Source: Paramagnetospirillum kuznetsovii (GTDB taxonomy: Bacteria > Pseudomonadota > Alphaproteobacteria > Rhodospirillales > Magnetospirillaceae). Taken from it: DNA of 64,000 nucleotides. The DNA is taken from positions 1 to 64,000 of the forward strand of contig NZ_PGTO01000016.1 of assembly GCF_003284725.1 (NCBI RefSeq), written 5' to 3'. The position numbers and the translations under genes are program-made. The notes below the pieces were generated by a model. The model was not told where the DNA came from. It searched no databases and worked only from the letters and a program-made list of their open reading frames with translations. Positions 1 to 64,000 of the stretch are shown here, in pieces; positions within the stretch are counted from its first letter, which is position 1; the number at the start of each line of letters is the position of its first letter.

Positions 1-8
1 ATACCCCC

Positions 9-905
9 ATGCATTTTAATATTTTTCTTAAGAACCATCACGTTACCGGGCTGGCCAGTCTTGAGGACATCATCCGTCCGATTTGTGCCGGGATGATCGA
101 AGGCGGTCATGAAGTCCAGTTCGAATACGAGCATCTGCTGCCACGGCCATGGGTCAACTTGATTTTCGAGTACTTCCCCGACATGACGCTGGTCGATGAA
201 TTGGCCGAAGCCAGGCGTCAGTTCGGCCGCGATCTGGTGCTGGGACTGATCGGCACCGAAGATCTGTCGGACACCATCTCGATGGGTGAAGCGGGCGAAC
301 AAACCCGCCTGGACAATATGCGCCAGGCGATGCCCTTATTCGACTTCATCTGGTCGATCGTGCCGGTCGATGATTACGCCCGGTTGTTTCCCGACTGCCA
401 GCCGGCCCATTTCCTGCCATTGGGACATTGTCCGACCCTGACCTTGGCGCCGACCCGCCACCTGGGCATCGACGTCATGCTGTACGGCAAGTTGAACGCC
501 TGGCGCGGCCCGGTGGTGCAGACCTTGCTTGAGCAAGGCGCCCGCGTCCAGGCCACCTTCGGCGACATGCCGGAATACATTCGCTGGAACATGCTGGGGC
601 GATCGAAGATGGTCCTGGACATGCGTCGAGGCAAGGTTGTGCGGTACATGTCGCCGTCGCGCATCTGCGCCGCCTTGCATTGTGGGACACTGGTGGTCGC
701 CGAGACTTTCGACACCAGTCCTCTGGCCAGCCTCTATCGCTATGCCCAGGCGGCGGATTATGGAGACCTGGCCGAAACCTGCCTGGACCTGATGGCCGAC
801 GAGACCAAACGGGCCGCCCGGGCCGCCCAGTTGTTCGGTCGCTTTGCCAAGGAAACCTCCATGAGGGCCAATATCGAGGCCCTGCTGCCGACCATTCCGG
901 CGTAA
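9..905 (+). CDS. Glycosyltransferase-like protein (CgeB/GT1-like fold), surface glycan type
   Basis: A 298-residue soluble protein with no signal peptide or membrane segment. The second half has a Rossmann-like strand (MLYGKLNAWRG near 157-167) and a C-terminal part with an SPSRICAAL...GTLVVAE pattern near 218-235. This resembles the nucleotide-sugar-binding half of CgeB/GT4-type transferases, where a name such as 'capitulation of the poor-quality end region' is not available, so only the fold is assigned. The frameshifted gene at 1129-2081 carries a similar C-terminal motif (GRVWETLAAGALLVEQ), which suggests two related transferases here. The ATG at 9 has little upstream sequence in the window, so an earlier start cannot be excluded. 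The donor and acceptor are unknown; a role in a surface glycan is inference. Confidence 0.6.
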   Translation: MHFNIFLKNHHVTGLASLEDIIRPICAGMIEGGHEVQFEYEHLLPRPWVNLIFEYFPDMTLVDELAEARRQFGRDLVLGLIGTEDLSDTISMGEAGEQTRLDNMRQAMPLFDFIWSIVPVDDYARLFPDCQPAHFLPLGHCPTLTLAPTRHLGIDVMLYGKLNAWRGPVVQTLLEQGARVQATFGDMPEYIRWNMLGRSKMVLDMRRGKVVRYMSPSRICAALHCGTLVVAETFDTSPLASLYRYAQAADYGDLAETCLDLMADETKRAARAAQLFGRFAKETSMRANIEALLPTIPA

Positions 906-928
906 CCGTCAGGGGCGGGTCGCAGGCG

Positions 929-1159
929 ATGAAGTTGGAAACGGAATTGCGGGCGGGCATGGCCGCCCATTCTGAAGGACGTCTGGTCGATGCCGCGCGA
1001 TGCTGTCGCCAGGTGCTCGAGTCCGATGACGGCATCATGGTGGGCGGCTGGTTTGAAATCAGCACCGACCTCGTCTCCGTCATGGAAACTCCGCCGACGT
1101 ATCAACATCTCGGCAGTGCGTCGAGCATTCAGGAAAACAACGTGGCGAACCAGTCCTGA
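929..1159 (+). CDS. Short TPR-like N-terminal fragment, probable truncated gene
   Basis: A 76-residue reading frame starting 24 bp after the preceding gene. Residues 1-32 (ELRAGMAAHSEGRLVDAARC) look exactly like the first helix pair of a tetratricopeptide repeat protein. After about residue 35 the similarity stops and the sequence turns low in structure (TPPTYQHLGSASSIQEN). The frame runs 31 bp into the 3' end of the convergent gene at 1129-2081, itself a TPR/glycosyltransferase-type gene. The simplest reading is a remnant of a TPR gene broken by an inversion or deletion here. It may not make a functional protein; the alternative is a short genuine hypothetical protein. Confidence 0.4.
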   Translation: MKLETELRAGMAAHSEGRLVDAARCCRQVLESDDGIMVGGWFEISTDLVSVMETPPTYQHLGSASSIQENNVANQS

Positions 1160-2081
1160 GCCGCCTGTAACTCCCCGGCCATGTCCGCTTCGCTCCTCGG
1201 GCGCAGGGCGTGGCCGAGCAGGGCGGTCCAGAACGCCGTCACGCCGTAATGCCGCTTGGCCCAGGCGTGTCCTTCGTCAGCCACCCGTCTTGCCAGATCC
1301 GGCCGCCGCTTGATGAATTTGGCGATGTGGACGATGTCTTCCACATTGGTCCAGGGCAGATAGTGACGATAGGGGGGGAAGAACTTGGCGGTCGAGGGGT
1401 TGTCCTGTTCCACCAGCAGCGCGCCGGCGGCCAGCGTCTCCCATACGCGCCCCGTGATCAGATGATCCTTGGGGCTGTGGGCCGAAATATTGAGAATGGC
1501 GCTGGCGCCGGTCAGCATGGCCATGACGCCCATATCCATCAGATGGGCGGTAGAGATCGGCCAGCGCTCGGTCCAGCGGGACAGGAAGGCTTTGGCGCGG
1601 TCACCCTGGCCGAGCCCGACCAGCCGCTTCACCAAATCGCCATGACGGTCGCTCCAGTCACCGTTGGCCGCGGCCAATGCCTCCCACTCGTCCAGCAGCG
1701 AGTCGGCATCGGCAAGGCCGGGCAGTCGAAGCAGGAGAATCAGAACCTCCAGGCGAAGGCCGAGAGGGCCTTTTAGCCTGCGCAGCAGGGCCTCGGCTTC
1801 GGCGTTGTTCCCATCCGGATCAAGGCCTCCGCCAGCCTTAGCTGTACGGGAATGAGATCGCCTTCAATGGAAAGAGCCTGCCGACAGAGATGGATTTCCG
1901 CGTCGTAGCAACCAACACCCTTCAGCCAATTCGCCAGCGGAAGCCAGAGCATGATCGAAGATTGATCCGAACCGGTCAACCAGTCGTCCACCCAGGCCAG
2001 CATCCGAGGCTGGACGCTTTCGGCCACTTCGTCATAGATCCAGCCGGTGGCGACGGCGGCAAGAACGGCGGCTGTGGGCAT
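1129..2081 (-). pseudogene. TPR/CgeB-type glycosyltransferase gene split by a 1-bp frameshift
   Basis: Two minus-strand open pieces belong to one gene. The first (2081 to 1773) has a TPR-like stretch (AEIHLCRQALSIEGDLIPVQ) and then runs into a stop after IRMGTTPKPRP. The second (open from upstream of 1677 to 1129) ends in a CgeB-like domain (GRVWETLAAGALLVEQ, then FFPPYRHYLPW). Restoring one base in the C-run at about 1810-1812 joins them: IRMG continues as NNAEAEALLRRLKGPLG through to the second piece. Repaired length is about 317 residues. The ATG at 2081 overlaps the TAA of the upstream radical SAM gene by one base (TAATG), so the two were translationally coupled. It may be a true pseudogene or a homopolymer sequencing error; the intact coding quality on both sides fits a recent or artefactual change. 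Confidence 0.7.
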
Positions 2082-3868
2082 TACGATGCTATCTCCATCG
2101 GCCAGCCGAACTGGGCGAAGCGCTCCTGCCAGTAGGGCTGGGTGGTCAGCAAGTTCCGCAGGCGGGCGGCGATCTCCGGGCTGGCGGGGCGGTCCAGCTT
2201 GGCCAGCAGGTGCTGGCGGAAGTGCAGCGCCAGGGCGTCGCCCGGCGCCACCACGTCGCTGACATATTCCAGATTGCCGAGATACTGCTCCAGCTTGATG
2301 GGGCGGTCCTCGGCCTCCAGCCGCAGATAGTTGAGGTGGACCACCATATAGGCCCAGATATCCTCCATGTCGGCGGGAGAGGGCACCTCGTCCAGCCGGT
2401 GGGAGCTGAAGACGCCGTCGAAGTCGCGGGCCAGCATGTCGCGGCCACCGGCCGATTTGCCTGCGTTCTTGCCGAAGGTGCCGCCGGCATAACGCACGCC
2501 GCTAAAATCCTCTGGCTTGATCAGCTTGTCCTCGACCATGGAATCGAACAGCGGCGTGTTGGGCAGCGGTTGCAACAGTTGGATCTGATACCAGTCCAGC
2601 CCCATCTGCCGCGCGACCGTGACGGTGTCGGCAATCTGGCTGAAAGTCTCGCCGGGAAAGCCGATGATCAGGAAGACCCGGCTGTAGATCTGGGGGAATT
2701 TGCGGATGGCCTCGGCGGCGGCCAGGAAGTTCTCCACCGTGCCGGGTTTCTTGATGCGCTTGAGGATTTCGCGGTTACCCGATTCCATGCCCAGCGACAG
2801 GCAGATGCAGCCGCTGGCGGCGGCGGCGGCGACCACCTCGTCGTCGCAGGACGCGGCGATGACGCCGTTGGTGCAATCCCAGGTCATGCCAAGATTGCGC
2901 CGAACCATCTCGTCGAACAGGGCCAGGGTCGCCCGCTTGTCGTAGAGGAAATCATCGTCCAGCCACATGACATGGCGAACCCCGAAATCATCGCGCAGCC
3001 ATTCCAATTCGTCGGCCACCGAAGTGGGAGAACGCCGCCGCACCCCCATGCCGTTGAAATTTCGCACACTGCAAAAGGTGCATTGGGCGCGGCAGCCTCG
3101 GTTGGACTGCACGGTGGCGAAGCGGGTCTCGGGCGGCAGCATGTAGAAATAGGCCCCCACCTTGCCCCAGCGCGACAATTCGTCGGGGCGCATCAGGTCG
3201 TGGGCGGGCGGCGCGTCCAGCGTCTCCACTCCGGGCCGTTGACGTTGGGAAAAGTCCGCCTCTTCCTCGCCATGGCGCAGCAGCACCTGGGCCAGCGAAT
3301 CATCGGGCAATTCGCCGTTGACCACCCTGACGAAGGTGGGGAAGGCCTCGTCGCATTCATGGCGGAAGAACAGAGAGACCATGGGCAGATCGGCCAGTAG
3401 TGCCGCCCGCGTCGCCGGAGTCGCCAAGGCGTTGGTGACGTGGACGCCGCCGACGGCGATGGGGAGGGCTGGGGCCAGGGCGGCCACGTCCGCGCAGACC
3501 CGAACCAGCATGGGATGGGTCTGGCTGAACATGCAGGTGACGCCGACCAGATCGGGCTGAAAATCGCTGACGGCGTCGGCGAGATCGCCCCGCCAAACCG
3601 CGTCATAGTCGAAATCACTCTCCCGCTCGGCCAGCCGTGCGGCGCGCAGGACCGATGACGCCAGATTGAGGATGCGGATTTCGATGCCGATGTCGCGCAG
3701 CCGCCCGGCCAGCATTCCCAGCCCATAGGGTTCGTAATTGGTGTAGCGGCCACGCTTGCAGGTGGCGAAGCTGAACAGCGACGCTTCCACGTCCGGCGGC
3801 GCGATCAGGATGACCCTCCGAACCGGGCTGTCCTTGAAGATGGACGTTATCAACCGTCGCGTCACCAT
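2081..3868 (-). CDS. B12-binding-domain radical SAM protein
   Basis: A 595-residue cytosolic protein. Residues about 17-190 form a cobalamin-binding-like Rossmann domain (ILIAPPDVEAS, YEPYGLGMLAGRL, DLVGVTCMFSQTHP, IAVGGVHVT). It is followed by a radical SAM domain with the cluster motif C259-RAQ-C263-TF-C266. Further typical elements are WLDDDFLYD, CLSLGMESGNREIL and FLIIGFPGET. This is the BchE/methyltransferase-type architecture, but the Rossmann part lacks a clear DxHxxG cobalamin-ligating motif, so B12 use is not assured. Substrate is unknown. It is divergent from the aminotransferase operon at 4024 and coupled to the frameshifted transferase gene downstream. The start is ATG 3868; GTG 3865 sits at a better distance from AGAGGA and is an alternative. 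Confidence 0.85.
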   Translation of the reverse strand: MVTRRLITSIFKDSPVRRVILIAPPDVEASLFSFATCKRGRYTNYEPYGLGMLAGRLRDIGIEIRILNLASSVLRAARLAERESDFDYDAVWRGDLADAVSDFQPDLVGVTCMFSQTHPMLVRVCADVAALAPALPIAVGGVHVTNALATPATRAALLADLPMVSLFFRHECDEAFPTFVRVVNGELPDDSLAQVLLRHGEEEADFSQRQRPGVETLDAPPAHDLMRPDELSRWGKVGAYFYMLPPETRFATVQSNRGCRAQCTFCSVRNFNGMGVRRRSPTSVADELEWLRDDFGVRHVMWLDDDFLYDKRATLALFDEMVRRNLGMTWDCTNGVIAASCDDEVVAAAAASGCICLSLGMESGNREILKRIKKPGTVENFLAAAEAIRKFPQIYSRVFLIIGFPGETFSQIADTVTVARQMGLDWYQIQLLQPLPNTPLFDSMVEDKLIKPEDFSGVRYAGGTFGKNAGKSAGGRDMLARDFDGVFSSHRLDEVPSPADMEDIWAYMVVHLNYLRLEAEDRPIKLEQYLGNLEYVSDVVAPGDALALHFRQHLLAKLDRPASPEIAARLRNLLTTQPYWQERFAQFGWPMEIAS

Positions 3869-4023
3869 TCCTCTACTTGTCCTTTAGTATATACGAATGT
3901 TATAAGTACGCTGAATATGACTTTAAAAATATAATCTATATGCCATCACGAATGACTTTATTGGTAAGTTCGTTAATAAATTGCAGCCATATAATGCGAC
4001 AGGAGGCATTTGGAGCAGCCAAG
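3869..4023. promoter_or_regulatory. AT-rich divergent promoter region
   Basis: About 155 bp between the radical SAM gene (minus) and the aminotransferase operon (plus). It is strikingly AT-rich (for example AATATAATCTATATGCC near 3929-3945) compared with the GC-rich coding DNA on both sides. An in-frame ATG upstream at 3877 would translate it as a poor-quality N-terminal extension. I therefore read it as a two-way promoter region. An AGGAGG at 4001-4006 and GGAG at 4012-4015 precede the chosen GTG at 4024. Confidence 0.5.
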
Positions 4024-5190
4024 GTGAACGCCAGTTTGCAATTCTCGGTACGGGGACGGGCTCTCATGGGCCAGAAGATGTTCGCCGTGTTGGAACAGGC
4101 CCGCCGGATCGAGAGCCAGGGCGCCAAGGTCTATCACCTGGAACTGGGCAATCCCCGCCTGCCGCCGCCGCCCGCCATCCTGTCGCGCACCGTCCAGGCC
4201 CTGATCGAGCAGGAGGTCGGCTATACCCAATCGGCCGGTCATCCCGCCCTGCGCCAAGCCATTGCCCAGTTGCGAGAGCGCGCCTGGGGGCACACGATCA
4301 CCGAGGCCAATGTGGTGGTCAGCCCGGCCAATCTGATCATCAATCAGTTCTTCGATCTGGTCTGCGATCCCGGCGACAAGGTCGTGTTCTTCACCCCCGC
4401 CTTTCCCAGCTATTGGGCGGCGGCCACCCATATGGGGCTGCAGGTGGAAGGCGTGACGCTGGACCTCGTAACCGGCTACGACCTGACCGACGAGGCGATC
4501 ACCCGCGCCCTGGCGGCGCGCCCCAAGGCCATTGTGGTCAATTCCGCCAACAATCCCACCGGCGCCGTCTATGGACGCGAGCCATTGGAGCGCCTTGCCG
4601 TCGAATGCGACCGTTTGGGCATCTGGCTGTTGTCCGACGAGACCTATGGCGAGATCAGCTTTGGCCGTCCGTTTCATTCCCTGGGCGGGCTGGAGCTTCC
4701 CCGGCTGGTGGTGATGTCGTCGTTTTCCAAGCTGTTCTCGGTGCCCGGCTACCGCATCGGCTTCGTCATCGCCCATCCCGATGTGGCGGAGAAATTCGCC
4801 CTGTCGGTCTCCACCCTGGTATCGTGCCTGCCCATTTTCACCCAACTGGGCTGCGTCGCGGCGCTGGACTGCATCGAGGACTATACCGCCAGCGTGCGCG
4901 AGCGATGCGTCTCCATGACCGAGTGGTGCGATCAGGCGCTGCAGGGCACCAACCGCATCAGCTTCGTGCCGCCCAAGGCGGGCTTCTACTATTTCCTCGA
5001 CATCTCGGCCTGCGGTCTTGACGACCTCACCTTCGCCCAGCGGCTGCTGGAGGAGCAGCAGACGGCGGTGACGCCGGGCAGCAGCTTCGATCCCAGTCTT
5101 CGCAGCCATATCCGTATCGCCACCTGCGGTTCGGTGCTCGACGTGCATGAAGGCGTCAGGCGGCTCGTCGCCCTGGCGGAGACGCTGTGA
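4024..5190 (+). CDS. PLP-dependent class I/II aminotransferase
   Basis: A 388-residue fold-type I aminotransferase that would transfer an amino group between an amino acid and a 2-oxo acid in the cytosol. Counted from the chosen start, it has NNPTG at 176-180, the cofactor Asp in SDETYGE (D205, Y208), the Schiff-base lysine K236 in SSFSKLFSVPG, and the carboxylate-binding Arg of PGYRIG (R244). GTG 4024 was chosen because GGAG sits 8 nt upstream and the family's conserved part begins soon after. ATG 3994 and the far upstream ATG 3877 are in frame but extend into AT-rich, non-coding-like sequence. It heads a five-gene operon and its TGA overlaps the next ATG by one base. The specific substrate is not readable; an unusual 2-oxo acid made by the downstream genes is inferred. 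Confidence 0.85.
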   Translation: MNASLQFSVRGRALMGQKMFAVLEQARRIESQGAKVYHLELGNPRLPPPPAILSRTVQALIEQEVGYTQSAGHPALRQAIAQLRERAWGHTITEANVVVSPANLIINQFFDLVCDPGDKVVFFTPAFPSYWAAATHMGLQVEGVTLDLVTGYDLTDEAITRALAARPKAIVVNSANNPTGAVYGREPLERLAVECDRLGIWLLSDETYGEISFGRPFHSLGGLELPRLVVMSSFSKLFSVPGYRIGFVIAHPDVAEKFALSVSTLVSCLPIFTQLGCVAALDCIEDYTASVRERCVSMTEWCDQALQGTNRISFVPPKAGFYYFLDISACGLDDLTFAQRLLEEQQTAVTPGSSFDPSLRSHIRIATCGSVLDVHEGVRRLVALAETL

Positions 5191-6680
5191 TGGACGTGTT
5201 GCTGGTCACGCCGCCCAGCCGACTCCAGGTCTATCAGGGCTTGGCGAGCGATCTGGCCGCCATCGAGCCGCCGGTCTGGTCGGGATTGATTGCCCAGTTC
5301 CTGCTGCTGCGGCGCTGCGAGGTCGCCATGCTGGACGCCGAGGCGGAGGGGCTGACCCATGAGCAGACCGCGACCCGCATCGCGGAGGCCGACGCCCGCC
5401 TGACCGTCTTCGTGGTCTATGGCCAGCAGCCCTCGGCGTCGACCCAATGCATGCCGGGCGCGCGCAAGGTGGCCGATGCCCTGACCCGGCTTGGCTTCGA
5501 CGGCGCCACCTTGGTGTTGGGCACCCATGCCTCGGCCCTGCCGGAGCGGACCCTGCGCGAGGAACCCTACACCTATGTCTGCGCGGGCGAGGGGCCGCAC
5601 ACCATTCTCGCCTTGCTGGAGCATCTGAAGGGCAGGGGGGCGCTCGCCGCCGTGCCCGGCCTGTGGTACCGCGACGGCGATGCGCTACGGGGCAACACCA
5701 GCGCCCCGGTGATCGCCGATCTCGACGCGGAACTGCCGCGTCAGGCCTGGGAACTGCTGGATATGAGCCGCTACCGCGCCCATAACTGGCATTGCTTCCA
5801 TGATCTCGGCAGCCGGGGCTCCTACGCCTCGCTGCAGACCAGCCTGGGTTGCCCGTTCCGCTGCGGTTTCTGCTGCATCAACGCGCCCTTCGGCGGTTCC
5901 GGCCTTCGGGTGTGGAGTCCCGACACCATCATCGGCCAGATCGACCTGCTGGTGGAGCGCTACGGCATCCGCAACATCAAGATTCCCGACGAGATGTTCG
6001 TGCTCAATCCCCGCCGCATCAAGGATATCTGCGACCGGCTGATCGAGCGGAATTACGGGCTCAACATCTGGGCCTATGCCCGCGTCGATACCCTCAACGA
6101 TCCGGTAATGGTGGCGAAGCTGGGCCGCGCGGGTTTCAACTGGCTGGGCATCGGGGTGGAATCGGCCTCCGACCATGTGCGCGACGGTGTCACCAAGGGC
6201 CGCTTCGGCAATGCCGACATCGTCGAGACCATCGCCCGCGTCCGCGATACCGGCATCAATATCGGCGCCAATTACATCTTCGGCCTGCCCGACGACACCT
6301 TGGGCACCATGCGCCAGACATTGGACCTCGCCCTGTCGCTCAACACCGAATGGGCCAATTTCTACTGCGCCATGGCCTATCCCGGCTCGCCGCTCTACCA
6401 GGTGGCCCGGGCCAAGGGCTGGGCGCTGCCCGATGATCCCGGCGGTCCCGGCTGGATCGGTTATTCCCAGCATTCCTATGACTGCCTGCCGCTGCCCACC
6501 GAGACCCTGTCGGCGATCCAGGTGCTCGACTTCCGCGATGCCGCCTTCAACGAGTATTTCGCCAATCCCGACTACCTCCGTCTGGTGGAGCGCAAGTTCG
6601 GCCCCGCTGTCATGGCCCATGTGCGCGAGATGACGGCCAGCACGCTGAGCCGCCGTCACCACGACCGCAAGAGCGCGTGA
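5190..6680 (+). CDS. B12-binding-domain radical SAM protein, second copy type
   Basis: A 496-residue protein with an N-terminal Rossmann-like segment (MDVLLVTPPSRL, then VFVVYGQQPSA and LVLGTHASALPE). A radical SAM core follows with C221-PFR-C225-GF-C228, then NIKIPDEMFVLNP, WLGIGVESASD and NYIFGLPDDT. This is the same architecture class as the divergent gene at 2081-3868 but clearly diverged from it. Such proteins perform methyl transfers, rearrangements or other radical reactions on unactivated carbon. The substrate cannot be named. The ATG at 5190 overlaps the aminotransferase stop (TGATG), so the two are probably made in fixed ratio. Confidence 0.85.
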   Translation: MDVLLVTPPSRLQVYQGLASDLAAIEPPVWSGLIAQFLLLRRCEVAMLDAEAEGLTHEQTATRIAEADARLTVFVVYGQQPSASTQCMPGARKVADALTRLGFDGATLVLGTHASALPERTLREEPYTYVCAGEGPHTILALLEHLKGRGALAAVPGLWYRDGDALRGNTSAPVIADLDAELPRQAWELLDMSRYRAHNWHCFHDLGSRGSYASLQTSLGCPFRCGFCCINAPFGGSGLRVWSPDTIIGQIDLLVERYGIRNIKIPDEMFVLNPRRIKDICDRLIERNYGLNIWAYARVDTLNDPVMVAKLGRAGFNWLGIGVESASDHVRDGVTKGRFGNADIVETIARVRDTGINIGANYIFGLPDDTLGTMRQTLDLALSLNTEWANFYCAMAYPGSPLYQVARAKGWALPDDPGGPGWIGYSQHSYDCLPLPTETLSAIQVLDFRDAAFNEYFANPDYLRLVERKFGPAVMAHVREMTASTLSRRHHDRKSA

Positions 6681-6691
6681 GGAGACGCCCC

Positions 6692-7858
<1,167 letters not shown>

Positions 7859-7861
7859 CCC

Positions 7862-8779
7862 ATGACCCATTCGTCTTCCCCGCGCACCCCCAATTTTGGC
7901 GCCATCCCAGGCTTGGCGGAGCGGGCAACCCCTGAGTTCTCGCTGGCGCTGTTTCGCCGCATGGCGCTGACCCGCGCCTTCGAGACTCGGGCCCGCCAAG
8001 CCCAGGCGGACCAGGATGTCCGCACCCTGATCTATCTGTGCCTGGGCGAGGAAGCCATTTCCGCCGGAATTTCCATGCATGCCGAGGGCGCCTGGGTTCT
8101 GGGGCAGCATCGCGGCCACGGCACCTATCTGTCGTTCGGCGGCAACATGGAGCGGCTGATCGACGAATTGCTCGGCATGCCCTCGGGCTGCAGCAGCGGC
8201 ATGGGGGGCTCGCCGCCCATCCACGACATGGAAAAGGGCATCGTCGGCCATAGCGGCCTGATCGGCGATCAGGTGCCCGTCGCGGTCGGCATGGCCATGG
8301 CGGGGGAGGCGCGCAAGGTGGTGACCTTCTTCGGAGACGGGGCGGCCGAGGAGGACTACGTGCTGGCCAGCCTGGGGACGGCGGCCAGCCGCAAGCTGCC
8401 CATCCTGTTCGTCTGCGAGGACAACGACCTGTCGGTGCTGACCCCGACGCGCGACCGGCGCGGCTGGGATCTGGCCCAGGTGGCGCGGGGGTTCGGGCTG
8501 GAGGCCGTCGACATCGCCGACGATCCCTGGCTGGTGGCCCATTGGGCCGAGACCCTGATGGTCCGGCTGCCCGCCCTGATCAATGTACGGACCTGCCGCG
8601 ACGTCTGGCATGTGGGCATCGGCAGCGACGGCGCGCCAGAGTGGAACCGCTTCGATCTGGTAAGGGAAAAGCTGGCGGCACTGGGCCTCGGCGAGCAGGC
8701 CGCTCGCATCGAGGCCGAGGCCCGTGATTTGGTGGAGGCCAAATGGCAAGAACGGTTGCGGATACGATCCGCGAGCTGA
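7862..8779 (+). CDS. Thiamine pyrophosphate-dependent dehydrogenase E1 component, alpha subunit
   Basis: A 305-residue protein of the pyruvate/acetoin dehydrogenase E1-alpha family. These enzymes decarboxylate a 2-oxo acid on thiamine pyrophosphate. The TPP/Mg motif is present: GDG at 158-160 followed by EDN at 186-188. The substrate-channel segment QHRGHGTYLSFG (82-93) and SGMGGSPPIHD (112-122) are also family-typical. It starts 4 bp after the condensing-enzyme gene and overlaps the beta-subunit gene by 37 bp. There is no E2 acyltransferase or E3 gene nearby, so this pair may decarboxylate or carboligate a dedicated substrate, or borrow a housekeeping E2. The true substrate is unknown. Confidence 0.85.
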   Translation: MTHSSSPRTPNFGAIPGLAERATPEFSLALFRRMALTRAFETRARQAQADQDVRTLIYLCLGEEAISAGISMHAEGAWVLGQHRGHGTYLSFGGNMERLIDELLGMPSGCSSGMGGSPPIHDMEKGIVGHSGLIGDQVPVAVGMAMAGEARKVVTFFGDGAAEEDYVLASLGTAASRKLPILFVCEDNDLSVLTPTRDRRGWDLAQVARGFGLEAVDIADDPWLVAHWAETLMVRLPALINVRTCRDVWHVGIGSDGAPEWNRFDLVREKLAALGLGEQAARIEAEARDLVEAKWQERLRIRSAS

Positions 8780-9645
8780 CGCGGGCGCATATCGCCGACA
8801 ATAACGGCGTGGTCATGGGCCAGTGCCTATCGGCGGTGGGTTGGGTGCAAAATACGGTGCCGGCCCAGGCCGAGGGCATGGTGGAACTGCCCATGACCGA
8901 CGTGGCCGGGGCAGGCTTTGCCGTGGGCATGGCGCTGACCGGGCGGCGGCCCATCTTCGTTCTGCGCTTCCAAAGCTTCCTGTGGCTCAACGCCAGCCCG
9001 CTGGTCAATTACGCCGCCAAGTCCAAATCCATGTTCGGCTATGGCTGCCCGGTCTTCGTGCGCGCCATCGCCGCCGAGGGAAGCGGAACCGGCCCGGTCC
9101 ACAGCCATTCCTTCCATTCCATCTTCATGCATGCGCCGGAACTGCCGGTGGCCGCCCCCATGACGCCGGGTGAATACGAGTCGGTGTGGGATCACTTCAT
9201 CACCCATGACGATCCCGTGCTGGTGAGCGAGCATCGGGCCAGCTACAAGACCGAGCGCGAATTGCCGGATATCATCCGCGAGGACGCCGTCCTGACCGTC
9301 TTCGCCATGGGTTCGGCCCGCTTCACCGCCCTGCAGGCGGTCGAAAGATTGGCCGCCCAGGGCATCGCCTGCAACCTGATCCATCTGGTCTGGCTGAAGC
9401 CCTTCGCCCCATCGCCCCAGGCCCTGGCGGCGCTGCGAGCCTGTGGCCGAGGGCTGGTGGTGGACGCCACCTACCAGACCTGCGGCGCGGCGCGCTCCAT
9501 CGCCTATGACCTGATGGAGGCGTCCGGGATCATGGTCCATGCCATCGGCCTGGAAGACCGCTCGCCCGGCGCCTATCCCCATCTCGAAAATCCGACCCCG
9601 TCGCCGGAGCGCATTATCGCCAAGGTGGCGGAGATGGTGACGTGA
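8743..9645 (+). CDS. Thiamine pyrophosphate-dependent dehydrogenase E1 component, beta subunit
   Basis: A 300-residue partner of the preceding alpha subunit, with a transketolase-type pyrimidine-binding domain (about 1-175) and a C-terminal domain (about 180-300). The glutamate region MVELPMTDVAGAGFAVGMAL, the segment GPVHSHSFHSIFMHAPEL, and a C-terminal LIHLVWLKPFAPS match the family. GGAGG five bases upstream supports ATG 8743, inside the alpha gene. It is the last gene of the 4024-9645 operon and is followed by a hairpin terminator at 9709-9742. Substrate unknown; see the alpha subunit. Confidence 0.85.
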   Translation: MARTVADTIRELTRAHIADNNGVVMGQCLSAVGWVQNTVPAQAEGMVELPMTDVAGAGFAVGMALTGRRPIFVLRFQSFLWLNASPLVNYAAKSKSMFGYGCPVFVRAIAAEGSGTGPVHSHSFHSIFMHAPELPVAAPMTPGEYESVWDHFITHDDPVLVSEHRASYKTERELPDIIREDAVLTVFAMGSARFTALQAVERLAAQGIACNLIHLVWLKPFAPSPQALAALRACGRGLVVDATYQTCGAARSIAYDLMEASGIMVHAIGLEDRSPGAYPHLENPTPSPERIIAKVAEMVT

Positions 9646-9708
9646 TCCAAATACACCCGCAAAATCCGGGCAGCCGTGCCTGAACGCTTCACGCGCCGCT
9701 CGGGCTTG

Positions 9709-9742
9709 AGAGGTTTTCGACTTTTTAAGTGCGAAAAACTCT
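9709..9742. terminator. Bidirectional hairpin terminator between converging genes
   Basis: A long near-perfect inverted repeat: AGAGGTTTTCG at 9709-9719 pairs with CGAAAAACTCT at 9732-9742, with an inner ACTT/AAGT stem. The arms are T- and A-rich, so either transcript ends in a U-rich tract. It lies between the E1-beta gene (plus) and glgC (minus), where a shared terminator is expected. Confidence 0.75.
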
Positions 9743-9748
9743 AAACAT

Positions 9749-11038
9749 CTAACCCTCCAAAGCCTTCAGCTTGGCCTGGGTGACCAGGGTGATGCCCTTT
9801 TCGGTGCGGTGGAATCGCGCCGCGTCCAGGGCGGCGTCCTCGCCAACCACGAGGCCCGGCGGCACCACGCAGCCCTGATCGACGATGCATTTCCGTAATC
9901 TGGCATGGCGGCCGATATCGACGCCCGGCAGGATGACGGAATCCTCCACCACGCAATAGCTGTTGACCCGCACATTGGAGAACAGCATGGCGCGGCGCAC
10001 GGTGGCGCCCGATATGATGCAGCCGCCCGCCACCAGGGAATCCACCGCCATGCCGCGCCGATGGTCGGAATCGAAGACGAATTTGGCGGGAGGCGACTGG
10101 GCCTGATCGGTCCAGATGGTCCAGTTCTCGTCGTAGACGTTCAATGCGGGCGTCACCGTGGTGAGGTCGATATTGGCTTCCCAATAGGCGTCGATGGTGC
10201 CCACGTCGCGCCAATAATGCTCGCGGGCGCCGTCATGCATGACACAGGAATGCTGGAAGTGATGGGCCACCACCTTATGGGTCTTGACCAGGGCCGGAAT
10301 CAGATCCTTGCCGAAATCATGGGTGGAACCAGGATTGACCGCGTCGTGGCCCAGCATGTCGAACAGAAGCTGGGCGTTGAAGATGTAAATGCCCATGCTG
10401 GCAAGGGCCATGTCGGGGCGGCCCGGCATGGGTTGCGGATGGGCGGGCTTCTCGTCGAAGCGGATGATGCGGTCGTCGTCGTCCACCGCCATGACGCCGA
10501 AACCGCGCGCGATCTCCAGCGGCACCTCGATGCAGGCGACCGAGACATCGGCCTGGCTGGCCAGATGCTGGGCCAGCATCTTGCCGTAGTTCATCTTGTA
10601 GACATGGTCTCCCGCCAGCACCAGAACATGTTCGGGCTTGTGGGCGCGGAAGATGTCCAGATTCTGGTAAACCGCGTCGGCGGTGCCCTTGTACCAGTTT
10701 TCGCCGACCGTGCGCTGCTGGGCCGGTAGAAGCTCGATGAACTCGTTGAACTCGCCGCGCAGGAAGCCCCAGCCGCGCTGGATGTGCTGCAGCAGGGAAT
10801 GGGCCTTGTACTGGGTCAGAACTCCGATGCGGCGGATTCCGGAATTGATGCAGTTCGACAAGGTGAAGTCGATGATGCGGAATTTACCGGCGAAGGGAAT
10901 GGCCGGCTTGGCGTGCCAGTCGGTGAGATCCATCAGCCGCGAACCACGGCCGCCGGCCAGCACCAAAGCCAGGGTGCGCCGCAGCCTTTCGTTCACTTCG
11001 AGGTCGATGGCATTGTTCCTGTCCGTCGGATCGAACAT
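9749..11038 (-). CDS. glgC: Glucose-1-phosphate adenylyltransferase
   Basis: A 429-residue ADP-glucose pyrophosphorylase that makes ADP-glucose from glucose-1-phosphate and ATP, the committed step of bacterial glycogen synthesis. Seen: the nucleotide-binding LVLAGGRGSRL, KPAIPFAGKFRIIDF, the WYKGTADAVYQN segment, LAGDHVYKM, FDEKP, and a C-terminal left-handed beta-helix region (GCIISGATVRRAML, SVILPGVDIGRHARL). Length matches the family. ATG 11038 has GAGGTGA a few bases upstream; a TTG directly before it is unlikely. No other glg genes are in the window. Confidence 0.95.
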   Translation of the reverse strand: MFDPTDRNNAIDLEVNERLRRTLALVLAGGRGSRLMDLTDWHAKPAIPFAGKFRIIDFTLSNCINSGIRRIGVLTQYKAHSLLQHIQRGWGFLRGEFNEFIELLPAQQRTVGENWYKGTADAVYQNLDIFRAHKPEHVLVLAGDHVYKMNYGKMLAQHLASQADVSVACIEVPLEIARGFGVMAVDDDDRIIRFDEKPAHPQPMPGRPDMALASMGIYIFNAQLLFDMLGHDAVNPGSTHDFGKDLIPALVKTHKVVAHHFQHSCVMHDGAREHYWRDVGTIDAYWEANIDLTTVTPALNVYDENWTIWTDQAQSPPAKFVFDSDHRRGMAVDSLVAGGCIISGATVRRAMLFSNVRVNSYCVVEDSVILPGVDIGRHARLRKCIVDQGCVVPPGLVVGEDAALDAARFHRTEKGITLVTQAKLKALEG

Positions 11039-11143
11039 CAATCACCTCATGAAACGTCGGGTCTAGTGACGGTGCCACAAACCGCATGGGCGCACAACCG
11101 CGCCAGGGGCGGGGCGGCCATGTGACCTTCGACTGGCGTCGGA

Positions 11144-11569
11144 TCAAGGCGTGCAGATATAGGGACGGTACTCGAAATCCTCGATTTCGATATGATGCAC
11201 CAGCCAGCCGGTCATGAAGGTATGCAGTTCGGCGGCGATGCGACGGTAGTTGTCGGGGGTGAGCAGGCCGGCGATTTCCAAGACCCGCTGCGCGATGGTC
11301 TGATGGGAATGGCGATGAAGGTCCAGAAAAGGAAAATTCGCCTTCGCCATCATCCCCTCTTCCTCGGTGAAGTGATAGCTGATGTAGCTGTTCAACTCGG
11401 AGATGATATTCGCCATGGCATCGAAGCCTGCGGCATTTTCCTCGACCTTGATGATTTCATCGAGCAGAAGGAACAGCTTCTGATGATGCTGGTCGAGGAC
11501 GGAATTTCCAACGCTCAGGTCCGGGGTCCAGGCCAATTCAGGGCACTCTCTGGTTACGTAATTCCACAT
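11144..11569 (-). CDS. Bacteriohemerythrin
   Basis: A 141-residue single-domain hemerythrin, a non-haem di-iron oxygen-binding protein of the cytosol. The iron ligands are visible in order: an N-terminal His region, VLDQHHQKLF, YHFTEEEGMM, LHRHSHQ and WLVHHIEIEDFEY. Length is typical. The preceding phosphodiesterase gene ends at 11594 and a TTG at 11593 is directly behind its stop, so coupled translation from TTG (8 residues longer) is possible. The chosen ATG 11569 has no well-spaced Shine-Dalgarno. Context suggests oxygen supply, storage or sensing linked to the EAL protein. Confidence 0.9.
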   Translation of the reverse strand: MWNYVTRECPELAWTPDLSVGNSVLDQHHQKLFLLLDEIIKVEENAAGFDAMANIISELNSYISYHFTEEEGMMAKANFPFLDLHRHSHQTIAQRVLEIAGLLTPDNYRRIAAELHTFMTGWLVHHIEIEDFEYRPYICTP

Positions 11570-11593
11570 ACTCCGAAGTGACGCGGCGATCAA

Positions 11594-13339
11594 TCATGAA
11601 CCGTCGCTGGAAGATCCCGATCCCGCTCCGCTTCCTCCGCTGAAGAACAAAAGGCCGTTGCGCCATTGGGTGACGGGCGTCATCCACGGGGCCTTGTTGC
11701 CGGGTTGCTTCTTGGATGGCTGCATGGGCTTGCCGAAAAAATAGCCCTGGCCGTAGCGGACGTTGTAGACGCGCAGCAGATTGGCGGTGGCTTCGTCCTC
11801 GATATGCTCGGCGATGGTGGCGATCTTGAGCTCGCGGCACAATTGCGTGATGGCGCGCAGAAAAGGGAGGCTGTCGCCCTTGCCGGAGGCCTCGCGCACA
11901 TAGCTTCCGTCGATCTTGACGTGATCGACCTTGAGGCCGCGCAGATAATGGAAGGCGGCGGCACCCGCACCGAAGTCGTCAATTCCCACGGGATGGCCGC
12001 GTCCGCGGATTTCCTGGATCACCGCATTGACCGCCACAAGGTCGGAGATCGCCGCCGATTCGGTCAGTTCGAACAGCAGGCGGCCACGAAGGTCCGACGC
12101 CCCGATGATCAGACGCAGCAGCCGCCCGGCCAGGGATGAACTGGACAGGGTGCGCCCCGACAGATTGACAGCGAAGCGCATGCTGGGCTCGGCGCCGACG
12201 CCCTCGCGCATGAAGGCGATGGCGCGGGTCAGGATGGCGAGGTCCAGTTCACCGACCAGGCCGGTATCCTCGGCGAAAACGACGGTATTGTAGGGCGAGG
12301 CGCCGCTGCCGCCAAATCGGACCAGGCATTCGAAATGGTGGACGGCATTGCTCCACAGATCGACGATAGGCTGGAAATACAGCTGGAAGTCGCCGCTGCC
12401 GATGGTCTGCTTGACCTCGCGCATCTTGCTGACCGTCAGCGACAGCGACGGTTGCGCCATCTTCGACAGTTCCTGGATGGTGGCGCCGCTGTCCTGGCTG
12501 AAGCGGTTGAGGGTATAGATCAGCGCGCTGGTGGCCTCTTGCGAGGAAATGCCGTCGGTGTTGAATTGGACGCTGGTGGTCGAGGGATGCAACTTGGCCC
12601 CCATGACCGAACTGGCAAGATCGGCGATGGTGGCTTCGATATCCAGGGACGACACGTCGGGGCCGTGGATCAGCCCGTATTTGGAATCTCCCAGATCGGC
12701 GGCGGCATCGCCGCCCACCGAACACTGGCGCAGATATTCGGTGAAGCGGTTGATGAAACCGGCGGTGGCCTCGGCCCCGACCTTGGTGCGCAGATCGGCC
12801 AGTTCCGGCAGATCCAGCAAGGTCATGCGATAGGAATCATCGTCGTCCTTGGCGCTTTCCTTGATCAGGCTGCCGGCCAGGGCCTCGAAGCCCTCGCGGC
12901 CCAGCAAGCCTTCCTCGTTGCGCTTGATGGAGGGCGACATGATGGTGCCGCTATGGGTCAGCACAAGAAGCAGGCGGCCCTCATGGTCGGGATGGGGATA
13001 GCCGGACAACGCCACCGGCACGCTGCCGCCGTCGTCGGGCAGCGCCACATGCAACAAAGTATGGCGGACCCGCTCGCCCTTTGCCATGCGCTTCAGGGCG
13101 TTGGAGGCGCGCGATTGATCTTCCGGGCAGATCAGCTCCGGCAGCGTCATGGTGGCCAGCAGGCGGGCAGGCCGTCCCACCAGGGACATGGAGGCGCCGA
13201 TGGCAAAGATGATGCGCCCGGAATGATCGGACTCCATCAACAGGTCGGCGGCGGCGAAGGCGAAGGCGACATAGGCTTCCTGCGGCTGCCCCAAACGGGC
13301 GCCGGGCTGGCCATCTGTCACTTTCTGCTCTTTCCCCAT
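11594..13339 (-). CDS. EAL-domain cyclic-di-GMP phosphodiesterase with N-terminal PAS-like region
   Basis: A 581-residue cytosolic protein. Residues about 25-130 look PAS-like (LLMESDHSGRIIFAIGASM). A middle region of unclear family follows, then an EAL domain at about 320-555. The catalytic signature residues are there: ECL in place of EAL, NLSG, FELTES, DDFGAG, KIDG, AEHIE and QGYFFGKP. This suggests an active hydrolase turning c-di-GMP into pGpG. The C-terminal tail is Gly/Ser-rich. No GGDEF signature is visible. GGGGAG sits just upstream of ATG 13339. The stop directly abuts the hemerythrin gene, implying joint expression. Confidence 0.85.
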   Translation of the reverse strand: MGKEQKVTDGQPGARLGQPQEAYVAFAFAAADLLMESDHSGRIIFAIGASMSLVGRPARLLATMTLPELICPEDQSRASNALKRMAKGERVRHTLLHVALPDDGGSVPVALSGYPHPDHEGRLLLVLTHSGTIMSPSIKRNEEGLLGREGFEALAGSLIKESAKDDDDSYRMTLLDLPELADLRTKVGAEATAGFINRFTEYLRQCSVGGDAAADLGDSKYGLIHGPDVSSLDIEATIADLASSVMGAKLHPSTTSVQFNTDGISSQEATSALIYTLNRFSQDSGATIQELSKMAQPSLSLTVSKMREVKQTIGSGDFQLYFQPIVDLWSNAVHHFECLVRFGGSGASPYNTVVFAEDTGLVGELDLAILTRAIAFMREGVGAEPSMRFAVNLSGRTLSSSSLAGRLLRLIIGASDLRGRLLFELTESAAISDLVAVNAVIQEIRGRGHPVGIDDFGAGAAAFHYLRGLKVDHVKIDGSYVREASGKGDSLPFLRAITQLCRELKIATIAEHIEDEATANLLRVYNVRYGQGYFFGKPMQPSKKQPGNKAPWMTPVTQWRNGLLFFSGGSGAGSGSSSDGS

Positions 13340-13616
13340 TCACTCCCCACCGGACGAAACGGTCATGGTCATTTACATGATAGTGATATCACCAAGTGAA
13401 TGGAAATAATTGTAACGAAAAGAAACGCCATGCACGGCGATAGGTATTGATTGGCGATCTCGTCAACCGGCTTTCATTTGGGTTGCAATGGCGCATTTTT
13501 ATGGGGTGCGTGAAGTGGCTGGGAATCATCAGCGGCAGTCCATCGAGGGGGGCATGGTCGCCGACCTCGTCGCTCATATCAAGGCGGTGTCCGGCCATCG
13601 CCAGCCCGTTGGCGAT
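13340..13616. other. Intergenic region upstream of the EAL gene and beyond the phosphopantetheinyl transferase gene
   Basis: About 277 bp without a supported gene. The part near 13370-13445 is relatively AT-rich and is the likely promoter area for the EAL-hemerythrin transcript. Short open frames on both strands have no family resemblance and were not called. No convincing terminator stem is visible. Confidence 0.4.
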
Positions 13617-14270
13617 CTATTGCGCCTCATGGCCATCTGCCATGTCCCAAGTTCCGTCCATGACCGTCGTCGCCAGGGCGATGCTGAGGCCGTGGCGGTG
13701 GGAATGGTGGATTGACCAGCACGTGCCGTCCATCTCGAGCCGGGAGGTCTGATGGCGAGCCCCCATCAAAGCTGCGCCATTGACCGCCATGGCGGCGGCC
13801 AATCCTCCTCCGTCGGCCTTGCCGATGGCTTCTCGGATGGTCCAGAAATCATAAAAGGCGGTCGGTCCCTCGATTTCGATCAGATCCTGCTCCTCCGGCG
13901 AAAAGAAGGTGGCGGCAATCTCCTGAACTGAGCGGTCGACGCCAAGCACCTCGATGTCGATGCCGATGCGGCCGCGATCCGTGGCGGCGCAGGCGACCCA
14001 GGGGCCGGAATGGCTGATGGAAAAATCCGGCCCAGGCCGACCGTGGATGTCAACGGCAAAAGGGCGCCCATTGCCATCGGTCTTGATGATCCAGTCCCGC
14101 CCCGATAGCCCTGTCGTATCTTCGATCAGGCGGCGTACCATGGCACGTCCAAGCACGCTCTGTTGAGCCTTCGCCCCTATATGGCGAGTCCGGTCGGCGG
14201 GGGTGGCGTGGCTTTCAACCAAGACGGATGCCTCGGAACTGCCCACCGAATGGATGTATAGGAGGGTCAT
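13617..14270 (-). CDS. 4'-phosphopantetheinyl transferase (Sfp type)
   Basis: A 217-residue enzyme predicted to load phosphopantetheine from CoA onto acyl carrier proteins. Family motifs are visible: FSISHSGPWVACA, the metal-binding GIGIDIEV-like RIGIDIEVLG, and the FWTIREAIGKADGGG helix, where Arg replaces the usual first Lys of WxxKEA. It is divergent from the aryl polyene operon, with about 57 bp between starts, so its natural clients are the two carrier proteins at 15776-16287. ATG 14270 and ATG 14282 are both possible. Much longer upstream extensions overlap apeC in antisense and are not credible. Confidence 0.85.
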   Translation of the reverse strand: MTLLYIHSVGSSEASVLVESHATPADRTRHIGAKAQQSVLGRAMVRRLIEDTTGLSGRDWIIKTDGNGRPFAVDIHGRPGPDFSISHSGPWVACAATDRGRIGIDIEVLGVDRSVQEIAATFFSPEEQDLIEIEGPTAFYDFWTIREAIGKADGGGLAAAMAVNGAALMGARHQTSRLEMDGTCWSIHHSHRHGLSIALATTVMDGTWDMADGHEAQ

Positions 14271-14327
14271 GACTTCACTCATTCCCTTTGCCGTGCTACC
14301 GTTCCGGCGCTTCTCGCGCTTTGCCTC

Positions 14328-15017
14328 ATGCGGAACATGGCTGACCATATCACTTTTAATATAGCAGGCTGGGCGGCTTGGACAGGCGATGCCTGGGCCT
14401 TGTCCGGAACCGTCCAGGACGAGGAGCGGAACGCGGTTCCCGCCAGCTTGAAGCGGCGGGTTAGCGCCTGCGGACGTAAGGCGCTGGAAGCCGCATGGGC
14501 CGTTCTGCCCCAGGGCGCGGCCCCGAGGCTGGTATTGAGTTCGCGCCATGGTGAGTATCAGCGGACCTATGGATTGCTCATATCCCTCGCCGAGGATGGC
14601 AGTGTTTCTCCTGCGGAATTCAGCCTCTCGGTCCACCATGCACTGGTCGGCTTGCTGTCCATCGCCACGGCCAATCGGGCCGGTCACACCGCCATCGCGG
14701 CCGGTGAGGAGTCCTTTGCCTATGGTTTGTTGGAAGCCGCCGTTTCCGTCGGTCAAGACATGGCGCCCGTCCTGTTGATCCATTTCGACGAGCCGCTGCC
14801 CGCGTGCTATGCGGCCATCAGCGAGTCCGACCCACCCGCCATGGCTTTGGCGGTCTTGCTGACTCCGGGCGGCGACGGGGAGGCCGTCGCCATGGTGCGG
14901 GCTCAAGATGATGGTATCGCCGCCGAAAAGGGCATCGCGCAAGAGTTCCTGGATTTCCTTGGGTCAGGCGAATCCGCGCGCCGATCCGGGCGTTGGAGTT
15001 GGCGCCGTGTTGCTTGA
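14328..15017 (+). CDS. apeC: Ketosynthase-like chain length factor of aryl polyene synthesis
   Basis: A 229-residue protein resembling only the N-terminal half of a beta-ketoacyl synthase (Ketoacyl-synt_2 type). In the region where a ketosynthase carries its nucleophilic Cys, this one reads ANRAGHTAIAAGEESFAY, with no Cys, as expected for a non-catalytic chain length factor. In studied aryl polyene systems this subunit pairs with a full ketosynthase (ApeO, here at 23953). It is the first gene of the long operon. The next gene starts inside its last 11 bases. ATG 14337 is an alternative start three codons later. Confidence 0.8.
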   Translation: MRNMADHITFNIAGWAAWTGDAWALSGTVQDEERNAVPASLKRRVSACGRKALEAAWAVLPQGAAPRLVLSSRHGEYQRTYGLLISLAEDGSVSPAEFSLSVHHALVGLLSIATANRAGHTAIAAGEESFAYGLLEAAVSVGQDMAPVLLIHFDEPLPACYAAISESDPPAMALAVLLTPGGDGEAVAMVRAQDDGIAAEKGIAQEFLDFLGSGESARRSGRWSWRRVA

Positions 15018-15783
15018 ACGACTGGATCGGGGCTGGCGGTGCCTGGGCACGGGACTATTCCTGGCGGTGATCGGCCTGGGCGGCTCGTTTCTGGCCCTGA
15101 CCGTGTTTCCCGTCATCGTGCTTTTCGTCCGAGATCCCCTGGCGCGGCAGCGGCGTATCCAATCGGTGATCCGTGCCAGTTTCAAACTTTATTGCGCCGC
15201 GATCCAGGCCTTCCGCGTCGCCGATATCGAAGTGATCGGGGCGGAGCAATTGGAACAATTGCGCGGCGCCTTGGTGATCGCCAACCACCCGTCATTGCTG
15301 GACGTGGTCATGATCATGGCCGCCTTGCCCCATGCCCAATGCGTGGTCAAGGCCGGGCTGTTGCGCCATCCATTCTTCCGCCTTACCGTCCAGGGCGCAG
15401 GCTACATTCCCAATGATCTGGAGCCGGAGGCTCTGATGGCGGCCTGTGTCGCCACCTTGCGGGCGGGCAATAATCTGATCGTCTTTCCCGAAGGCACGCG
15501 GACGATCAAGGGACACTGGAAGCCGTTTCACCGAGGATTTGCCAATATCGCCACCCTGGCCAGGGCGGATGTGCAGTTGCTGAGGATTGACTGCGAGCCG
15601 TCGGCCCTGCACAAAGGCAACCCGTGGTGGAAGGTGGCCGAGAGGCGGACCGTGTTTCGGCTGACCGTGGGGCAATGCCTGGACATCCGTCAGTTCCTGG
15701 ACCAGCAGTACAGGTCGGTGGCGGTCCGTAAATTGGTATCCTTCATCGAGACTCATTACCGGGAAGTGCTGGGGCATGGATGA
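15007..15783 (+). CDS. apeD: Lysophospholipid acyltransferase-family protein
   Basis: A 258-residue 1-acylglycerol-3-phosphate acyltransferase-type protein with a hydrophobic N-terminal anchor (about residues 13-42). The catalytic HxxxxD motif is NHPSLLD (H94, D99) and the second motif FPEGTRT is at 160-166. In aryl polyene loci this enzyme is thought to help attach the polyene carboxylate to a membrane lipid. GTG 15007 is the start that keeps the family's usual length; it overlaps apeC by 11 bases. The next gene (ACP) overlaps by 8. Confidence 0.85.
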   Translation: MLLERLDRGWRCLGTGLFLAVIGLGGSFLALTVFPVIVLFVRDPLARQRRIQSVIRASFKLYCAAIQAFRVADIEVIGAEQLEQLRGALVIANHPSLLDVVMIMAALPHAQCVVKAGLLRHPFFRLTVQGAGYIPNDLEPEALMAACVATLRAGNNLIVFPEGTRTIKGHWKPFHRGFANIATLARADVQLLRIDCEPSALHKGNPWWKVAERRTVFRLTVGQCLDIRQFLDQQYRSVAVRKLVSFIETHYREVLGHG

Positions 15784-16045
15784 TCTGGAGAGTGAGCTGA
15801 AGCGGTTGATCGTTTCGGCCTTGATGCTGGAGGACTTGGCGCCCGAGGATATCGGCAGCGACGAGGCCTTGTTCGGCGATGCGGGCTTGGGGCTCGATTC
15901 CATCGATGCCCTTGAATTGGGCGTCGCCATCCGCAAGACCTATGGCATCAAGATCGAAACCGTTTCCGATGAGGTACGGGCGCATTTCGCGACTGTCCGT
16001 GCGCTGGCCGCCTTCATTCGGAGCAATGGGGGTAATGCGCCGTGA
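15776..16045 (+). CDS. apeE: Acyl carrier protein 1 of the aryl polyene locus
   Basis: An 89-residue acidic acyl carrier protein. The phosphopantetheine attachment serine is S42 in GLDSIDALEL. Four-helix-bundle length and charge pattern fit. It would carry the growing aryl polyene chain as a thioester. It overlaps apeD by 8 bases and the second ACP gene by 4 (GTGA). Confidence 0.9.
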   Translation: MDDLESELKRLIVSALMLEDLAPEDIGSDEALFGDAGLGLDSIDALELGVAIRKTYGIKIETVSDEVRAHFATVRALAAFIRSNGGNAP

Positions 16046-16287
16046 CCCGAGACGAAATCTTCACCACCCTGTCCGGTTATCTCCAGGAGATGTTCGAAGT
16101 CCCGGCCGAGCGCGTCACCTTGCAGGCCAAGTTATTCGAGGATTTGGACCTGGACAGCATCGACGCGGTTGATCTGGTGGTGCGCCTGCAAGACCTGACC
16201 GGAAAGAAGATCTCGCCCGAGGCCTTCAAGACGGTGCGCACGGTCTCCGACGTGGTGGACCGCGTTCATGACCTTCTTACCGAATAG
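16042..16287 (+). CDS. apeF: Acyl carrier protein 2 of the aryl polyene locus
   Basis: An 81-residue acyl carrier protein with attachment serine S39 in DLDSIDAVDL. It starts with GTG overlapping the stop of the first ACP gene. Two tandem ACPs are a constant feature of aryl polyene loci; one is thought to serve starter or elongation steps different from the other. Overlaps the following membrane-protein gene by 20 bases. Confidence 0.9.
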   Translation: MTRDEIFTTLSGYLQEMFEVPAERVTLQAKLFEDLDLDSIDAVDLVVRLQDLTGKKISPEAFKTVRTVSDVVDRVHDLLTE

Positions 16288-16837
16288 CCGTTCCGTCATT
16301 CCGGTGATCCTGGCCGTTCTGGGGGCGGCCTATCCGCTGATGGTTTATCTTTTGCTGGGCCGTGTCCCGGCCTTGGCTATCGTCATGATGGCCTTGGCTC
16401 TGGTGGGGGCGCGACTCGGCGTGGTCCGGGGCGCCGCGGCCACCCGCTTTCTGGTGCCCATATTGATTGCGGTCGCGGTCGCCACCGGTGGCCTGGCCCT
16501 GGCGGACGCGACCCTGGCGGCCTTGGCCTATCCCATCTTGATGAGCCTGGGCATGGCCGCCGCCTTTGGCTTTTCCCTGCGCGACGGTCCCAGCCTGATC
16601 GAGTTGTTCGCCAGTCTGACCAATCCCGATCCCAGCCCGTCGGCCCGGCGCTACATGCGCAAATTGACCATGGTCTGGACCGCCTTCCTGGTGGCCAACG
16701 CCATGATTTCGGGCCTGACCCTGGCCTGGGGCGATACGGTGATTTGGGCGCTTTATAACGGACTGATCAGCTATATCCTGATGGGGGCGCTGTTCGTGGG
16801 GGACGTCCTGGTGCGGCGAAGGCTGACATCGTCATGA
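16268..16837 (+). CDS. apeG: COG4648-type membrane protein of the aryl polyene locus
   Basis: A 189-residue integral membrane protein with several hydrophobic helices (about 10-30, 35-50, 55-75, 80-100, 130-150 and 158-180). Between them lies a polar loop with SLTNPDPSPSARRYMRKLT. This loop and length match the conserved but uncharacterised membrane protein found between the ACP and ligase genes in aryl polyene loci. A role in anchoring the synthase or product at the inner membrane is inferred. It overlaps apeF by 20 bases and the ligase-dehydratase gene by 4. Confidence 0.8.
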   Translation: MTFLPNSRSVIPVILAVLGAAYPLMVYLLLGRVPALAIVMMALALVGARLGVVRGAAATRFLVPILIAVAVATGGLALADATLAALAYPILMSLGMAAAFGFSLRDGPSLIELFASLTNPDPSPSARRYMRKLTMVWTAFLVANAMISGLTLAWGDTVIWALYNGLISYILMGALFVGDVLVRRRLTSS

Positions 16838-18462
16838 CCCCCCTGGCTCGATTGCACGCGGCGCCGTTCCTGCCCGATCAAGTGGTTGCGTTTCGGGGGG
16901 GCGAGCGTCTGACCTGGGGGCGGTTCAAGGCCGAGGTCGGCGGTGCCGCCCATGAGCTTGCCGCCTGCCGAAGCGTGGCGCTGGCATGCCAGGACAGCTG
17001 GCGCTTCGCCGTGTGCCTCTTCGCGCTTCTGAGCAATGGCGCCAGCGTGATCGTGGCGGCCAATACCCAGCCGGAGACCCTGGCGGCACTCGCCGGGGAG
17101 GTGGACCGGATCATCGACGACGGTTTCGTCCCAAGCCTGGGTGAATGGGGCATGGCCCCGGTGGCGGACCGAATGCTGCTTCAGTTCCACACCTCCGGTT
17201 CCACCGGTGCGGCCAAGCGTATCGGACGCAGTCTCGCTCAGATGGACATGGAGATCGCCGCCCTGGAGTCCCTGTGGGGGAGGCAATTGGCGGGCGCGCC
17301 CACCCTGGCGACGGTCCCCCATCAGCACGTCTATGGGCTGACCTTCAAATTGCTGTGGCCCTTGGCGGCCGGAAGGCCATTTTTCACGCGTCAGCATGAT
17401 CTGTGGGAAGATGTGCTGGCCGATCTGCCGCCCGGCGCCATTCTGGTCACCAGCCCATCCCACTTGACCCGCCTGGGCGGGCTGGAGCCGGTGGCGCATT
17501 CCCCCCGTCTGGTCTTGTCCGCCGGTGCGCCCTTGCCCGAGGCGGCGGCGGCGGCGGCGCGGGGTCTGCTGCGGGTGCCCGTGACCGAGATCTATGGCAG
17601 TACCGAGACCGGCGCCGTCGCCACCCGGACCAGGGACGGGAGGGAAGGGGCCTGGAGCGCTCTTCCGGGCTATGGTGTCCGGCGCGATGGGGCCGGATTG
17701 TTGGAACTGGATGCCTTTGGCCAGACCGTCACCCTGGCCGACCGGATCGATCTGGAGGCCGATGGGCGCTTTCATTTGCGCGGACGCGCCGACAGGATCG
17801 CCAAGATCGAGGGCAAGCGGATCGACCTGGATGATGTGGAGCGCATCCTGGGCGCCCTGGAGGGGGTGGAATCGGCATCGGTTCTTGTCCTCGAAGGCCA
17901 TCAACCCGCCCTGGCCGCCGTCGTGGTGCCCAGTGACGCCGGGCGCGAGCATCTGGACAGGCTTGGCGCCTTCAGGTTCAGCCGTCTGCTGCGCAAGGCG
18001 GCGGCGGCCGGTCTGGAACCGGCGGGCCTGCCGCGGCGCTGGCGATTCGTCGAGACCATGCCCATGGCCACCATGGGCAAGCGGCGCGCTCGCGACATGG
18101 CGGCCTTGTTCGAAGATGCGCCCCGCCTCCCCCCCGTTTCAGCGCTCCGCTCAACCGGGGCCGACGACGTGGAGATCGACCTTCAATTGGACCCGGACCT
18201 GTTTTGGTTCCAGGGGCATTTTCCCGGCCATCCCATTCTGCCCGGGGTGGTGCAAGTGGACTGGGCGCTCCACTTCGCCCGGACGGAATTGATGCTTGAT
18301 CTGCCCGCCGCCCGTGAGTTTCAGATCAAGTTCAAGGCCGTCATGACGGCGGGCGACACGCCGACCCTGATCCTGCGCCATGACCGGGCCAAGGGGCGCT
18401 TGACCTTCGAATATCGTGATCGCGCCATCCGCTATTCCAGCGGCACGGTCTATCTGTCATGA
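16834..18462 (+). CDS. Fused acyl-ACP ligase (adenylating) and 3-hydroxyacyl dehydratase
   Basis: A 542-residue two-domain protein. Residues about 1-435 are an AMP-forming ligase: P-loop HTSGSTGAAKR, then EIYGSTETGA, LRGRADRIAKIEGKRIDL, and the catalytic Lys region TMGKRRARD. Residues about 440-542 are a hotdog dehydratase with WFQGHFPGHPILPGVVQVD (near 458-476). These correspond to ApeH and ApeI of studied aryl polyene loci, which are separate genes there. The ligase would load an aromatic acid starter onto an ACP; the dehydratase removes water from 3-hydroxyacyl intermediates. ATGA overlaps join it to both neighbours. Both halves look intact. Confidence 0.85.
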   Translation: MTPLARLHAAPFLPDQVVAFRGGERLTWGRFKAEVGGAAHELAACRSVALACQDSWRFAVCLFALLSNGASVIVAANTQPETLAALAGEVDRIIDDGFVPSLGEWGMAPVADRMLLQFHTSGSTGAAKRIGRSLAQMDMEIAALESLWGRQLAGAPTLATVPHQHVYGLTFKLLWPLAAGRPFFTRQHDLWEDVLADLPPGAILVTSPSHLTRLGGLEPVAHSPRLVLSAGAPLPEAAAAAARGLLRVPVTEIYGSTETGAVATRTRDGREGAWSALPGYGVRRDGAGLLELDAFGQTVTLADRIDLEADGRFHLRGRADRIAKIEGKRIDLDDVERILGALEGVESASVLVLEGHQPALAAVVVPSDAGREHLDRLGAFRFSRLLRKAAAAGLEPAGLPRRWRFVETMPMATMGKRRARDMAALFEDAPRLPPVSALRSTGADDVEIDLQLDPDLFWFQGHFPGHPILPGVVQVDWALHFARTELMLDLPAAREFQIKFKAVMTAGDTPTLILRHDRAKGRLTFEYRDRAIRYSSGTVYLS

Positions 18463-20108
18463 AATTCTGCGCCGTCATCCCCAGCCATGATCACTGGAAG
18501 GCCCTGCCCGCCATCGTGGCGCGCCTGCGCGACGAAGGCCTGCCGGTCTTCATCATGGATGACGGCAGCAAGGCCGAGGCCGCCGCCGCCATCAAAGCCC
18601 TTCACGATCCGGCCCAAGGGGTGGTGGTTGCGCGATTGGCCGTCAATGGCGGCAAGGGTGTCGCCGTGCTGGCCGGATTCGCCCTGGCGGTGGAGGGGGG
18701 CTACAGCCACGCGGTCCAGGTGGATGCCGATGGCCAGCACGACCTGGATGCCTTGCCCCGGCTGTTGGAAGCCGCCCGTGCCAATCCGGCGGCCGTGGTC
18801 AGCGGCGCGCCGGTCTATGATGGGACGGTGCCCAAGGGCCGCCAGATCGGGCGCTGGATCACCCATCTGTGGGTTTTCGTGGAAACCCTGTCACTGCGGA
18901 TTACGGATTCCATGTGCGGGTTCCGGGTCTATCCGCTGTCGCCCTGCATGGATTTGCTGGCGAAAGAGCGGGTCGGCCAGCGCATGGATTTCGATACCGA
19001 CATCATCGTGCGGCTGTTCTGGCGGGGGGTGGCGCCTGTCATGATTCCGGTGAAGGTGACCTATCCGAGCGACAACACATCCAACTTCCATGTCTGGAAG
19101 GACAATGCGCGGATCAGTTGGATGCACACAAAGCTCGTCTTCCACATGCTGACTCATTTGCCGTCGGTGCTGGCCAATCGTCCGCCCGTGATCGGAGGCT
19201 CCCACTGGGCCAAGCTGGGGGAGCGCGGAGCCCTGTGGGGGCTGCGATTCGTCGCGCTGTCCTATCGCGTTCTTGGGCGTGCGGCCTGCGCCTGGGTGAT
19301 GGCGCCCATTGTCGCCTACTTCTTCGCCACCGGGACGTCGCAGCGCCGGGCATCGCGGCACTATCTTGCTCGGGCGCTCGGGCGGCAACCCGGTCTTGTG
19401 GACGGCTTGCGCCATGCCATGAGTTTCGCCGGGCGGGCCTTGGATGCCTTTGCCGCCTGGACCGGCGCCATTGGCCCGGATGCCATGTCGGTGGACGATC
19501 CCGCGCGGCTGGCCGCCATGGTCGCCGATCCGAGGGGCGCTCTGCTGGTGGTGTCCCATCACGGCAATGCCGAGTTGTCTCACGCCCTGATGGACCCGTG
19601 CATTCGGCGAAGGTTGACCGTTCTGGTCCATACCCGTCATGCCGAGAACTATAACCGGCTGCTGGCCCGCCACCGGGGCGAGGCGGCGGCCCGGATGATC
19701 CAGGTCACCGAGATCGGCCCGGAAACCGCCATCATGCTGCGCGATTGCATCGAGCGGGGCGAATGGGTGGCCATGGCCGGTGACAGGGTTCCTGTCCTTT
19801 CGGCGGGGCGCACGGTTCGGGTACCCTTCTTGGGTGCCGAAGCGGAATTCTCGCAAGGCCCCTGGCTGTTGGCCGGTCTGCTGGGATGCCCTGTCCATCT
19901 GCTGTTTTGTCGGCGCGACCGGCCGGGACATTGGCGTCTGGCGCTGGAACCCTTCGCCGCCAAGGTGGAATTGGTTCGGGGGCACAGAGAGGCCGCCATG
20001 GCTGAATTGGCGGCGCGCTATGCCCGCAGGCTGGAACGGGAATGCCGCGAGGAACCCTGGCAGTGGTACAATTTCTTCGACTTCTGGGCCGGAGGCCAAG
20101 CCCGATGA
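18459..20108 (+). CDS. apeJ: Bifunctional family 2 glycosyltransferase / lipid A-type acyltransferase
   Basis: A 549-residue fusion. Residues 1-235 are a GT-A glycosyltransferase (IPSHDHWKALP, IMDDGSKAE, VDADGQHDLDALP, DSMCGFRVYP). Residues about 255-545 are an LpxL/HtrB-type acyltransferase with LVVSHHGNAELS, RHAENYNRLL and a WVAMAGDRVPV segment. Such two-part proteins are typical of aryl polyene loci, where they are thought to build or acylate the glycolipid anchor that carries the polyene. Joined by 4-base overlaps to the ligase gene before and the thioesterase gene after. Confidence 0.85.
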   Translation: MKFCAVIPSHDHWKALPAIVARLRDEGLPVFIMDDGSKAEAAAAIKALHDPAQGVVVARLAVNGGKGVAVLAGFALAVEGGYSHAVQVDADGQHDLDALPRLLEAARANPAAVVSGAPVYDGTVPKGRQIGRWITHLWVFVETLSLRITDSMCGFRVYPLSPCMDLLAKERVGQRMDFDTDIIVRLFWRGVAPVMIPVKVTYPSDNTSNFHVWKDNARISWMHTKLVFHMLTHLPSVLANRPPVIGGSHWAKLGERGALWGLRFVALSYRVLGRAACAWVMAPIVAYFFATGTSQRRASRHYLARALGRQPGLVDGLRHAMSFAGRALDAFAAWTGAIGPDAMSVDDPARLAAMVADPRGALLVVSHHGNAELSHALMDPCIRRRLTVLVHTRHAENYNRLLARHRGEAAARMIQVTEIGPETAIMLRDCIERGEWVAMAGDRVPVLSAGRTVRVPFLGAEAEFSQGPWLLAGLLGCPVHLLFCRRDRPGHWRLALEPFAAKVELVRGHREAAMAELAARYARRLERECREEPWQWYNFFDFWAGGQAR

Positions 20109-20515
20109 TAACGGCGGAAATCACCGTGACGGCGCAGTTCTACGACCTCGATCCCATGCAGGTGGTCTGGCACGGCAATTACCCGCGATTTCTGGAAGAG
20201 GCCCGCTGCGCCTTGCTGAACCTGATCGGCTACAACTACGTGGAAATGGAACAGTCGGGGTATCTATGGCCCATCGTGGATATGCGGCTGAAATATGTGC
20301 GGCCCATCCGCTTCGCCCAGACGGTGACGGTGGAGGCGAAGCTGGTGGAATACGAAAATCGCCTGCGGGTCGACTACCGCATCCGGGATCAGGCAACGGG
20401 CGAAGTCCTGACCAAGGCCAGTACCATCCAATTGGCGGTGGCGGCCAAGACCCAGGAATTGTGCATTGAATGTCCCGCCGCCTTGGTCGATCGGGTGAAG
20501 AGGTTGCTGCCATGA
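20105..20515 (+). CDS. apeK: 4-hydroxybenzoyl-CoA thioesterase-family hotdog protein
   Basis: A 136-residue single hotdog domain. The catalytic acid region is YDLDPMQVVWHGNYPRFLEE (residues about 13-32), matching the Asp-containing D-x-D/M-G-H-V-H-Y pattern of the 4HBT family with some change. In aryl polyene loci it is the thioesterase thought to edit or release acyl chains from ACP. ATG 20105 overlaps the preceding stop by 4 bases. Confidence 0.85.
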   Translation: MITAEITVTAQFYDLDPMQVVWHGNYPRFLEEARCALLNLIGYNYVEMEQSGYLWPIVDMRLKYVRPIRFAQTVTVEAKLVEYENRLRVDYRIRDQATGEVLTKASTIQLAVAAKTQELCIECPAALVDRVKRLLP

Positions 20516-21090
20516 GGGCTGTTCTGGCGCTGCTTCTGCTCTTGATATCCGGTCCGGTCCTGGCCGATCCGGCGGTGCTCAAGGATGGCGATATCTTGCG
20601 CGGACGCTTTGTCCAGGAACGCCACATGCAAGGATTCGCCAATCCCATCCGTTCCGAGGGGGACTTCGTGGTGGCGCCGGGACGCGGCTTGATCTGGCGG
20701 GCACAGACACCCTTCGCGGTCACCACCGTGGTGACCAATGCCGGGCTGGTGCAATCGGTCAATGGGACGGAAACCACCCGTCTGGCCGCGTCCCGGCTGC
20801 CGTTTTTGTCACGGCTCTACGACATGATGGCCGGTGCCCTGGCCGGGGATTGGCATGCCCTTGATGGGGTTTTCGTCGTCGGGCGCGCGGGCAATACGGT
20901 GACGTTGACACCGAAGGGAGACGATGACCGCACCGGCGCCCAGATCGCGGGCATCACCGCCACTTTGGGCCGCTTCGTCGATGGGGTGGAGATCCGAAAG
21001 CCCAATGGCGATTTCGACCGGCTGCGCTTTAGCGATCAACTTCTGAATACCCGCCCCCTGGATGCCGCCGAGGCGGGTTTGCTGAAATGA
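20512..21090 (+). CDS. apeL: LolA-like periplasmic carrier of the aryl polyene locus
   Basis: A 192-residue exported protein. The N-terminus is a classical signal peptide (MRAVLALLLLLISGPVLADP), probably cleaved after ALAD-type VLA. The mature part shows LolA-type beta-strand patterning (GRFVQERHM, GDFVVAPGRGLIWR, LIWRAQTPF). It is expected to carry the finished lipid-linked polyene across the periplasm to the outer membrane together with the exporter and lipoprotein encoded next. It has 4-base overlaps with both neighbours. Confidence 0.85.
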   Translation: MRAVLALLLLLISGPVLADPAVLKDGDILRGRFVQERHMQGFANPIRSEGDFVVAPGRGLIWRAQTPFAVTTVVTNAGLVQSVNGTETTRLAASRLPFLSRLYDMMAGALAGDWHALDGVFVVGRAGNTVTLTPKGDDDRTGAQIAGITATLGRFVDGVEIRKPNGDFDRLRFSDQLLNTRPLDAAEAGLLK

Positions 21091-23333
21091 GACGGGTTCT
21101 GGCCCTGATCTGGCTGCTGGTGGTACTGGCCGCCCTGGGCTATGTGGCGGTGCAATCCGTCCAGGGATTGCGATTGGAAACCGATATCCTGGCGCTGCTG
21201 CCCCGCGAGGACCAGGATCCCGTCTTGCAATCGGCCAAGGATCGCATGGCGCAAAACCTGGCGGGGCGGGCCGTCATCCTGGTGGGACATCCAAGCCGGG
21301 AGGTGGCGCGGGCCGAGGCCCTGAACCTGCGCCGGAATTTGCTGCGATCGGGCCTGATCAAGCCCAACACCGACATTCCCGATCAGGACGCCATCCGGCG
21401 CCTGGGCGCCGCCTATTTCCCCCATCGGGCGGGACTGCTGTCCGAGCCGGACCGGCAACGACTGGGGGCGGGGCAGGGCGAGCCGTTGGTGACCCGAGCC
21501 TTATCGCAGATTTTCGGCTTTGGCGGCGTCGCGGATTCCCGGCTGCTTGCCCGAGATCCCTTCATGCTGTTTCCCGCTTTCCTGGGCGATCTTCCGGTTC
21601 CGGCCAATCGCCTGGTCATGGACGGGGGAATGCCCAGCGTGGCGGATGGTCCTATCACCTGGGTTCTGGTCAGCGTGATGTTGGCGGGCGAGCCCTATGC
21701 CTTGGATTTTCAGCGTCGCTTTGTCGAGGCGGTCCAGGCCCCGTCCGGCGTCGCGCTGCTTCGCCTGGGGGCGGTGTTCTTCGCCCAGGCCGGGGCGGAA
21801 CAGGCAACCGCCGAATCCTCGCGGGTCGGGGCCATATCCATGGCCGGGACGGTCTTGCTGGTCTTGCTGGCCTTCCGCTCCGTCGGTCCCCTGGTTCTGT
21901 CGGTGCTGGCCATCGGGACGGGATTGCTGACGGCGCTGGCGGCATGTCTGTGGCTGTTCGGATCGGTCCATGTGGCGGCCCAGTTGTTCGGCGCCAGCCT
22001 GATCGGTATCAGTGTGGATTATGCCCTGCTCTATTTCGGGCAGGTCTTCACGGTGCGTACCGCACCGTCACAGCGATTGAAGCATGTGCTTCCCGGCCTG
22101 ACCTTGGGCATGGTCACCACGGTGATCGGCTATGGAAGCCTGGCGCTGTCGCCCTTTCCAGGATTGAAGCAGGTGGCTCTGCTTTCCGCCGTCGGCTTGA
22201 TCGGCTCCTTTCTGACCGTCCTGCTCTGGTTTCCGCTCTTGGACCGCGCCCCAGGCCGGTCCTTGAACTCCAAGGCGGCGGCCATGGCGGCGGCGCTGTG
22301 GCGGTTTTGGTCCGAGGCGCGTTTCCAAGTTGCCCGCAAGGCGGTCTTGGCGCTGCTGGCTTTGCTGACCGTCTGGGGGATGACGCGGATTGAACCCGAC
22401 GACGATGTCCGCCGTCAGCAAGGCTTGTCCCCGGTCCTGGTGGCCGAGCAGTCGGCCATCCAGCGTCTGACCGGTCTGGGCCAGAATACCCGCTTCTTTC
22501 TGGTGCAAGGGGAATCAGAACAGCAGGTGCTGGAACGGGAAGAAGCCTTGGGCGACAGACTTTCCGGTTTGACCGGCTGGCAGTCCGCCGCCCGGTTCGT
22601 GCCGTCTTTCCGGCGGCAGGCGGACAATGCGCGATTGGTCCAAACGGCGCTGATCGATCCCCATCTCGCCGCCTATCGGGCTCGGTTGGGCATGGCGGAG
22701 ATAGAGGCGGTCGCCGTCTCCGATACACCTCTCGATCTGGCTATGATCCGCAGCGTCGGGGCCTTGCCCATTCTTGACAGCCTGATCCTGGACGATGCGA
22801 TGCATGCGGTCATCTTGGACGGCGGAGCCGACACGGATGCGCTTCGCATGGCCGCCCAGGGCTTGGAGGGTGTGCGGTTGATCGATCCGGTCGGCGATAT
22901 CAGCCGGCTGTTGGAAGCCTATCGGCACCGTGCCCTGATGTTGCTGGCGGTCTCCACGGTTCTGATGGTGCCGGTCCTGGTTTGGCGCTATGGGCGAAGT
23001 GGGGCGGTCAGGGTGCTGGCACCGGCCTTGGCGGCCATCATCGCCACGCCGCCGCTATTGGCGCTTGCCGGTTTAGGCTTCAGCTTTTTTGGCGCCATGG
23101 CGCTTGTCCTGGTCTTGTCCATCGGCACCGATTACGGCGTGTTTTGCGCCGAGGACAAGGTCCATGACCCGGTCACCCTGGTCTCGGTGTGGCTGGCCAT
23201 GATCACGACCTTGCTGTCCTTCGGCCTGCTTGCGCTCAGCGATGTCGCCGCCGTCAAGGCGTTCGGAGCAACCATGCTGGTCGGCGTCTTGACGGCCTTC
23301 CTTTTGGCGCCTTCCGCCGGACGCAGGCCTTGA
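21087..23333 (+). CDS. apeM: MMPL/RND-superfamily exporter of the aryl polyene locus
   Basis: A 748-residue inner membrane transporter. It has the RND half-repeat layout: one N-terminal helix (about 5-25), a large periplasmic domain (about 30-235), a helix block (about 240-410), a second periplasmic domain (about 425-610) and a second block of helices (about 615-745). The signature segments ISVDYALLYFGQ and LSIGTDYGVFCAE occupy the fourth-helix position of each half. Proposed role: extraction of the polyene lipid from the inner membrane to the LolA-like carrier. 4-base overlap with the previous gene. Confidence 0.85.
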   Translation: MRRVLALIWLLVVLAALGYVAVQSVQGLRLETDILALLPREDQDPVLQSAKDRMAQNLAGRAVILVGHPSREVARAEALNLRRNLLRSGLIKPNTDIPDQDAIRRLGAAYFPHRAGLLSEPDRQRLGAGQGEPLVTRALSQIFGFGGVADSRLLARDPFMLFPAFLGDLPVPANRLVMDGGMPSVADGPITWVLVSVMLAGEPYALDFQRRFVEAVQAPSGVALLRLGAVFFAQAGAEQATAESSRVGAISMAGTVLLVLLAFRSVGPLVLSVLAIGTGLLTALAACLWLFGSVHVAAQLFGASLIGISVDYALLYFGQVFTVRTAPSQRLKHVLPGLTLGMVTTVIGYGSLALSPFPGLKQVALLSAVGLIGSFLTVLLWFPLLDRAPGRSLNSKAAAMAAALWRFWSEARFQVARKAVLALLALLTVWGMTRIEPDDDVRRQQGLSPVLVAEQSAIQRLTGLGQNTRFFLVQGESEQQVLEREEALGDRLSGLTGWQSAARFVPSFRRQADNARLVQTALIDPHLAAYRARLGMAEIEAVAVSDTPLDLAMIRSVGALPILDSLILDDAMHAVILDGGADTDALRMAAQGLEGVRLIDPVGDISRLLEAYRHRALMLLAVSTVLMVPVLVWRYGRSGAVRVLAPALAAIIATPPLLALAGLGFSFFGAMALVLVLSIGTDYGVFCAEDKVHDPVTLVSVWLAMITTLLSFGLLALSDVAAVKAFGATMLVGVLTAFLLAPSAGRRP

Positions 23334-23407
23334 TCCGGCGATTCCCGGTTTCTCGCCTTGGTAAGGTGATGCTATCTTTCGCCAATTATTCCTTTTACCG
23401 AAGTGCC

Positions 23408-23956
23408 ATGCGTCGTTTCGCCCTTTGCCTTTTATGCGTCGTATTGCCGGGATGTGCTGCCGCGCCGACGTCTGGTGAACAGGTGCTGGTGGCGCCGGGC
23501 ATCACGCTGGATTTGCCCAGCCCGGCGGATCTCGGCCGCTCGGTCGAGGTGGTGCAGTTGGTCACCGCCCGGCACGATGGCGAAAGCTTCGTTTTCGAAG
23601 GCAGACTGCTGATCCGGCCCGATCGTCTGGTTCTGGTCGGCAGCGACAGCATGGGGCGCCGCGCCATGACGGTGACCTGGGAGGCGGGCAAGGTCGAGGT
23701 GGAGCGCGCCTCATGGCTGCCCGAAACCTTGCGGCCTGAAAACATCCTGGCCGATATCGTGCTGCTTTATTGGCCGGAAGCGGTGGTCCGCAACGCCATC
23801 AAGGGCGCGGAGCTTACCCAATGGGCGGGGAACCGCAGGGTGGGGGACGCGATTCTTGTTTCCTGGCAGGGCGAACCCTGGTCCGGCGGCAGTCGCCTGC
23901 GCAATATTCCCTGGGGCTATGATCTGGACATCCAATCCGTGACGGTCGGGCCATGA
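23408..23956 (+). CDS. apeN: DUF3261-type outer membrane lipoprotein of the aryl polyene locus
   Basis: A 182-residue lipoprotein. The signal peptide ends in a lipobox (VVLPGC, Cys near residue 16). The mature protein is LolB-like in pattern, with alternating strands and a C-terminal IPWGYDLDIQSV. Together with the LolA-like protein and the MMPL exporter it would complete a dedicated Lol-like route for the polyene lipid. ATG 23408 gives the compact signal peptide; earlier in-frame starts at 23369 or before would bury it. A 74-bp gap before it is the only real gap inside this operon. Its stop overlaps the ketosynthase start. Confidence 0.8.
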   Translation: MRRFALCLLCVVLPGCAAAPTSGEQVLVAPGITLDLPSPADLGRSVEVVQLVTARHDGESFVFEGRLLIRPDRLVLVGSDSMGRRAMTVTWEAGKVEVERASWLPETLRPENILADIVLLYWPEAVVRNAIKGAELTQWAGNRRVGDAILVSWQGEPWSGGSRLRNIPWGYDLDIQSVTVGP

Positions 23957-25146
23957 CCCTTTATCTCCCGGCCATGGCCGTATCAACCTGCCTGGGGCAC
24001 GGCAAGGCCGCCACCATTGACCCCCTGATGGCGGGCAGCCGCGCGGGGCTGCGGTCACGCGACGATTTCCTGCCCGGCCGATCGGTTCCCCTGGGCGGAC
24101 TGGCGGTGGAGCCTGGTCCGCTGCCCAGCGAATTTGCCAAGTGGGACAGCCGGAACAACCGCCTTTTGGCCGCGTTGGCCCTGGAAATCGAAGACGGGAT
24201 CACGGCGGCCATCGACCGCTTTGGCCCCCATCGCATCGCGGTGGTGATCGGCACCAGCACCTCGGGCATCGCAGAAGGAGAAGCCGCCGTCGCGACCCAC
24301 CAGGCCACCGGCATTTGGCCGGACGGCTTTCATTATCGTCGGCAGGAAACCGGAAGCGGCGCGGCTTTCCTGGCCCAATTGCTGGGGATATCCGGACCGG
24401 CCTATGTGGTTGCCACCGCCTGTTCCTCAAGCGCGAAGGCACTGGCCAGCGCCCGGCGCCTGATCCGGGCCGGCGTCGTGGATGCGGCCATAGCCGGTGG
24501 TGCCGATACCCTGTGCCGCATGACGGTCGCCGGTTTCGCCTCGCTCGAGGCTTTGTCGTCCCAACCATGCAATCCGTTCAGCGTCAACCGCTCCGGGATC
24601 ACCATCGGCGAGGGCGGCGCTTTGTTCCTGCTGACTCCCGATCCGGCGGAGGTGGTCCTGGCGGGAATCGGCGAGACCTCCGACGCCCATCATGTCAGTG
24701 CCCCCGATCCCGACGGAAAGGGGGCGTTGGATGCCATGACCGCCGCCTTGGCCGATGCGGCTCTGTCGCCGACCCAAATCGGCTATGTCAATCTGCACGG
24801 CACGGCGACACCGCTCAACGATGCCATGGAGAGCAAGGCGGTGGCCGCCCTGTTCGATTTCCCCGTGACCTGCGGTTCAACCAAGGCCATGACAGGCCAT
24901 ACCTTGGGAGCCGCGGGGGCGGTCGAGGCCGCTTTCCTGTGGATGACGCTTTCACGGGACTGGAACCCCGATCGGTTGGTTCCGCCCCATCCGTGGGATG
25001 GCATTGCCGATCCCGCCCTGCCGCCCTTGGCCATGGCCCTCCCTGGGGCGCGCTTGCCGGTTGGAGCATCGGCCGCACTCAGCAATTCCTTTGCCTTTGG
25101 CGGCAGCAATTGCTGTGTCGCCCTGCGTCGGGGAGACGGGCAATGA
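23953..25146 (+). CDS. apeO: Beta-ketoacyl-ACP synthase of the aryl polyene locus
   Basis: A 397-residue KAS I/II-type condensing enzyme. The catalytic set is complete: C157 in VATACSSSAK, H282 in NLHGTATPLND, K311 and H316 in STKAMTGHTLGA. It is expected to extend the aryl-primed chain with malonyl-ACP, in complex with the Cys-less chain length factor at 14328. Family glycine-rich C-terminus SNSFAFGGSN is present. 4-base overlaps link it to the lipoprotein gene and the dehydratase gene. Confidence 0.9.
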   Translation: MTLYLPAMAVSTCLGHGKAATIDPLMAGSRAGLRSRDDFLPGRSVPLGGLAVEPGPLPSEFAKWDSRNNRLLAALALEIEDGITAAIDRFGPHRIAVVIGTSTSGIAEGEAAVATHQATGIWPDGFHYRRQETGSGAAFLAQLLGISGPAYVVATACSSSAKALASARRLIRAGVVDAAIAGGADTLCRMTVAGFASLEALSSQPCNPFSVNRSGITIGEGGALFLLTPDPAEVVLAGIGETSDAHHVSAPDPDGKGALDAMTAALADAALSPTQIGYVNLHGTATPLNDAMESKAVAALFDFPVTCGSTKAMTGHTLGAAGAVEAAFLWMTLSRDWNPDRLVPPHPWDGIADPALPPLAMALPGARLPVGASAALSNSFAFGGSNCCVALRRGDGQ

Positions 25147-25589
25147 GTCTGCCTTGGCCCATGGAGAGCCTGCTTCCCCATGCGTGGCCCATGCTGCTGC
25201 TGGATGACGCCCTAAGCCATGGCGACGACTGCGTCGCCACCCGGGTCACCATCCGGCCCGATCATCCCTTTGCAACATCCGAGGGCGTTCCTGGGCATGT
25301 CGGTATCGAATTGATGGCCCAGACCTGTGGTGCCTGGGCCGGGCTTAATGCCCGCAAGCAAGCAGAGCCGGTCCGCGTCGGCTATCTGCTGGGGACGCGG
25401 CGTTATACGGTGGACCGGTCGTGGTTCCGGTTTGGCGATGTCCTCGATATTCAGGCCAAATTGCTGTTTCGCGATCAGGGCATGGGCGTCTTCCAATGCA
25501 GGATCATGGTCGAGGGCAAGCCTGTCGCCGAGGCGCAGATCAATGTCTATCAGCCGGATGGGGATGGACTGGAAGTGGGGGACGCATGA
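25143..25589 (+). CDS. apeP: 3-hydroxyacyl-ACP dehydratase-like hotdog protein
   Basis: A 148-residue hotdog-fold protein of the FabA/FabZ relatives in aryl polyene loci. Seen: LLPHAWPMLLLDD at the N-terminus and GHVGIELMAQTCGAWAG, corresponding to the hotdog helix with its conserved Glu. It is the second dehydratase of the locus beside the one fused to the ligase. In studied systems the two together produce the all-conjugated chain. ATG 25143 overlaps the ketosynthase stop by 4 bases. Confidence 0.85.
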   Translation: MSLPWPMESLLPHAWPMLLLDDALSHGDDCVATRVTIRPDHPFATSEGVPGHVGIELMAQTCGAWAGLNARKQAEPVRVGYLLGTRRYTVDRSWFRFGDVLDIQAKLLFRDQGMGVFQCRIMVEGKPVAEAQINVYQPDGDGLEVGDA

Positions 25590-26305
25590 CGGCGCGCACC
25601 ATCCTCGTGACCGGGGCAAGCAAGGGAATCGGCGCTGCCGTCGCTCGCAGATTGGCCGAGGACGGCTTTACCGTCCTTGCCCATTACCACTCCGACGAGG
25701 CGGGGGTGAAAGCGACCTTGGCCGCCATGGGCGGCAGGGGGCGTTCCATTCAATTCGACATCGCGGATCGGGACGGATGCCGCGCCGCCTTGGAAGCCGA
25801 CATGGCGGCCCACGGCCCCTATTGGGGCATCGTGCTCAATGCGGGCATTGCCCGCGACACCGCCTTTCCCGCCATGGAGGATGAGGATTGGGACTTGGTC
25901 GTCGATACCAATCTGGGCGGTTTCTACAATGTCCTCCGCCCGGCGGTGATGCCCATGGTATCGGCCAGGAAGGGCGGGCGGATCGTCACCCTGTCCTCGG
26001 TTTCCGGCTTGGTGGGCAATCGGGGCCAGGTCAATTATTCCGCGGCCAAGGCGGGCATCATCGGCGCCACCAAATCCCTGGCCCTTGAACTGGCCAAGCG
26101 GGCCATCACGGTCAATTGCGTGGCGCCGGGCCTGATCGATACCCAGATGATCAGCGGCGTGCCGCTGGACGAAGTGATGAAGCTGATCCCCATGCGCCGC
26201 TTGGGCAAGTCGGAAGAGGTGGCGGATCTGGTCGCCTTCCTGTGTTCCAATTCCGCCGGATACATCACCCGGCAGGTCATTTCCGTCAATGGAGGGATGG
26301 TGTGA
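25586..26305 (+). CDS. apeQ: 3-oxoacyl-ACP reductase (short-chain dehydrogenase)
   Basis: A 239-residue SDR of the FabG type that reduces the 3-ketoacyl intermediate with NADPH. Cofactor motif TGASKGIG at 9-16, NAG motif LNAGIARD near 84-91, and catalytic S138, Y151 and K155 in the usual spacing. C-terminal GYITRQVISVNGGMV is FabG-like. It overlaps its neighbours by 4 bases upstream and 1 base (TGATG) downstream. Confidence 0.9.
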   Translation: MTARTILVTGASKGIGAAVARRLAEDGFTVLAHYHSDEAGVKATLAAMGGRGRSIQFDIADRDGCRAALEADMAAHGPYWGIVLNAGIARDTAFPAMEDEDWDLVVDTNLGGFYNVLRPAVMPMVSARKGGRIVTLSSVSGLVGNRGQVNYSAAKAGIIGATKSLALELAKRAITVNCVAPGLIDTQMISGVPLDEVMKLIPMRRLGKSEEVADLVAFLCSNSAGYITRQVISVNGGMV

Positions 26306-27531
26306 TGCGCCGAGTGGCCGTTACCGGCATGGCCGGCATCACCGCGCTGGGCAATGACTGGCCCACCATCGAAGCGGCGTTCAGGGACCAGCGTACCGGC
26401 GTGCGGGCGATGGTGCCGGAATGGGATCGCTTCACCGGGATCAATACAAGGCTGGCCGCGCCGGTCCTGGGATTCGTCGCGCCGGATCATTGGCCGCGCA
26501 AGAAGACGCGGACCATGGGACGGGTCGCCACCATGGCGGTGGCCGCCAGCGAGGCGGCCCTGGCCGACGCCGGTCTTCTGGGGCATGCGGTGGTGACGTC
26601 GGGGCGGACCGGAGCGGCCTATGGATCATCCTTCGGCAGCCCCGACGCGGTGCTGGGCTTCTTCGAGCTGAAGATGAACGGGACGTCGCGCAATCTGAAC
26701 GCCACCACCTATATCCAGATGATGAGCCATACCGCCTTGGTCAATATCGGTCTGTTCTTCGGGATTACGGGCCGCATGATTCCCACCTCCAGCGCCTGCA
26801 CCTCGGGCAGCCAAGCCATCGGCTATGCCGCCGAGGCCATCCGGATGGGCAAGGCGGATGTCATGATCGCGGGCGGTGCCGAGGAGTTGGACATCACCGA
26901 TTCCGCCGTGTTCGATACCCTGTTCGCGACATCGACCAAGAACGACACTCCCCAACAGGCTCCCAGGCCTTACGACCGTGATCGCGATGGTCTGGTGATC
27001 GGCGAAGGCGCCGCCACCCTGATCCTGGAAGAGTGGGAGCGCGCCAAGGCGAGAGGGGCCGTGATCCACGCCGAACTGGTCGGGTTCGGAACCAATTCCG
27101 ACGGCAATCACGTCACCCAGCCCCAGGCCGAAACCATGGAAGTGGCATTGCGTCTGGCCCTGGAGGATGCCGGTCTGGCGCCGGATGCCATCGCCTTGGT
27201 CAACGGACATGGCACGGCCACGGAATGGGGGGATATCGCCGAATCCCAAGCCACCGCCAAGGTGTTCGGGCCACGCATTCCCATCCATTCCCTGAAAAGC
27301 TATTTCGGCCATTCCCTGGGCGCTTGCGGCTCCATGGAGGCCTGGCTGGGGATCAATATGATGAAGGACGGCTGGGTTTGCCCGACGGCCAATCTGGTGA
27401 GCGTGGACGAGCGCTGCGCTCCGCTTGACTATGTGATGGGGGAGGGGCGGACCATGGCGGTGGAGCACTTCATGTCCAACAACTTCGCGTTCGGCGGCAT
27501 CAACACCTCATTGATTTTCCGGCGGGTTTAG
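26305..27531 (+). CDS. apeR: Second beta-ketoacyl-ACP synthase of the aryl polyene locus
   Basis: A 408-residue ketosynthase with a full active site: C165 in SSACTSGSQ, H302 in NGHGTATEWGD, K331 and H336 in LKSYFGHSLGACGS. It is more distant from FabF than the first one. In aryl polyene systems the second ketosynthase is proposed to perform the initial condensation on the aromatic starter. It is the last gene of the operon and is followed after 11 bp by the end of the convergent lipoprotein gene. Confidence 0.9.
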   Translation: MRRVAVTGMAGITALGNDWPTIEAAFRDQRTGVRAMVPEWDRFTGINTRLAAPVLGFVAPDHWPRKKTRTMGRVATMAVAASEAALADAGLLGHAVVTSGRTGAAYGSSFGSPDAVLGFFELKMNGTSRNLNATTYIQMMSHTALVNIGLFFGITGRMIPTSSACTSGSQAIGYAAEAIRMGKADVMIAGGAEELDITDSAVFDTLFATSTKNDTPQQAPRPYDRDRDGLVIGEGAATLILEEWERAKARGAVIHAELVGFGTNSDGNHVTQPQAETMEVALRLALEDAGLAPDAIALVNGHGTATEWGDIAESQATAKVFGPRIPIHSLKSYFGHSLGACGSMEAWLGINMMKDGWVCPTANLVSVDERCAPLDYVMGEGRTMAVEHFMSNNFAFGGINTSLIFRRV

Positions 27532-27542
27532 GCCGGAAAGAA

Positions 27543-27935
27543 TCACTTGGTCAGCGGAGCGTTGGTCAGCCAAATATCGATATCGCTTTCCAGATTGCGG
27601 ATCCAAAAATTGTAGTGGGGATGAACGCTGCCGTTGTTTTCGTTCATTCCCTTCGATCCGGCGTGGATGATGCTGAAACTCTTGGCATCGAACGCGATCT
27701 CCACTTCAGCGGAGAACTTCGGCTGGATTTGGGCCGCGCGTAGCTTTCCGGGGCCGCTACGCTCCATGCGCCAGCCCCGTGACCGCCCGGCGTCGATGAT
27801 AGCCGTTTCGATCCGGTCCAAAGACAGCGTTTGCGCTTTGGCGGGGACGGGATGAGAACGGACGTCATAGATGGGTTCGTTGGCGCAAGCCATCAGCATG
27901 ACGGCGAAACCCAGGACGGCCATACGAAATTTCAT
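27543..27935 (-). CDS. Small lipoprotein of unknown function
   Basis: A 130-residue predicted lipoprotein. The signal sequence ends in a lipobox-like MLMAC (Cys near residue 17). The remainder alternates polar strands and contains VEIAFDAKSFSIIH and HPHYNFWIRNLESDI. GAGGG sits 5 bases upstream of the ATG. I do not recognise the family with certainty. It is convergent with the aryl polyene operon and downstream of the methyltransferase gene on the same strand, so it may be co-transcribed with the latter. Confidence 0.75.
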   Translation of the reverse strand: MKFRMAVLGFAVMLMACANEPIYDVRSHPVPAKAQTLSLDRIETAIIDAGRSRGWRMERSGPGKLRAAQIQPKFSAEVEIAFDAKSFSIIHAGSKGMNENNGSVHPHYNFWIRNLESDIDIWLTNAPLTK

Positions 27936-28056
27936 CTCGACCCTCGGCGGATATGGGAATGGATGCCTCCGATGGATGTACGAGGCTCATGCTTAATATC
28001 AAAATACGAGATGTTCTCGTGGAAGACTATATGAAATTGAAGGCCGGTCACGGGCA

Positions 28057-28764
28057 TCAGGACCGCGACGGCTTCATGGCGATGGCGTTGACCAGGGTTT
28101 CCTCCCGTTCCGCCGGGACCGGCAGGCCAATCCATTCCAGGAAGCCGATATCGGGCCGACTCCACCACAAATACGGCTGGGAGATCCGCTCCGCGGGCAG
28201 GTCGAAGCCGACCTGGCGCATCAAGGCGATATATTCCTCCGCTGTCTTTTGAACCTCCATGGGGTGGCGAAACAGCAGGCGGATGGGCAGCGAGTGGATA
28301 TAGCGCTTGGTGGATTCGGCGAAGAGCAGGATGCCGCCCGGCTTCAGGACGCGAAAGAACTCGGACATGGCGGGGTCGGGGTCGACCAGGTGGTGAAAGG
28401 TCTGGTGGCAAAACACCATGTCGAATTCATCATCGGGAAAATCCATGCGCGACGCACTGCCCGAATGCAGGGTGACGGGGACGGCGCAACGCGCGGCTGC
28501 CGCCTGGGCCCGGTTTTGAATGTCGGGCACCGCGTCCATGCCGATGATATGTTTGGGGGCAAAGCGTCGCGCCAGTTCGTCGAAGGAGTGTCCGAAGCCG
28601 CACCCGACATCGATCACCTTATGAAACGGTCCGGCCTGAACTGGGATAAGGCGCTGAAGATCATTCATGGCGCGACAAAGCACATGGGTCTTCCATGTAT
28701 CGGACTTGATGAACCAATCGCCAAAATGCGTTTCTGGAACAAAGTTCTCAGTATTTAGAGTCAT
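28057..28764 (-). CDS. SAM-dependent methyltransferase (class I)
   Basis: A 235-residue Rossmann-type methyltransferase. Motif I is VIDVGCGFGHSFDEL, followed by IIGMDAVPD (motif II), MDFPDDEFDMVFCHQTFHHL and LKPGGILLFAEST. This is the UbiE/Methyltransf_11 pattern. The substrate is not readable. Many aryl polyene loci include a methyltransferase acting on the aromatic head group; this gene sits just beyond the locus and is a candidate, but the opposite strand and the lipoprotein gene in between weaken the link. ATG 28764 is chosen; a TTG 23 codons earlier is in frame. Confidence 0.85.
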   Translation of the reverse strand: MTLNTENFVPETHFGDWFIKSDTWKTHVLCRAMNDLQRLIPVQAGPFHKVIDVGCGFGHSFDELARRFAPKHIIGMDAVPDIQNRAQAAAARCAVPVTLHSGSASRMDFPDDEFDMVFCHQTFHHLVDPDPAMSEFFRVLKPGGILLFAESTKRYIHSLPIRLLFRHPMEVQKTAEEYIALMRQVGFDLPAERISQPYLWWSRPDIGFLEWIGLPVPAEREETLVNAIAMKPSRS

Positions 28765-29112
28765 GTCAAATTGTGTCGCTTGTTGTTTGCAAATGGAATG
28801 CTCTGTTACACCAAGCCGTGGGGCAGGCGTCAATAACTCTTTTTGGTGGTGTCATGCCGTTCGTCGTTTGATGTGACCCAAGGGCGGGCGAGGTGTCGGC
28901 GCTCCGGGCGGGGCGATGTCTCTTTGCCTTTGGTCCAAAATACTGTGCGCTTCGGGTTGTTTGCGCTATGACGGACGAATATTTCCTGCCAGAAAGCATT
29001 CATGAAATTTCGGCGTCGTCCGATCCTGGGCATGGAACCGGGACGCTGGTCCGTTTAGTCTGCGGCGCAATCGACTCCTGCCTGGCGAGTCGCGATTTCG
29101 AGGGAGCGCGTG
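28765..29112. other. Intergenic region between methyltransferase and decarboxylase genes
   Basis: About 348 bp between divergent genes. A weak plus-strand open frame through it overlaps the decarboxylase start and has no family resemblance. The region 28920-28995 is of mixed composition and could hold promoters for both directions. I see no clear terminator, palindrome or riboswitch. Confidence 0.4.
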
Positions 29113-31452
29113 ATGGAGTTTTTTCGGCGGCTGACGTTTCTGGTCTGCGCTCCGGCCTTTGATTCCGGCGACCTGGAAGGTGCTCGCGTCCAGCAGATCA
29201 TCACCGAGGTCGAACGCCTTGGCTTCGAGGTGGTGCGGGCGCGCCGGATCGAGGACGCCGAGATCGCGGTGCAGACCGATGCCGCCATCGGCTGCGTGCT
29301 GGTGGATTGGGCGCGCGACGTGGACGGCAAGGCCACCGCCCTGATCGATCTGATGCGCCGCCGGGGCCTGGAAATGCCCATCGTCATCCTGGTGCGCGGC
29401 GAGCGCTTCGAGGACATTCCCGTTGAAGTCCTCGACTATATCGACGGCTATGTCTTCCTGGCCGAGGAAACCCCGGAATTCATCGCCAAGAATCTGATCA
29501 GCCGCCTGAAGCAGTTCGGCGACACCCTGAAGACGCCGTTCTTCGGCGCCCTGGTGGACTATGCCGAGGAAGCCAACCAGCTGTGGACCTGTCCCGGCCA
29601 TAACGGCGGCATCTTCTACAATCGCAGCCCCATCGGCCGGATCTTCGTCGAGCATCTGGGCGAGGCGGTGTTCCGCGACGATCTGGACAATTCCATCCTG
29701 GAGCTGGGCGACCTGCTGACCCATGAAGGCCCGGCGCTTCAGGCGCAGAAGGAAGCCGCCAAGATCTTCGGGGCGGAAAAAACCTATTTCGTGCTCAACG
29801 GCACCTCGGCCTCCAACAAGATCGTGCTGTCCGCCCTGGTGGCCGAGGATGATCTGGTGCTATTCGACCGCAACAATCACAAGGCGGCCCATCACGGCGC
29901 CCTGCTGCTGGGCGGCGGCATTCCGATCTTTCTCGAGACCGATCGCAACGCCCAGGGACTGATCGGCCCCATCCAGGCCCATGCCTTCGAGGAAGAGGCG
30001 ATCCGCGCCAAGATCCGCGACAATCCCCTGGTCAAGGATCCGGAGGCGTGGACGCGCAAGCGGCCGTTCCGCGTCGCCGTCATCGAGCAGTGCACCTATG
30101 ACGGCACCATCTACAACGCCGAGATGATCCTGAAGCGCATCGGCCATCTGTGCGACTACATCCTGTTCGACGAGGCCTGGGCCGGATTCCTGAAGTTCCA
30201 TCCGCTGTTCCGCGGCCGCTACGGCATGGGATTGGAGAATCTGGGCGAGGATTCGCCCGGCATCATCACCACCCAGTCCACCCACAAGCAGATGGCCGGG
30301 TTCTCCCAGGCCTCGCAGATCCATGTGCGCGATCGCCATATCAAAGGCCAGAGCCGCCGCATCGAGCACCGTCGCTTCAACGAGACCTTCCTGCTGCACG
30401 CCTCGACCTCGCCGTTCTATCCGCTGTTCGCGTCCCTGGACGTGGGCGCCCAGATGATGCGTGGGCGTTCGGGCGAGGTGCTGTGGGACGATACCGTTCG
30501 CCTCGGCATCGAGCTGCGCAAGAAGATCCGGGCCATCAAGGCCGAGTTCATGGAGAAGGAAAAGGATCCGGTCCGCCACTGGTTCTTCGACCCCTTCGTT
30601 CCCGATCGGGTGACCAACGCCAACGGCGCCGATATCGCCTGGGAGCATGTCCCCACCGACGCCATCGCCACCGATGTCCGCTATTGGGAGCTCTCGCCCG
30701 GCGCCGCCTGGCACGGCTTCAAGACGGTGGACCGGCCGGCCTATGCCATGACCGATCCCAACAAGCTGACCCTGCTGACCCCTGGTTTCGACCGCTTGAC
30801 CGGGGCCTATGCCGATTACGGCATTCCCGCCCCGGTGGTCGCCCAGTTCCTGCGCGAGAACCGCGTGGTTCCGGAAAAGAACGATCTCAACTCGCTGCTG
30901 TTCCTGCTGACCCCCGGCATCGAGTCGAGCAAGGCGGGAACCCTGCTGTCCACCCTGGTGGCCTTCAAGCGCCGCCATGACGACAACGCCCTGCTGGACG
31001 ACACCATTCCCGAATTCGTCGCCAAGCGGCGCCAACGCTATTCCGGCATCCGCGTCCAGGATCTGTGCCGCGACATGCACGCCTTCTTCCGCGAGCGCAA
31101 TGTCAGCGCCCTGCAGCGCGCCCAGTTCTCACCGGAGCATCGCCCCCATATGGTCATGCGGCCCAACGACGCGGTTCGCATGCTGACCCGCAATCAGGTG
31201 GACTATCTGCCCATCGACCAGATCGATGGCCGCATCGCCACCACCTTGTGGGTGGTCTATCCGCCCGGCATCGCCACCATCATTCCCGGTGAGCGCCTGT
31301 GCGAGCGGGCCAAGCCCATGCTGGACTATCTGAAGATGTTCGAGCGCAGCGCCAACCTGTTTCCCGGCTTCGAGGCGGAAATCCAGGGGATGTATCGCGA
31401 GATCGAGGCCGATGGCCGGATTCGCTTCTACACCTATGTGGCCAGGGAATAG
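29113..31452 (+). CDS. Ornithine/lysine/arginine decarboxylase (fold-type I, inducible class)
   Basis: A 779-residue PLP enzyme that would decarboxylate a basic amino acid to a polyamine precursor in the cytosol. Domains: N-terminal response-regulator-like wing (about 1-130), large PLP domain (about 140-560) and C-terminal domain to the end. Seen: LWTCPGHNGGIFY, LNGTSASNKIVL, FDRNNHKAAHHG, the aspartate in YILFDEAWAGF and the PLP lysine in STHKQMAGFSQAS (around residue 395). Length fits the inducible AdiA/CadA/SpeF class. Which substrate it uses cannot be decided from the sequence. AGGGAG at 29101-29106 supports ATG 29113. No antiporter gene is next to it. Confidence 0.9.
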   Translation: MEFFRRLTFLVCAPAFDSGDLEGARVQQIITEVERLGFEVVRARRIEDAEIAVQTDAAIGCVLVDWARDVDGKATALIDLMRRRGLEMPIVILVRGERFEDIPVEVLDYIDGYVFLAEETPEFIAKNLISRLKQFGDTLKTPFFGALVDYAEEANQLWTCPGHNGGIFYNRSPIGRIFVEHLGEAVFRDDLDNSILELGDLLTHEGPALQAQKEAAKIFGAEKTYFVLNGTSASNKIVLSALVAEDDLVLFDRNNHKAAHHGALLLGGGIPIFLETDRNAQGLIGPIQAHAFEEEAIRAKIRDNPLVKDPEAWTRKRPFRVAVIEQCTYDGTIYNAEMILKRIGHLCDYILFDEAWAGFLKFHPLFRGRYGMGLENLGEDSPGIITTQSTHKQMAGFSQASQIHVRDRHIKGQSRRIEHRRFNETFLLHASTSPFYPLFASLDVGAQMMRGRSGEVLWDDTVRLGIELRKKIRAIKAEFMEKEKDPVRHWFFDPFVPDRVTNANGADIAWEHVPTDAIATDVRYWELSPGAAWHGFKTVDRPAYAMTDPNKLTLLTPGFDRLTGAYADYGIPAPVVAQFLRENRVVPEKNDLNSLLFLLTPGIESSKAGTLLSTLVAFKRRHDDNALLDDTIPEFVAKRRQRYSGIRVQDLCRDMHAFFRERNVSALQRAQFSPEHRPHMVMRPNDAVRMLTRNQVDYLPIDQIDGRIATTLWVVYPPGIATIIPGERLCERAKPMLDYLKMFERSANLFPGFEAEIQGMYREIEADGRIRFYTYVARE

Positions 31453-31564
31453 GGGAAGCGGGGCCGATTGTGAATTTTCAGTGACGTGCCCGTTCGGATA
31501 GTTCCATTACCGGGGCCCCCCCTCCTATTGTGACCGCTACTGGCGGAGGATGCAGGAGGGGGCC

Positions 31565-31750
31565 ATGGCGCCCGAACCGAACCCGTTGCGTCACCAAGGC
31601 GCCCACGAACGGCTGGACCACAGGGATCCTCCCTGGATGTATCTGGTCTTGTTGGCTGTCGTCGTCGGCGGACTGCTGGCCGCCAATCCGTCCAGCATTC
31701 CCGACCGTGCCCTGACCGCGTTCACCACCCTGGTGAGCGGCGGTCACTGA
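31565..31750 (+). CDS. Small single-span membrane protein of unknown function
   Basis: A 61-residue protein with one strong transmembrane helix (MYLVLLAVVVGGLLAANP, about residues 25-42) after a polar His/Pro-rich N-terminus. A near-perfect AGGAGG at 31554-31559, five bases before ATG 31565, makes translation likely. The ATG at 31550 is too close to its own ribosome site. No family recognised. It sits alone between the decarboxylase and a convergent small gene whose stop overlaps its end. Confidence 0.6.
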   Translation: MAPEPNPLRHQGAHERLDHRDPPWMYLVLLAVVVGGLLAANPSSIPDRALTAFTTLVSGGH

Positions 31751-31941
31751 GTGTGGGGCCCCTTGCGGGCCAACTTTTCCACTTCGCTCAGGACCAGGAA
31801 GGCCATGTCGCGCTGGCGGATATCGGCGGCGTGGCCGGTTTCCATGGCCCGTTCGCGGGCGATATCCACCGCATGGGCACCATAGCAGATCATCATGCGG
31901 CGGGCGGCACAGGCTATGTCATTGGAATCAATGGTCAACAT
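31744..31941 (-). CDS. Small conserved-looking protein of unknown function
   Basis: A 65-residue soluble, mostly helical protein (LTIDSNDIACAARRMMICYG, then VLSEVEKLARKGPH at the C-terminus). GAGG five bases upstream of ATG 31941 gives good start support, and codon use is like the neighbours. Its last codons overlap the end of the convergent small membrane protein gene by 7 bp. I cannot assign a function; a regulatory or cell-cycle-associated small protein is possible but unsupported. Confidence 0.55.
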   Translation of the reverse strand: MLTIDSNDIACAARRMMICYGAHAVDIARERAMETGHAADIRQRDMAFLVLSEVEKLARKGPHTQ

Positions 31942-32070
31942 ATTGACCTCCAGCGCTGTAGCATTCACAGTATGTAGTATCGCAGGTGGAAAATGCAAGA
32001 AATTGCCGCTTTCACCCCGCGCCGCCTTGCGGTAAACCGGACGTCGCTTCCCACCAGCAATCGAGAGAGC

Positions 32071-34371
<2,301 letters not shown>

Positions 34372-34375
34372 CTCC

Positions 34376-35677
34376 ATGCGCCGTCTCGCCGCCGCCCTGT
34401 TGCTGTTGCTCTGTCCGACACTGGTTCACGCCCTGCCGGTCACCACGGCGGCCGGCAATCCCACCATCGTGGTCGGCATCATCGCCACCCTCGGCGGGGC
34501 GGGGGCCATGGCGGGACAGGATTCGGTGGACGGATTCACCACGGCGCTACGGCAGATGGGCGGGCGTTTCGCCAATCAGGAAGTGCGCGTCGTGGTGGTC
34601 GATGATCGCGGCTCGCCCGACACGGCGATCCAAGTCACCCGTCGGCTGCTGGAACGGGAGAAGGTGGATTTCGTGCTGACGGCGGTGTCACAGCCCTCCC
34701 TGGCCGCCATCATCAAACCCTTGCTGGACTCGCGGGTCTTCGTCATCAATCTGGATGCCGGGCCGCCGAGCCTGCTGGGGCCGGACTGCAACCCGTCGCT
34801 GTTCCAGATGGGAGTCTCGCCGGACGCCATCAACGAAGCGGCGGGGCTGTTCTTCGCGGCCGAGAAATATCGCAAGCTGGTGGTGGTCGGTCCCGACGCT
34901 CCCGCCACCAACGCCGCCGTGGCCGCCATCCGGCGTAATTGGACCGGCGACATCGTCGATGTGTTGCGGGTCAAGGGCGGCGCCCTGACCTTTGCTCCCG
35001 AAGTGGCCCGACTGCGCGAACTGGCCCCTGACGCGGTCTATACGGTGCTGACCGGCGGCATGGGCGTCGCCTTCGTGCGTGACTATTCCACCGCCGGGCT
35101 GAAGTCCGACATTCCCCTGGTGGGGCCGTGGACGGCATTCGAGCGCCCCATGCTGCCGGGCTTGGCCGATCACGGCTTGGATATTCTGAATATCGCGCCG
35201 TGGAGCCCCGATCTCGACACGCCGCTGAACAAGCGCATGGTGACCGATTTCGAACTGGAATACGGCCGTCCCGCCACCTCGTGGGTGGCGCAGGGCTATG
35301 ACGCCGCCCTTTTGCTGGAATCGACCATGAAGTTCACCTCGGGGCGCACCACCGACCGCGAGGCGGTGCGCCACGGGGTGCGGCGGGCGGAGTTTTCCCC
35401 GGTTCAGGGAAGCTTTCGCTTCGACACCAATCACGGCCCGTCCATCAACCTGTATCTGCGCCGGGTGATTCGCGACGCCAAGGGGCGGTTGACCGAGGAA
35501 CTGCGTACCGTCCTGGTCAAGGACTGGCATGGCCGCGAGGTCGCCCAATGCCCCATGCGCTGGGCAGAGGACTTGACCCAACCGGGAGGCAAGCCGGGCT
35601 CGGCGCCCGCCCAGCCCCCCAAGCCGCCCAAGGCGCCCCCCCCCTCCGCCAAGCCCCCGAAAAAGCCGGTGCAATAG
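34376..35677 (+). CDS. Periplasmic ligand-binding protein, branched-chain amino acid (LivJ) type
   Basis: A 433-residue exported protein. Signal peptide about 1-19 (LAAALLLLLCPTLVHALP). The mature part is a type I periplasmic binding fold: VVGIIATLGGAGAMAGQDSVDGF, VDDRGSPDTAIQVTRRLL and VDFVLTAVSQPSLAAI. The C-terminal about 35 residues are a Pro/Lys-rich tail (QPPKPPKAPPP), unusual for this family. No permease or ATPase genes adjoin it, so it may serve a transporter elsewhere or act as a receptor. It starts 4 bp after tex. Ligand unknown. Confidence 0.85.
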   Translation: MRRLAAALLLLLCPTLVHALPVTTAAGNPTIVVGIIATLGGAGAMAGQDSVDGFTTALRQMGGRFANQEVRVVVVDDRGSPDTAIQVTRRLLEREKVDFVLTAVSQPSLAAIIKPLLDSRVFVINLDAGPPSLLGPDCNPSLFQMGVSPDAINEAAGLFFAAEKYRKLVVVGPDAPATNAAVAAIRRNWTGDIVDVLRVKGGALTFAPEVARLRELAPDAVYTVLTGGMGVAFVRDYSTAGLKSDIPLVGPWTAFERPMLPGLADHGLDILNIAPWSPDLDTPLNKRMVTDFELEYGRPATSWVAQGYDAALLLESTMKFTSGRTTDREAVRHGVRRAEFSPVQGSFRFDTNHGPSINLYLRRVIRDAKGRLTEELRTVLVKDWHGREVAQCPMRWAEDLTQPGGKPGSAPAQPPKPPKAPPPSAKPPKKPVQ

Positions 35678-35743
35678 GTTTCGTCCCTGGTTCGCGTCTT
35701 GCATGGTGATCGCCTCGATCTTTCGTTCTCGGGGAGATAACCC

Positions 35744-36241
35744 ATGTCCATGACCGTCGATTCCAGCCCGCCGGGGGCCAATGCCATCCTTGGCTCGCAG
35801 GCCGCGGGGCCGTCCGCCAAGACCGGCGATTTCAGTGCCGCCCTGGCGGCGGAGCAGCGGGCCGAGGCCAGCCTGCGCGATCAGGCCGATACCCTGGACG
35901 CCATCAAGGCCAAGGGATTCAGCGCCTGGGTTCGCGACACGCGGATCGAGAAGCTGAAAGCGGAAATCCGCAAGAAGGTCATGGCCGCCATGGGGCTGGA
36001 TGAGAAATCCTTGGCCGCCCTGAACGACAAAGTGCGCCAGTCCATCGAAAAGCAGATCGAGGAACAGGTCATGCGCGAAATGGAGCAGGCCATGAAGGAG
36101 GACAAGGACGGTGGGAAGAAATCGCCCCAGTCGGCCGCCTCCGGTGGGCAAAATTTGCCGGATGGCCCGGTTTGCGGCGCCAAGCGGGTTCCGGTGATCG
36201 CGGCCCTGGCGACGCCGGGCGGTGAATCGGTGCTTGGCTAG
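35744..36241 (+). CDS. Hypothetical helical protein
   Basis: A 165-residue soluble protein without signal peptide. The N-terminal 40 residues are Ala/Gly/Ser-rich. Residues about 40-125 are strongly helical and charged, with a likely coiled coil (IRKKVMAAMGLDEKSL, then IEKQIEEQVMREMEQAMKED). A single Cys lies near residue 144. GGAG seven bases upstream supports ATG 35744; ATG 35750 is an alternative. I do not recognise the family. It is followed by the repeat element at 36268. Confidence 0.6.
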   Translation: MSMTVDSSPPGANAILGSQAAGPSAKTGDFSAALAAEQRAEASLRDQADTLDAIKAKGFSAWVRDTRIEKLKAEIRKKVMAAMGLDEKSLAALNDKVRQSIEKQIEEQVMREMEQAMKEDKDGGKKSPQSAASGGQNLPDGPVCGAKRVPVIAALATPGGESVLG

Positions 36242-36267
36242 TTCGTTGCAGGCCAATCAGACGACCT

Positions 36268-36371
36268 GTCATTCCGACGACCAGCGGGAGGAGGAATCTC
36301 ATTCTGGACCGGCATTTCAGAACCGGCATCGGCGGATCAGACGGAGATCCCTCGCATCCGCTCGGGATGAC
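36268..36371. repeat. 104-bp MITE-like repeat, copy A
   Basis: Begins GTCATTCCGA and ends TCGGGATGAC, so the termini are inverted repeats with one mismatch. The inside contains CGACGACCAGCGGGAGGAGG and CGGAGATCCCTCGC. It matches copy B at 46979-47082 in length (both 104 bp) and in most of its sequence. No coding capacity. Confidence 0.75.
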
Positions 36372-36383
36372 AAGCCGGGATGA

Positions 36384-36794
36384 TTACCGGCTGCGCTCGA
36401 CCAGCTTGATCATGGTGTCAAGCGTCAGCGAGGCAAAGGTCGCCCGCGCCGTGTCCTCGATTTCCATCAGCACCTGGCACAGGGCCTTGCCCTCGGCGGT
36501 GTCGTCGCCGTCCTCGCGCTCGCCGTTGCGGATGGGGTCGATGGTCTCGAACAGCTGGATGATGTCGAGCAAGGTGGTGCGCCGCCGGTTGCCCGAGAAG
36601 CGATAGCCACCACCGGCGCCGCGCACTGCCTCCACCAGCCCGACCCGGCCCAGCGAGCGCAGAACCTTGGCCAGATGATTGGTGGAGATGCCGTATTTCT
36701 CGGCGATTTCATTGGCCGACAATTGGCGGTCGGGACCGGCGGCCAGTTCAAGCACGGCGAACAGGGCGCAGCGGGTAGCCTTCTGGAGTTTCAT
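36384..36794 (-). CDS. Rrf2-family transcriptional regulator
   Basis: A 136-residue DNA-binding protein with the Rrf2 N-terminal winged helix (MKLQKATRCALFAVLELAA, then ISTNHLAKVLRSLGRVGLVE and RGAGGGYRFSG). In the region where IscR, NsrR and RirA carry three cluster-binding Cys, only one Cys is visible (GKALCQVL). It may therefore be cluster-free, or sense in another way. AAGGA six bases before ATG 36794 fixes the start. The ATG overlaps the stop of the acetyltransferase gene (TGATG). The hox operon lies beyond the acetyltransferase gene, divergently, so a link to hox control is possible but unproven. Confidence 0.85.
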   Translation of the reverse strand: MKLQKATRCALFAVLELAAGPDRQLSANEIAEKYGISTNHLAKVLRSLGRVGLVEAVRGAGGGYRFSGNRRRTTLLDIIQLFETIDPIRNGEREDGDDTAEGKALCQVLMEIEDTARATFASLTLDTMIKLVERSR

Positions 36795-37297
36795 CAGAGA
36801 TCCTTCTCCAGTTCGATGAACGGCCCGGCCATCATGCCCTGGCTGCGGAAAAAGCTCATGATCAGGGTGTGGTCGCGGGCCAGCATGGTGCGAACCTTGT
36901 TGGCCCCGGCCTTGCGGAACCGGTCGTTCAGCGCCTCGAACAGCGTGTTGCCGACACCGGCCTGACGTATTTCGTTGCGCACGCCGATGGCGAATACCCA
37001 ACCGCAGGGCGGCGATCCGAATTCCCAGGCGCGAATTTCTCCGATGATAAACCCCAGTACCGTATCGCCATCGCAGGCGACCAAGAAAAATCGGTACCGT
37101 TTTACGGATTTAGGTTGAACGTCATCGTCGATATCAGCGGCGCGATTGTTGTATCGCTCGAAGAGATCTTGCCAATACTCGTCTTTGAACAGACCAGTGT
37201 TTTCGGCGTCGATGTCAATCACTTGCGGAATGTCCGCCGCTTTGGCGAGGCGGACCACGCACTTCTTTTCAGATTGTTTGGTCTGAGAATTTGCCAT
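36794..37297 (-). CDS. GNAT-family N-acetyltransferase
   Basis: A 167-residue acetyl-CoA-dependent N-acetyltransferase. Visible: VRLAKAADIPQVIDIDAE at the N-terminus, the central LGFIIGEI strand, and the CoA-binding part GVRNEIRQAGVGNTLFEAL (Q/RxxGxG/A pattern). The tail has the RTMLARDHTLIMSFFRSQGM segment. The target is unknown. It is coupled to the Rrf2 gene. ATG 37297 gives the family length; the longer frame from 37384 adds a non-conserved extension. Confidence 0.85.
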   Translation of the reverse strand: MANSQTKQSEKKCVVRLAKAADIPQVIDIDAENTGLFKDEYWQDLFERYNNRAADIDDDVQPKSVKRYRFFLVACDGDTVLGFIIGEIRAWEFGSPPCGWVFAIGVRNEIRQAGVGNTLFEALNDRFRKAGANKVRTMLARDHTLIMSFFRSQGMMAGPFIELEKDL

Positions 37298-37453
37298 GCC
37301 GAGCGTCTCTCCACCTGATTTAGCAGTTTTAGTGCAGGAATGCCTTGAAGACAATGACGATTGTTCAAACCGTCGTTGGCGCATGGCTGGTCGGAGCCGG
37401 TCGCGGCTATGGCATGAAAAGGAGCGTTGCGTCGTTTAATCTGGGGTGTACCA

Positions 37454-37467
37454 TTGATCGCGATCAC
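37454..37467. promoter_or_regulatory. FNR/FixK-like palindrome upstream of hoxF
   Basis: TTGATCGCGATCAC fits the TTGAT-N4-ATCAA anaerobic-regulator box with one mismatch. It lies about 33 bp before the hoxF ATG at 37501. This is close for a classical activator position unless the leader is very short, so the mode of action is open. Oxygen-dependent control of a hydrogenase would make sense. Confidence 0.45.
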
Positions 37468-37500
37468 ACAGGCGAACTTTGACCATGTGGGGGATTTGCG

Positions 37501-39366
37501 ATGGGGAACGTGACTTCCAACGGCATCGGCCCCGATGACAGCGGCGCGGTCCAAGCCGTTCTCTCCCGGCACAAACACGATGCCTCCCGATTGATGCAGA
37601 TTCTGCGGGAAGTACAGGAGGGGCTGACATGGCTGTCGCCCGCCGTGCTCACCGCCATCGCCAACGGGTTGAAACTTCCCCGTGCACGGGTCGAGGGTGT
37701 CGCGGGCTTCTACCACTTCTTCCACACCGAGTCGCTGGGCCGCTATCGCGTGCTGTGGAGCGACAACATCACCGACCGCATGGCGGGCAATGCCGACCTG
37801 ATGGCCCGCATGTGCAAGAAGCTGTGGCTGAAGCCGGGCGATGTCTCCGAGGATGGGCTGGTCAGCGTCGGCACCACGTCTTGCACCGGCATGTGCGACC
37901 AGGGGCCTGCCCTGCTAGTCAACTATCGCCCCATCACCCGCATGACCGCCGACCGGGTCGACAAGATCGTCGATCTGATCCGCAAGAAAGTACCGTTGGA
38001 GGAATGGCCGTCCGAGTACTTCCTGGTGGAGGACAATATCCGCCGCAAGGATGCCCTGCTGGACAACGGCCTTGCCCCCGGCGACGCATTGCGCGCCCTG
38101 AAAAGCCCGCAGGAGATGGTCGATACCATCAAGGCATCCGGCCTGCGCGGGCGTGGCGGCGCCGGTTTCTCCACCGGCCAGAAATGGGAGTTCTGTCGCG
38201 CCGCCGTGGGGACTGGCGCCAATGCGGCCCATTACGTGGTGTGCAACGCCGACGAGGGCGAGCCCGGCACCTTCAAGGACCGGGTGCTGCTGAACTCCTA
38301 CGCCGATCTGGTGTTCGAGGGCATGACCGTCGCGGGCTATGTCATCGGCGCCAAGAAGGGCCTGGTCTATCTGCGCGGTGAATACCGCTTCCTGCTGGAC
38401 AAGCTCAATGCCGTTCTGGAGGCGCGCCGCGCCGCCAAGCTGTTGGGCCAAAGCATCCTGGGCCAGACGGGATTCGACTTCGACATCGAAATCCACTTGG
38501 GTGCCGGAGCCTATGTCTGCGGCGAGGAGACCGCGCTTCTGGAAAGCCTGGAGGGCAAGCGCGGCGTGCCGCGCAAGCGGCCGCCCTTCCCGGTGAGCAG
38601 CGGCTATCTCGGCCAGCCGACGGCGGTCAACAATGTGGAAACCCTGGCCTCGGCGGCACTGATCGCCGCCAAGGGCGCCGCCTGGTACAAGGCCATCGGC
38701 ACCGCCAAGTCGTCGGGCACAAAGATCCTGTCCATCTCGGGCGATTGCCAGCGCCCCGGCATCTACGAATATCCCTATGGCGTGACGGTGGCCCAGGTGC
38801 TGGCCGATTGCGGCGCCAGGGATACTCAGGCCTGTCAGATCGCGGGCGCTTCGGGGCTATGCGTGGCGCCGGGCGAATTCGGCCGCAAGATCGCCTTCGA
38901 GGATATTCCCACCGGCGGCTCGTTCATGGTCTTCGATAATTCGCGCGACATGTTCCAAGTGGCGCGCAACTTCGTCCATTTCTTCGTGGATGAAAGCTGC
39001 GGCTTCTGCACGCCGTGTCGGGTCGGCACCACGCTTTTGAAGAACGTCATGGACAAGATCAGCGACGGCCATGGCGGCGAATACGACATCAACGACGCCT
39101 GGCGCATCATCCGCACCCTGAAGACCGCCAGCCATTGCGGTCTGGGCCAGACGGCGGGAAACTGCGTCGCCGACACCTTGCAGAAATTCCGGCCAAGCTA
39201 CGAATTGCGGCTGAATGTCCGCGATTTCGAACCGGCTTTCGATCTCGACTCGGCGCTGTCCAAGATGCGCGAGGTCACCGGACGCGACGATCCGGGCGCG
39301 CATTTCCATATCGCGCACCGCAAATCGAAATCGGGCGTCGGGGCCAAGGGGGGAGACGCGTCATGA
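37501..39366 (+). CDS. hoxF: NAD-reducing hydrogenase diaphorase subunit HoxF
   Basis: A 621-residue NuoE-NuoF-type fusion. The N-terminal part (about 1-165) resembles NuoE and shows TTSCTGMCDQGPALL, but the first NuoE Cys pair is not visible (the segment reads LWSDNITDRM). The NuoF part has the FMN/NAD region RGRGGAGFSTGQKW, CNADEGEPGTFKDR and GAGAYVCGEETALLESLEG. The [4Fe-4S] site is ESCGFCTPCRVG plus a later HCGLG. It exchanges electrons with NAD(H) in the cytosolic HoxFUYH complex. GGGGGA precedes ATG 37501, and the gene overlaps hoxU by 4 bases. Confidence 0.95.
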   Translation: MGNVTSNGIGPDDSGAVQAVLSRHKHDASRLMQILREVQEGLTWLSPAVLTAIANGLKLPRARVEGVAGFYHFFHTESLGRYRVLWSDNITDRMAGNADLMARMCKKLWLKPGDVSEDGLVSVGTTSCTGMCDQGPALLVNYRPITRMTADRVDKIVDLIRKKVPLEEWPSEYFLVEDNIRRKDALLDNGLAPGDALRALKSPQEMVDTIKASGLRGRGGAGFSTGQKWEFCRAAVGTGANAAHYVVCNADEGEPGTFKDRVLLNSYADLVFEGMTVAGYVIGAKKGLVYLRGEYRFLLDKLNAVLEARRAAKLLGQSILGQTGFDFDIEIHLGAGAYVCGEETALLESLEGKRGVPRKRPPFPVSSGYLGQPTAVNNVETLASAALIAAKGAAWYKAIGTAKSSGTKILSISGDCQRPGIYEYPYGVTVAQVLADCGARDTQACQIAGASGLCVAPGEFGRKIAFEDIPTGGSFMVFDNSRDMFQVARNFVHFFVDESCGFCTPCRVGTTLLKNVMDKISDGHGGEYDINDAWRIIRTLKTASHCGLGQTAGNCVADTLQKFRPSYELRLNVRDFEPAFDLDSALSKMREVTGRDDPGAHFHIAHRKSKSGVGAKGGDAS

Positions 39367-40130
39367 GCAATGAATCCTTCTTTCTCGACGAAGAGGAAAT
39401 TCCCTTCGCCGAGGGCCAGACCATCATCCAGGCGGCGCTGAGTGCCGGGAAATACATCCCCCACCTCTGCTACCACCCGGAATTCAAGCCGCACGGGTCG
39501 TGCAAGCTGTGCACGGTGCGCATCGACTCGCGCACCATCACCACCGAGGACGGCCAGACGGTGAAGATTCCCGGCCGCGCCGCCGCCTCCTGCACCACCC
39601 CGGCCCAGGCGGGCCAGCATGTGGAAAGCGAGACGGACGAACTCAGGGATCTGCGCCGCACCCTGGTGCAGATGCTGCTGGTGGAAGGCAATCACTACTG
39701 CCCATCTTGCGAGAAGAGCGGCAAATGCATGTTGCAGGGCCTCGCCTATGACCTTGGCGTCATGGACCCGCACTTCCCTCAGTATTTCTCCAAGCGCGAG
39801 GTGGATGCCAGCCACGCCGACATCCTGCTGGATTTCAACCGCTGCATCCTGTGCGAGCTGTGCGTGCGCGCCTCCGCTGAAATGGACAAGAAGAACGTTT
39901 TCTCCCTGTCGGGCAGGGGCAACACCAAGCACCTGATCTGCAACAGTGAAAGCGGCATGCTGGGCGACACCAATCTGGCCGCCACCGACAAGGCCGCCAA
40001 TGTCTGTCCGGTGGGCGTCATCTTGCACAAGCGGCACGGCTTCGAGGTGCCCTACGGCCAGCGCCGCTTCGACAAGGCCCCCATCAGCGATAACGCGGTT
40101 CAATACGCGCCGGTCAAGGAGCAGGTGTGA
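39363..40130 (+). CDS. hoxU: NAD-reducing hydrogenase diaphorase subunit HoxU
   Basis: A 255-residue iron-sulfur relay subunit like the N-terminal part of NuoG. Cluster motifs in order: a [2Fe-2S] ferredoxin site (LCYHPEFKPHGSCKLCTVR plus ASCTTP), the His/Cys3 site HYCPSCEKSGKC, and a CILCELCVRA-type [4Fe-4S] site with a further CPVG. It moves electrons between HoxY and HoxF. ATGA overlap with hoxF and TGATG overlap with hoxY. Confidence 0.95.
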   Translation: MSNESFFLDEEEIPFAEGQTIIQAALSAGKYIPHLCYHPEFKPHGSCKLCTVRIDSRTITTEDGQTVKIPGRAAASCTTPAQAGQHVESETDELRDLRRTLVQMLLVEGNHYCPSCEKSGKCMLQGLAYDLGVMDPHFPQYFSKREVDASHADILLDFNRCILCELCVRASAEMDKKNVFSLSGRGNTKHLICNSESGMLGDTNLAATDKAANVCPVGVILHKRHGFEVPYGQRRFDKAPISDNAVQYAPVKEQV

Positions 40131-40687
40131 TGAACGCTTCCGCCCCCCCTCCCAAGCGCAAGCTGCTGGTCGCCACCACCTCGCTGGCGGGCTGCTTCGG
40201 CTGCCATATGTCGTTCCTCGACATCGACGAACGCATCCTCGATCTGGTGGAGCTGGTCGACTTCGACCGCTCGCCCATCACCGACATCAAGCATTGCAGC
40301 CCCAATTGCGACCTCGGCATCATCGAGGGCGGCGTCTGCAACGCCGAGAACGTCCACGTGCTGCACGAGTTCCGCAAGAACTGCAAGATCCTCATCGCCA
40401 TGGGGGCCTGCGCCATCAACGGCGGCCTGCCCGCCCAGCGCAACTCGCTCGATATCCGCGATATCCTGGCCGCCGTCTACGCCCAGCCGGGGCGCGGCGT
40501 CCACATCCCCAACGATCCGGAAATCCCGTTGCTGCTCAACGAGGTGCATCCGCTGCACGAGGTGGTCAAGATCGACTACTTCCTGCCCGGCTGCCCGCCC
40601 AGCGGCGACGCCATCTGGAAATTCCTCACCGACCTGCTGGCCGGCCGCACGCCCACCCTGGGCCACGGCCTGATCCACTACGACTGA
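40130..40687 (+). CDS. hoxY: NAD-reducing [NiFe] hydrogenase small subunit HoxY
   Basis: A 185-residue hydrogenase small subunit carrying the proximal [4Fe-4S] cluster. Cys motifs: LAGCFGCHMS, HCSPNC, MGACAINGG and PGCPPSGDAIW. There is no twin-arginine signal peptide, as expected for the cytosolic NAD-linked (group 3d) class. Start ATG 40130 overlaps the hoxU stop by one base. Confidence 0.95.
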   Translation: MNASAPPPKRKLLVATTSLAGCFGCHMSFLDIDERILDLVELVDFDRSPITDIKHCSPNCDLGIIEGGVCNAENVHVLHEFRKNCKILIAMGACAINGGLPAQRNSLDIRDILAAVYAQPGRGVHIPNDPEIPLLLNEVHPLHEVVKIDYFLPGCPPSGDAIWKFLTDLLAGRTPTLGHGLIHYD

Positions 40688-40706
40688 ACGCAAGGGATCA
40701 TCAGCC

Positions 40707-42197
40707 ATGATGCATCAATTCGAACTTGAGACCGCCCAGAACCCTGGAGCCTTGAAGCGCATCGTCATCGAGCCGGTGTCGCGGGTGGAAGGTCACGGTA
40801 AGGTCACCATCTTGCTCGACGACGACAACAAGGTGCATCAGGTGCGCCTGCATATCGTCGAGTTCCGCGGCTTCGAGAAATTCATCGAGGGACGGCCCTA
40901 TTGGGAGGTTCCGGTGCTGGTCCAGCGCCTGTGCGGCATCTGCCCGGTGTCGCACCATCTCGCCGCCTCGAAGGCCATGGACATGATCGTCGGCGCGGCC
41001 CAGCTGACGCCGACCGCCGAGAAAATCCGCCGCCTGATGCATTACGGTCAGATGCTGCAAAGCCATGCGCTGCATTTCTTCCATCTGTCCTCGCCCGACC
41101 TGCTGTTCGGCTTCGACTCCGACGTGGCCAAGCGCAACATCGTCGGCGTCGCCGCCGCCAATCCGGACGTAGCCAAGAAGGGTGTGTTGCTGCGCAAGTT
41201 CGGCCAGGAGGTGATCCGCGTCACCTCGGGCAAGCGCGTCCACGGAACCGGTTCGGTGCCGGGCGGCGTCAACAAGTCGCTGACGGCCGAGGAGCGCGGT
41301 TACCTTCTGAAGGACGCCGACCAGATGGTGGCCTGGAGCCGCGACGCGGTAACCATCATCAAGCAGTTGCACATGGCCAATCCGGCGCTTTACGACAGCT
41401 TCGGCGCCGTTCCCTCGACCATGATGAGCCTGATCGGGGCCGACGGCGAACTGGACTTCTACCACGGCGCGTTGCGGGCCAGGGACGTCACCGGCGAGGT
41501 GATGTTCGATCAGGTCAGCTATCAGGGCTACAACACCCTGCTGACCGAGGGCGTCAAGCCGTGGAGCTATATGAAGTTCCCCTATATCACCGCGCTGGGC
41601 GACGAAAAGGGCTGGTACAAGGTGGGGCCGCTCGCCCGCATCCAGAATTGCGACCGCATTCCGACGCCCCAGGCGGAGGAAGAGCGGGTGCAGTTCATGG
41701 CCTATGGCGGGTCCAAGCCCATGCACGGCTCGCTGGGCTTCCACTGGGCGCGCATGATCGAGATGCTGTGCGCCGCCGAGACCATCAAGGAATTGCTGGT
41801 CGATCCCGACATCATGGGGGCCGACATCGTGACCCGCGGCCCACGTGCGGAAGAAGGCATCGGCGTCATCGAGGCGCCGCGCGGCACCTTGTTCCATCAT
41901 TACCGCGTCGATGAAAACGACGTGGTGACCTATGCCAATCTGATCGTGTCGACCACCAACAACAACACGGCCATGAATGTGGCGGTGCGCGACGTGGCGA
42001 AGAACTACCTGACCGGCCACGAAGTCACCGAGGGTCTGCTCAACCATATCGAGGTGGCGATTCGCTGCTTCGATCCTTGCCTGTCCTGCGCCACCCACGC
42101 CATCGGCAAGATGCCGCTGGAAGTGTCGCTGGTGAATGCGGACGGCGTGGAGATCGACCGCATGGTCAAGAGCGAGAGCGGCGAGATCACCAAGTGA
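40707..42197 (+). CDS. hoxH: NAD-reducing [NiFe] hydrogenase large subunit HoxH
   Basis: A 496-residue active-site subunit. The nickel-binding N-terminal motif is RLCGIC (C76, C79) and the C-terminal one is DPCLSCATH (C458, C461, H464). A 32-residue tail follows H464 and should be removed by the HoxW protease after nickel insertion. The protein would interconvert H2 with protons and electrons. It starts 19 bp after hoxY. hoxW follows only after a 166-bp gap filled with a repeat element. Confidence 0.95.
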   Translation: MMHQFELETAQNPGALKRIVIEPVSRVEGHGKVTILLDDDNKVHQVRLHIVEFRGFEKFIEGRPYWEVPVLVQRLCGICPVSHHLAASKAMDMIVGAAQLTPTAEKIRRLMHYGQMLQSHALHFFHLSSPDLLFGFDSDVAKRNIVGVAAANPDVAKKGVLLRKFGQEVIRVTSGKRVHGTGSVPGGVNKSLTAEERGYLLKDADQMVAWSRDAVTIIKQLHMANPALYDSFGAVPSTMMSLIGADGELDFYHGALRARDVTGEVMFDQVSYQGYNTLLTEGVKPWSYMKFPYITALGDEKGWYKVGPLARIQNCDRIPTPQAEEERVQFMAYGGSKPMHGSLGFHWARMIEMLCAAETIKELLVDPDIMGADIVTRGPRAEEGIGVIEAPRGTLFHHYRVDENDVVTYANLIVSTTNNNTAMNVAVRDVAKNYLTGHEVTEGLLNHIEVAIRCFDPCLSCATHAIGKMPLEVSLVNADGVEIDRMVKSESGEITK

Positions 42198-42215
42198 GCG
42201 GATCGGCACAATCAT

Positions 42216-42357
42216 ATCCCCCTCCCCCTTGCGGGGAGGGATGGGGTGGGGGAATTACGCGCGTCAGCGCGGACACGAGTCATGTGGCTCGCGGACGCTC
42301 GCATCCCTCACCCGGCTCGGCTTTGCCTCGCCATCCTCTCCCACAAGGGGCGAGGGT
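42216..42357. repeat. GC-rich intergenic repeat between hoxH and hoxW
   Basis: The left end forms a hairpin (CCCTCCCC at 42220-42227 with GGGGAGGG at 42233-42240). The right end (CCTCTCCCACAAGGGGCGAGGG near 42334-42355) is an imperfect inverted copy of the left. The inner parts GATGGGGTGGGGG and CATCCCTCACCC also pair. This is the look of a dispersed palindromic repeat. It separates hoxW from its operon and may affect mRNA stability. Confidence 0.6.
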
Positions 42358-42363
42358 TGGTCC

Positions 42364-42873
42364 ATGACCGTGCCCACCCTGATCTTCGGCTGGGGCAATC
42401 CGTCGCGGGGCGACGATGCCCTGGGTCCGGCCTTGCTGGATCGCATCGAGGCGGCGCTGGCCCATCATCCCGAATGGGGCGAGGTCGAGGTGCTGACCGA
42501 TTTCCAATTGCAGGTGGAACACGCGCTTGATCTGGACGGCCGCGAGCGGGTGCTGTTCGTGGATGCCTCGGCGCGGTCCGAGGAATCGCCGTTTCGGGTC
42601 AGCCTGCTGGAACCCGCCCGCGATTCCAGTTTCACCACCCATGCCTTGTCGCCGCAGGGCGTCATGCATGTTTACGAAGACCTCAAGGCCCGGCCGGCGC
42701 CGCCGTGCCATCTGCTCGCCATCGCCGGTGAATCGTTCGAACTTGGCACGCCGCTGAGCCCGTCGGCCCGCGCCAATCTGGAGGCCGCCCTCGCGTGGAC
42801 GCAAGACTGGCTGTCGCGCGGCGCGCATGGCGGTCCCGCCCAGATGGCGGGGATGGCGGGGGCTTCGACCTGA
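42364..42873 (+). CDS. hoxW: Hydrogenase maturation protease HoxW
   Basis: A 169-residue endopeptidase of the HycI/HoxW family that trims the HoxH C-terminus after nickel loading. The N-terminal LIFGWGNPSRGDDALGP carries the conserved GNxxxxDD pattern with the metal-binding Asp. A second acidic residue is in LFVDASA, and a His lies in TTHALSPQGVM. ATG 42364 follows the repeat directly; the reading frame continues open through the repeat but that part is not coding-like. C-terminal residues are Gly/Ala-rich and not conserved. Confidence 0.9.
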   Translation: MTVPTLIFGWGNPSRGDDALGPALLDRIEAALAHHPEWGEVEVLTDFQLQVEHALDLDGRERVLFVDASARSEESPFRVSLLEPARDSSFTTHALSPQGVMHVYEDLKARPAPPCHLLAIAGESFELGTPLSPSARANLEAALAWTQDWLSRGAHGGPAQMAGMAGAST

Positions 42874-42916
42874 TATGTTTTTTTAATCCCAGACGATGCC
42901 ATAAGGGGAATAGGCC

Positions 42917-43447
42917 ATGGCCGAAAATGACATCCTCGCCCGCATGCGGGCCTTTCCGGCGCCCGAATGCCGCTGCGGCGCCCGCGTGGCCGAAACCGGC
43001 CGTCACGATCCGCATTGCCTCTTCGCCATCCTGCGCGAAGGCGCCATGGAATTGGAGCGTCTGCGCGGCGAGAACAAGCGCCTGTCCGCCATGACCATCA
43101 TCGGCGGGCCGGGGCAGGGCAAGGGCGGCGACCGCAATGTCTGGGTCCGCCTGATGTTCTATTTCGGTACCAACGGCGTCTGGAACAGCGACGACGAGAA
43201 AGCCGATGTGGCCGCCCTGGCTCTCAGTCCCGCGCTCAAATCCGAAATCGTCGCCTGGAAGACCTCGCTCGACAATGTGGAGTCCGTCTCGGTCGGGGAT
43301 GTGGAGGTGTTTTCCACCCGCGCCATGAACGTGGCGCGCCGCGTCAAGGAAGAGGCGCCCGGTTGGCGGGTGATCTATGTGGATCGCACCAAATCCGGCG
43401 CCGATATCCGCAACAAGGACTATTTCGAACACGAAGTGGTGCTTTAG
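42917..43447 (+). CDS. Hypothetical protein with Cys/His-rich N-terminus
   Basis: A 176-residue soluble protein. The start has CRCGARVAETGRHDPHC (about residues 16-32), a plausible metal-binding knuckle. A short coiled segment follows (MELERLRGENKRL). The rest is a mixed alpha/beta domain (WVRLMFYFGTNGVW, VEVFSTRAMNVARRVKEEA). AGGGGA seven bases upstream supports ATG 42917. It lies 43 bp after hoxW and 12 bp before the next gene. No family recognised; a hydrogenase-linked role is only a positional guess. Confidence 0.65.
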   Translation: MAENDILARMRAFPAPECRCGARVAETGRHDPHCLFAILREGAMELERLRGENKRLSAMTIIGGPGQGKGGDRNVWVRLMFYFGTNGVWNSDDEKADVAALALSPALKSEIVAWKTSLDNVESVSVGDVEVFSTRAMNVARRVKEEAPGWRVIYVDRTKSGADIRNKDYFEHEVVL

Positions 43448-43459
43448 ACGCTGAACGGC

Positions 43460-43837
43460 TTGGTTTCCCTCGACGCTCGGGCGCCGGGCAAGCCCGATGT
43501 CGGCGGCCCCTGCAACGGCTGCGGCGTGTGTTGCGCCGTGGAAACCTGTCCGCTCGGGCTTTTGCTGTTCCGCCGCCGCAAGGGGCCTTGCCCGGGCTTG
43601 GGCTGGCAGTCGGAATATTCCCGTTATGTTTGCGGCGTGTTGGCCGATCCCAAGCGCTTTCTCGGCTGGTTGCCCGCCTCTTTGGGGCGGGCGCTGGTAT
43701 TTCGCTGGATCGCCGCCGGCAAGGGCTGCGACAGTACCGCGATCCTGATGGATGTGGAGCCGTCTTCGACCTCGACGCGGGCTCATGGCTCGGGTATGAC
43801 TTTTCCAGGGGGCGAGTCCGATGGTGGGGCGAGATGA
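43460..43837 (+). CDS. Small Cys-rich protein, YkgJ-like metal-binding type
   Basis: A 125-residue protein with a dense Cys cluster near the N-terminus: PCNGCGVCCAVETCPLG, then GPCPGLGW and RYVCGVLAD. This is the pattern of YkgJ-type zinc/iron-chelating proteins. No standard ATG start exists; TTG 43460 is used and CTG 43451 is an alternative, so the start is uncertain. The C-terminal 25 residues are low-complexity. ATGA overlap with the amidotransferase gene implies coupling. Confidence 0.55.
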   Translation: MVSLDARAPGKPDVGGPCNGCGVCCAVETCPLGLLLFRRRKGPCPGLGWQSEYSRYVCGVLADPKRFLGWLPASLGRALVFRWIAAGKGCDSTAILMDVEPSSTSTRAHGSGMTFPGGESDGGAR

Positions 43838-44541
43838 AAACCTGCATTGCCATACGCCATGTGGCGTTCGAGGATTTGGGAAGCTTCGAGCAGCCGCTGG
43901 GAGACGCAGGTTTCGCTATCCAATATCGCGAGGCGGGTTGGGACGAGCTTGACGCCGTCGATCCGCTGAGCCCCGATCTCATGGTGGTTCTGGGCGGCCC
44001 CATCGGGGCTTACGAGGATGAGGCCTATCCCTTCATCGCCCACGAGCTGGCCCTGATCGAAGCCCGGCTGCGCTCGGGCAAGCCCATCATCGGCATTTGC
44101 CTCGGGGCGCAACTGATGGCCCGTGCGCTGGGTGCCAAGGTCTATCCCAATGGCGGCGTCAAGGAAATCGGCTGGTCCGCCCTGAGCCTGAGCGAGGCGG
44201 GGAAATCCTCGTCGCTGGCGGTGCTGGATGGCGTGCCCGTTCTGCACTGGCACGGCGATACCTTCGACTTGCCCGACGGCGCGACCCTGCTGGCCTCCAC
44301 CCCGGTGACCCGCAACCAGGCGTTTTGCTGGGGCAAGGCGGCGGTGGGCCTGCAATTCCATGTGGAGGCCACCGAACTGGGCCTGGAACGGTGGTTCATC
44401 GGCCACGCCAATGAAATTTCCAGTGTCGCGGGACTGTCGGTTCCGGCGTTGCGGGCGGAAACCCGGCGTTGCGCGTCGGCGCTCGAAGAATGCGGTCCTG
44501 AGGTGCTGACCCGATTTCTATCTGATATAGTGCTAGGTTAG
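43834..44541 (+). CDS. Class I glutamine amidotransferase (GMP synthase-like)
   Basis: A 235-residue stand-alone GATase1 domain. Nucleophile C89 in GICLGAQL, the His and Glu of the triad in GLQFHVEAT (about H177 and E179), and the oxyanion strand VVLGGPIGAYEDE. There is no fused synthetase, so this is either the amidotransferase-like hydrolase class (for example gamma-Glu-polyamine or peptide hydrolases) or a partner subunit. Gene starts inside the end of the Cys-rich gene. Confidence 0.8.
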   Translation: MKTCIAIRHVAFEDLGSFEQPLGDAGFAIQYREAGWDELDAVDPLSPDLMVVLGGPIGAYEDEAYPFIAHELALIEARLRSGKPIIGICLGAQLMARALGAKVYPNGGVKEIGWSALSLSEAGKSSSLAVLDGVPVLHWHGDTFDLPDGATLLASTPVTRNQAFCWGKAAVGLQFHVEATELGLERWFIGHANEISSVAGLSVPALRAETRRCASALEECGPEVLTRFLSDIVLG

Positions 44542-44555
44542 GGTTCGGGCTCGGG

Positions 44556-44580
44556 TTCCCGCCTGTTCACCTCGCGGGAA
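44556..44580. promoter_or_regulatory. Inverted repeat upstream of the DUF2336 gene
   Basis: TTCCCGC at 44556-44562 pairs with GCGGGAA at 44574-44580 over an 11-base loop. It may end the amidotransferase transcript or act as an operator. A TATAGT box follows at about 44587 and could be the -10 of the DUF2336 operon. Confidence 0.35.
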
Positions 44581-44618
44581 GCGTTGTATAGTCCGGCCGA
44601 AGGGGTAAGAGAGACGCC

Positions 44619-45734
44619 GTGGAACAGAAGCTCAACGAAGAGGACGTCAAGCGCCTCCTGTCTAATCCGTCCGGGGATACGCGGACCGAGATAGCGGGCA
44701 AGATCGCGTCGCAACACCAGGGGTTGAGCCCCGGCGAGCGCAAGCTGGCCGAGGATATCTTCCGCCTGATGGTGCGCGACGCCGAGGTGCGCGTGCGTGA
44801 GGCCTTGTCGCGCCAGCTCAAGGAGAACCCGACGGTTCCCCATGACGTGGCGTTGGCCTTGGCCCGCGACGTCGAGGACGTCTCGCTTCCCATGCTGCAA
44901 TTCTCCGAGGCGCTCACCGACGAGGATCTCATCGAGATCGTCCATAGTCAGAGCCCGGAAAAGCAGGTTGCCGTCGCCGGCCGCAAGACGGTGTCGGCCT
45001 CGCTGGCCGACGCGCTGGTGGAAACCGGCAACGAAAGCGCCGTCGCCACCCTGGTGTCCAACGAAGGCGCGGTGCTGACGGAAACCACCCTGATTCACGT
45101 GGCCGACCGTTACGGCGAGAACGAAGCCATCGGCAAGTCGCTGGTGGAACGCAAGACACTTCCCATTTCGGTGGCCGAACGGCTGATGGCCAAGGTGTCG
45201 GAAAATCTGCGCCAGCACCTGATGTCGCGTCCCGACATGACGCCCGAAGCCGCCGCCGCCATGATGATCCAGGCCCGCGAACTGGCCGTCCTCGGTCTGT
45301 CCAACTCGGAAAGCGACGTGGTCGAACTGGTGGGGCATCTGGCCAGCGTCGGCCGTCTGACGCCCTCCATCATGCTGCGCGCCGTCTGCATGGGCGATCT
45401 GACCTTCTTCGAGGTGGCGCTGGCCAAACTGGCCAAGATCAAGGTGGAAAACTGCCGCACTCTCATCCATGACGCCGGTAAGCGCGGCTTCGAGGCCCTG
45501 TTCGAGAAGGCCAGCCTGCCCAAGGCGTTCTACGCCGCCATGCGCGCCGCCATCGACGTCTCCTATCAGATGGAGTATGACGGCCGCCCCAATGATCGGG
45601 AGCGGTTCTCGCGGCGGATGATCGAACGAATTCTGACCCAGTATGGTGACCTTGGCGTCGAGTTCGAGAACGACGATCTTGAATATCTGCTGGCGAAGAT
45701 GAACCAGCTTCCCGGCACCGAATTGGGCGAGTGA
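44619..45734 (+). CDS. DUF2336 protein (HEAT-like repeats)
   Basis: A 371-residue, all-helical soluble protein. It has repeated two-helix units of HEAT type (DAEVRVREALSRQLKENP, VSLPMLQFSEALTDEDL, SPEKQVAVAGRKTVSASLAD). This matches the DUF2336 family, common in Rhodospirillales and other alphaproteobacteria, of unknown function. The start is GTG 44619. It forms a likely operon with the large unknown gene 23 bp downstream. Confidence 0.8.
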   Translation: MEQKLNEEDVKRLLSNPSGDTRTEIAGKIASQHQGLSPGERKLAEDIFRLMVRDAEVRVREALSRQLKENPTVPHDVALALARDVEDVSLPMLQFSEALTDEDLIEIVHSQSPEKQVAVAGRKTVSASLADALVETGNESAVATLVSNEGAVLTETTLIHVADRYGENEAIGKSLVERKTLPISVAERLMAKVSENLRQHLMSRPDMTPEAAAAMMIQARELAVLGLSNSESDVVELVGHLASVGRLTPSIMLRAVCMGDLTFFEVALAKLAKIKVENCRTLIHDAGKRGFEALFEKASLPKAFYAAMRAAIDVSYQMEYDGRPNDRERFSRRMIERILTQYGDLGVEFENDDLEYLLAKMNQLPGTELGE

Positions 45735-45757
45735 GCGGGCGGGAGGGAAAGACAACG

Positions 45758-46951
45758 ATGGCAACGAACCCAAAGGCTGCCAAGCCGGGGGAGAAGGCTG
45801 CGAAGCCCGTCGATAAGGATGCGGCGCTCCGCAAGGAGATCATTACCACCATCAAGGGGCCCATCACCGAAAAGGTCACCAAGCTGATCCCGGCGCTGGC
45901 CGCTTTTCCCAATCCCTACAACTCGGTGCTGGCGACGCCCGATCTGCTGTATGCCTGCATGCAGTTGGTCAAGACGCGGCGCGACATGTTCGCCGAGTTC
46001 CTGGTGGACGAAGCGGGCAATCTGGTGCCCGAGGACGACAAGCCGCTGCGTTGCGGCCGCAGCGTCGATCAGATCATCTCCATGGTGGTCCGGTCCGGTG
46101 CCAAGGCCTATGCCACCAAGCGCTATGCTCCGGCGGATGCCGAAGCCGCCAAGGCCAAGGCCGCTCCGGTCAAATCCGAGCCCAAGACCATCTTGGAAAA
46201 GATATCGGCCCTGGTCTCGGGAAAATGGGGCGACATGGAAGTCCCAAAGCCGTCGCCGACCCATGCCGATACCTTCTATGACGCCATCAAGGACTACCTG
46301 GATTTCGACTGGCAGGTGCCGCTGATTCCCTGTTTCGCTGAATTGCCGGTGAAGCTGATCCGCGAGATGGGGCGTGGCGTGACAACGCTGCGCACCGCCG
46401 AGGGCATCGCCGCCCTGGCCGATATCGGCCGCCAGAGCATGGATTCCGCCAAGCGCATCCTGTCCGACGATATGATGCGCGAAATGCTCGATACCCAGCC
46501 GCTGGCCGCCAAGGGTGTCGCCTTCCTGGGCAAGGACCGCTACGACTATCTGCACGGCACCGTCTATGACAAGATGGGCGAGAAATTCTGGGAAATGTGC
46601 GTCGATTGCGAACGCCTGGAAGCCATGGAGGTCCAGAACGCCAAGGATCTGGAACAGATGGCGTCGCATCTCCACATCCTGTCGGGCGAATCCATCAACC
46701 AGTTCGTCCGCTTTTTACAGTTCAGCCAGATCCCTATCATCCTCGAAGTGGGCAGCGAGAGGCTGGGCGAGGAGAAATTCGCCGAGATCTTCGGCATTCC
46801 CGGCAATAACAAGCTGATCAAGATGTTCTGCGAGAAGATCAAGGTCGCCAAGCTGGATGCCGAGGATCCCGACGAGGATCTGCGCAAGAAGCTGCCCGAC
46901 ATCTTCAACGCCTATCTGCGCGCGCCCGCCGATTTCGAGCGGGGACTTTAG
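45758..46951 (+). CDS. Large hypothetical soluble protein linked to DUF2336
   Basis: A 397-residue protein with no signal peptide. A Lys/Ala/Pro-rich start (about 1-30) is followed by a helical domain and then a conserved-looking C-terminal half (LHGTVYDKMGEKFWEMCVDC, FLQFSQIPIILEVGSERLG). GGAGGG about 10 bases upstream supports ATG 45758; the GTG 45731 overlapping the previous stop is an alternative. I cannot name a family. Tight spacing with the DUF2336 gene suggests joint work. Confidence 0.6.
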   Translation: MATNPKAAKPGEKAAKPVDKDAALRKEIITTIKGPITEKVTKLIPALAAFPNPYNSVLATPDLLYACMQLVKTRRDMFAEFLVDEAGNLVPEDDKPLRCGRSVDQIISMVVRSGAKAYATKRYAPADAEAAKAKAAPVKSEPKTILEKISALVSGKWGDMEVPKPSPTHADTFYDAIKDYLDFDWQVPLIPCFAELPVKLIREMGRGVTTLRTAEGIAALADIGRQSMDSAKRILSDDMMREMLDTQPLAAKGVAFLGKDRYDYLHGTVYDKMGEKFWEMCVDCERLEAMEVQNAKDLEQMASHLHILSGESINQFVRFLQFSQIPIILEVGSERLGEEKFAEIFGIPGNNKLIKMFCEKIKVAKLDAEDPDEDLRKKLPDIFNAYLRAPADFERGL

Positions 46952-46978
46952 AGGCGGAAGCCGCCTACGAAATGACCC

Positions 46979-47082
46979 GTCATCCCGACGACCATCGGGA
47001 GGAGGGGTCTCGTTCTGGCAAGGCTTTTCCAATACTGAACCGCCATCTCAAGCGGAGATCCCTCGCTTTTGCTCGGGATGAC
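46979..47082. repeat. 104-bp MITE-like repeat, copy B
   Basis: Begins GTCATCCCGA and ends TCGGGATGAC, a perfect 10-bp terminal inverted repeat. Same length as, and closely similar to, copy A at 36268-36371. It lies between two convergent transcription units, a typical harmless insertion place. Confidence 0.8.
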
Positions 47083-47115
47083 AGGGAGCATCGGTTTGAA
47101 GGGCGAGCCGTATCA

Positions 47116-47478
47116 TTAGGGGCACGCCACCAGCCGCGCCGTTTCCCCGGCCATGAGCCCGCGCAACGCGCGGCATGACCCGTCGGCGCAAAGCCGCCAA
47201 TCGGCGGTGAAGTCCGACAGGGCCAGCAGGATCTCGCTTTGCTCGACCTTGGGGGACCAGACCCAGCGGTTCCCATGCCGGTGGGCCTCGGGCGGCGGTT
47301 CCATGCCCGCGCCTGATCCCATGACCGAGGCTTGTTCAAGCCGCAGCATGCCGCCTTCGATCCGCCAGTCCTCGCGCCACTCCACCTTCTCGACGGAGTG
47401 GTTCCACGCCAGTTGAAACGAGTCCGAGGCCGTCAGAACCGCCAAGCCGCCCGCCAGGATGGCGCACAGGCCGCTCAC
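47116..47478 (-). CDS. DUF1850 protein associated with TRAP transporters
   Basis: A 120-residue protein with a hydrophobic N-terminus (LCAILAGGLAVLTASDS). The DUF1850 core has FQLAWNHSVEKVEWREDW and GSGAGMEPPPEAHR. DUF1850 proteins usually sit after fused TRAP permeases of the TAXI class, exactly as here. The GTG start overlaps the permease TGA (GTGA). Role unknown; a periplasmic or membrane accessory of the transporter is inferred. Confidence 0.8.
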   Translation of the reverse strand: MSGLCAILAGGLAVLTASDSFQLAWNHSVEKVEWREDWRIEGGMLRLEQASVMGSGAGMEPPPEAHRHGNRWVWSPKVEQSEILLALSDFTADWRLCADGSCRALRGLMAGETARLVACP

Positions 47479-49520
47479 GCCGCCTTGGTCCGCCACCAAT
47501 GCCAGGCGGCAAATGCCGCCGCCAGGGCGAATCCCAACTCGTCGGTCCAGGGGATTGCCGCCACCAGAAGGAAGGCCGCCGTCACGGCGATGGCGCGCTC
47601 CCATAGGGCAAGACGCTCCCGCAGGAATCCGATGGTGGCGGCGCCCCACAGCCCGATGGCGACCAGCGCCTTGACCACCATATAGGCGGTGTCGCCAAGG
47701 CTGCCGGTGACCATCATCAGCGAGGGGTCGTAGACGGCCATGAACGGCACCACGAAGCCTGCCATGGCGACTCGCACCGCCCACCAGCCGGTGGTGAAGA
47801 ACTGGGCGCGGGCGATGGAGGCGGCGGCGAAGGCGGCAAGGCCGACCGGCGGCGTCAGATCGGCCAGGATGCCGAAATAGAACACATACATATGCGACAC
47901 CACCAGCGGCACGCCCATCTTCAACAGCATGGGGGCCACCAGCGACGAGGTGATGATATAGGTGGGGATGGTGGGAATGCCCATCCCCAGGATCAGCGAG
48001 GCGATCATGGTCAAGATCAAGGTCAGGAACAGCGAGCCGCCCGACAGGCTGACCAGCCCCTGGGTGAAGCTTCCGGCGATGCCGGTCAGCGTCATGGTGC
48101 CGATGATGGTGCCGACCAGGGCGCAGGCGACGCCCACCGGAACGGCGCTGCGGGCACCTTCCACCAGCCCGCGCACGGTCATTCCCACCGTCTCGCGGCC
48201 GCCCTTGACGAAGAAGTTGACGGCGACCAGCAGGGCGACGGTGAGCACCACCGCGTTGATGCCCTGCTTGAAGAACATGGAACAGGCAACGCCCAGTACG
48301 CCCCAGAAGATGAAGCGACCGGCCATGCCGCCGATATTGGCCGCCACCGAGCTGCCCAGGATGACGATGGCGGTCAGCGCCAAGCCGACGGTGCCCGAAT
48401 ACATGGGCGTGAACCCGGCCAGCAGCAGATAGACCAGCGCCGCCATGGGCACCACCAGATACCACTGGCGCTTCAGGGCGGCCGTCGCGCTGGGGCATTG
48501 GTCCTTGGGAATGCCGTGCAGTCCGGCGATGCCCGCTTCCAGATGGACCATCCAGATGGCCGATGCATAGTAGAGCAGGGCAGGGATGGCGGCGGCCTTG
48601 CAGACCTCGGCATAGGAGATGTTCAGAGTCTCGGCCATGATGAAGGCGACGGCGCCCATGACCGGCGGCATGATCTGGCCGCCCATGCTGGCGGTGGCCT
48701 CCACCGCGCCCGCGAATTCGGCGCGATAGCCGAAACGCTTCATCAATGGAATGGTCAATTGGCCGGTGGTCACCACATTGGCGATGCCCGATCCGTTGAT
48801 GGTGCCCATCAGGCCCGAGGTGATCACCGCCACCTTGGCGGGGCCGCCCTTGGTATGGCCGACGGTGCCCAGCGCCACGTCGGTGAAGAGCCGGATCATA
48901 CCCGCCTGTTCCAGGAAGCTGCCGAACAGGATGAACAGGAAGATATAGGTGGCCGAGACATAGCACGGGATGCCGTAAATGCCCTCGGTCCCCAGGAAGT
49001 ACTGGTTGATGATCTGATCGAAGCCGAAGCCCCGGTGGTTCAGCGGGGCGGGCAGGTATTGCCCCAGCATGGCATAGAGCACGAAGCCGCCGCACAGCAG
49101 CGGCAGGGCAAGGCCCATCAGGCGCCGCGCCGCCTCGAAGACCAGGGCGATGACGACGGCGCCGACCACCAGATCGGCGGTCGAGGGATCGCCCGAGCGC
49201 TGAACCAGATCGCCCTCGAACATCAGGTGATAGAGCGAAGTGGCGGCCGCCGTGGCGCCCAGCAGCCAGCTCCAGGCTGCCTTCAACGGCTGGTCGCGTT
49301 CCTTGGCGGCATAAAGCGCGAAGACCATCAGAACCAGGAAGCCCACATGGATGGAGCGCACCGGCAGGCTCGACAGCGGCGCATAGGCCGCCGTGATGAT
49401 CTGGAAGGTGGAGAAGACGATGGCGATCCAGAACATGGCCCGGCTTTCCACGCCGTGCCCAAAGACTTCGCCCTTGGTGTCGATCTCAGCCGCATCGATG
49501 ACGTCGTCGGTGCTGTTCAC
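47475..49520 (-). CDS. TRAP transporter fused permease (TAXI class, DctQM fusion)
   Basis: A 681-residue inner membrane protein with about 15-18 hydrophobic helices. The N-terminal quarter corresponds to the small DctQ-like unit, the rest to DctM. Seen: GTINGSGIANVVTTGQLTIP, EATASMGGQIMPPVMGAVAF and LGMGIPTIPTYI, all typical of 4TM/12TM fused permeases. It transports an organic anion with Na+ or H+; the substrate is not readable. Genes before (binding protein) and after (DUF1850) complete the set. Confidence 0.9.
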   Translation of the reverse strand: MNSTDDVIDAAEIDTKGEVFGHGVESRAMFWIAIVFSTFQIITAAYAPLSSLPVRSIHVGFLVLMVFALYAAKERDQPLKAAWSWLLGATAAATSLYHLMFEGDLVQRSGDPSTADLVVGAVVIALVFEAARRLMGLALPLLCGGFVLYAMLGQYLPAPLNHRGFGFDQIINQYFLGTEGIYGIPCYVSATYIFLFILFGSFLEQAGMIRLFTDVALGTVGHTKGGPAKVAVITSGLMGTINGSGIANVVTTGQLTIPLMKRFGYRAEFAGAVEATASMGGQIMPPVMGAVAFIMAETLNISYAEVCKAAAIPALLYYASAIWMVHLEAGIAGLHGIPKDQCPSATAALKRQWYLVVPMAALVYLLLAGFTPMYSGTVGLALTAIVILGSSVAANIGGMAGRFIFWGVLGVACSMFFKQGINAVVLTVALLVAVNFFVKGGRETVGMTVRGLVEGARSAVPVGVACALVGTIIGTMTLTGIAGSFTQGLVSLSGGSLFLTLILTMIASLILGMGIPTIPTYIITSSLVAPMLLKMGVPLVVSHMYVFYFGILADLTPPVGLAAFAAASIARAQFFTTGWWAVRVAMAGFVVPFMAVYDPSLMMVTGSLGDTAYMVVKALVAIGLWGAATIGFLRERLALWERAIAVTAAFLLVAAIPWTDELGFALAAAFAAWHWWRTKAA

Positions 49521-49550
49521 GTCGCCCTCTCCCCCTGTCCGCTGCTTGGC

Positions 49551-50486
49551 CTACTTCAACAGTCCCGCCTCGCGGTAGTACTTTGCCGCGCCCGGATGGA
49601 GCGGAATGGGCGACTTGGCGGCCTGATCGGGTATGATTTCGCGGGCCGCCGCATGGGCCGACTGCAATTCCGCCATGTTGGCGAACATGGATTTGGTCAT
49701 GGCATAGACCACGGCGTCAGGAACGCCCTCGTGGGTGACCAGGAAATTGCGCACGGCGGCGGTGGGCACGTCGGCGGTCTGGCCGCGATAGGTATTGGCG
49801 GGAACCACCGAGGCGATATAGGCGGGATCGCCCGTCTTGGCGATGGTGTCGGCGGGGATGGGAACGATGACGATGTCCTCGCCGCTGGCGAGGTCGCGCA
49901 GCGAGGAAACGCCGAGACCGGCCGATTGCAAGGTGGCGTCCAACTGCTTGTTCTTCAACAGTTCCACCGATTCGCCGAAGGGCAGGTACTGCACCTTCAT
50001 GTCGGCATAGCTCATGCCGGCCGCCTTGAAGATGGCGCGTGCGTTCAGTTCGGTCCCCGATTTCGGGGCGCCGACCGACACCCGCTTGCCCTTGAGATCG
50101 GCCAGGGTCTTGATGCCGGAATCGGCGGTGGCGACGATTTGGATGTAATTGGGATAGATGGCCGCCATGGTCCGCAGCTTCTTCAGCGGTGTCTTGTAGC
50201 CCGCTTCCTCGACGCCCTCCCAGGCCTGGGTCAGGGAATCGCCCAAGGTGAAGGCCAGTTCACCACGACCGGCTTGAAGCAGGTTGAGATTCTCCACCGA
50301 GGCCTTGGTGGCTTGGACCGTGACGCGGGCATCGGGAATGGCCTTGCCGTAGATGGACGACAGGGCATTGCCCATGGGGTAGTAGACGCCGCTGGTACCG
50401 CCGGTCAGGATGTTGACGAACTGCTCGGCTTTGGCGGGCAGTACGACGGAGACGGCGAGAATCGCCGCGAGTGCGAACCTGTTCAT
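49551..50486 (-). CDS. TAXI-family TRAP transporter solute-binding protein
   Basis: A 311-residue periplasmic protein. Signal peptide about 1-20 (LAAILAVSVVLPAKAEQ). The TAXI signature FVNILTGGTSGVYYPMGNAL follows at once, with VQATKASVENLNLLQAGRGE and LKGKRVSVGAPKSGTELNAR further on. It captures the ligand for the fused permease encoded 30 bp downstream. GGGAGG upstream supports ATG 50486. Confidence 0.9.
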   Translation of the reverse strand: MNRFALAAILAVSVVLPAKAEQFVNILTGGTSGVYYPMGNALSSIYGKAIPDARVTVQATKASVENLNLLQAGRGELAFTLGDSLTQAWEGVEEAGYKTPLKKLRTMAAIYPNYIQIVATADSGIKTLADLKGKRVSVGAPKSGTELNARAIFKAAGMSYADMKVQYLPFGESVELLKNKQLDATLQSAGLGVSSLRDLASGEDIVIVPIPADTIAKTGDPAYIASVVPANTYRGQTADVPTAAVRNFLVTHEGVPDAVVYAMTKSMFANMAELQSAHAAAREIIPDQAAKSPIPLHPGAAKYYREAGLLK

Positions 50487-50528
50487 GTATCCTCCCAAGG
50501 ATAGTGTCCTTCTTTAGAAGGGTTTGGT

Positions 50529-51521
50529 ATGACCATAACGCAAGCCCATCCGATTGACCAGCCGACGCGAACGCTTGTTCGATTCATCGCGTCGGCTCTG
50601 TTGTGCCTGTTTCCCCTTGCCCTCGCGGCGGCGGAGCCTCCGCCCGCTCCCGGTCTGACAAGCGCGTCGCCCCTGGCGGGACGAATCTGGCTGCCCAAGG
50701 AACGTCGCATGGTCAGCGCCGAGGAACTGGCCGCCAAGGCGTTGTCGGCGGGAATCGTGGCCTTGGGGGAAAGCCACGACAATCCCGACCACCATGCCCT
50801 TCAGGCCTGGGTGGTCCGCCGCCTCGTCGCCGCCGGACGGCGCCCCGTCGCCGCCTTCGAAATGGTCGATACCGACCGGCAGGGTGATCTGGACGCCAAT
50901 TCCGGAGACTTGGCGGTGCTGGGTACAGCCCTGGATTGGGAAAAGCGCGGCTGGCCCGACTGGTCGCTCTATCGGCCCATCGCCGAGGCGATCCTGGGCG
51001 GTGGTGGCGGTCTGGTGGCGGCTAATCTGCCGCTGGCGACCACCCGCGACATCGCCAAGGGCAAGGACAGTGCCGACACCAGGGCGCGCTACGGCCTCGA
51101 CGAGGCTCCCTCCGCCGCCGTCCAGGCGGCCATGGCCAAGGAGATTCGCGACGGCCATTGCAACCTGCTGCCCGAGGATTCCGTGGCCCCCATGGTCAGG
51201 GTGCAGCGGGCCCGCGACGCCGCCCTGGCAGAGGCGGTCGCCATGCAGGCCACAAGGCCCGAGGTGGGGCCGGTGGTGCTGATCGCGGGGTCCGGCCATG
51301 TTCGGTCCGATCGGGGGGCTCCGGCGCGGCTGCGCGACATGGTTCCCAGTATTCGGATTCTGGCGGTGGCGTTCCTGGAGGTGGACGACACGGAGACCGA
51401 CGCGGCGGCGGCGTCCCGCTTCGACGGACAAGCCGCGCCGTTCGACGCGGTCTGGTTCACCGGCAAGGCCGCGCGCGAGGAGCCTTGCGCCCAGATGGAA
51501 AAGCATCTGCGAAAGAAATGA
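50529..51521 (+). CDS. ChaN-like haem-binding/uptake protein (DUF399)
   Basis: A 330-residue exported protein with a membrane-spanning signal region at about 17-37 (ALLCLFPLALAAAEPP). The ChaN/DUF399 domain starts with IVALGESHDNPDHHALQ and includes PVAAFEMVDTDRQ and VLIAGSGHVRSDRGAP. ChaN proteins bind haem iron and are linked to iron uptake; that is family knowledge. It is divergent from the TAXI TRAP operon and convergent with dctM, so functionally it stands alone. Confidence 0.85.
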   Translation: MTITQAHPIDQPTRTLVRFIASALLCLFPLALAAAEPPPAPGLTSASPLAGRIWLPKERRMVSAEELAAKALSAGIVALGESHDNPDHHALQAWVVRRLVAAGRRPVAAFEMVDTDRQGDLDANSGDLAVLGTALDWEKRGWPDWSLYRPIAEAILGGGGGLVAANLPLATTRDIAKGKDSADTRARYGLDEAPSAAVQAAMAKEIRDGHCNLLPEDSVAPMVRVQRARDAALAEAVAMQATRPEVGPVVLIAGSGHVRSDRGAPARLRDMVPSIRILAVAFLEVDDTETDAAAASRFDGQAAPFDAVWFTGKAAREEPCAQMEKHLRKK

Positions 51522-51541
51522 CCCCCGGCCGAAGCCGGGGG
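51522..51541. terminator. Hairpin between converging chaN-like gene and dctM
   Basis: CCCCCGGC at 51522-51529 pairs perfectly with GCCGGGGG at 51534-51541 over a four-base CGAA loop. It begins one base after the stop of the chaN-like gene. There is no U-run, so termination strength is uncertain. Confidence 0.5.
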
Positions 51542-51548
51542 GCAAGCG

Positions 51549-52832
51549 CTACATCACGCCCAGGGTCTTGGGCAGCCAGATGGAGATGATGGGGATATAG
51601 GTGATCATCAACAAGAAGCCCAGCATGGCCAGCAGCCATGGCCAGACCGCCATGGTCAATTCCGTGATGCCCATCTTGGTGATGCCGGACGCCACATAGA
51701 GATTAAGGCCGACCGGCGGGTGGCACATGCCCACTTCCATGTTGACCACGATCAGGATGCCGAAATGCACCGGGTCGATCCCCAGCTTCATGGCCACCGG
51801 GAACAGGATGGGGGCCATGATCAGGACGATGGAGCTGGGCTCCATGAAATTGCCCGCCATCAACAGCAGCACATTGACCACCAGCAGGAAGGCGACGATT
51901 CCGAGATCCTTGCCGACGATCCAATCGGCGATGGCGTGGGGAATGTTCTCGTTGGCCAGCACGAAGGAAAACAGCACGGCGTTGGTGATGATGTAGAGCA
52001 GCATGGCCGACATGGAGGCCGAGGACAGCAAAATCTTGGGCACGCCCTTCAGCGGCATGTCCTTGTAGACGAAGACCGCGATGAAGAAGGCGTAGACCGC
52101 GCTCATGGCGGCGGCTTCGGTGGGGGTGAAGATGCCGCTATAGATGCCGCCGATGACGATGATGATCAGCGCCAGTCCCCAGATGGCCTCGCGGAAGGTG
52201 CGGATGCGCTCCGTCCAACTGGCGGGCTTCAGACGTGGATAGTCATTGCGCCAGGCAAGGTACCAGGTCACGGCGCCGAGCACGGTGGCCAGCATCAGGC
52301 CGGGAATGATTCCGGCGATGAACAGGGCGCCCACCGAGGTGTTGGTGGCCACCGCATACATGACCATCACCAGCGAGGGTGGGATCAGGATACCCAGGGC
52401 GCCCGAGGTGGTGATGACTCCGGCGCCGAACCGGTTGGGGAAGCCCTGGCGGACCATGGCGGGCAGGATGATGGAGCCGATGGCCACCACCGTCGCCGGA
52501 CTCGATCCCGAGACGGCGGCGAACAGGGCGCAGGCCATGACGCCCGCCAAGCCAAGGCCGCCGTGCCAATGTCCCACCATGGCGGAGGCGAAATTGATCA
52601 TACGCCGCGCCACGCCGCCATGGGTCAGGAAGTTGCCGGCCAGGATGAAGAACGGGATCGCCATGATCTCGAACTTCTCGATGCCGGTGAACAGCTTCAA
52701 GGCCACGGATTCGATGGGAACCTGGGTCATGGTGAACAAGAAGGTCAGCACCGTCAGGCCCAGCGAGATGGAAATGGGCATGCCGGTCAGCATCAGCACC
52801 GTCAGCAAGCCGAAGATGATGGCGGCGTTCAT
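51549..52832 (-). CDS. dctM: TRAP transporter large permease DctM
   Basis: A 427-residue membrane protein with about 12 helices. Signature segments: GGVARRMINFASAMVGHWHG, AAVSGSSPATVVAIGSI and ITTSGALGILIPPSLVMVMY. This is the DctM family of Na+-linked C4-dicarboxylate and related organic acid transporters. It overlaps dctQ by 4 bases and is third in the dctP-dctQ-dctM transcript. Confidence 0.95.
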   Translation of the reverse strand: MNAAIIFGLLTVLMLTGMPISISLGLTVLTFLFTMTQVPIESVALKLFTGIEKFEIMAIPFFILAGNFLTHGGVARRMINFASAMVGHWHGGLGLAGVMACALFAAVSGSSPATVVAIGSIILPAMVRQGFPNRFGAGVITTSGALGILIPPSLVMVMYAVATNTSVGALFIAGIIPGLMLATVLGAVTWYLAWRNDYPRLKPASWTERIRTFREAIWGLALIIIVIGGIYSGIFTPTEAAAMSAVYAFFIAVFVYKDMPLKGVPKILLSSASMSAMLLYIITNAVLFSFVLANENIPHAIADWIVGKDLGIVAFLLVVNVLLLMAGNFMEPSSIVLIMAPILFPVAMKLGIDPVHFGILIVVNMEVGMCHPPVGLNLYVASGITKMGITELTMAVWPWLLAMLGFLLMITYIPIISIWLPKTLGVM

Positions 52833-53605
52833 TTGCAGTCCTCCCCGGATTTGGCGGAGGCGTCGCCGCCTTCCATGGGGCGGCGGCTCTTACCCGCCCT
52901 GGCGCCGTCACCCTCTCCCAGCGATGGATCGCCGCCCTCGTCGGTCAAGCCTCTGGGGTGCAGGTTGTCGGCCATCTCGAACCAGTTGATATCCTGGGCG
53001 GCGCGCTGGGGATCGTCGTGATCCTCCTCCAGCCCCTCCACATGACCGTGGTCATGGTGGGGCAACTCGCCGGTGCGCACGAAGGCGACGCAGACCTGGA
53101 GAAAGCGAAAGCACATCAGGGCGGAACCCAGCGGAATGGCGGAATAGACGATCCAGGTGGGGGCTTCCATGTCCGGCGTGATGGGGCCTTCATACAGATC
53201 ACCGATGGGCAGCCCAAAGGCTTTGACGAAGGCGTAATGGGCGCCGTTTTCCCACACGAAGGATCCGCCCATGGTGGCGACGATTCCGGTAAAGAGCGCC
53301 CCAGCCAGCAGGCCGAAGACGATGAACTTGAATCGCCAGGGAGTGGACAGCCGGTTGATGACCACGTCGACGCCCACATGGATGCCGGTGCGCACGCCGT
53401 AGGCGGCGCCGAATTTGGCCATCCATACGAACATGATGATGCACAGTTCCTGCGCCCAGGAAAAATCCCAGTGTCCGACCAAGGGGTAAAGGAGGGATGT
53501 GCCCGCGGCGTAGCGTTGCAGGACGGCCACGAAGATGATGGCCGTCGCCGTCGCCATGAGGAAGGCGATCAACCATTCCTCGAGGTGATCGAGAACTTTC
53601 AGCAC
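52829..53605 (-). CDS. dctQ: TRAP transporter small permease DctQ
   Basis: A 258-residue membrane protein with four helices in about residues 10-190 and DctQ motifs (WAQELCIIMFVWMAKFGAAY, then HVGVDVVINRL). An unusually long polar C-terminal tail of about 60 residues (GHVEGLEEDHDDPQ and onwards) extends into the cytosol or periplasm. The start is GTG with GGGAGG about six bases upstream. It overlaps dctM. Confidence 0.9.
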   Translation of the reverse strand: MLKVLDHLEEWLIAFLMATATAIIFVAVLQRYAAGTSLLYPLVGHWDFSWAQELCIIMFVWMAKFGAAYGVRTGIHVGVDVVINRLSTPWRFKFIVFGLLAGALFTGIVATMGGSFVWENGAHYAFVKAFGLPIGDLYEGPITPDMEAPTWIVYSAIPLGSALMCFRFLQVCVAFVRTGELPHHDHGHVEGLEEDHDDPQRAAQDINWFEMADNLHPRGLTDEGGDPSLGEGDGARAGKSRRPMEGGDASAKSGEDCK

Positions 53606-53646
53606 GGGCCCCTCCCAAGGCGAGTGGACTGAACATGACCGGCGGG

Positions 53647-53668
53647 AAGCGGCCCTTTCGGGCCGCTT
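53647..53668. promoter_or_regulatory. Stem-loop between dctP and dctQ
   Basis: AAGCGGCCC at 53647-53655 pairs perfectly with GGGCCGCTT at 53660-53668 over a four-base loop. It lies just after the dctP stop on the minus strand. Such hairpins often let the binding protein be made in excess over the permease by partial termination or mRNA protection. Confidence 0.55.
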
Positions 53669-53675
53669 CTTCTCG

Positions 53676-54689
53676 TCAGTTCTTGAAGCCCAGCTTGGCG
53701 GCTTCCTTGTAGAAGGCGTCGATCAGCTCCTTGCCGACCCGCTTTTCCATGTCGGCATGGACCGGCAGCATGGCCTTGCGCCACGCCGCCGCCTCGTCGG
53801 CGGTCAGGGTGTAGAACTCGGTCTTGCCAGAGGCCTGCATGGCCTTCAAGGCGTCGTCGTTCTCGGTCTGGGCGATGGCGTTGGCGAAGCGGGAGGCTTC
53901 GTTCATGGCCCCTTCCAGGGTGGCGCGGATATCCGACGGCAATCCTTCCCAGAACTTCTTGTTCACGATCACCGCATAGCCGAGATAGCCATGGTTGGAG
54001 ATGGTGGCGTATTTCTGCACTTCGTGCATCTTCTGGGTGAACATGTTCGACGGCGGGTTCTCGGTGCCGTCGACCACGCCGGTCTGCAGGGCCTGATAGA
54101 CCTCGGAGAAGGCCATCACCTGCGGCAGGGCGCCCAGCGAACGCATTTCGGCATCCAGAACCTTGGAGGACTGGATGCGCATCTTGACGCCCTTGAAGTC
54201 GTCGGGCTTCTTCAGCGGCTTGTTGGCGCTCATGATCTTGAAGCCGTTGTCCCAATAGGCCAGGCCGATGATGCCCTTGCCTTCCAGCTTTTTCAGCAGG
54301 CTAAGGCCCAGCGGGCCTTCGGTGACGGCGCGCAGCACGTCCTTGGACGGGAAGATATAGGGCAGGTCGAAGACCTCGAATTCCTTGACGCCCAGCGGGC
54401 CGAACTTGGCCAGGGACGGGGCCAGCATCTGGACGGCGCCCAGTTGCAGGGCCTCCATCTCTTCCTTGTCCTTGTAAAGCTGGCTATTGGGATAGACCTC
54501 GACCTTGACGCGGCCCTTGGTCCGTTCCTCGGCCAATTTCCTGAAGAACTCGGCGGCCTTGCCCTTGGGGGTGTCGGGGGCCACCACGTGGCTGAACTTG
54601 ATGACGATGGGCGGGGCCTGCTGTGCCATGGCCGTGCCGCTTAACATGAGGGCGGCGGTAAGGCAGGCAAGGAAAGTGCTTCGCTTCAT
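53676..54689 (-). CDS. dctP: TRAP transporter solute-binding protein DctP
   Basis: A 337-residue periplasmic protein. Signal peptide about 1-22 (LTAALMLSGTAMAQQ). DctP-type features: IVIKFSHVVAPDTPKGKAA, VEVYPNSQLYKDKEEMEALQ, the conserved Arg in KGVKMRIQSS and QTGVVDGTENPPSN. Likely ligands are C4-dicarboxylates or similar acids. GGGAGGAG upstream of ATG 54689. Divergent from the sensor kinase gene, which suggests control by that kinase. Confidence 0.95.
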   Translation of the reverse strand: MKRSTFLACLTAALMLSGTAMAQQAPPIVIKFSHVVAPDTPKGKAAEFFRKLAEERTKGRVKVEVYPNSQLYKDKEEMEALQLGAVQMLAPSLAKFGPLGVKEFEVFDLPYIFPSKDVLRAVTEGPLGLSLLKKLEGKGIIGLAYWDNGFKIMSANKPLKKPDDFKGVKMRIQSSKVLDAEMRSLGALPQVMAFSEVYQALQTGVVDGTENPPSNMFTQKMHEVQKYATISNHGYLGYAVIVNKKFWEGLPSDIRATLEGAMNEASRFANAIAQTENDDALKAMQASGKTEFYTLTADEAAAWRKAMLPVHADMEKRVGKELIDAFYKEAAKLGFKN

Positions 54690-54737
54690 TGTGGACTCCT
54701 CCCAGATTATCCAGTTTGGCTTATTTTCCCCAACTAT

Positions 54738-54752
54738 ATATGATTCTCATAT
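54738..54752. promoter_or_regulatory. Palindrome in the dctP/sensor kinase divergent promoter region
   Basis: ATATGA-TTC-TCATAT is a perfect 6-bp inverted repeat in the 109-bp divergent region. An outer pair CCCCAA (54728-54733) and TTGGGG (54761-54766) encloses it. It is a plausible binding site for one of the FixJ-type regulators encoded downstream. Confidence 0.4.
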
Positions 54753-54798
54753 CGTCGCCATTGGGGCTTTTGGCTAGGGGCGCGCAGATGGGATTTCG

Positions 54799-56754
54799 AT
54801 GATATCGCTCCAGCCTTTCCGTGGCCGGGACGCCATTCAGATCATGCCGCTGATCGCCATGGGCCTGGTGGTCATGCTGCTGGGCGTCTTGCTGTGGCTG
54901 CTGCATCACAACGAGATGGAGGACGAATACCGCGCCCTGATCCAGGATATTCTGTGGGTGGAGCAGAACCTGCACTTCAACCTGGAATCCGATGTGGAGC
55001 GTCTGGGGCAATTGGCGGAATTGGCCGGACGGGAAGGGTTCGGCGCCGATTCCTTCGGGTTTCAGGCCCGCAGTCTTTTGGGTAACAGCCCGGAACTGGA
55101 AAGGATCATTCTGCGTCAGGCCGACGGGGCGGCATTCCGGACGGTGCCGCCCGGCGACGGCGATCCCGACAAGGGAACCGATCCGGAATGGCGCAATACC
55201 TTCACCCTGATCAGGACTTTGGGCCGCGAGGTCTTTGGATCGCCCTATCTCAACGAGGGGCGTGGCACTTTGTTCGAGGCCCAGGTTCCGGTATTCCGGG
55301 GGGGGCAGTTCGTCGGCGCGGTCGTCGGCGTCTTCTCGCTGGATGCGCTGTTGGCCCACCATGTGCCGTGGTGGTTCGCCCAGACCTATCAGTTGGAGGT
55401 CATGGACGGCAACGGCGCCATCCTGGCGGGCAGGTCGAAAGTTCAGGCCGCCGAGACCGGCCAGTCGCATTCGCTTCGCTTCGAGCCGCCGGGCCAGGGG
55501 CTGACCCTGGTCGCCACCGTCCAGCGCAGCGATCCCCATCTGCTGCGCAATATCCTGGCGGCGGCCATTCTCGCCCTGGCGCTGTCGGCGGTATGGAGCC
55601 TGTGGGCGGTCCGGCGGCATCTGCGGCGACGTCTGGCGGCGGAACAGGCCCTGCGGGCGGAACATGCCTTCCGCAAGGCCATGGAGGACTCGCTGACCGT
55701 GGGCATGCGCGCCCGCGACCTGGCTGGTCGCATCACCTATGTCAATCCCGCCTTTTGCCGCATGGTGGGGTGGAAGGCCGAGGATTTGGTGGGGCGATTG
55801 CCGCCCATGCCCTATTGGGTTCCCGAGGATATCGAGCAGGCTTTCGCGCTGCATCAGGCGGTGCTGCGGGGCGACGCGCCACCTGACGGCTTCGAGATGG
55901 TGTTCCAGCGCGAGAACGGCGAGCGCTTCAACGCCCTGATCTACGAAGCGCCGCTGATCGACGCCGACGGCAGCCATACCGGCTGGATGGCCTCGGTTCT
56001 CGACGTCACCGAACGCAAGCGGGCCGAAGAACTCGGGCGCCAGCATCAGGAGAAGCTGCAACGGACATCGCGGCTGATCACCATGGGCGAGATGGCCTCG
56101 ACCTTGGCGCATGAATTGAACCAGCCGCTTTCGGCCATCGCCAGCTATGCGACCGGCTGCCTCAATCGCCTTGCCGCGGGTGATGCCCAGGTGGATGAAC
56201 TGACCACGCCGCTGACCAAGTTGGGCGTGCAGGCGCAACGCGCGGGGCATATCATCCGGCGCATCCACGACTTCGTGCGCAAGAGCGACCCCCTGGTGGC
56301 GCCGTGCGCCATCAACGACGTGGTCGAAGGCGCCATCGGCTTCCTGGAGGCCGAGGCGCGCAAGCGCTCCATTCGGGTTGATCTGGCTCTGGACCCGGCC
56401 TCTCCCAAGGTCGATGCCGACCGGATCTTGATCGAGCAAGTGGTCCTCAACCTCGCCCGCAACGCCATGGAGGCCATGGGGCAGTCCTCCAGGTCCAACC
56501 GATTGCTGAGCGTCTCGGTGGAATCGCGCGATGGCATCGCCCATGTGCGCTTCGCCGATCACGGCCCCGGTATCCCGGTGGACGTGGCGGAAAGCCTGTT
56601 CACCCCCTTCTTCACCACCAAGGCCGAAGGCATGGGAATGGGGTTGAATATCTGCCGGTCCATCATCGAATCCCATCGCGGACGGCTGTGGTTCGAGCCC
56701 AATCCCGATGGCGGTGCGGTCTTTTTGTTCACCTTGCCGGAGAGTTCGTCATGA
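54799..56754 (+). CDS. DctB-like sensor histidine kinase with PAS domain
   Basis: A 651-residue membrane kinase. Helix 1 at about 16-36, a periplasmic sensing domain to about 245, helix 2 at about 250-270. A PAS domain follows (about 290-410: ITYVNPAFCRMVGW, WMASVLDVTERK). The HisKA helix has H in TLAHELNQPLSAI, and the ATP-binding part shows NLARNAMEAM, DHGPGIP and GMGLNICRSI. It should phosphorylate the regulator encoded next (ATGA overlap). Being divergent from dctP, it probably senses the transported acid. Confidence 0.9.
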   Translation: MISLQPFRGRDAIQIMPLIAMGLVVMLLGVLLWLLHHNEMEDEYRALIQDILWVEQNLHFNLESDVERLGQLAELAGREGFGADSFGFQARSLLGNSPELERIILRQADGAAFRTVPPGDGDPDKGTDPEWRNTFTLIRTLGREVFGSPYLNEGRGTLFEAQVPVFRGGQFVGAVVGVFSLDALLAHHVPWWFAQTYQLEVMDGNGAILAGRSKVQAAETGQSHSLRFEPPGQGLTLVATVQRSDPHLLRNILAAAILALALSAVWSLWAVRRHLRRRLAAEQALRAEHAFRKAMEDSLTVGMRARDLAGRITYVNPAFCRMVGWKAEDLVGRLPPMPYWVPEDIEQAFALHQAVLRGDAPPDGFEMVFQRENGERFNALIYEAPLIDADGSHTGWMASVLDVTERKRAEELGRQHQEKLQRTSRLITMGEMASTLAHELNQPLSAIASYATGCLNRLAAGDAQVDELTTPLTKLGVQAQRAGHIIRRIHDFVRKSDPLVAPCAINDVVEGAIGFLEAEARKRSIRVDLALDPASPKVDADRILIEQVVLNLARNAMEAMGQSSRSNRLLSVSVESRDGIAHVRFADHGPGIPVDVAESLFTPFFTTKAEGMGMGLNICRSIIESHRGRLWFEPNPDGGAVFLFTLPESSS

Positions 56755-57356
56755 CGGTGGGATCGGTCTATATCGTCGATGACGATGACGCCATCAGGGA
56801 CGCCCTGAGCTGGCTCTTTCAATCGCGCGGCATCGTCGCGGAAAGCTTCGCCTCGGCCGAAGACTTTCTCTCGGGCTGGAATGCTCAGCGGCGCGGCTGT
56901 CTGGTGCTCGACATCCGCATGGGCGGCATGACCGGGTTGGAACTGTTCGACCGTTTGCTGGAACTGGGCTCGCGCTTGCAGGTGATCTTCCTGACCGGTC
57001 ACGGCGATGTGCCCATGGCGGTACAGGCATTGAAGAAGGGTGCCCGCGACTTCGTCGAAAAGCCGTTCAACGACAATGATCTGGTCGATCGCGTCATCGA
57101 TGCCCTGTCCTGGGACGCCAAGCAGAGGGAAAGCGAGGCGGGCGCCGCGTCGGTCGCCGCCCGCGAGGCCAGTCTGACCCTGCGCGAGCGCCAGGTGATG
57201 GACCTCGTCTTGGCGGGCAAGCTCAACAAGGTGATCGCCGACGATCTTGGAATCACCATGCGCACGGTGGAGGTTCATCGCGCCCATGTGTTCGAGAAGA
57301 TGGGAGTCAGGACGGCGGTGGAACTGGCCCAACTGATGTCGCAAAAGCGCGGATGA
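56751..57356 (+). CDS. FixJ/TtrR-type response regulator 1
   Basis: A 201-residue regulator. Receiver domain about 1-122 with phospho-accepting Asp in VLDIRMGG, the acidic pocket VDDDDA, and KPF lysine. A LuxR-type HTH domain follows (LTLRERQVMDLVLAGKLNKV, then MRTVEVHRAHVFEKMG). It should act as DNA-binding output of the kinase before it. Also coupled by a 4-base overlap to the next kinase gene. Confidence 0.9.
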   Translation: MTVGSVYIVDDDDAIRDALSWLFQSRGIVAESFASAEDFLSGWNAQRRGCLVLDIRMGGMTGLELFDRLLELGSRLQVIFLTGHGDVPMAVQALKKGARDFVEKPFNDNDLVDRVIDALSWDAKQRESEAGAASVAAREASLTLRERQVMDLVLAGKLNKVIADDLGITMRTVEVHRAHVFEKMGVRTAVELAQLMSQKRG

Positions 57357-58936
57357 AAAACCAAAATATATTGCTGATGGCCTTGGGTCTGTTGATTGCC
57401 TACGGCATGGCCGAATGGGGCGGCTATACCCATGCCCATGGCAGCACTTCTGGCGCGCCGTGGGATCCCTTCATCGGCCTAGCCTTCGCCGCCCTCTTAT
57501 TGGGAGGAATGAAGTTCCTGCCTCTGGTCTTCATGGGCGAGGTCGGCGATTTGGTGTTCCAGGACACTGTCGGCCTTGTTCCCTTGGTGGAGCCATTGAT
57601 CGTTGCCACCATTTGGGCGGCGGCCGCCGCCTTTCTAAGGCGGCATGTGAATCTGCGGCTTACCAATCAGTACGATTTGTTCGTCATGATCGTCGTGGTC
57701 GCCATGGCGGCGATGGTGGAAGCGGGCGGTCATGTGCTGGCCCATATGTGGGCCGACAATCCCCAAGGGCAGGCGGTCGGACGTGAAATCGCCCGTAGTT
57801 GGGTCGGTGACATGATCGGAGTGATGGTGGTGACCCCACTTGTCCTGGTCCTGCGGCGTGGGTGGGGCAACCCGTCGCCGCGATCCCTGATCGAAATCGC
57901 GCTTCAGATCGCGGTGACGGCGGTTGTCCTGGGGTTGAACTTCGGCCGCATGTCCAGCGGAGGCTTGCAGCTATTCTATCTGATGTTCCTGCCGGGGATC
58001 TGGGTGGCGGCCCGTTTCGGCCTGCGCGGCGCGGCGGCCATCAATGTGCTGATGCAATGTTCCATCGCGGTGGCCTTTATGGTGGTGGTCACCGATCCCC
58101 AGGCGGTGATGGCCTATCAATACCGAATGCTGTCTCTGACCATCTCCACCCTGTTCCTGGGATCGGCCGTGAGCCAGCGGCGCCGCGCCGAGGAAGAACT
58201 GCGGATCAAGCAGGATCAATTGGCGCGGACCTCTCGGCTATCCACCGCGGGTGAAATGGCGGCGGCCTTGGCTCACGAGCTCAACCAGCCGCTGGCGGCC
58301 ACCGTCAACTATACGCGGGCGGCCCAGCGGCTGTTGTCGAAGCCTGACATGGACAAGGACAAGGTCCGCGCCGCCATGGACGGGGCCGCGGCCCAGGCCG
58401 AGCGGGCGGGAATGATCATCCGCACGCTGCGCGAATTCATCGGTCAAGGCGAACTCGATATTCGTCCGCAATCCGTGGGTAGCCTGTTCAACGATTCCAT
58501 CGGACTGGTGGCGCCGGAATGCTTGGCGGCCGGGATCGACATCGAGGTGATGCTCGACAAGCAGCTTCCCATGGTCAATGTGGACCCTATCCAGATCCAG
58601 CAGGTCTTGGTCAATCTTGTGCGCAACGCTGTCGATGCCATTGTCGCGGCGGATTCTCCGCGCCGCCGGATTGTCCTGTCGGCCTTGGTCACCCCCGAGG
58701 GCGAGGTGTTGATGGAAGTGGCCGACAGCGGTCCCGGAATGGATAAGGATCAGCTCTCACGCCTGTATCAGCCGTTCACCACGACAAAATCGACGGGTAT
58801 GGGCTTGGGGCTTTCAATCAGTCGTACTATTGTTGAGGCTCATGGGGGAAGGCTCTGGCTTGCGGCCAGCAGCGCGGATGGTTGCGTGTTTCGCTTTGCG
58901 TTTCCGAAGATTGCCATAGCCAGTGGGGAGGTGTGA
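57353..58936 (+). CDS. MASE1-type multi-span sensor histidine kinase
   Basis: A 527-residue kinase whose first 280 residues are an integral membrane sensor of about eight helices, of MASE1 type (FIGLAFAALLLGGMKFLPLV, GVMVVTPLVLVL, LPGIWVAARFGLRGAAAINV). The kinase core has ALAHELNQPLAATVNYTRAA, NLVRNAVDAI, DSGPGMD and GMGLGLSISRTI. No periplasmic ligand domain is visible. It overlaps both flanking regulator genes, an unusual tandem arrangement. Confidence 0.85.
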   Translation: MKNQNILLMALGLLIAYGMAEWGGYTHAHGSTSGAPWDPFIGLAFAALLLGGMKFLPLVFMGEVGDLVFQDTVGLVPLVEPLIVATIWAAAAAFLRRHVNLRLTNQYDLFVMIVVVAMAAMVEAGGHVLAHMWADNPQGQAVGREIARSWVGDMIGVMVVTPLVLVLRRGWGNPSPRSLIEIALQIAVTAVVLGLNFGRMSSGGLQLFYLMFLPGIWVAARFGLRGAAAINVLMQCSIAVAFMVVVTDPQAVMAYQYRMLSLTISTLFLGSAVSQRRRAEEELRIKQDQLARTSRLSTAGEMAAALAHELNQPLAATVNYTRAAQRLLSKPDMDKDKVRAAMDGAAAQAERAGMIIRTLREFIGQGELDIRPQSVGSLFNDSIGLVAPECLAAGIDIEVMLDKQLPMVNVDPIQIQQVLVNLVRNAVDAIVAADSPRRRIVLSALVTPEGEVLMEVADSGPGMDKDQLSRLYQPFTTTKSTGMGLGLSISRTIVEAHGGRLWLAASSADGCVFRFAFPKIAIASGEV

Positions 58937-59547
58937 TGGCCGAAGTCATGGTTCATTTGATCGACGATGATCAGGGCGTGCGTGATTCCCTCGCCATGCT
59001 GCTGGATTCCGCCGGTCTGGCGGTGCGCTCTTTTTCCAGCGCCGAGAGCTTTCTCGCCGGGGCGGACCTGTCCGATCCGGGATGCGTGGTGGCCGATGTG
59101 CGCATGCCGGGCATGAGTGGGCTGGATCTATTGAGAGTTCTTCGGGATCGGGCGCCGGAATTGCCGGTGATCATCATCACGGGGCATGCCGATGTGGCCA
59201 TGGCGGTGCAGGCCTTGAAAGGGGGCGCCGCTGATTTCATCGAAAAGCCGTTCGACGATTCGCTGTTCCTGGCCAATGTTCGCGACGCCCTGAACCGGGG
59301 GCAGCGGGCGTTTCGCGATCGTCAGCGGCGCGACGATATCGACATGCGTGTGGGCGAATTGACTCCAAGAGAGCGCGAGGTGATGGCGCTCATCGTGCGC
59401 GGCCTCTCCAACAAGGCGGCGGCGGCGGAGTTGAATATCAGCGTCCGGACGGTGGAAATCCATCGGGCACGGGTGATGGATAAGATGGGGGCGGAAAGCC
59501 TGTCGGCCTTGGTCCGCATGGCGCTCTTGCTGGAAGAATCCGCATAG
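58936..59547 (+). CDS. FixJ-type response regulator 2
   Basis: A 203-residue regulator with a receiver domain (acidic IDDDQ, phosphorylatable Asp in VADVRMPGMSG, KPF lysine) and LuxR-type HTH (LTPREREVMALIVRGLSNKA, VRTVEIHRARVMDKMG). It is a paralogue of the first regulator. Start ATG 58936 overlaps the kinase stop (TGATG). It ends the four-gene signalling operon. Confidence 0.9.
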   Translation: MAEVMVHLIDDDQGVRDSLAMLLDSAGLAVRSFSSAESFLAGADLSDPGCVVADVRMPGMSGLDLLRVLRDRAPELPVIIITGHADVAMAVQALKGGAADFIEKPFDDSLFLANVRDALNRGQRAFRDRQRRDDIDMRVGELTPREREVMALIVRGLSNKAAAAELNISVRTVEIHRARVMDKMGAESLSALVRMALLLEESA

Positions 59548-59590
59548 GGACAATGTGGGGCGGCAAGACGAGCCTGGGCGCGGGCTGAAT

Positions 59591-60373
59591 CTAACAGCTT
59601 GTTTTTAGACATATGTTCTCTAGCACCGCCTTGAAGTCGTCGGCCTTGACACCGTGCGTGCCGCTGAAGGGAAGGTCCAGACTGACCACCAGTAGGATGG
59701 TCAAGCCGATGACCAGGGCATAGCCCGCCAGGACCGGTTCGGCGCCAGGGCCGGGCGGCAACAACGACGCATAACACAGCACCACCATCGAACCGCCGAT
59801 GGCGACCATGTAAAAGATCCACGGCATATTGGCTTGGGCGTGGGAAATGCGGGCACGGCGGAGATCGGCGGCCAGGTTGAGCTGGCCGATGATATCGTTC
59901 AACCAGATCTGCTCGCGGGAATCCGCGGCATGCATCTGGTGCGAGGTGGCGAACAACTGGTCGAACAGCGCTTTGGTCCCGGGGTGTTCATGCATCTCCT
60001 GCATGGCGGCCCATTCGTCGTCGATGACCGCCCGGACATAGGTCACCAGCGCGGTGCTGAACGCGGACGCCTCGGCTCCGCCGTAGGCCTCGGAGTCCCG
60101 ATACAGTCGCTCGAGTACTCCGGCCTCGCGACCGGCATCGGCCCCAGCACGGTGATATTCGTTGATAACCTCGACGCCGCTCATGGCCAGGGTCAGGGCG
60201 ACAAAGGCGGTGGCGGGCTGACGCAGGGCGCTGGCGGCGTCACGGGCGCGATCAAGGCGGGGGCCGACCGGTAGGCGAGATATCGTCAGCCGCAGCGTGA
60301 ACGTTACCGCCAGGGCGCCGCCGATGGTGAGCAATGCTTGCATCCACAAGGGAAAGGTCAAGACGATCAGCAT
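59591..60373 (-). CDS. DUF4239 membrane protein
   Basis: A 260-residue protein with an N-terminal helix (about 5-27), a second near 55-70 and two C-terminal helices (about 185-205 and 212-233). The middle is a soluble helical domain (VTYVRAVIDDEWAAMQEM). This is the bestrophin-like DUF4239 layout. An ion-channel role is suggested by distant similarity only. Monocistronic by position, convergent with the regulator operon. Confidence 0.8.
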   Translation of the reverse strand: MLIVLTFPLWMQALLTIGGALAVTFTLRLTISRLPVGPRLDRARDAASALRQPATAFVALTLAMSGVEVINEYHRAGADAGREAGVLERLYRDSEAYGGAEASAFSTALVTYVRAVIDDEWAAMQEMHEHPGTKALFDQLFATSHQMHAADSREQIWLNDIIGQLNLAADLRRARISHAQANMPWIFYMVAIGGSMVVLCYASLLPPGPGAEPVLAGYALVIGLTILLVVSLDLPFSGTHGVKADDFKAVLENICLKTSC

Positions 60374-60618
60374 CGGCGGTTTCTCTTTGCTGGCACAAAC
60401 GAAGGCATCGGTTGATCAATTCTGGGGTCGCTGTATAGCATTCGCTCCGGTCCCTCGTCATGAACTTACGGATGGTCCGCGCTATTTCCTCGACCAGGGG
60501 AAAAGCCGCCGCCGCCAGATGGTCGCCATGTCCATTCGGCGCGTCCGAGATGGGGGTTATCGGCGAGACGCCGTGCTATGGTATTGCCGATTTCCTCGGC
60601 ACCAGTGAGAGACCTCCC

Positions 60619-61059
60619 ATGACCGACAGCCCCCCACTCGTTTACAGCGACGCCCTGCTGCGGCGCATTCTCGCTCATACGCGGACCATCGCCATGGTGG
60701 GAGCCAGCTCCAAATCCAACCGCCCCAGCCACATGGTGATGGAATATCTTCAGGCCAAGGGCTACCGGGTCATTCCCGTCAATCCCGCCGCCGCCGGGCA
60801 GGAGATTCTGGGGGAGACGGTGCGGGCCAGTCTGGCCGAAATCGCCGAGCCGGTGGATATGGTCGATGTCTTCCGTCATTCCGATCAGGTGGGGGCGGTT
60901 GCCGACGAGGCGGTGGCCATCGGCGCCAAGGTGCTGTGGACGCAGTTGGGAGTGCGCAACGACGAGGCGGCCGCCCGCGCCGAGGCGGCGGGGCTGACGG
61001 TGGTGATGGACCGCTGCCCCAAGATCGAATGCGACCGTCTGGGCGTCGAACCGGAATAG
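60619..61059 (+). CDS. CoA-binding domain protein (YccU type)
   Basis: A 146-residue single Rossmann CoA-binding domain: TIAMVGASSKSNRPSHMVM, GYRVIPVNPAAAGQEILG, VDMVDVFRHSD, VLWTQLGVRNDEAA and MDRCPKIE at the C-terminus. These proteins bind CoA but their job is unknown. ATG 60619 begins the family domain; the open frame upstream to 60460 is not conserved-like. Confidence 0.9.
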   Translation: MTDSPPLVYSDALLRRILAHTRTIAMVGASSKSNRPSHMVMEYLQAKGYRVIPVNPAAAGQEILGETVRASLAEIAEPVDMVDVFRHSDQVGAVADEAVAIGAKVLWTQLGVRNDEAAARAEAAGLTVVMDRCPKIECDRLGVEPE

Positions 61060-61182
61060 AGCGGAGCCTGTTCCGACCGGGGGCGTTCTTGACCGTCAAT
61101 GCCCGACAGCCTAGAGTTTTGCGCCCGATGGAGCATGGAAGCGCGCGAACGCGTCGCTGTCGGGATGAGTTTAGGGGACGCG

Positions 61183-61566
61183 ATGACCTATCTTCTGGTG
61201 GCCATGGGGAGCGCTCTGGGCGGGACGCTGCGCTATTGGCTGTCCGGTATGATCGCGGTCTGGGTGGGGCAGAGCTTTCCTTGGGGGACATTGGTGATCA
61301 ACGTCACCGGTTCGCTCGCCATCGGGCTGTTCGGAACCCTGACCGGGCCGGAGGGGCGGGTGTTCGTTCCCGGCGAATGGCGCCAATTCTTCATGGTGGG
61401 GGTCTGCGGCGGCTATACCACCTTTTCCTCCTTCAGTCTTCAGACCCTGACTCTGGTGCAGGACGGCGAATGGCTGTGGGCGGGGATCAATATCCTGCTA
61501 TCCGTCGCCCTTTGCCTGTTCGGCGTCTGGCTCGGCCATGCCGGGGCCATGCTTCTGAACGATTAG
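61183..61566 (+). CDS. crcB: Fluoride channel CrcB/Fluc
   Basis: A 127-residue four-helix membrane protein that exports fluoride. Seen: GSALGGTLRYWLSG, FPWGTLVINVTGSLAIGLFG with the pore Asn, and GVCGGYTTFSSFS with the phenylalanine box. AGGGGA six bases upstream supports ATG 61183. A small DUF190 gene follows after 10 bp. No fluoride riboswitch pattern was convincing upstream. Confidence 0.95.
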   Translation: MTYLLVAMGSALGGTLRYWLSGMIAVWVGQSFPWGTLVINVTGSLAIGLFGTLTGPEGRVFVPGEWRQFFMVGVCGGYTTFSSFSLQTLTLVQDGEWLWAGINILLSVALCLFGVWLGHAGAMLLND

Positions 61567-61576
61567 GAGGACCGCC

Positions 61577-61918
61577 ATGGAATTGCCTCGGGACGCGGTG
61601 CTGCTGCGAATCTTCGTCGGCGAACAGGAAAAGTGCGGTCATAAGCCGCTTTACGAGGCGGTGGTGATGAAGGCACGCGAGATGCAGATGGCGGGGGCCA
61701 CCGTGCTGCGGGGGCCGTTGGGCTTTGGCCATTCCACCCGCATCCACACCGCCAAGATCCTCGATCTGTCCGCCGATCTGCCGGTGGTGATCGAGATCGT
61801 CGATACCCAAGACAAGATCGATAGCTTCCTGCCCTTGCTGGACGGCATGATCGGCAGCGGACTGGTTACCTTGGAAAAGGTCCAAGTGCTCCAATACGGC
61901 ACCAAGAAGAAGCCGTAA
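61577..61918 (+). CDS. DUF190 PII-like protein
   Basis: A 113-residue protein of the DUF190 family, which has a PII-like ferredoxin fold: LLRIFVGEQEKCGHKPLYE, REMQMAGATVLRGPLGFG, then DLPVVIEIVDTQDKIDSFLP. It commonly travels with crcB and may bind a nucleotide or modulate the channel. AGGAGG six bases upstream of ATG. Confidence 0.9.
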   Translation: MELPRDAVLLRIFVGEQEKCGHKPLYEAVVMKAREMQMAGATVLRGPLGFGHSTRIHTAKILDLSADLPVVIEIVDTQDKIDSFLPLLDGMIGSGLVTLEKVQVLQYGTKKKP

Positions 61919-61940
61919 AAGAGAGTCCGCCCGAGGTGGA

Positions 61941-63911
61941 TCATTCCAAATGCTCGGTCGCTTGGTCGACGGTCTCGAAAATATGTGGGGAGACCCCGCG
62001 CCGCGACAAAGCGTCGCCCAGCTTCATGCGCAGGAAGGCGCTGGTCGTGTAGCGGGTGACGTGGGTGTAAAAGCGGCTGACCACGTCGCGCACCATGTCC
62101 AGGTATTCCGCCTCGACCTCGGGGGCGAGGACGAATTCGTCGTAATTGACGATGGCCATCACCTTGCGCCCCAGCGGCTGTAATTTAGCCTCGACCTGAC
62201 GGTGGATGGCTTCCACGTCCTTGAGCGTGCGCACGCTGAGACGTTCGAAGTTGATGAAGATGATGCCGCGCTCCAGATCCAGGGTGAAGCGGCTGTCCAT
62301 GGGCACGCTCAGCAGATCGTCGCGCAAGCCCATGGGCTCGGCCCGGAAGATGCGCTCGTCCATGGGGGCGAGATGCGGGCTGATGGCCGGGCGGAACGCC
62401 ATATGGGGGAAGATGTCGCGCTCGGGGTCGATGCCCGGCGCCACCTCGATCAATTCCAGGCCGCCGGTCACCAGGCGGAAGACGCAACGCTCGGTGATGA
62501 ACAGCACCGGCCGCCCCGCCTTGGCCGCCAGGGAGCCGGAGAACGTGCGGTGCTGGACCTGATCGACGAATTTGACGCAGCCGCCCTCGTTAAGGATGGA
62601 AAGCTTGCCGTCGCCTAATGATATCTGGAGGTCACCGGCGGTGAAGGTTCCGACGAACACAACCTTCTTGGCGTTCTGGCTGATATTGATGAAGCCGCCC
62701 GCACCGGCCAGCCGGGGGCCGAATTTGCTGACGTTGAGATTGCCCTCGCGGTCGGCCTGGGCAAGGCCCAGGAAGGCGATGTCGAGGCCGCCGCCGTCGT
62801 AGAAGTCGAACTGATAGGGCTGGTCGATGATGGCCTGGGGGTTGACGGCGGCGCCGAAATTCAGGCCCCCGGCGGGAATGCCGCCCACCACGCCGGGCTC
62901 GGCGGTGAGAGTCAGCAGGTCGATGACCTTCTCCTCGGCGGCCACGGCGGCGACGCCCTCGGGCATGCCGATGCCCAGATTGACGGTGGCGTTGACCTCC
63001 AATTCCATGGCGGCGCGGCGCGCGATGATCTTGCGCTCGCTCATTTCCATGGGCTCGATGGAGGTCATGGGAACCTTCAGCTCGGCGCTGAAGGCGGCGC
63101 TATAGGGTTCGGCGAAGGTCTGCCAGTGGTGTTCCGGCTTGGCCACCACCACGCAGTCCACCAGGATGCCGGGAATCTTCACGTGGCGGGGGTGGAGCGA
63201 GCCGCGCTCGGCCAGCCGCTCCACCTGGACGATGACCACGCCGCCGGAATTGCGCGCCGCCATGGCGATGGCCAGCGCCTCCAGGGTCAGGGCTTCGCGC
63301 TCCATGGTGATGTTGCCGTCGGGATCGGCGGTGGTGCCGCGCACCATGGCCACATGGATGGGGAAGGTCTTGTAGAACAGATACTCCTCGCCATCGATGG
63401 GCATCAGGCGGACCAGATCCTCGGTGGTGCGCTCGTTGATCTTGCCGCCGCCGAAGCGGGGATCGACGAAGGTGCCCAGCCCGACTCGGGACAGATGCCC
63501 CGGCTTGTGGGCGGCGATGTCGCGGAACAGATGGGTGATGACGCCCTGGGGCAGGTTGTAGGCGTCGATCTTGCCATCCATGGCCAGCTTCTGGATCTTG
63601 GGAACCAGGCCCCAATGGCCGCCGATGACTTTTTTCAGCAGCCCCTCGTGCCCGAGATGGTTCAATCCGCGCTCCTTGCCGTCGCCTTGGCCCGCGGCAT
63701 AGACCAAGGTGAGATCACGCGGGGCGCCGGTGGTCATGAAGCGCTCTTCCAGCGCCACGGCGATGCCCTCGGCAAAACCGATGCCGACGAAGCCGCCGGT
63801 GGCGACGGTGTCGCCGTCGCGGATCAGTTGCACCGCCGCCTCGGCGGTGACCACCTTGCCCCGCGCCTGATTACGGCCAGAGCCGAGAAAGGGGTGATTG
63901 ATGAGCGGCAT
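61941..63911 (-). CDS. Acyl-CoA:carboxylate CoA-transferase, fused alpha-beta (YdiF/Pct type)
   Basis: A 656-residue family I CoA-transferase with both halves in one chain. N-terminal half: [20 protein letters not shown] and [17 protein letters not shown]. The middle has [15 protein letters not shown] and the catalytic glutamate in [14 protein letters not shown], as in propionate/acetate CoA-transferases. The C-terminal about 150 residues go beyond the usual family end ([18 protein letters not shown], then [15 protein letters not shown]), a less common extension. GGAGG about 11 bases upstream supports ATG 63911; ATG 63944 is possible. Exact acid unknown. Confidence 0.85.
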
Positions 63912-64000
63912 GGTCGGAATCCTCCCAGGATGGCGCGTCGGCATTGATTGCCGATCCGAGGCGACGTTGGTCCGCCGCCGTTCTTCGCGTCCATATTAGA
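63912..64000. other. Upstream region of the CoA-transferase gene, cut by the window end
   Basis: 89 bp holding the ribosome binding site of the CoA-transferase gene and probably part of its promoter. No further gene is visible before the window ends. Confidence 0.4.

What the first reader, a model, noticed from the sequence alone, without database searches (positions are those of the whole stretch)
2081..9645. Unnamed biosynthetic cluster: aminotransferase, two radical SAM proteins, acyl-condensing enzyme and orphan E1 pair
Five co-directional genes (4024-9645) are nearly gapless or overlapping. They encode a PLP aminotransferase, a B12-binding-type radical SAM protein, an isopropylmalate/homocitrate-synthase-like enzyme and a TPP-dependent E1 alpha/beta pair. 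A second radical SAM gene is divergent from the same AT-rich promoter region. Together they could extend a 2-oxo acid with acetyl-CoA, modify it by radical chemistry, and aminate or decarboxylate it. No E2 or E3 is present. I know of no pathway name for this set; glycosyltransferase-type neighbours hint at a modified surface sugar or acyl group.
Basis: partly seen in the sequence, partly recalled or inferred. Interest (0 to 1): 0.75.

Follow-up and report, generated by a model that had tools for sequence, protein, structure and literature searches.

The report
Likely branched-sugar operon with custom donor
A rare, patchily distributed set of six genes in a proteobacterium probably builds an unusual acid and attaches its carbon chain to a surface sugar, using an enzyme pair borrowed from energy metabolism; the product is unknown but the idea can be tested.

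Summary
Five genes at 4024-9645 (aminotransferase AT, B12-type radical SAM rSAM2, truncated LeuA-like IPMS, E1alpha, E1beta) overlap or nearly abut, and rSAM1 (2081-3868) diverges from a very AT-rich spacer. All six recur as one co-directional run in G016; AT+IPMS+E1alpha+E1beta recur in 5 of 20 E1beta loci found. They do not look like housekeeping genes. The E1beta lies in a separate, fully supported group (19 of 44 tree rows) with Asp where the other E1beta compared have Glu. The IPMS has a changed substrate pocket, and the genome has its own full LeuA. Across the 20 loci the E1 pair travels with a heptose-kinase-like GHMP kinase (15) and a DegT protein (13) bearing the His of sugar 3-dehydratases. 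My best reading: AT and IPMS supply an elongated 2-oxo acid, and E1alpha/beta, without E2/E3, transfers its acyl carbanion to a 4-keto-3-deoxy nucleotide sugar, giving a C-branched surface sugar that the radical SAM enzymes tailor. Reviewed E1-type sugar-branching pairs add only two carbons, so this would be a new variant. Donor, acceptor and every reaction are inferred, not shown.

The parts
9..905 (+). glycosyltransferase-like protein (weak Glyco_trans_1_2); a distant homologue lies next to E1beta in G016
   Evidence: Pfam 22.4 bits, below the 25-bit cut-off; tblastn 28% over 289 aa to L040:6312-7133
1129..1677 (-). C-terminal part of a Glyco_trans_1_2 glycosyltransferase; ORF 1773-2081(-) may be its N-terminal part (by eye)
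   Evidence: PF13524 49.5 bits; ORF list
2081..3868 (-). rSAM1, B12-binding radical SAM enzyme with CxxxCxxC
   Evidence: PF04055, PF02310; 70% orthologue in G016 in the same run, 39-40% relatives in G110 and G030
3869..4023 (.). AT-rich intergenic region between rSAM1 and AT (presumed divergent promoter)
   Evidence: GC 0.348, lowest 0.06% of 155-base windows; no sigma-70-type match
4024..5190 (+). AT, class I aminotransferase with the PLP lysine motif
   Evidence: PF00155 166.5 bits; SFSK in 5 of 5 copies
5187..6680 (+). rSAM2, B12-binding radical SAM enzyme with CxxxCxxC
   Evidence: near E1beta in 6 of 20 loci; best solved match 6fd2, E 8.2e-21
6677..7858 (+). IPMS-like 2-oxo acid/acetyl-CoA condensing enzyme without the LeuA regulatory domain; pocket Q106/A148/E176/P178
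   Evidence: 48% to the genome's own LeuA, open frame 517 aa
7862..8779 (+). E1alpha, ThDP-binding subunit (GDG...N)
   Evidence: PF00676; motifs
8743..9645 (+). E1beta; Asp53 where the other E1beta compared have Glu

Best explanation
The genes are the donor-and-ligase module of a branched surface-sugar pathway. AT (amino acid to 2-oxo acid) and the LeuA-derived IPMS (adds acetyl-CoA) make a tailor-made, elongated 2-oxo acid, the intermediate steps being borrowed from leucine synthesis (LeuCD, LeuB). E1alpha/beta binds ThDP, decarboxylates this acid and, lacking E2/E3, transfers the acyl carbanion to the C4 ketone of a GDP-linked 3,6-dideoxy-4-keto heptose or hexose made by the heptose-kinase-like GHMP kinase, a 4,6-dehydratase and the ColD-like 3-dehydratase. 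rSAM2 and rSAM1 modify the branched sugar (C-methylation or deoxygenation) before glycosyltransferases use it. Shown: the gene set, its recurrence, the residues, the neighbours. Inferred: every reaction, the donor, the acceptor and the order.
For: E1beta group: 19 of 44 rows on one side of a 100/100 branch; Asp53 in 19 of 19 group members covering the site, Glu in 25 of 25 covering others. Of 20 E1beta loci, 15 hold the GHMP kinase, 13 a DegT, 9 an HddC-like, 9 a Gmd-like, 9 an Fcl-like and 9 an Epi40-like gene, at thresholds set by hand. The 14 DegT proteins (13 loci plus own contig C67) have His at the PLP-lysine site; the own copy's best solved matches are the 2gms/3b8x/3gr9 group, E 3e-114 to 1.4e-112, 3gr9 named ColD. 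PMC8987622 (passages) calls Lys-to-His the most important difference of 3-dehydratases. The kinase's best solved match is 3k85, a heptose phosphate kinase. G030 holds HddC-like, Gmd-like, RmlC, ColD-like, kinase, IPMS, E1alpha, E1beta and AT within about 18 kb. IPMS pocket changed alike in 5 of 5 intact copies at positions that set substrate choice (PMC6603273, passages). Precedent: AviB1/B2 and Pau11/12 (PMC4425429, passages); YerE/ErwE and KbDH (PMC12247030, sections 2.1-2.3).
Against: The window lacks kinase, ColD-like and dehydratase genes; in this genome they lie on contig C67 beside a different, transketolase-like ThDP gene pair, so their link to the window rests on G016. IPMS and AT are in only 5 of 20 loci (plus one 80-aa IPMS remnant), so the E1 pair does not need them in general. 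7 of 20 loci show no DegT and 11 no Gmd-like gene, some on short contigs. One LeuB and one LeuC lie above cut-off in this genome, so elongation must borrow them. The kinase scores 117.5 against a 600-bit HddA cut-off. Reviewed E1-type branching pairs make only C2 branches (PMC12247030). A sugar kinase acting before nucleotide activation could equally mean that E1 works early.
Confidence: 0.5

Rival explanations
1. The E1 pair works early, like DXS or transketolase: it joins a 2-oxo acid to an aldose phosphate to make a higher-carbon sugar, which the GHMP kinase then phosphorylates before nucleotide activation; AT and IPMS shape the donor.
For: The kinase is the commonest partner apart from E1alpha (15 of 20). 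A transketolase-like gene pair lies in the own-genome locus with the kinase, ColD-like and Epi40 genes. Four loci have the kinase but no DegT in the stretch fetched (G1221, G1203, G1279, G1283a).
Against: ColD-like, RmlC-like and Fcl-like neighbours belong to enzymes that act on finished NDP-4-keto sugars.
Confidence: 0.2
2. E1 uses pyruvate and makes an ordinary C2 branch; AT and IPMS do something separate in the same pathway, for instance make an amino or acyl decoration.
For: 15 of 20 loci have no intact IPMS in the stretch seen. Known E1-type branching enzymes use pyruvate (PMC12247030, section 2.2).
Against: IPMS is directly upstream of E1alpha/E1beta in all 5 loci that have it intact, with matching pocket changes.
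Confidence: 0.2
3. The set makes a small acyl or amino-acid metabolite (a 2-oxo acid extended, radical-modified, aminated or decarboxylated) unrelated to sugar branching.
For: In the window itself the operon's scanned neighbours include no deoxysugar gene.
Against: 17 of the 20 E1beta loci have at least one of the GHMP kinase or DegT genes in the stretch seen (all but G000, G294 and G1283b, and G1283b has Gmd-like and HddC-like genes).
Confidence: 0.08
4. Housekeeping paralogues of leucine and pyruvate metabolism.
For: IPMS is 48% identical to the own LeuA; E1 has PDH-family domains.
Against: A full LeuA is present elsewhere; E1beta group, Asp53 and IPMS pocket differ; 0 of 16 other same-genus genomes have a strong E1beta match.
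Confidence: 0.02

Closest known systems
AviB1/AviB2, Pau11/Pau12, KbDH-alpha/beta (alphaKADH2 sugar-branching pairs of actinobacterial antibiotics)
   Same: Separate E1alpha and E1beta genes acting in deoxysugar pathways; pau11 inactivation helped to confirm the paulomycin cluster (PMC4425429, passages)
   Different: Those use pyruvate for C2 branches in secreted antibiotics; here there is an AT+IPMS donor module, radical SAM enzymes and heptose/ColD-type sugar genes. The sequences of those pairs were not compared here
YerE / ErwE / caryophyllose-type branching in LPS
   Same: Branching of a 3,6-dideoxy-4-keto NDP-sugar; ErwE prefers functionalised 2-oxo acids longer than pyruvate (PMC12247030, section 2.1)
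   Different: YerE-type enzymes belong to the decarboxylase superfamily, not to the E1 pairs; the sections read mention no IPMS
MAM / HphA homologation (aminotransferase plus LeuA-derived synthase)
   Same: Aminotransferase plus LeuA-like enzyme; regulatory domain absent as in MAM (PMC6603273, passages); pocket altered
   Different: No isomerase or dehydrogenase gene was seen among the neighbours annotated; the acid appears to feed a ThDP enzyme rather than an amino acid; pocket residues Q and E are unlike MAM1's L and T
ColD colitose pathway
   Same: The own-genome DegT (contig C67) is ColD-like with the catalytic His
   Different: Colitose synthesis has no ThDP step (recalled)

Membership tests
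E1-type sugar-branching ThDP pair (AviB/Pau/KbDH kind) | E1alpha and E1beta with ThDP motif, no E2/E3 gene beside | tested here: met
   motif (GDG in the near relatives, GDA in the small-genome and CPR copies); no E2/E3 among proteins scanned; not every neighbour ORF was scanned
E1-type sugar-branching ThDP pair (AviB/Pau/KbDH kind) | deoxy-keto nucleotide-sugar genes in the cluster | tested here: met
   met in most relatives; not met in the window itself, where such genes lie on contig C67
E1-type sugar-branching ThDP pair (AviB/Pau/KbDH kind) | sequence in the same clade as AviB/Pau/KbDH | not tested
   their sequences were not obtained
E1-type sugar-branching ThDP pair (AviB/Pau/KbDH kind) | carboligation to a ketone in vitro | not testable with these tools
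   needs an enzyme assay
PDH/BCKDH E1 component | NCBIfam cut-off and the Glu of E1beta | tested here: not met
   every listed score far below its cut-off; Asp53
LeuA 2-isopropylmalate synthase | equivalog score, regulatory domain, His/Ser/Asn pocket | tested here: not met
   best model 515.5 against a 532-bit cut-off, a narrow miss; match ends before the C-terminal domain; Q/A/E pocket
MAM/HphA homologation module | aminotransferase plus LeuA-like synthase, with isomerase and dehydrogenase available | tested here: inconclusive
   AT+IPMS in 5 of 20 loci; LeuB and LeuC above cut-off only once each in the genome
NDP-sugar 3-dehydratase (ColD/E1 kind) | His replacing the PLP lysine | tested here: met
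   14 of 14 including own contig C67; two other DegT genes further off in G1235 and G1301 have Lys; ColD group best solved match
HddA heptose 7-phosphate kinase | equivalog score | tested here: not met
   G016 kinase 117.5 against a 600-bit cut-off: related, function open
AprD4 or B12 radical SAM methylases | equivalog score | tested here: not met
   rSAM1 and rSAM2 below every cut-off in the lists shown (25 of 29 and 22 of 22 families)

The most novel reading that the evidence does not exclude
A new class of C-branched (deoxy)heptose in bacterial surface glycans, in which an E1-type ThDP ligase with Asp in place of the usual Glu grafts a side chain longer than two carbons, built to order by a LeuA-derived homologation enzyme, onto a GDP-4-keto sugar; the same ligase group, with other donors, serves small-genome bacteria of the same class and one CPR bacterium.
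Probability: 0.35. Interest if true: 0.78.

Novelty: new variant of a known kind. Interest (0 to 1): 0.62.

Why it matters
It would join amino-acid chain extension (as in glucosinolates), ThDP sugar branching (as in yersiniose and avilamycin) and radical SAM chemistry in one surface-sugar pathway. It would extend E1-type branching beyond two carbons and beyond antibiotics. It gives concrete, assayable predictions for donor, acceptor and product, and a residue (Asp53) for finding more members.

Tried and rejected
Rejected: housekeeping leucine or pyruvate enzymes. Rejected: my own idea that E176 sits where homocitrate synthase has its substrate arginine; the alignments did not show it, so I only compare Asn (own LeuA), Arg (own NifV-like paralogue), Ser (6ktq) and Glu (here) at that column. 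The first alignment of LeuA paralogues read two on the wrong strand and was redone. A first rSAM2 alignment used the wrong frame of L008 and was redone. AlphaFold models of E1beta (mean pLDDT 60.6, 3 sequences) and rSAM2 (48.9, 2 sequences) were too poor; no fold search was run. Plasmids: no E1beta match at E <= 1e-30. Phage families, six proteins at E <= 1e-10: one AT match of unknown function. Literature: searches of the held open-licence library for the combination of genes (listings seen) showed no description of this set; papers outside that library were not seen. In the E1beta tree my group label left out L075, so the printed group shows 18 and '2 changes'; the branch itself holds 19 rows. 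G245 was not in that tree. The tree's own warnings (long branches meeting, uneven letter make-up in 11 rows, midpoint root) stand.
Full report
Observation. The window is the first 64,000 bases of contig C7 (85,250 bases) of a 4.4 Mb genome, so nothing lies upstream of base 1. The five co-directional genes at 4024-9645 and the divergent rSAM1 at 2081-3868 are real: domains, GC3 of 0.84-0.87 and gaps of -4, -4, +3 and -37 bases. The 155-base spacer is among the most AT-rich 0.06% of windows, but no sigma-70-like site was found. Both radical SAM proteins carry a B12-binding domain.

Recurrence. In the family 53 of 55 genomes have some E1beta-like match at E <= 0.001, mostly ordinary paralogues; five stand apart at E <= 2.2e-136. 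At E <= 1e-50, 8 of 317 genomes of the order match, none of them among the 16 other same-genus genomes. Even samples of phylum and class gave 3 of 398 and 3 of 385 at E <= 1e-45, the window's own genome included. With the E1beta of one small-genome hit (G670), 10 of 297 genomes of its order match, at 11 places. A scan of genome contigs, which finds close relatives only, gave two loci, one in a Candidatus Yanofskybacteria MAG; 1 of 332 genomes of that phylum, the same one, matches. The distribution is patchy, as for a horizontally moved trait; this was not tested further.

Conserved core. In G016 the six genes lie in one co-directional run, rSAM1-AT-rSAM2-IPMS-E1alpha-E1beta, at 64-80% identity. 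All 20 E1beta places found were then examined (8 in the order, 11 in the small-genome order, 1 CPR). AT and intact IPMS are present in 5 of 20 (G000, G016, G011, G012, G030); AT lies within 5 kb of E1beta in four of these and 10.5 kb away in G030. A sixth locus, G245, has an 80-aa IPMS remnant and an E1beta that reads in two pieces.

Not housekeeping. The E1beta sequences form one side of a 100/100 branch of length 1.52, 19 of 44 rows, with the CPR sequence nested among them (the other 25 rows are the paralogues fetched plus the CPR second copy; the program warns of long branches). Read off, each group member that covers the site (19 of 19, duplicates counted once) has Asp where all 25 covering others have Glu. 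That this Glu activates ThDP in PDH is recalled. The IPMS is 48% identical to the genome's own LeuA, lacks its C-terminal domain, and changes His, Ser, Asn to Gln106, Ala148, Glu176 while keeping Pro178 in 5 of 5 intact copies. PMC6603273 (passages) tabulates AtIPMS as H186, N257, P259, S290 against L, T, G, A in MAM1; I equate Q106, E176 and P178 with 186, 257 and 259 by motif, and A148 with a LeuA position that I recall from engineering work. The genome has one LeuB and one LeuC above cut-off, so chain extension would have to borrow them.

Sugar context. Of the 20 loci (thresholds set by hand) 15 hold a GHMP kinase, 13 a DegT, 9 an HddC-like nucleotidyltransferase, 9 a Gmd-like gene, 9 an Fcl-like SDR, 9 the Epi40 SDR, 6 rSAM2, 6 the KedN5-like rSAM41 and 7 a DJ-1/cupin pair. 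Several loci are cut by contig ends (G294 9 kb, G1283a 3.4 kb), so absences are soft. The 14 DegT proteins (13 loci plus own contig C67) have His at the PLP-lysine site; two further DegT genes, 7-8 kb away in G1235 and G1301, have Lys. PMC8987622 (passages) names this substitution as the most important difference between 3-dehydratases and sugar aminotransferases. The own-genome copy matches the ColD group best among solved structures; the kinase matches a heptose phosphate kinase best (3k85), with entries called putative sugar kinase next. Two small-genome loci scanned have an HddC-GmhB-like fusion, below the HddC cut-off. G030 carries HddC-like, Gmd-like, RmlC, ColD-like, kinase, IPMS, E1alpha, E1beta and AT within about 18 kb, with radical SAM genes between.

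Own genome. The kinase (66% to G016), Epi40 (78%), ColD-like (79%) and an rSAM2 relative (51% to rSAM2) sit on contig C67, next to a transketolase N-terminal-type gene (PF00456) whose C-terminal partner I name by eye. In G016 these three sugar genes adjoin the E1 operon. I infer that the window operon and the C67 locus serve one pathway, but that locus has its own ThDP pair, which counts against a simple link.

Mechanism. E1-only pairs that attach two carbons from pyruvate to keto sugars are described for avilamycin and paulomycin (PMC4425429, passages), and kibdelomycin's KbDH was tested in vitro (PMC12247030, sections 2.1 in part, 2.2 and 2.3). That review says E1-type branching appears specialised for C2, whereas the unrelated ErwE uses longer, functionalised 2-oxo acids. 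Aminotransferase plus a LeuA-derived synthase is the homologation logic of MAM and HphA (PMC6603273 and PMC12961565, passages). Together these give the best explanation: a made-to-order 2-oxo acid as donor for E1-type branching. rSAM2 is the window's radical SAM most often near E1; its best solved match is 6fd2, AprD4 by recall, a family that NCBIfam names a radical SAM diol-dehydratase. It scores below every family cut-off, so methylation, deoxygenation or another radical step are all open.

Novelty. Each enzyme kind is known; the library searches for the combination showed no description. I rate it a new variant of a known kind, with a fair chance that donor and product are new. It remains a genomic inference; no reaction is shown.

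Noticed in passing
L063:10162-19900 and L064:1-1619 (own genome, contig C67 about 148-159.5 kb): A split transketolase-like pair (N-terminal gene by Pfam, partner by eye) beside ColD-like, Epi40, rSAM2-like and kinase genes: possibly a second sugar-branching ThDP system in the same genome.
   Followed up: partly
L086:10828-12531, L087:3243-4946: A 567-aa acetolactate-synthase-like ThDP enzyme (L087 copy scanned) directly upstream of rSAM2-E1alpha-E1beta: two ThDP enzymes in one run of genes.
   Followed up: partly
L053, L079-L083, L009: A DJ-1/PfpI protein and a cupin sit near E1alpha/E1beta in 7 of 20 loci, all without IPMS and AT; they may serve another donor. Function unexplained.
   Followed up: partly
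L051:9825-10740 and 15595-15834: In G245 E1beta is readable only as two overlapping pieces and 80 aa of IPMS remain: decay or assembly error.
   Followed up: no
window 1129-2081: TPR-like and glycosyltransferase pieces in two ORFs with no full-length protein; may be a broken or frame-split gene.
   Followed up: no
window 13617-16045: By eye, a phosphopantetheinyl-transferase-like ORF, an acyltransferase and an acyl carrier protein open a long set of genes; looks like a fatty-acid or aryl-polyene type cluster, not scanned.
   Followed up: no
L009:12942-14934: The CPR locus holds a second E1alpha/E1beta pair (Glu at the site) close to the Asp-bearing pair.
   Followed up: no
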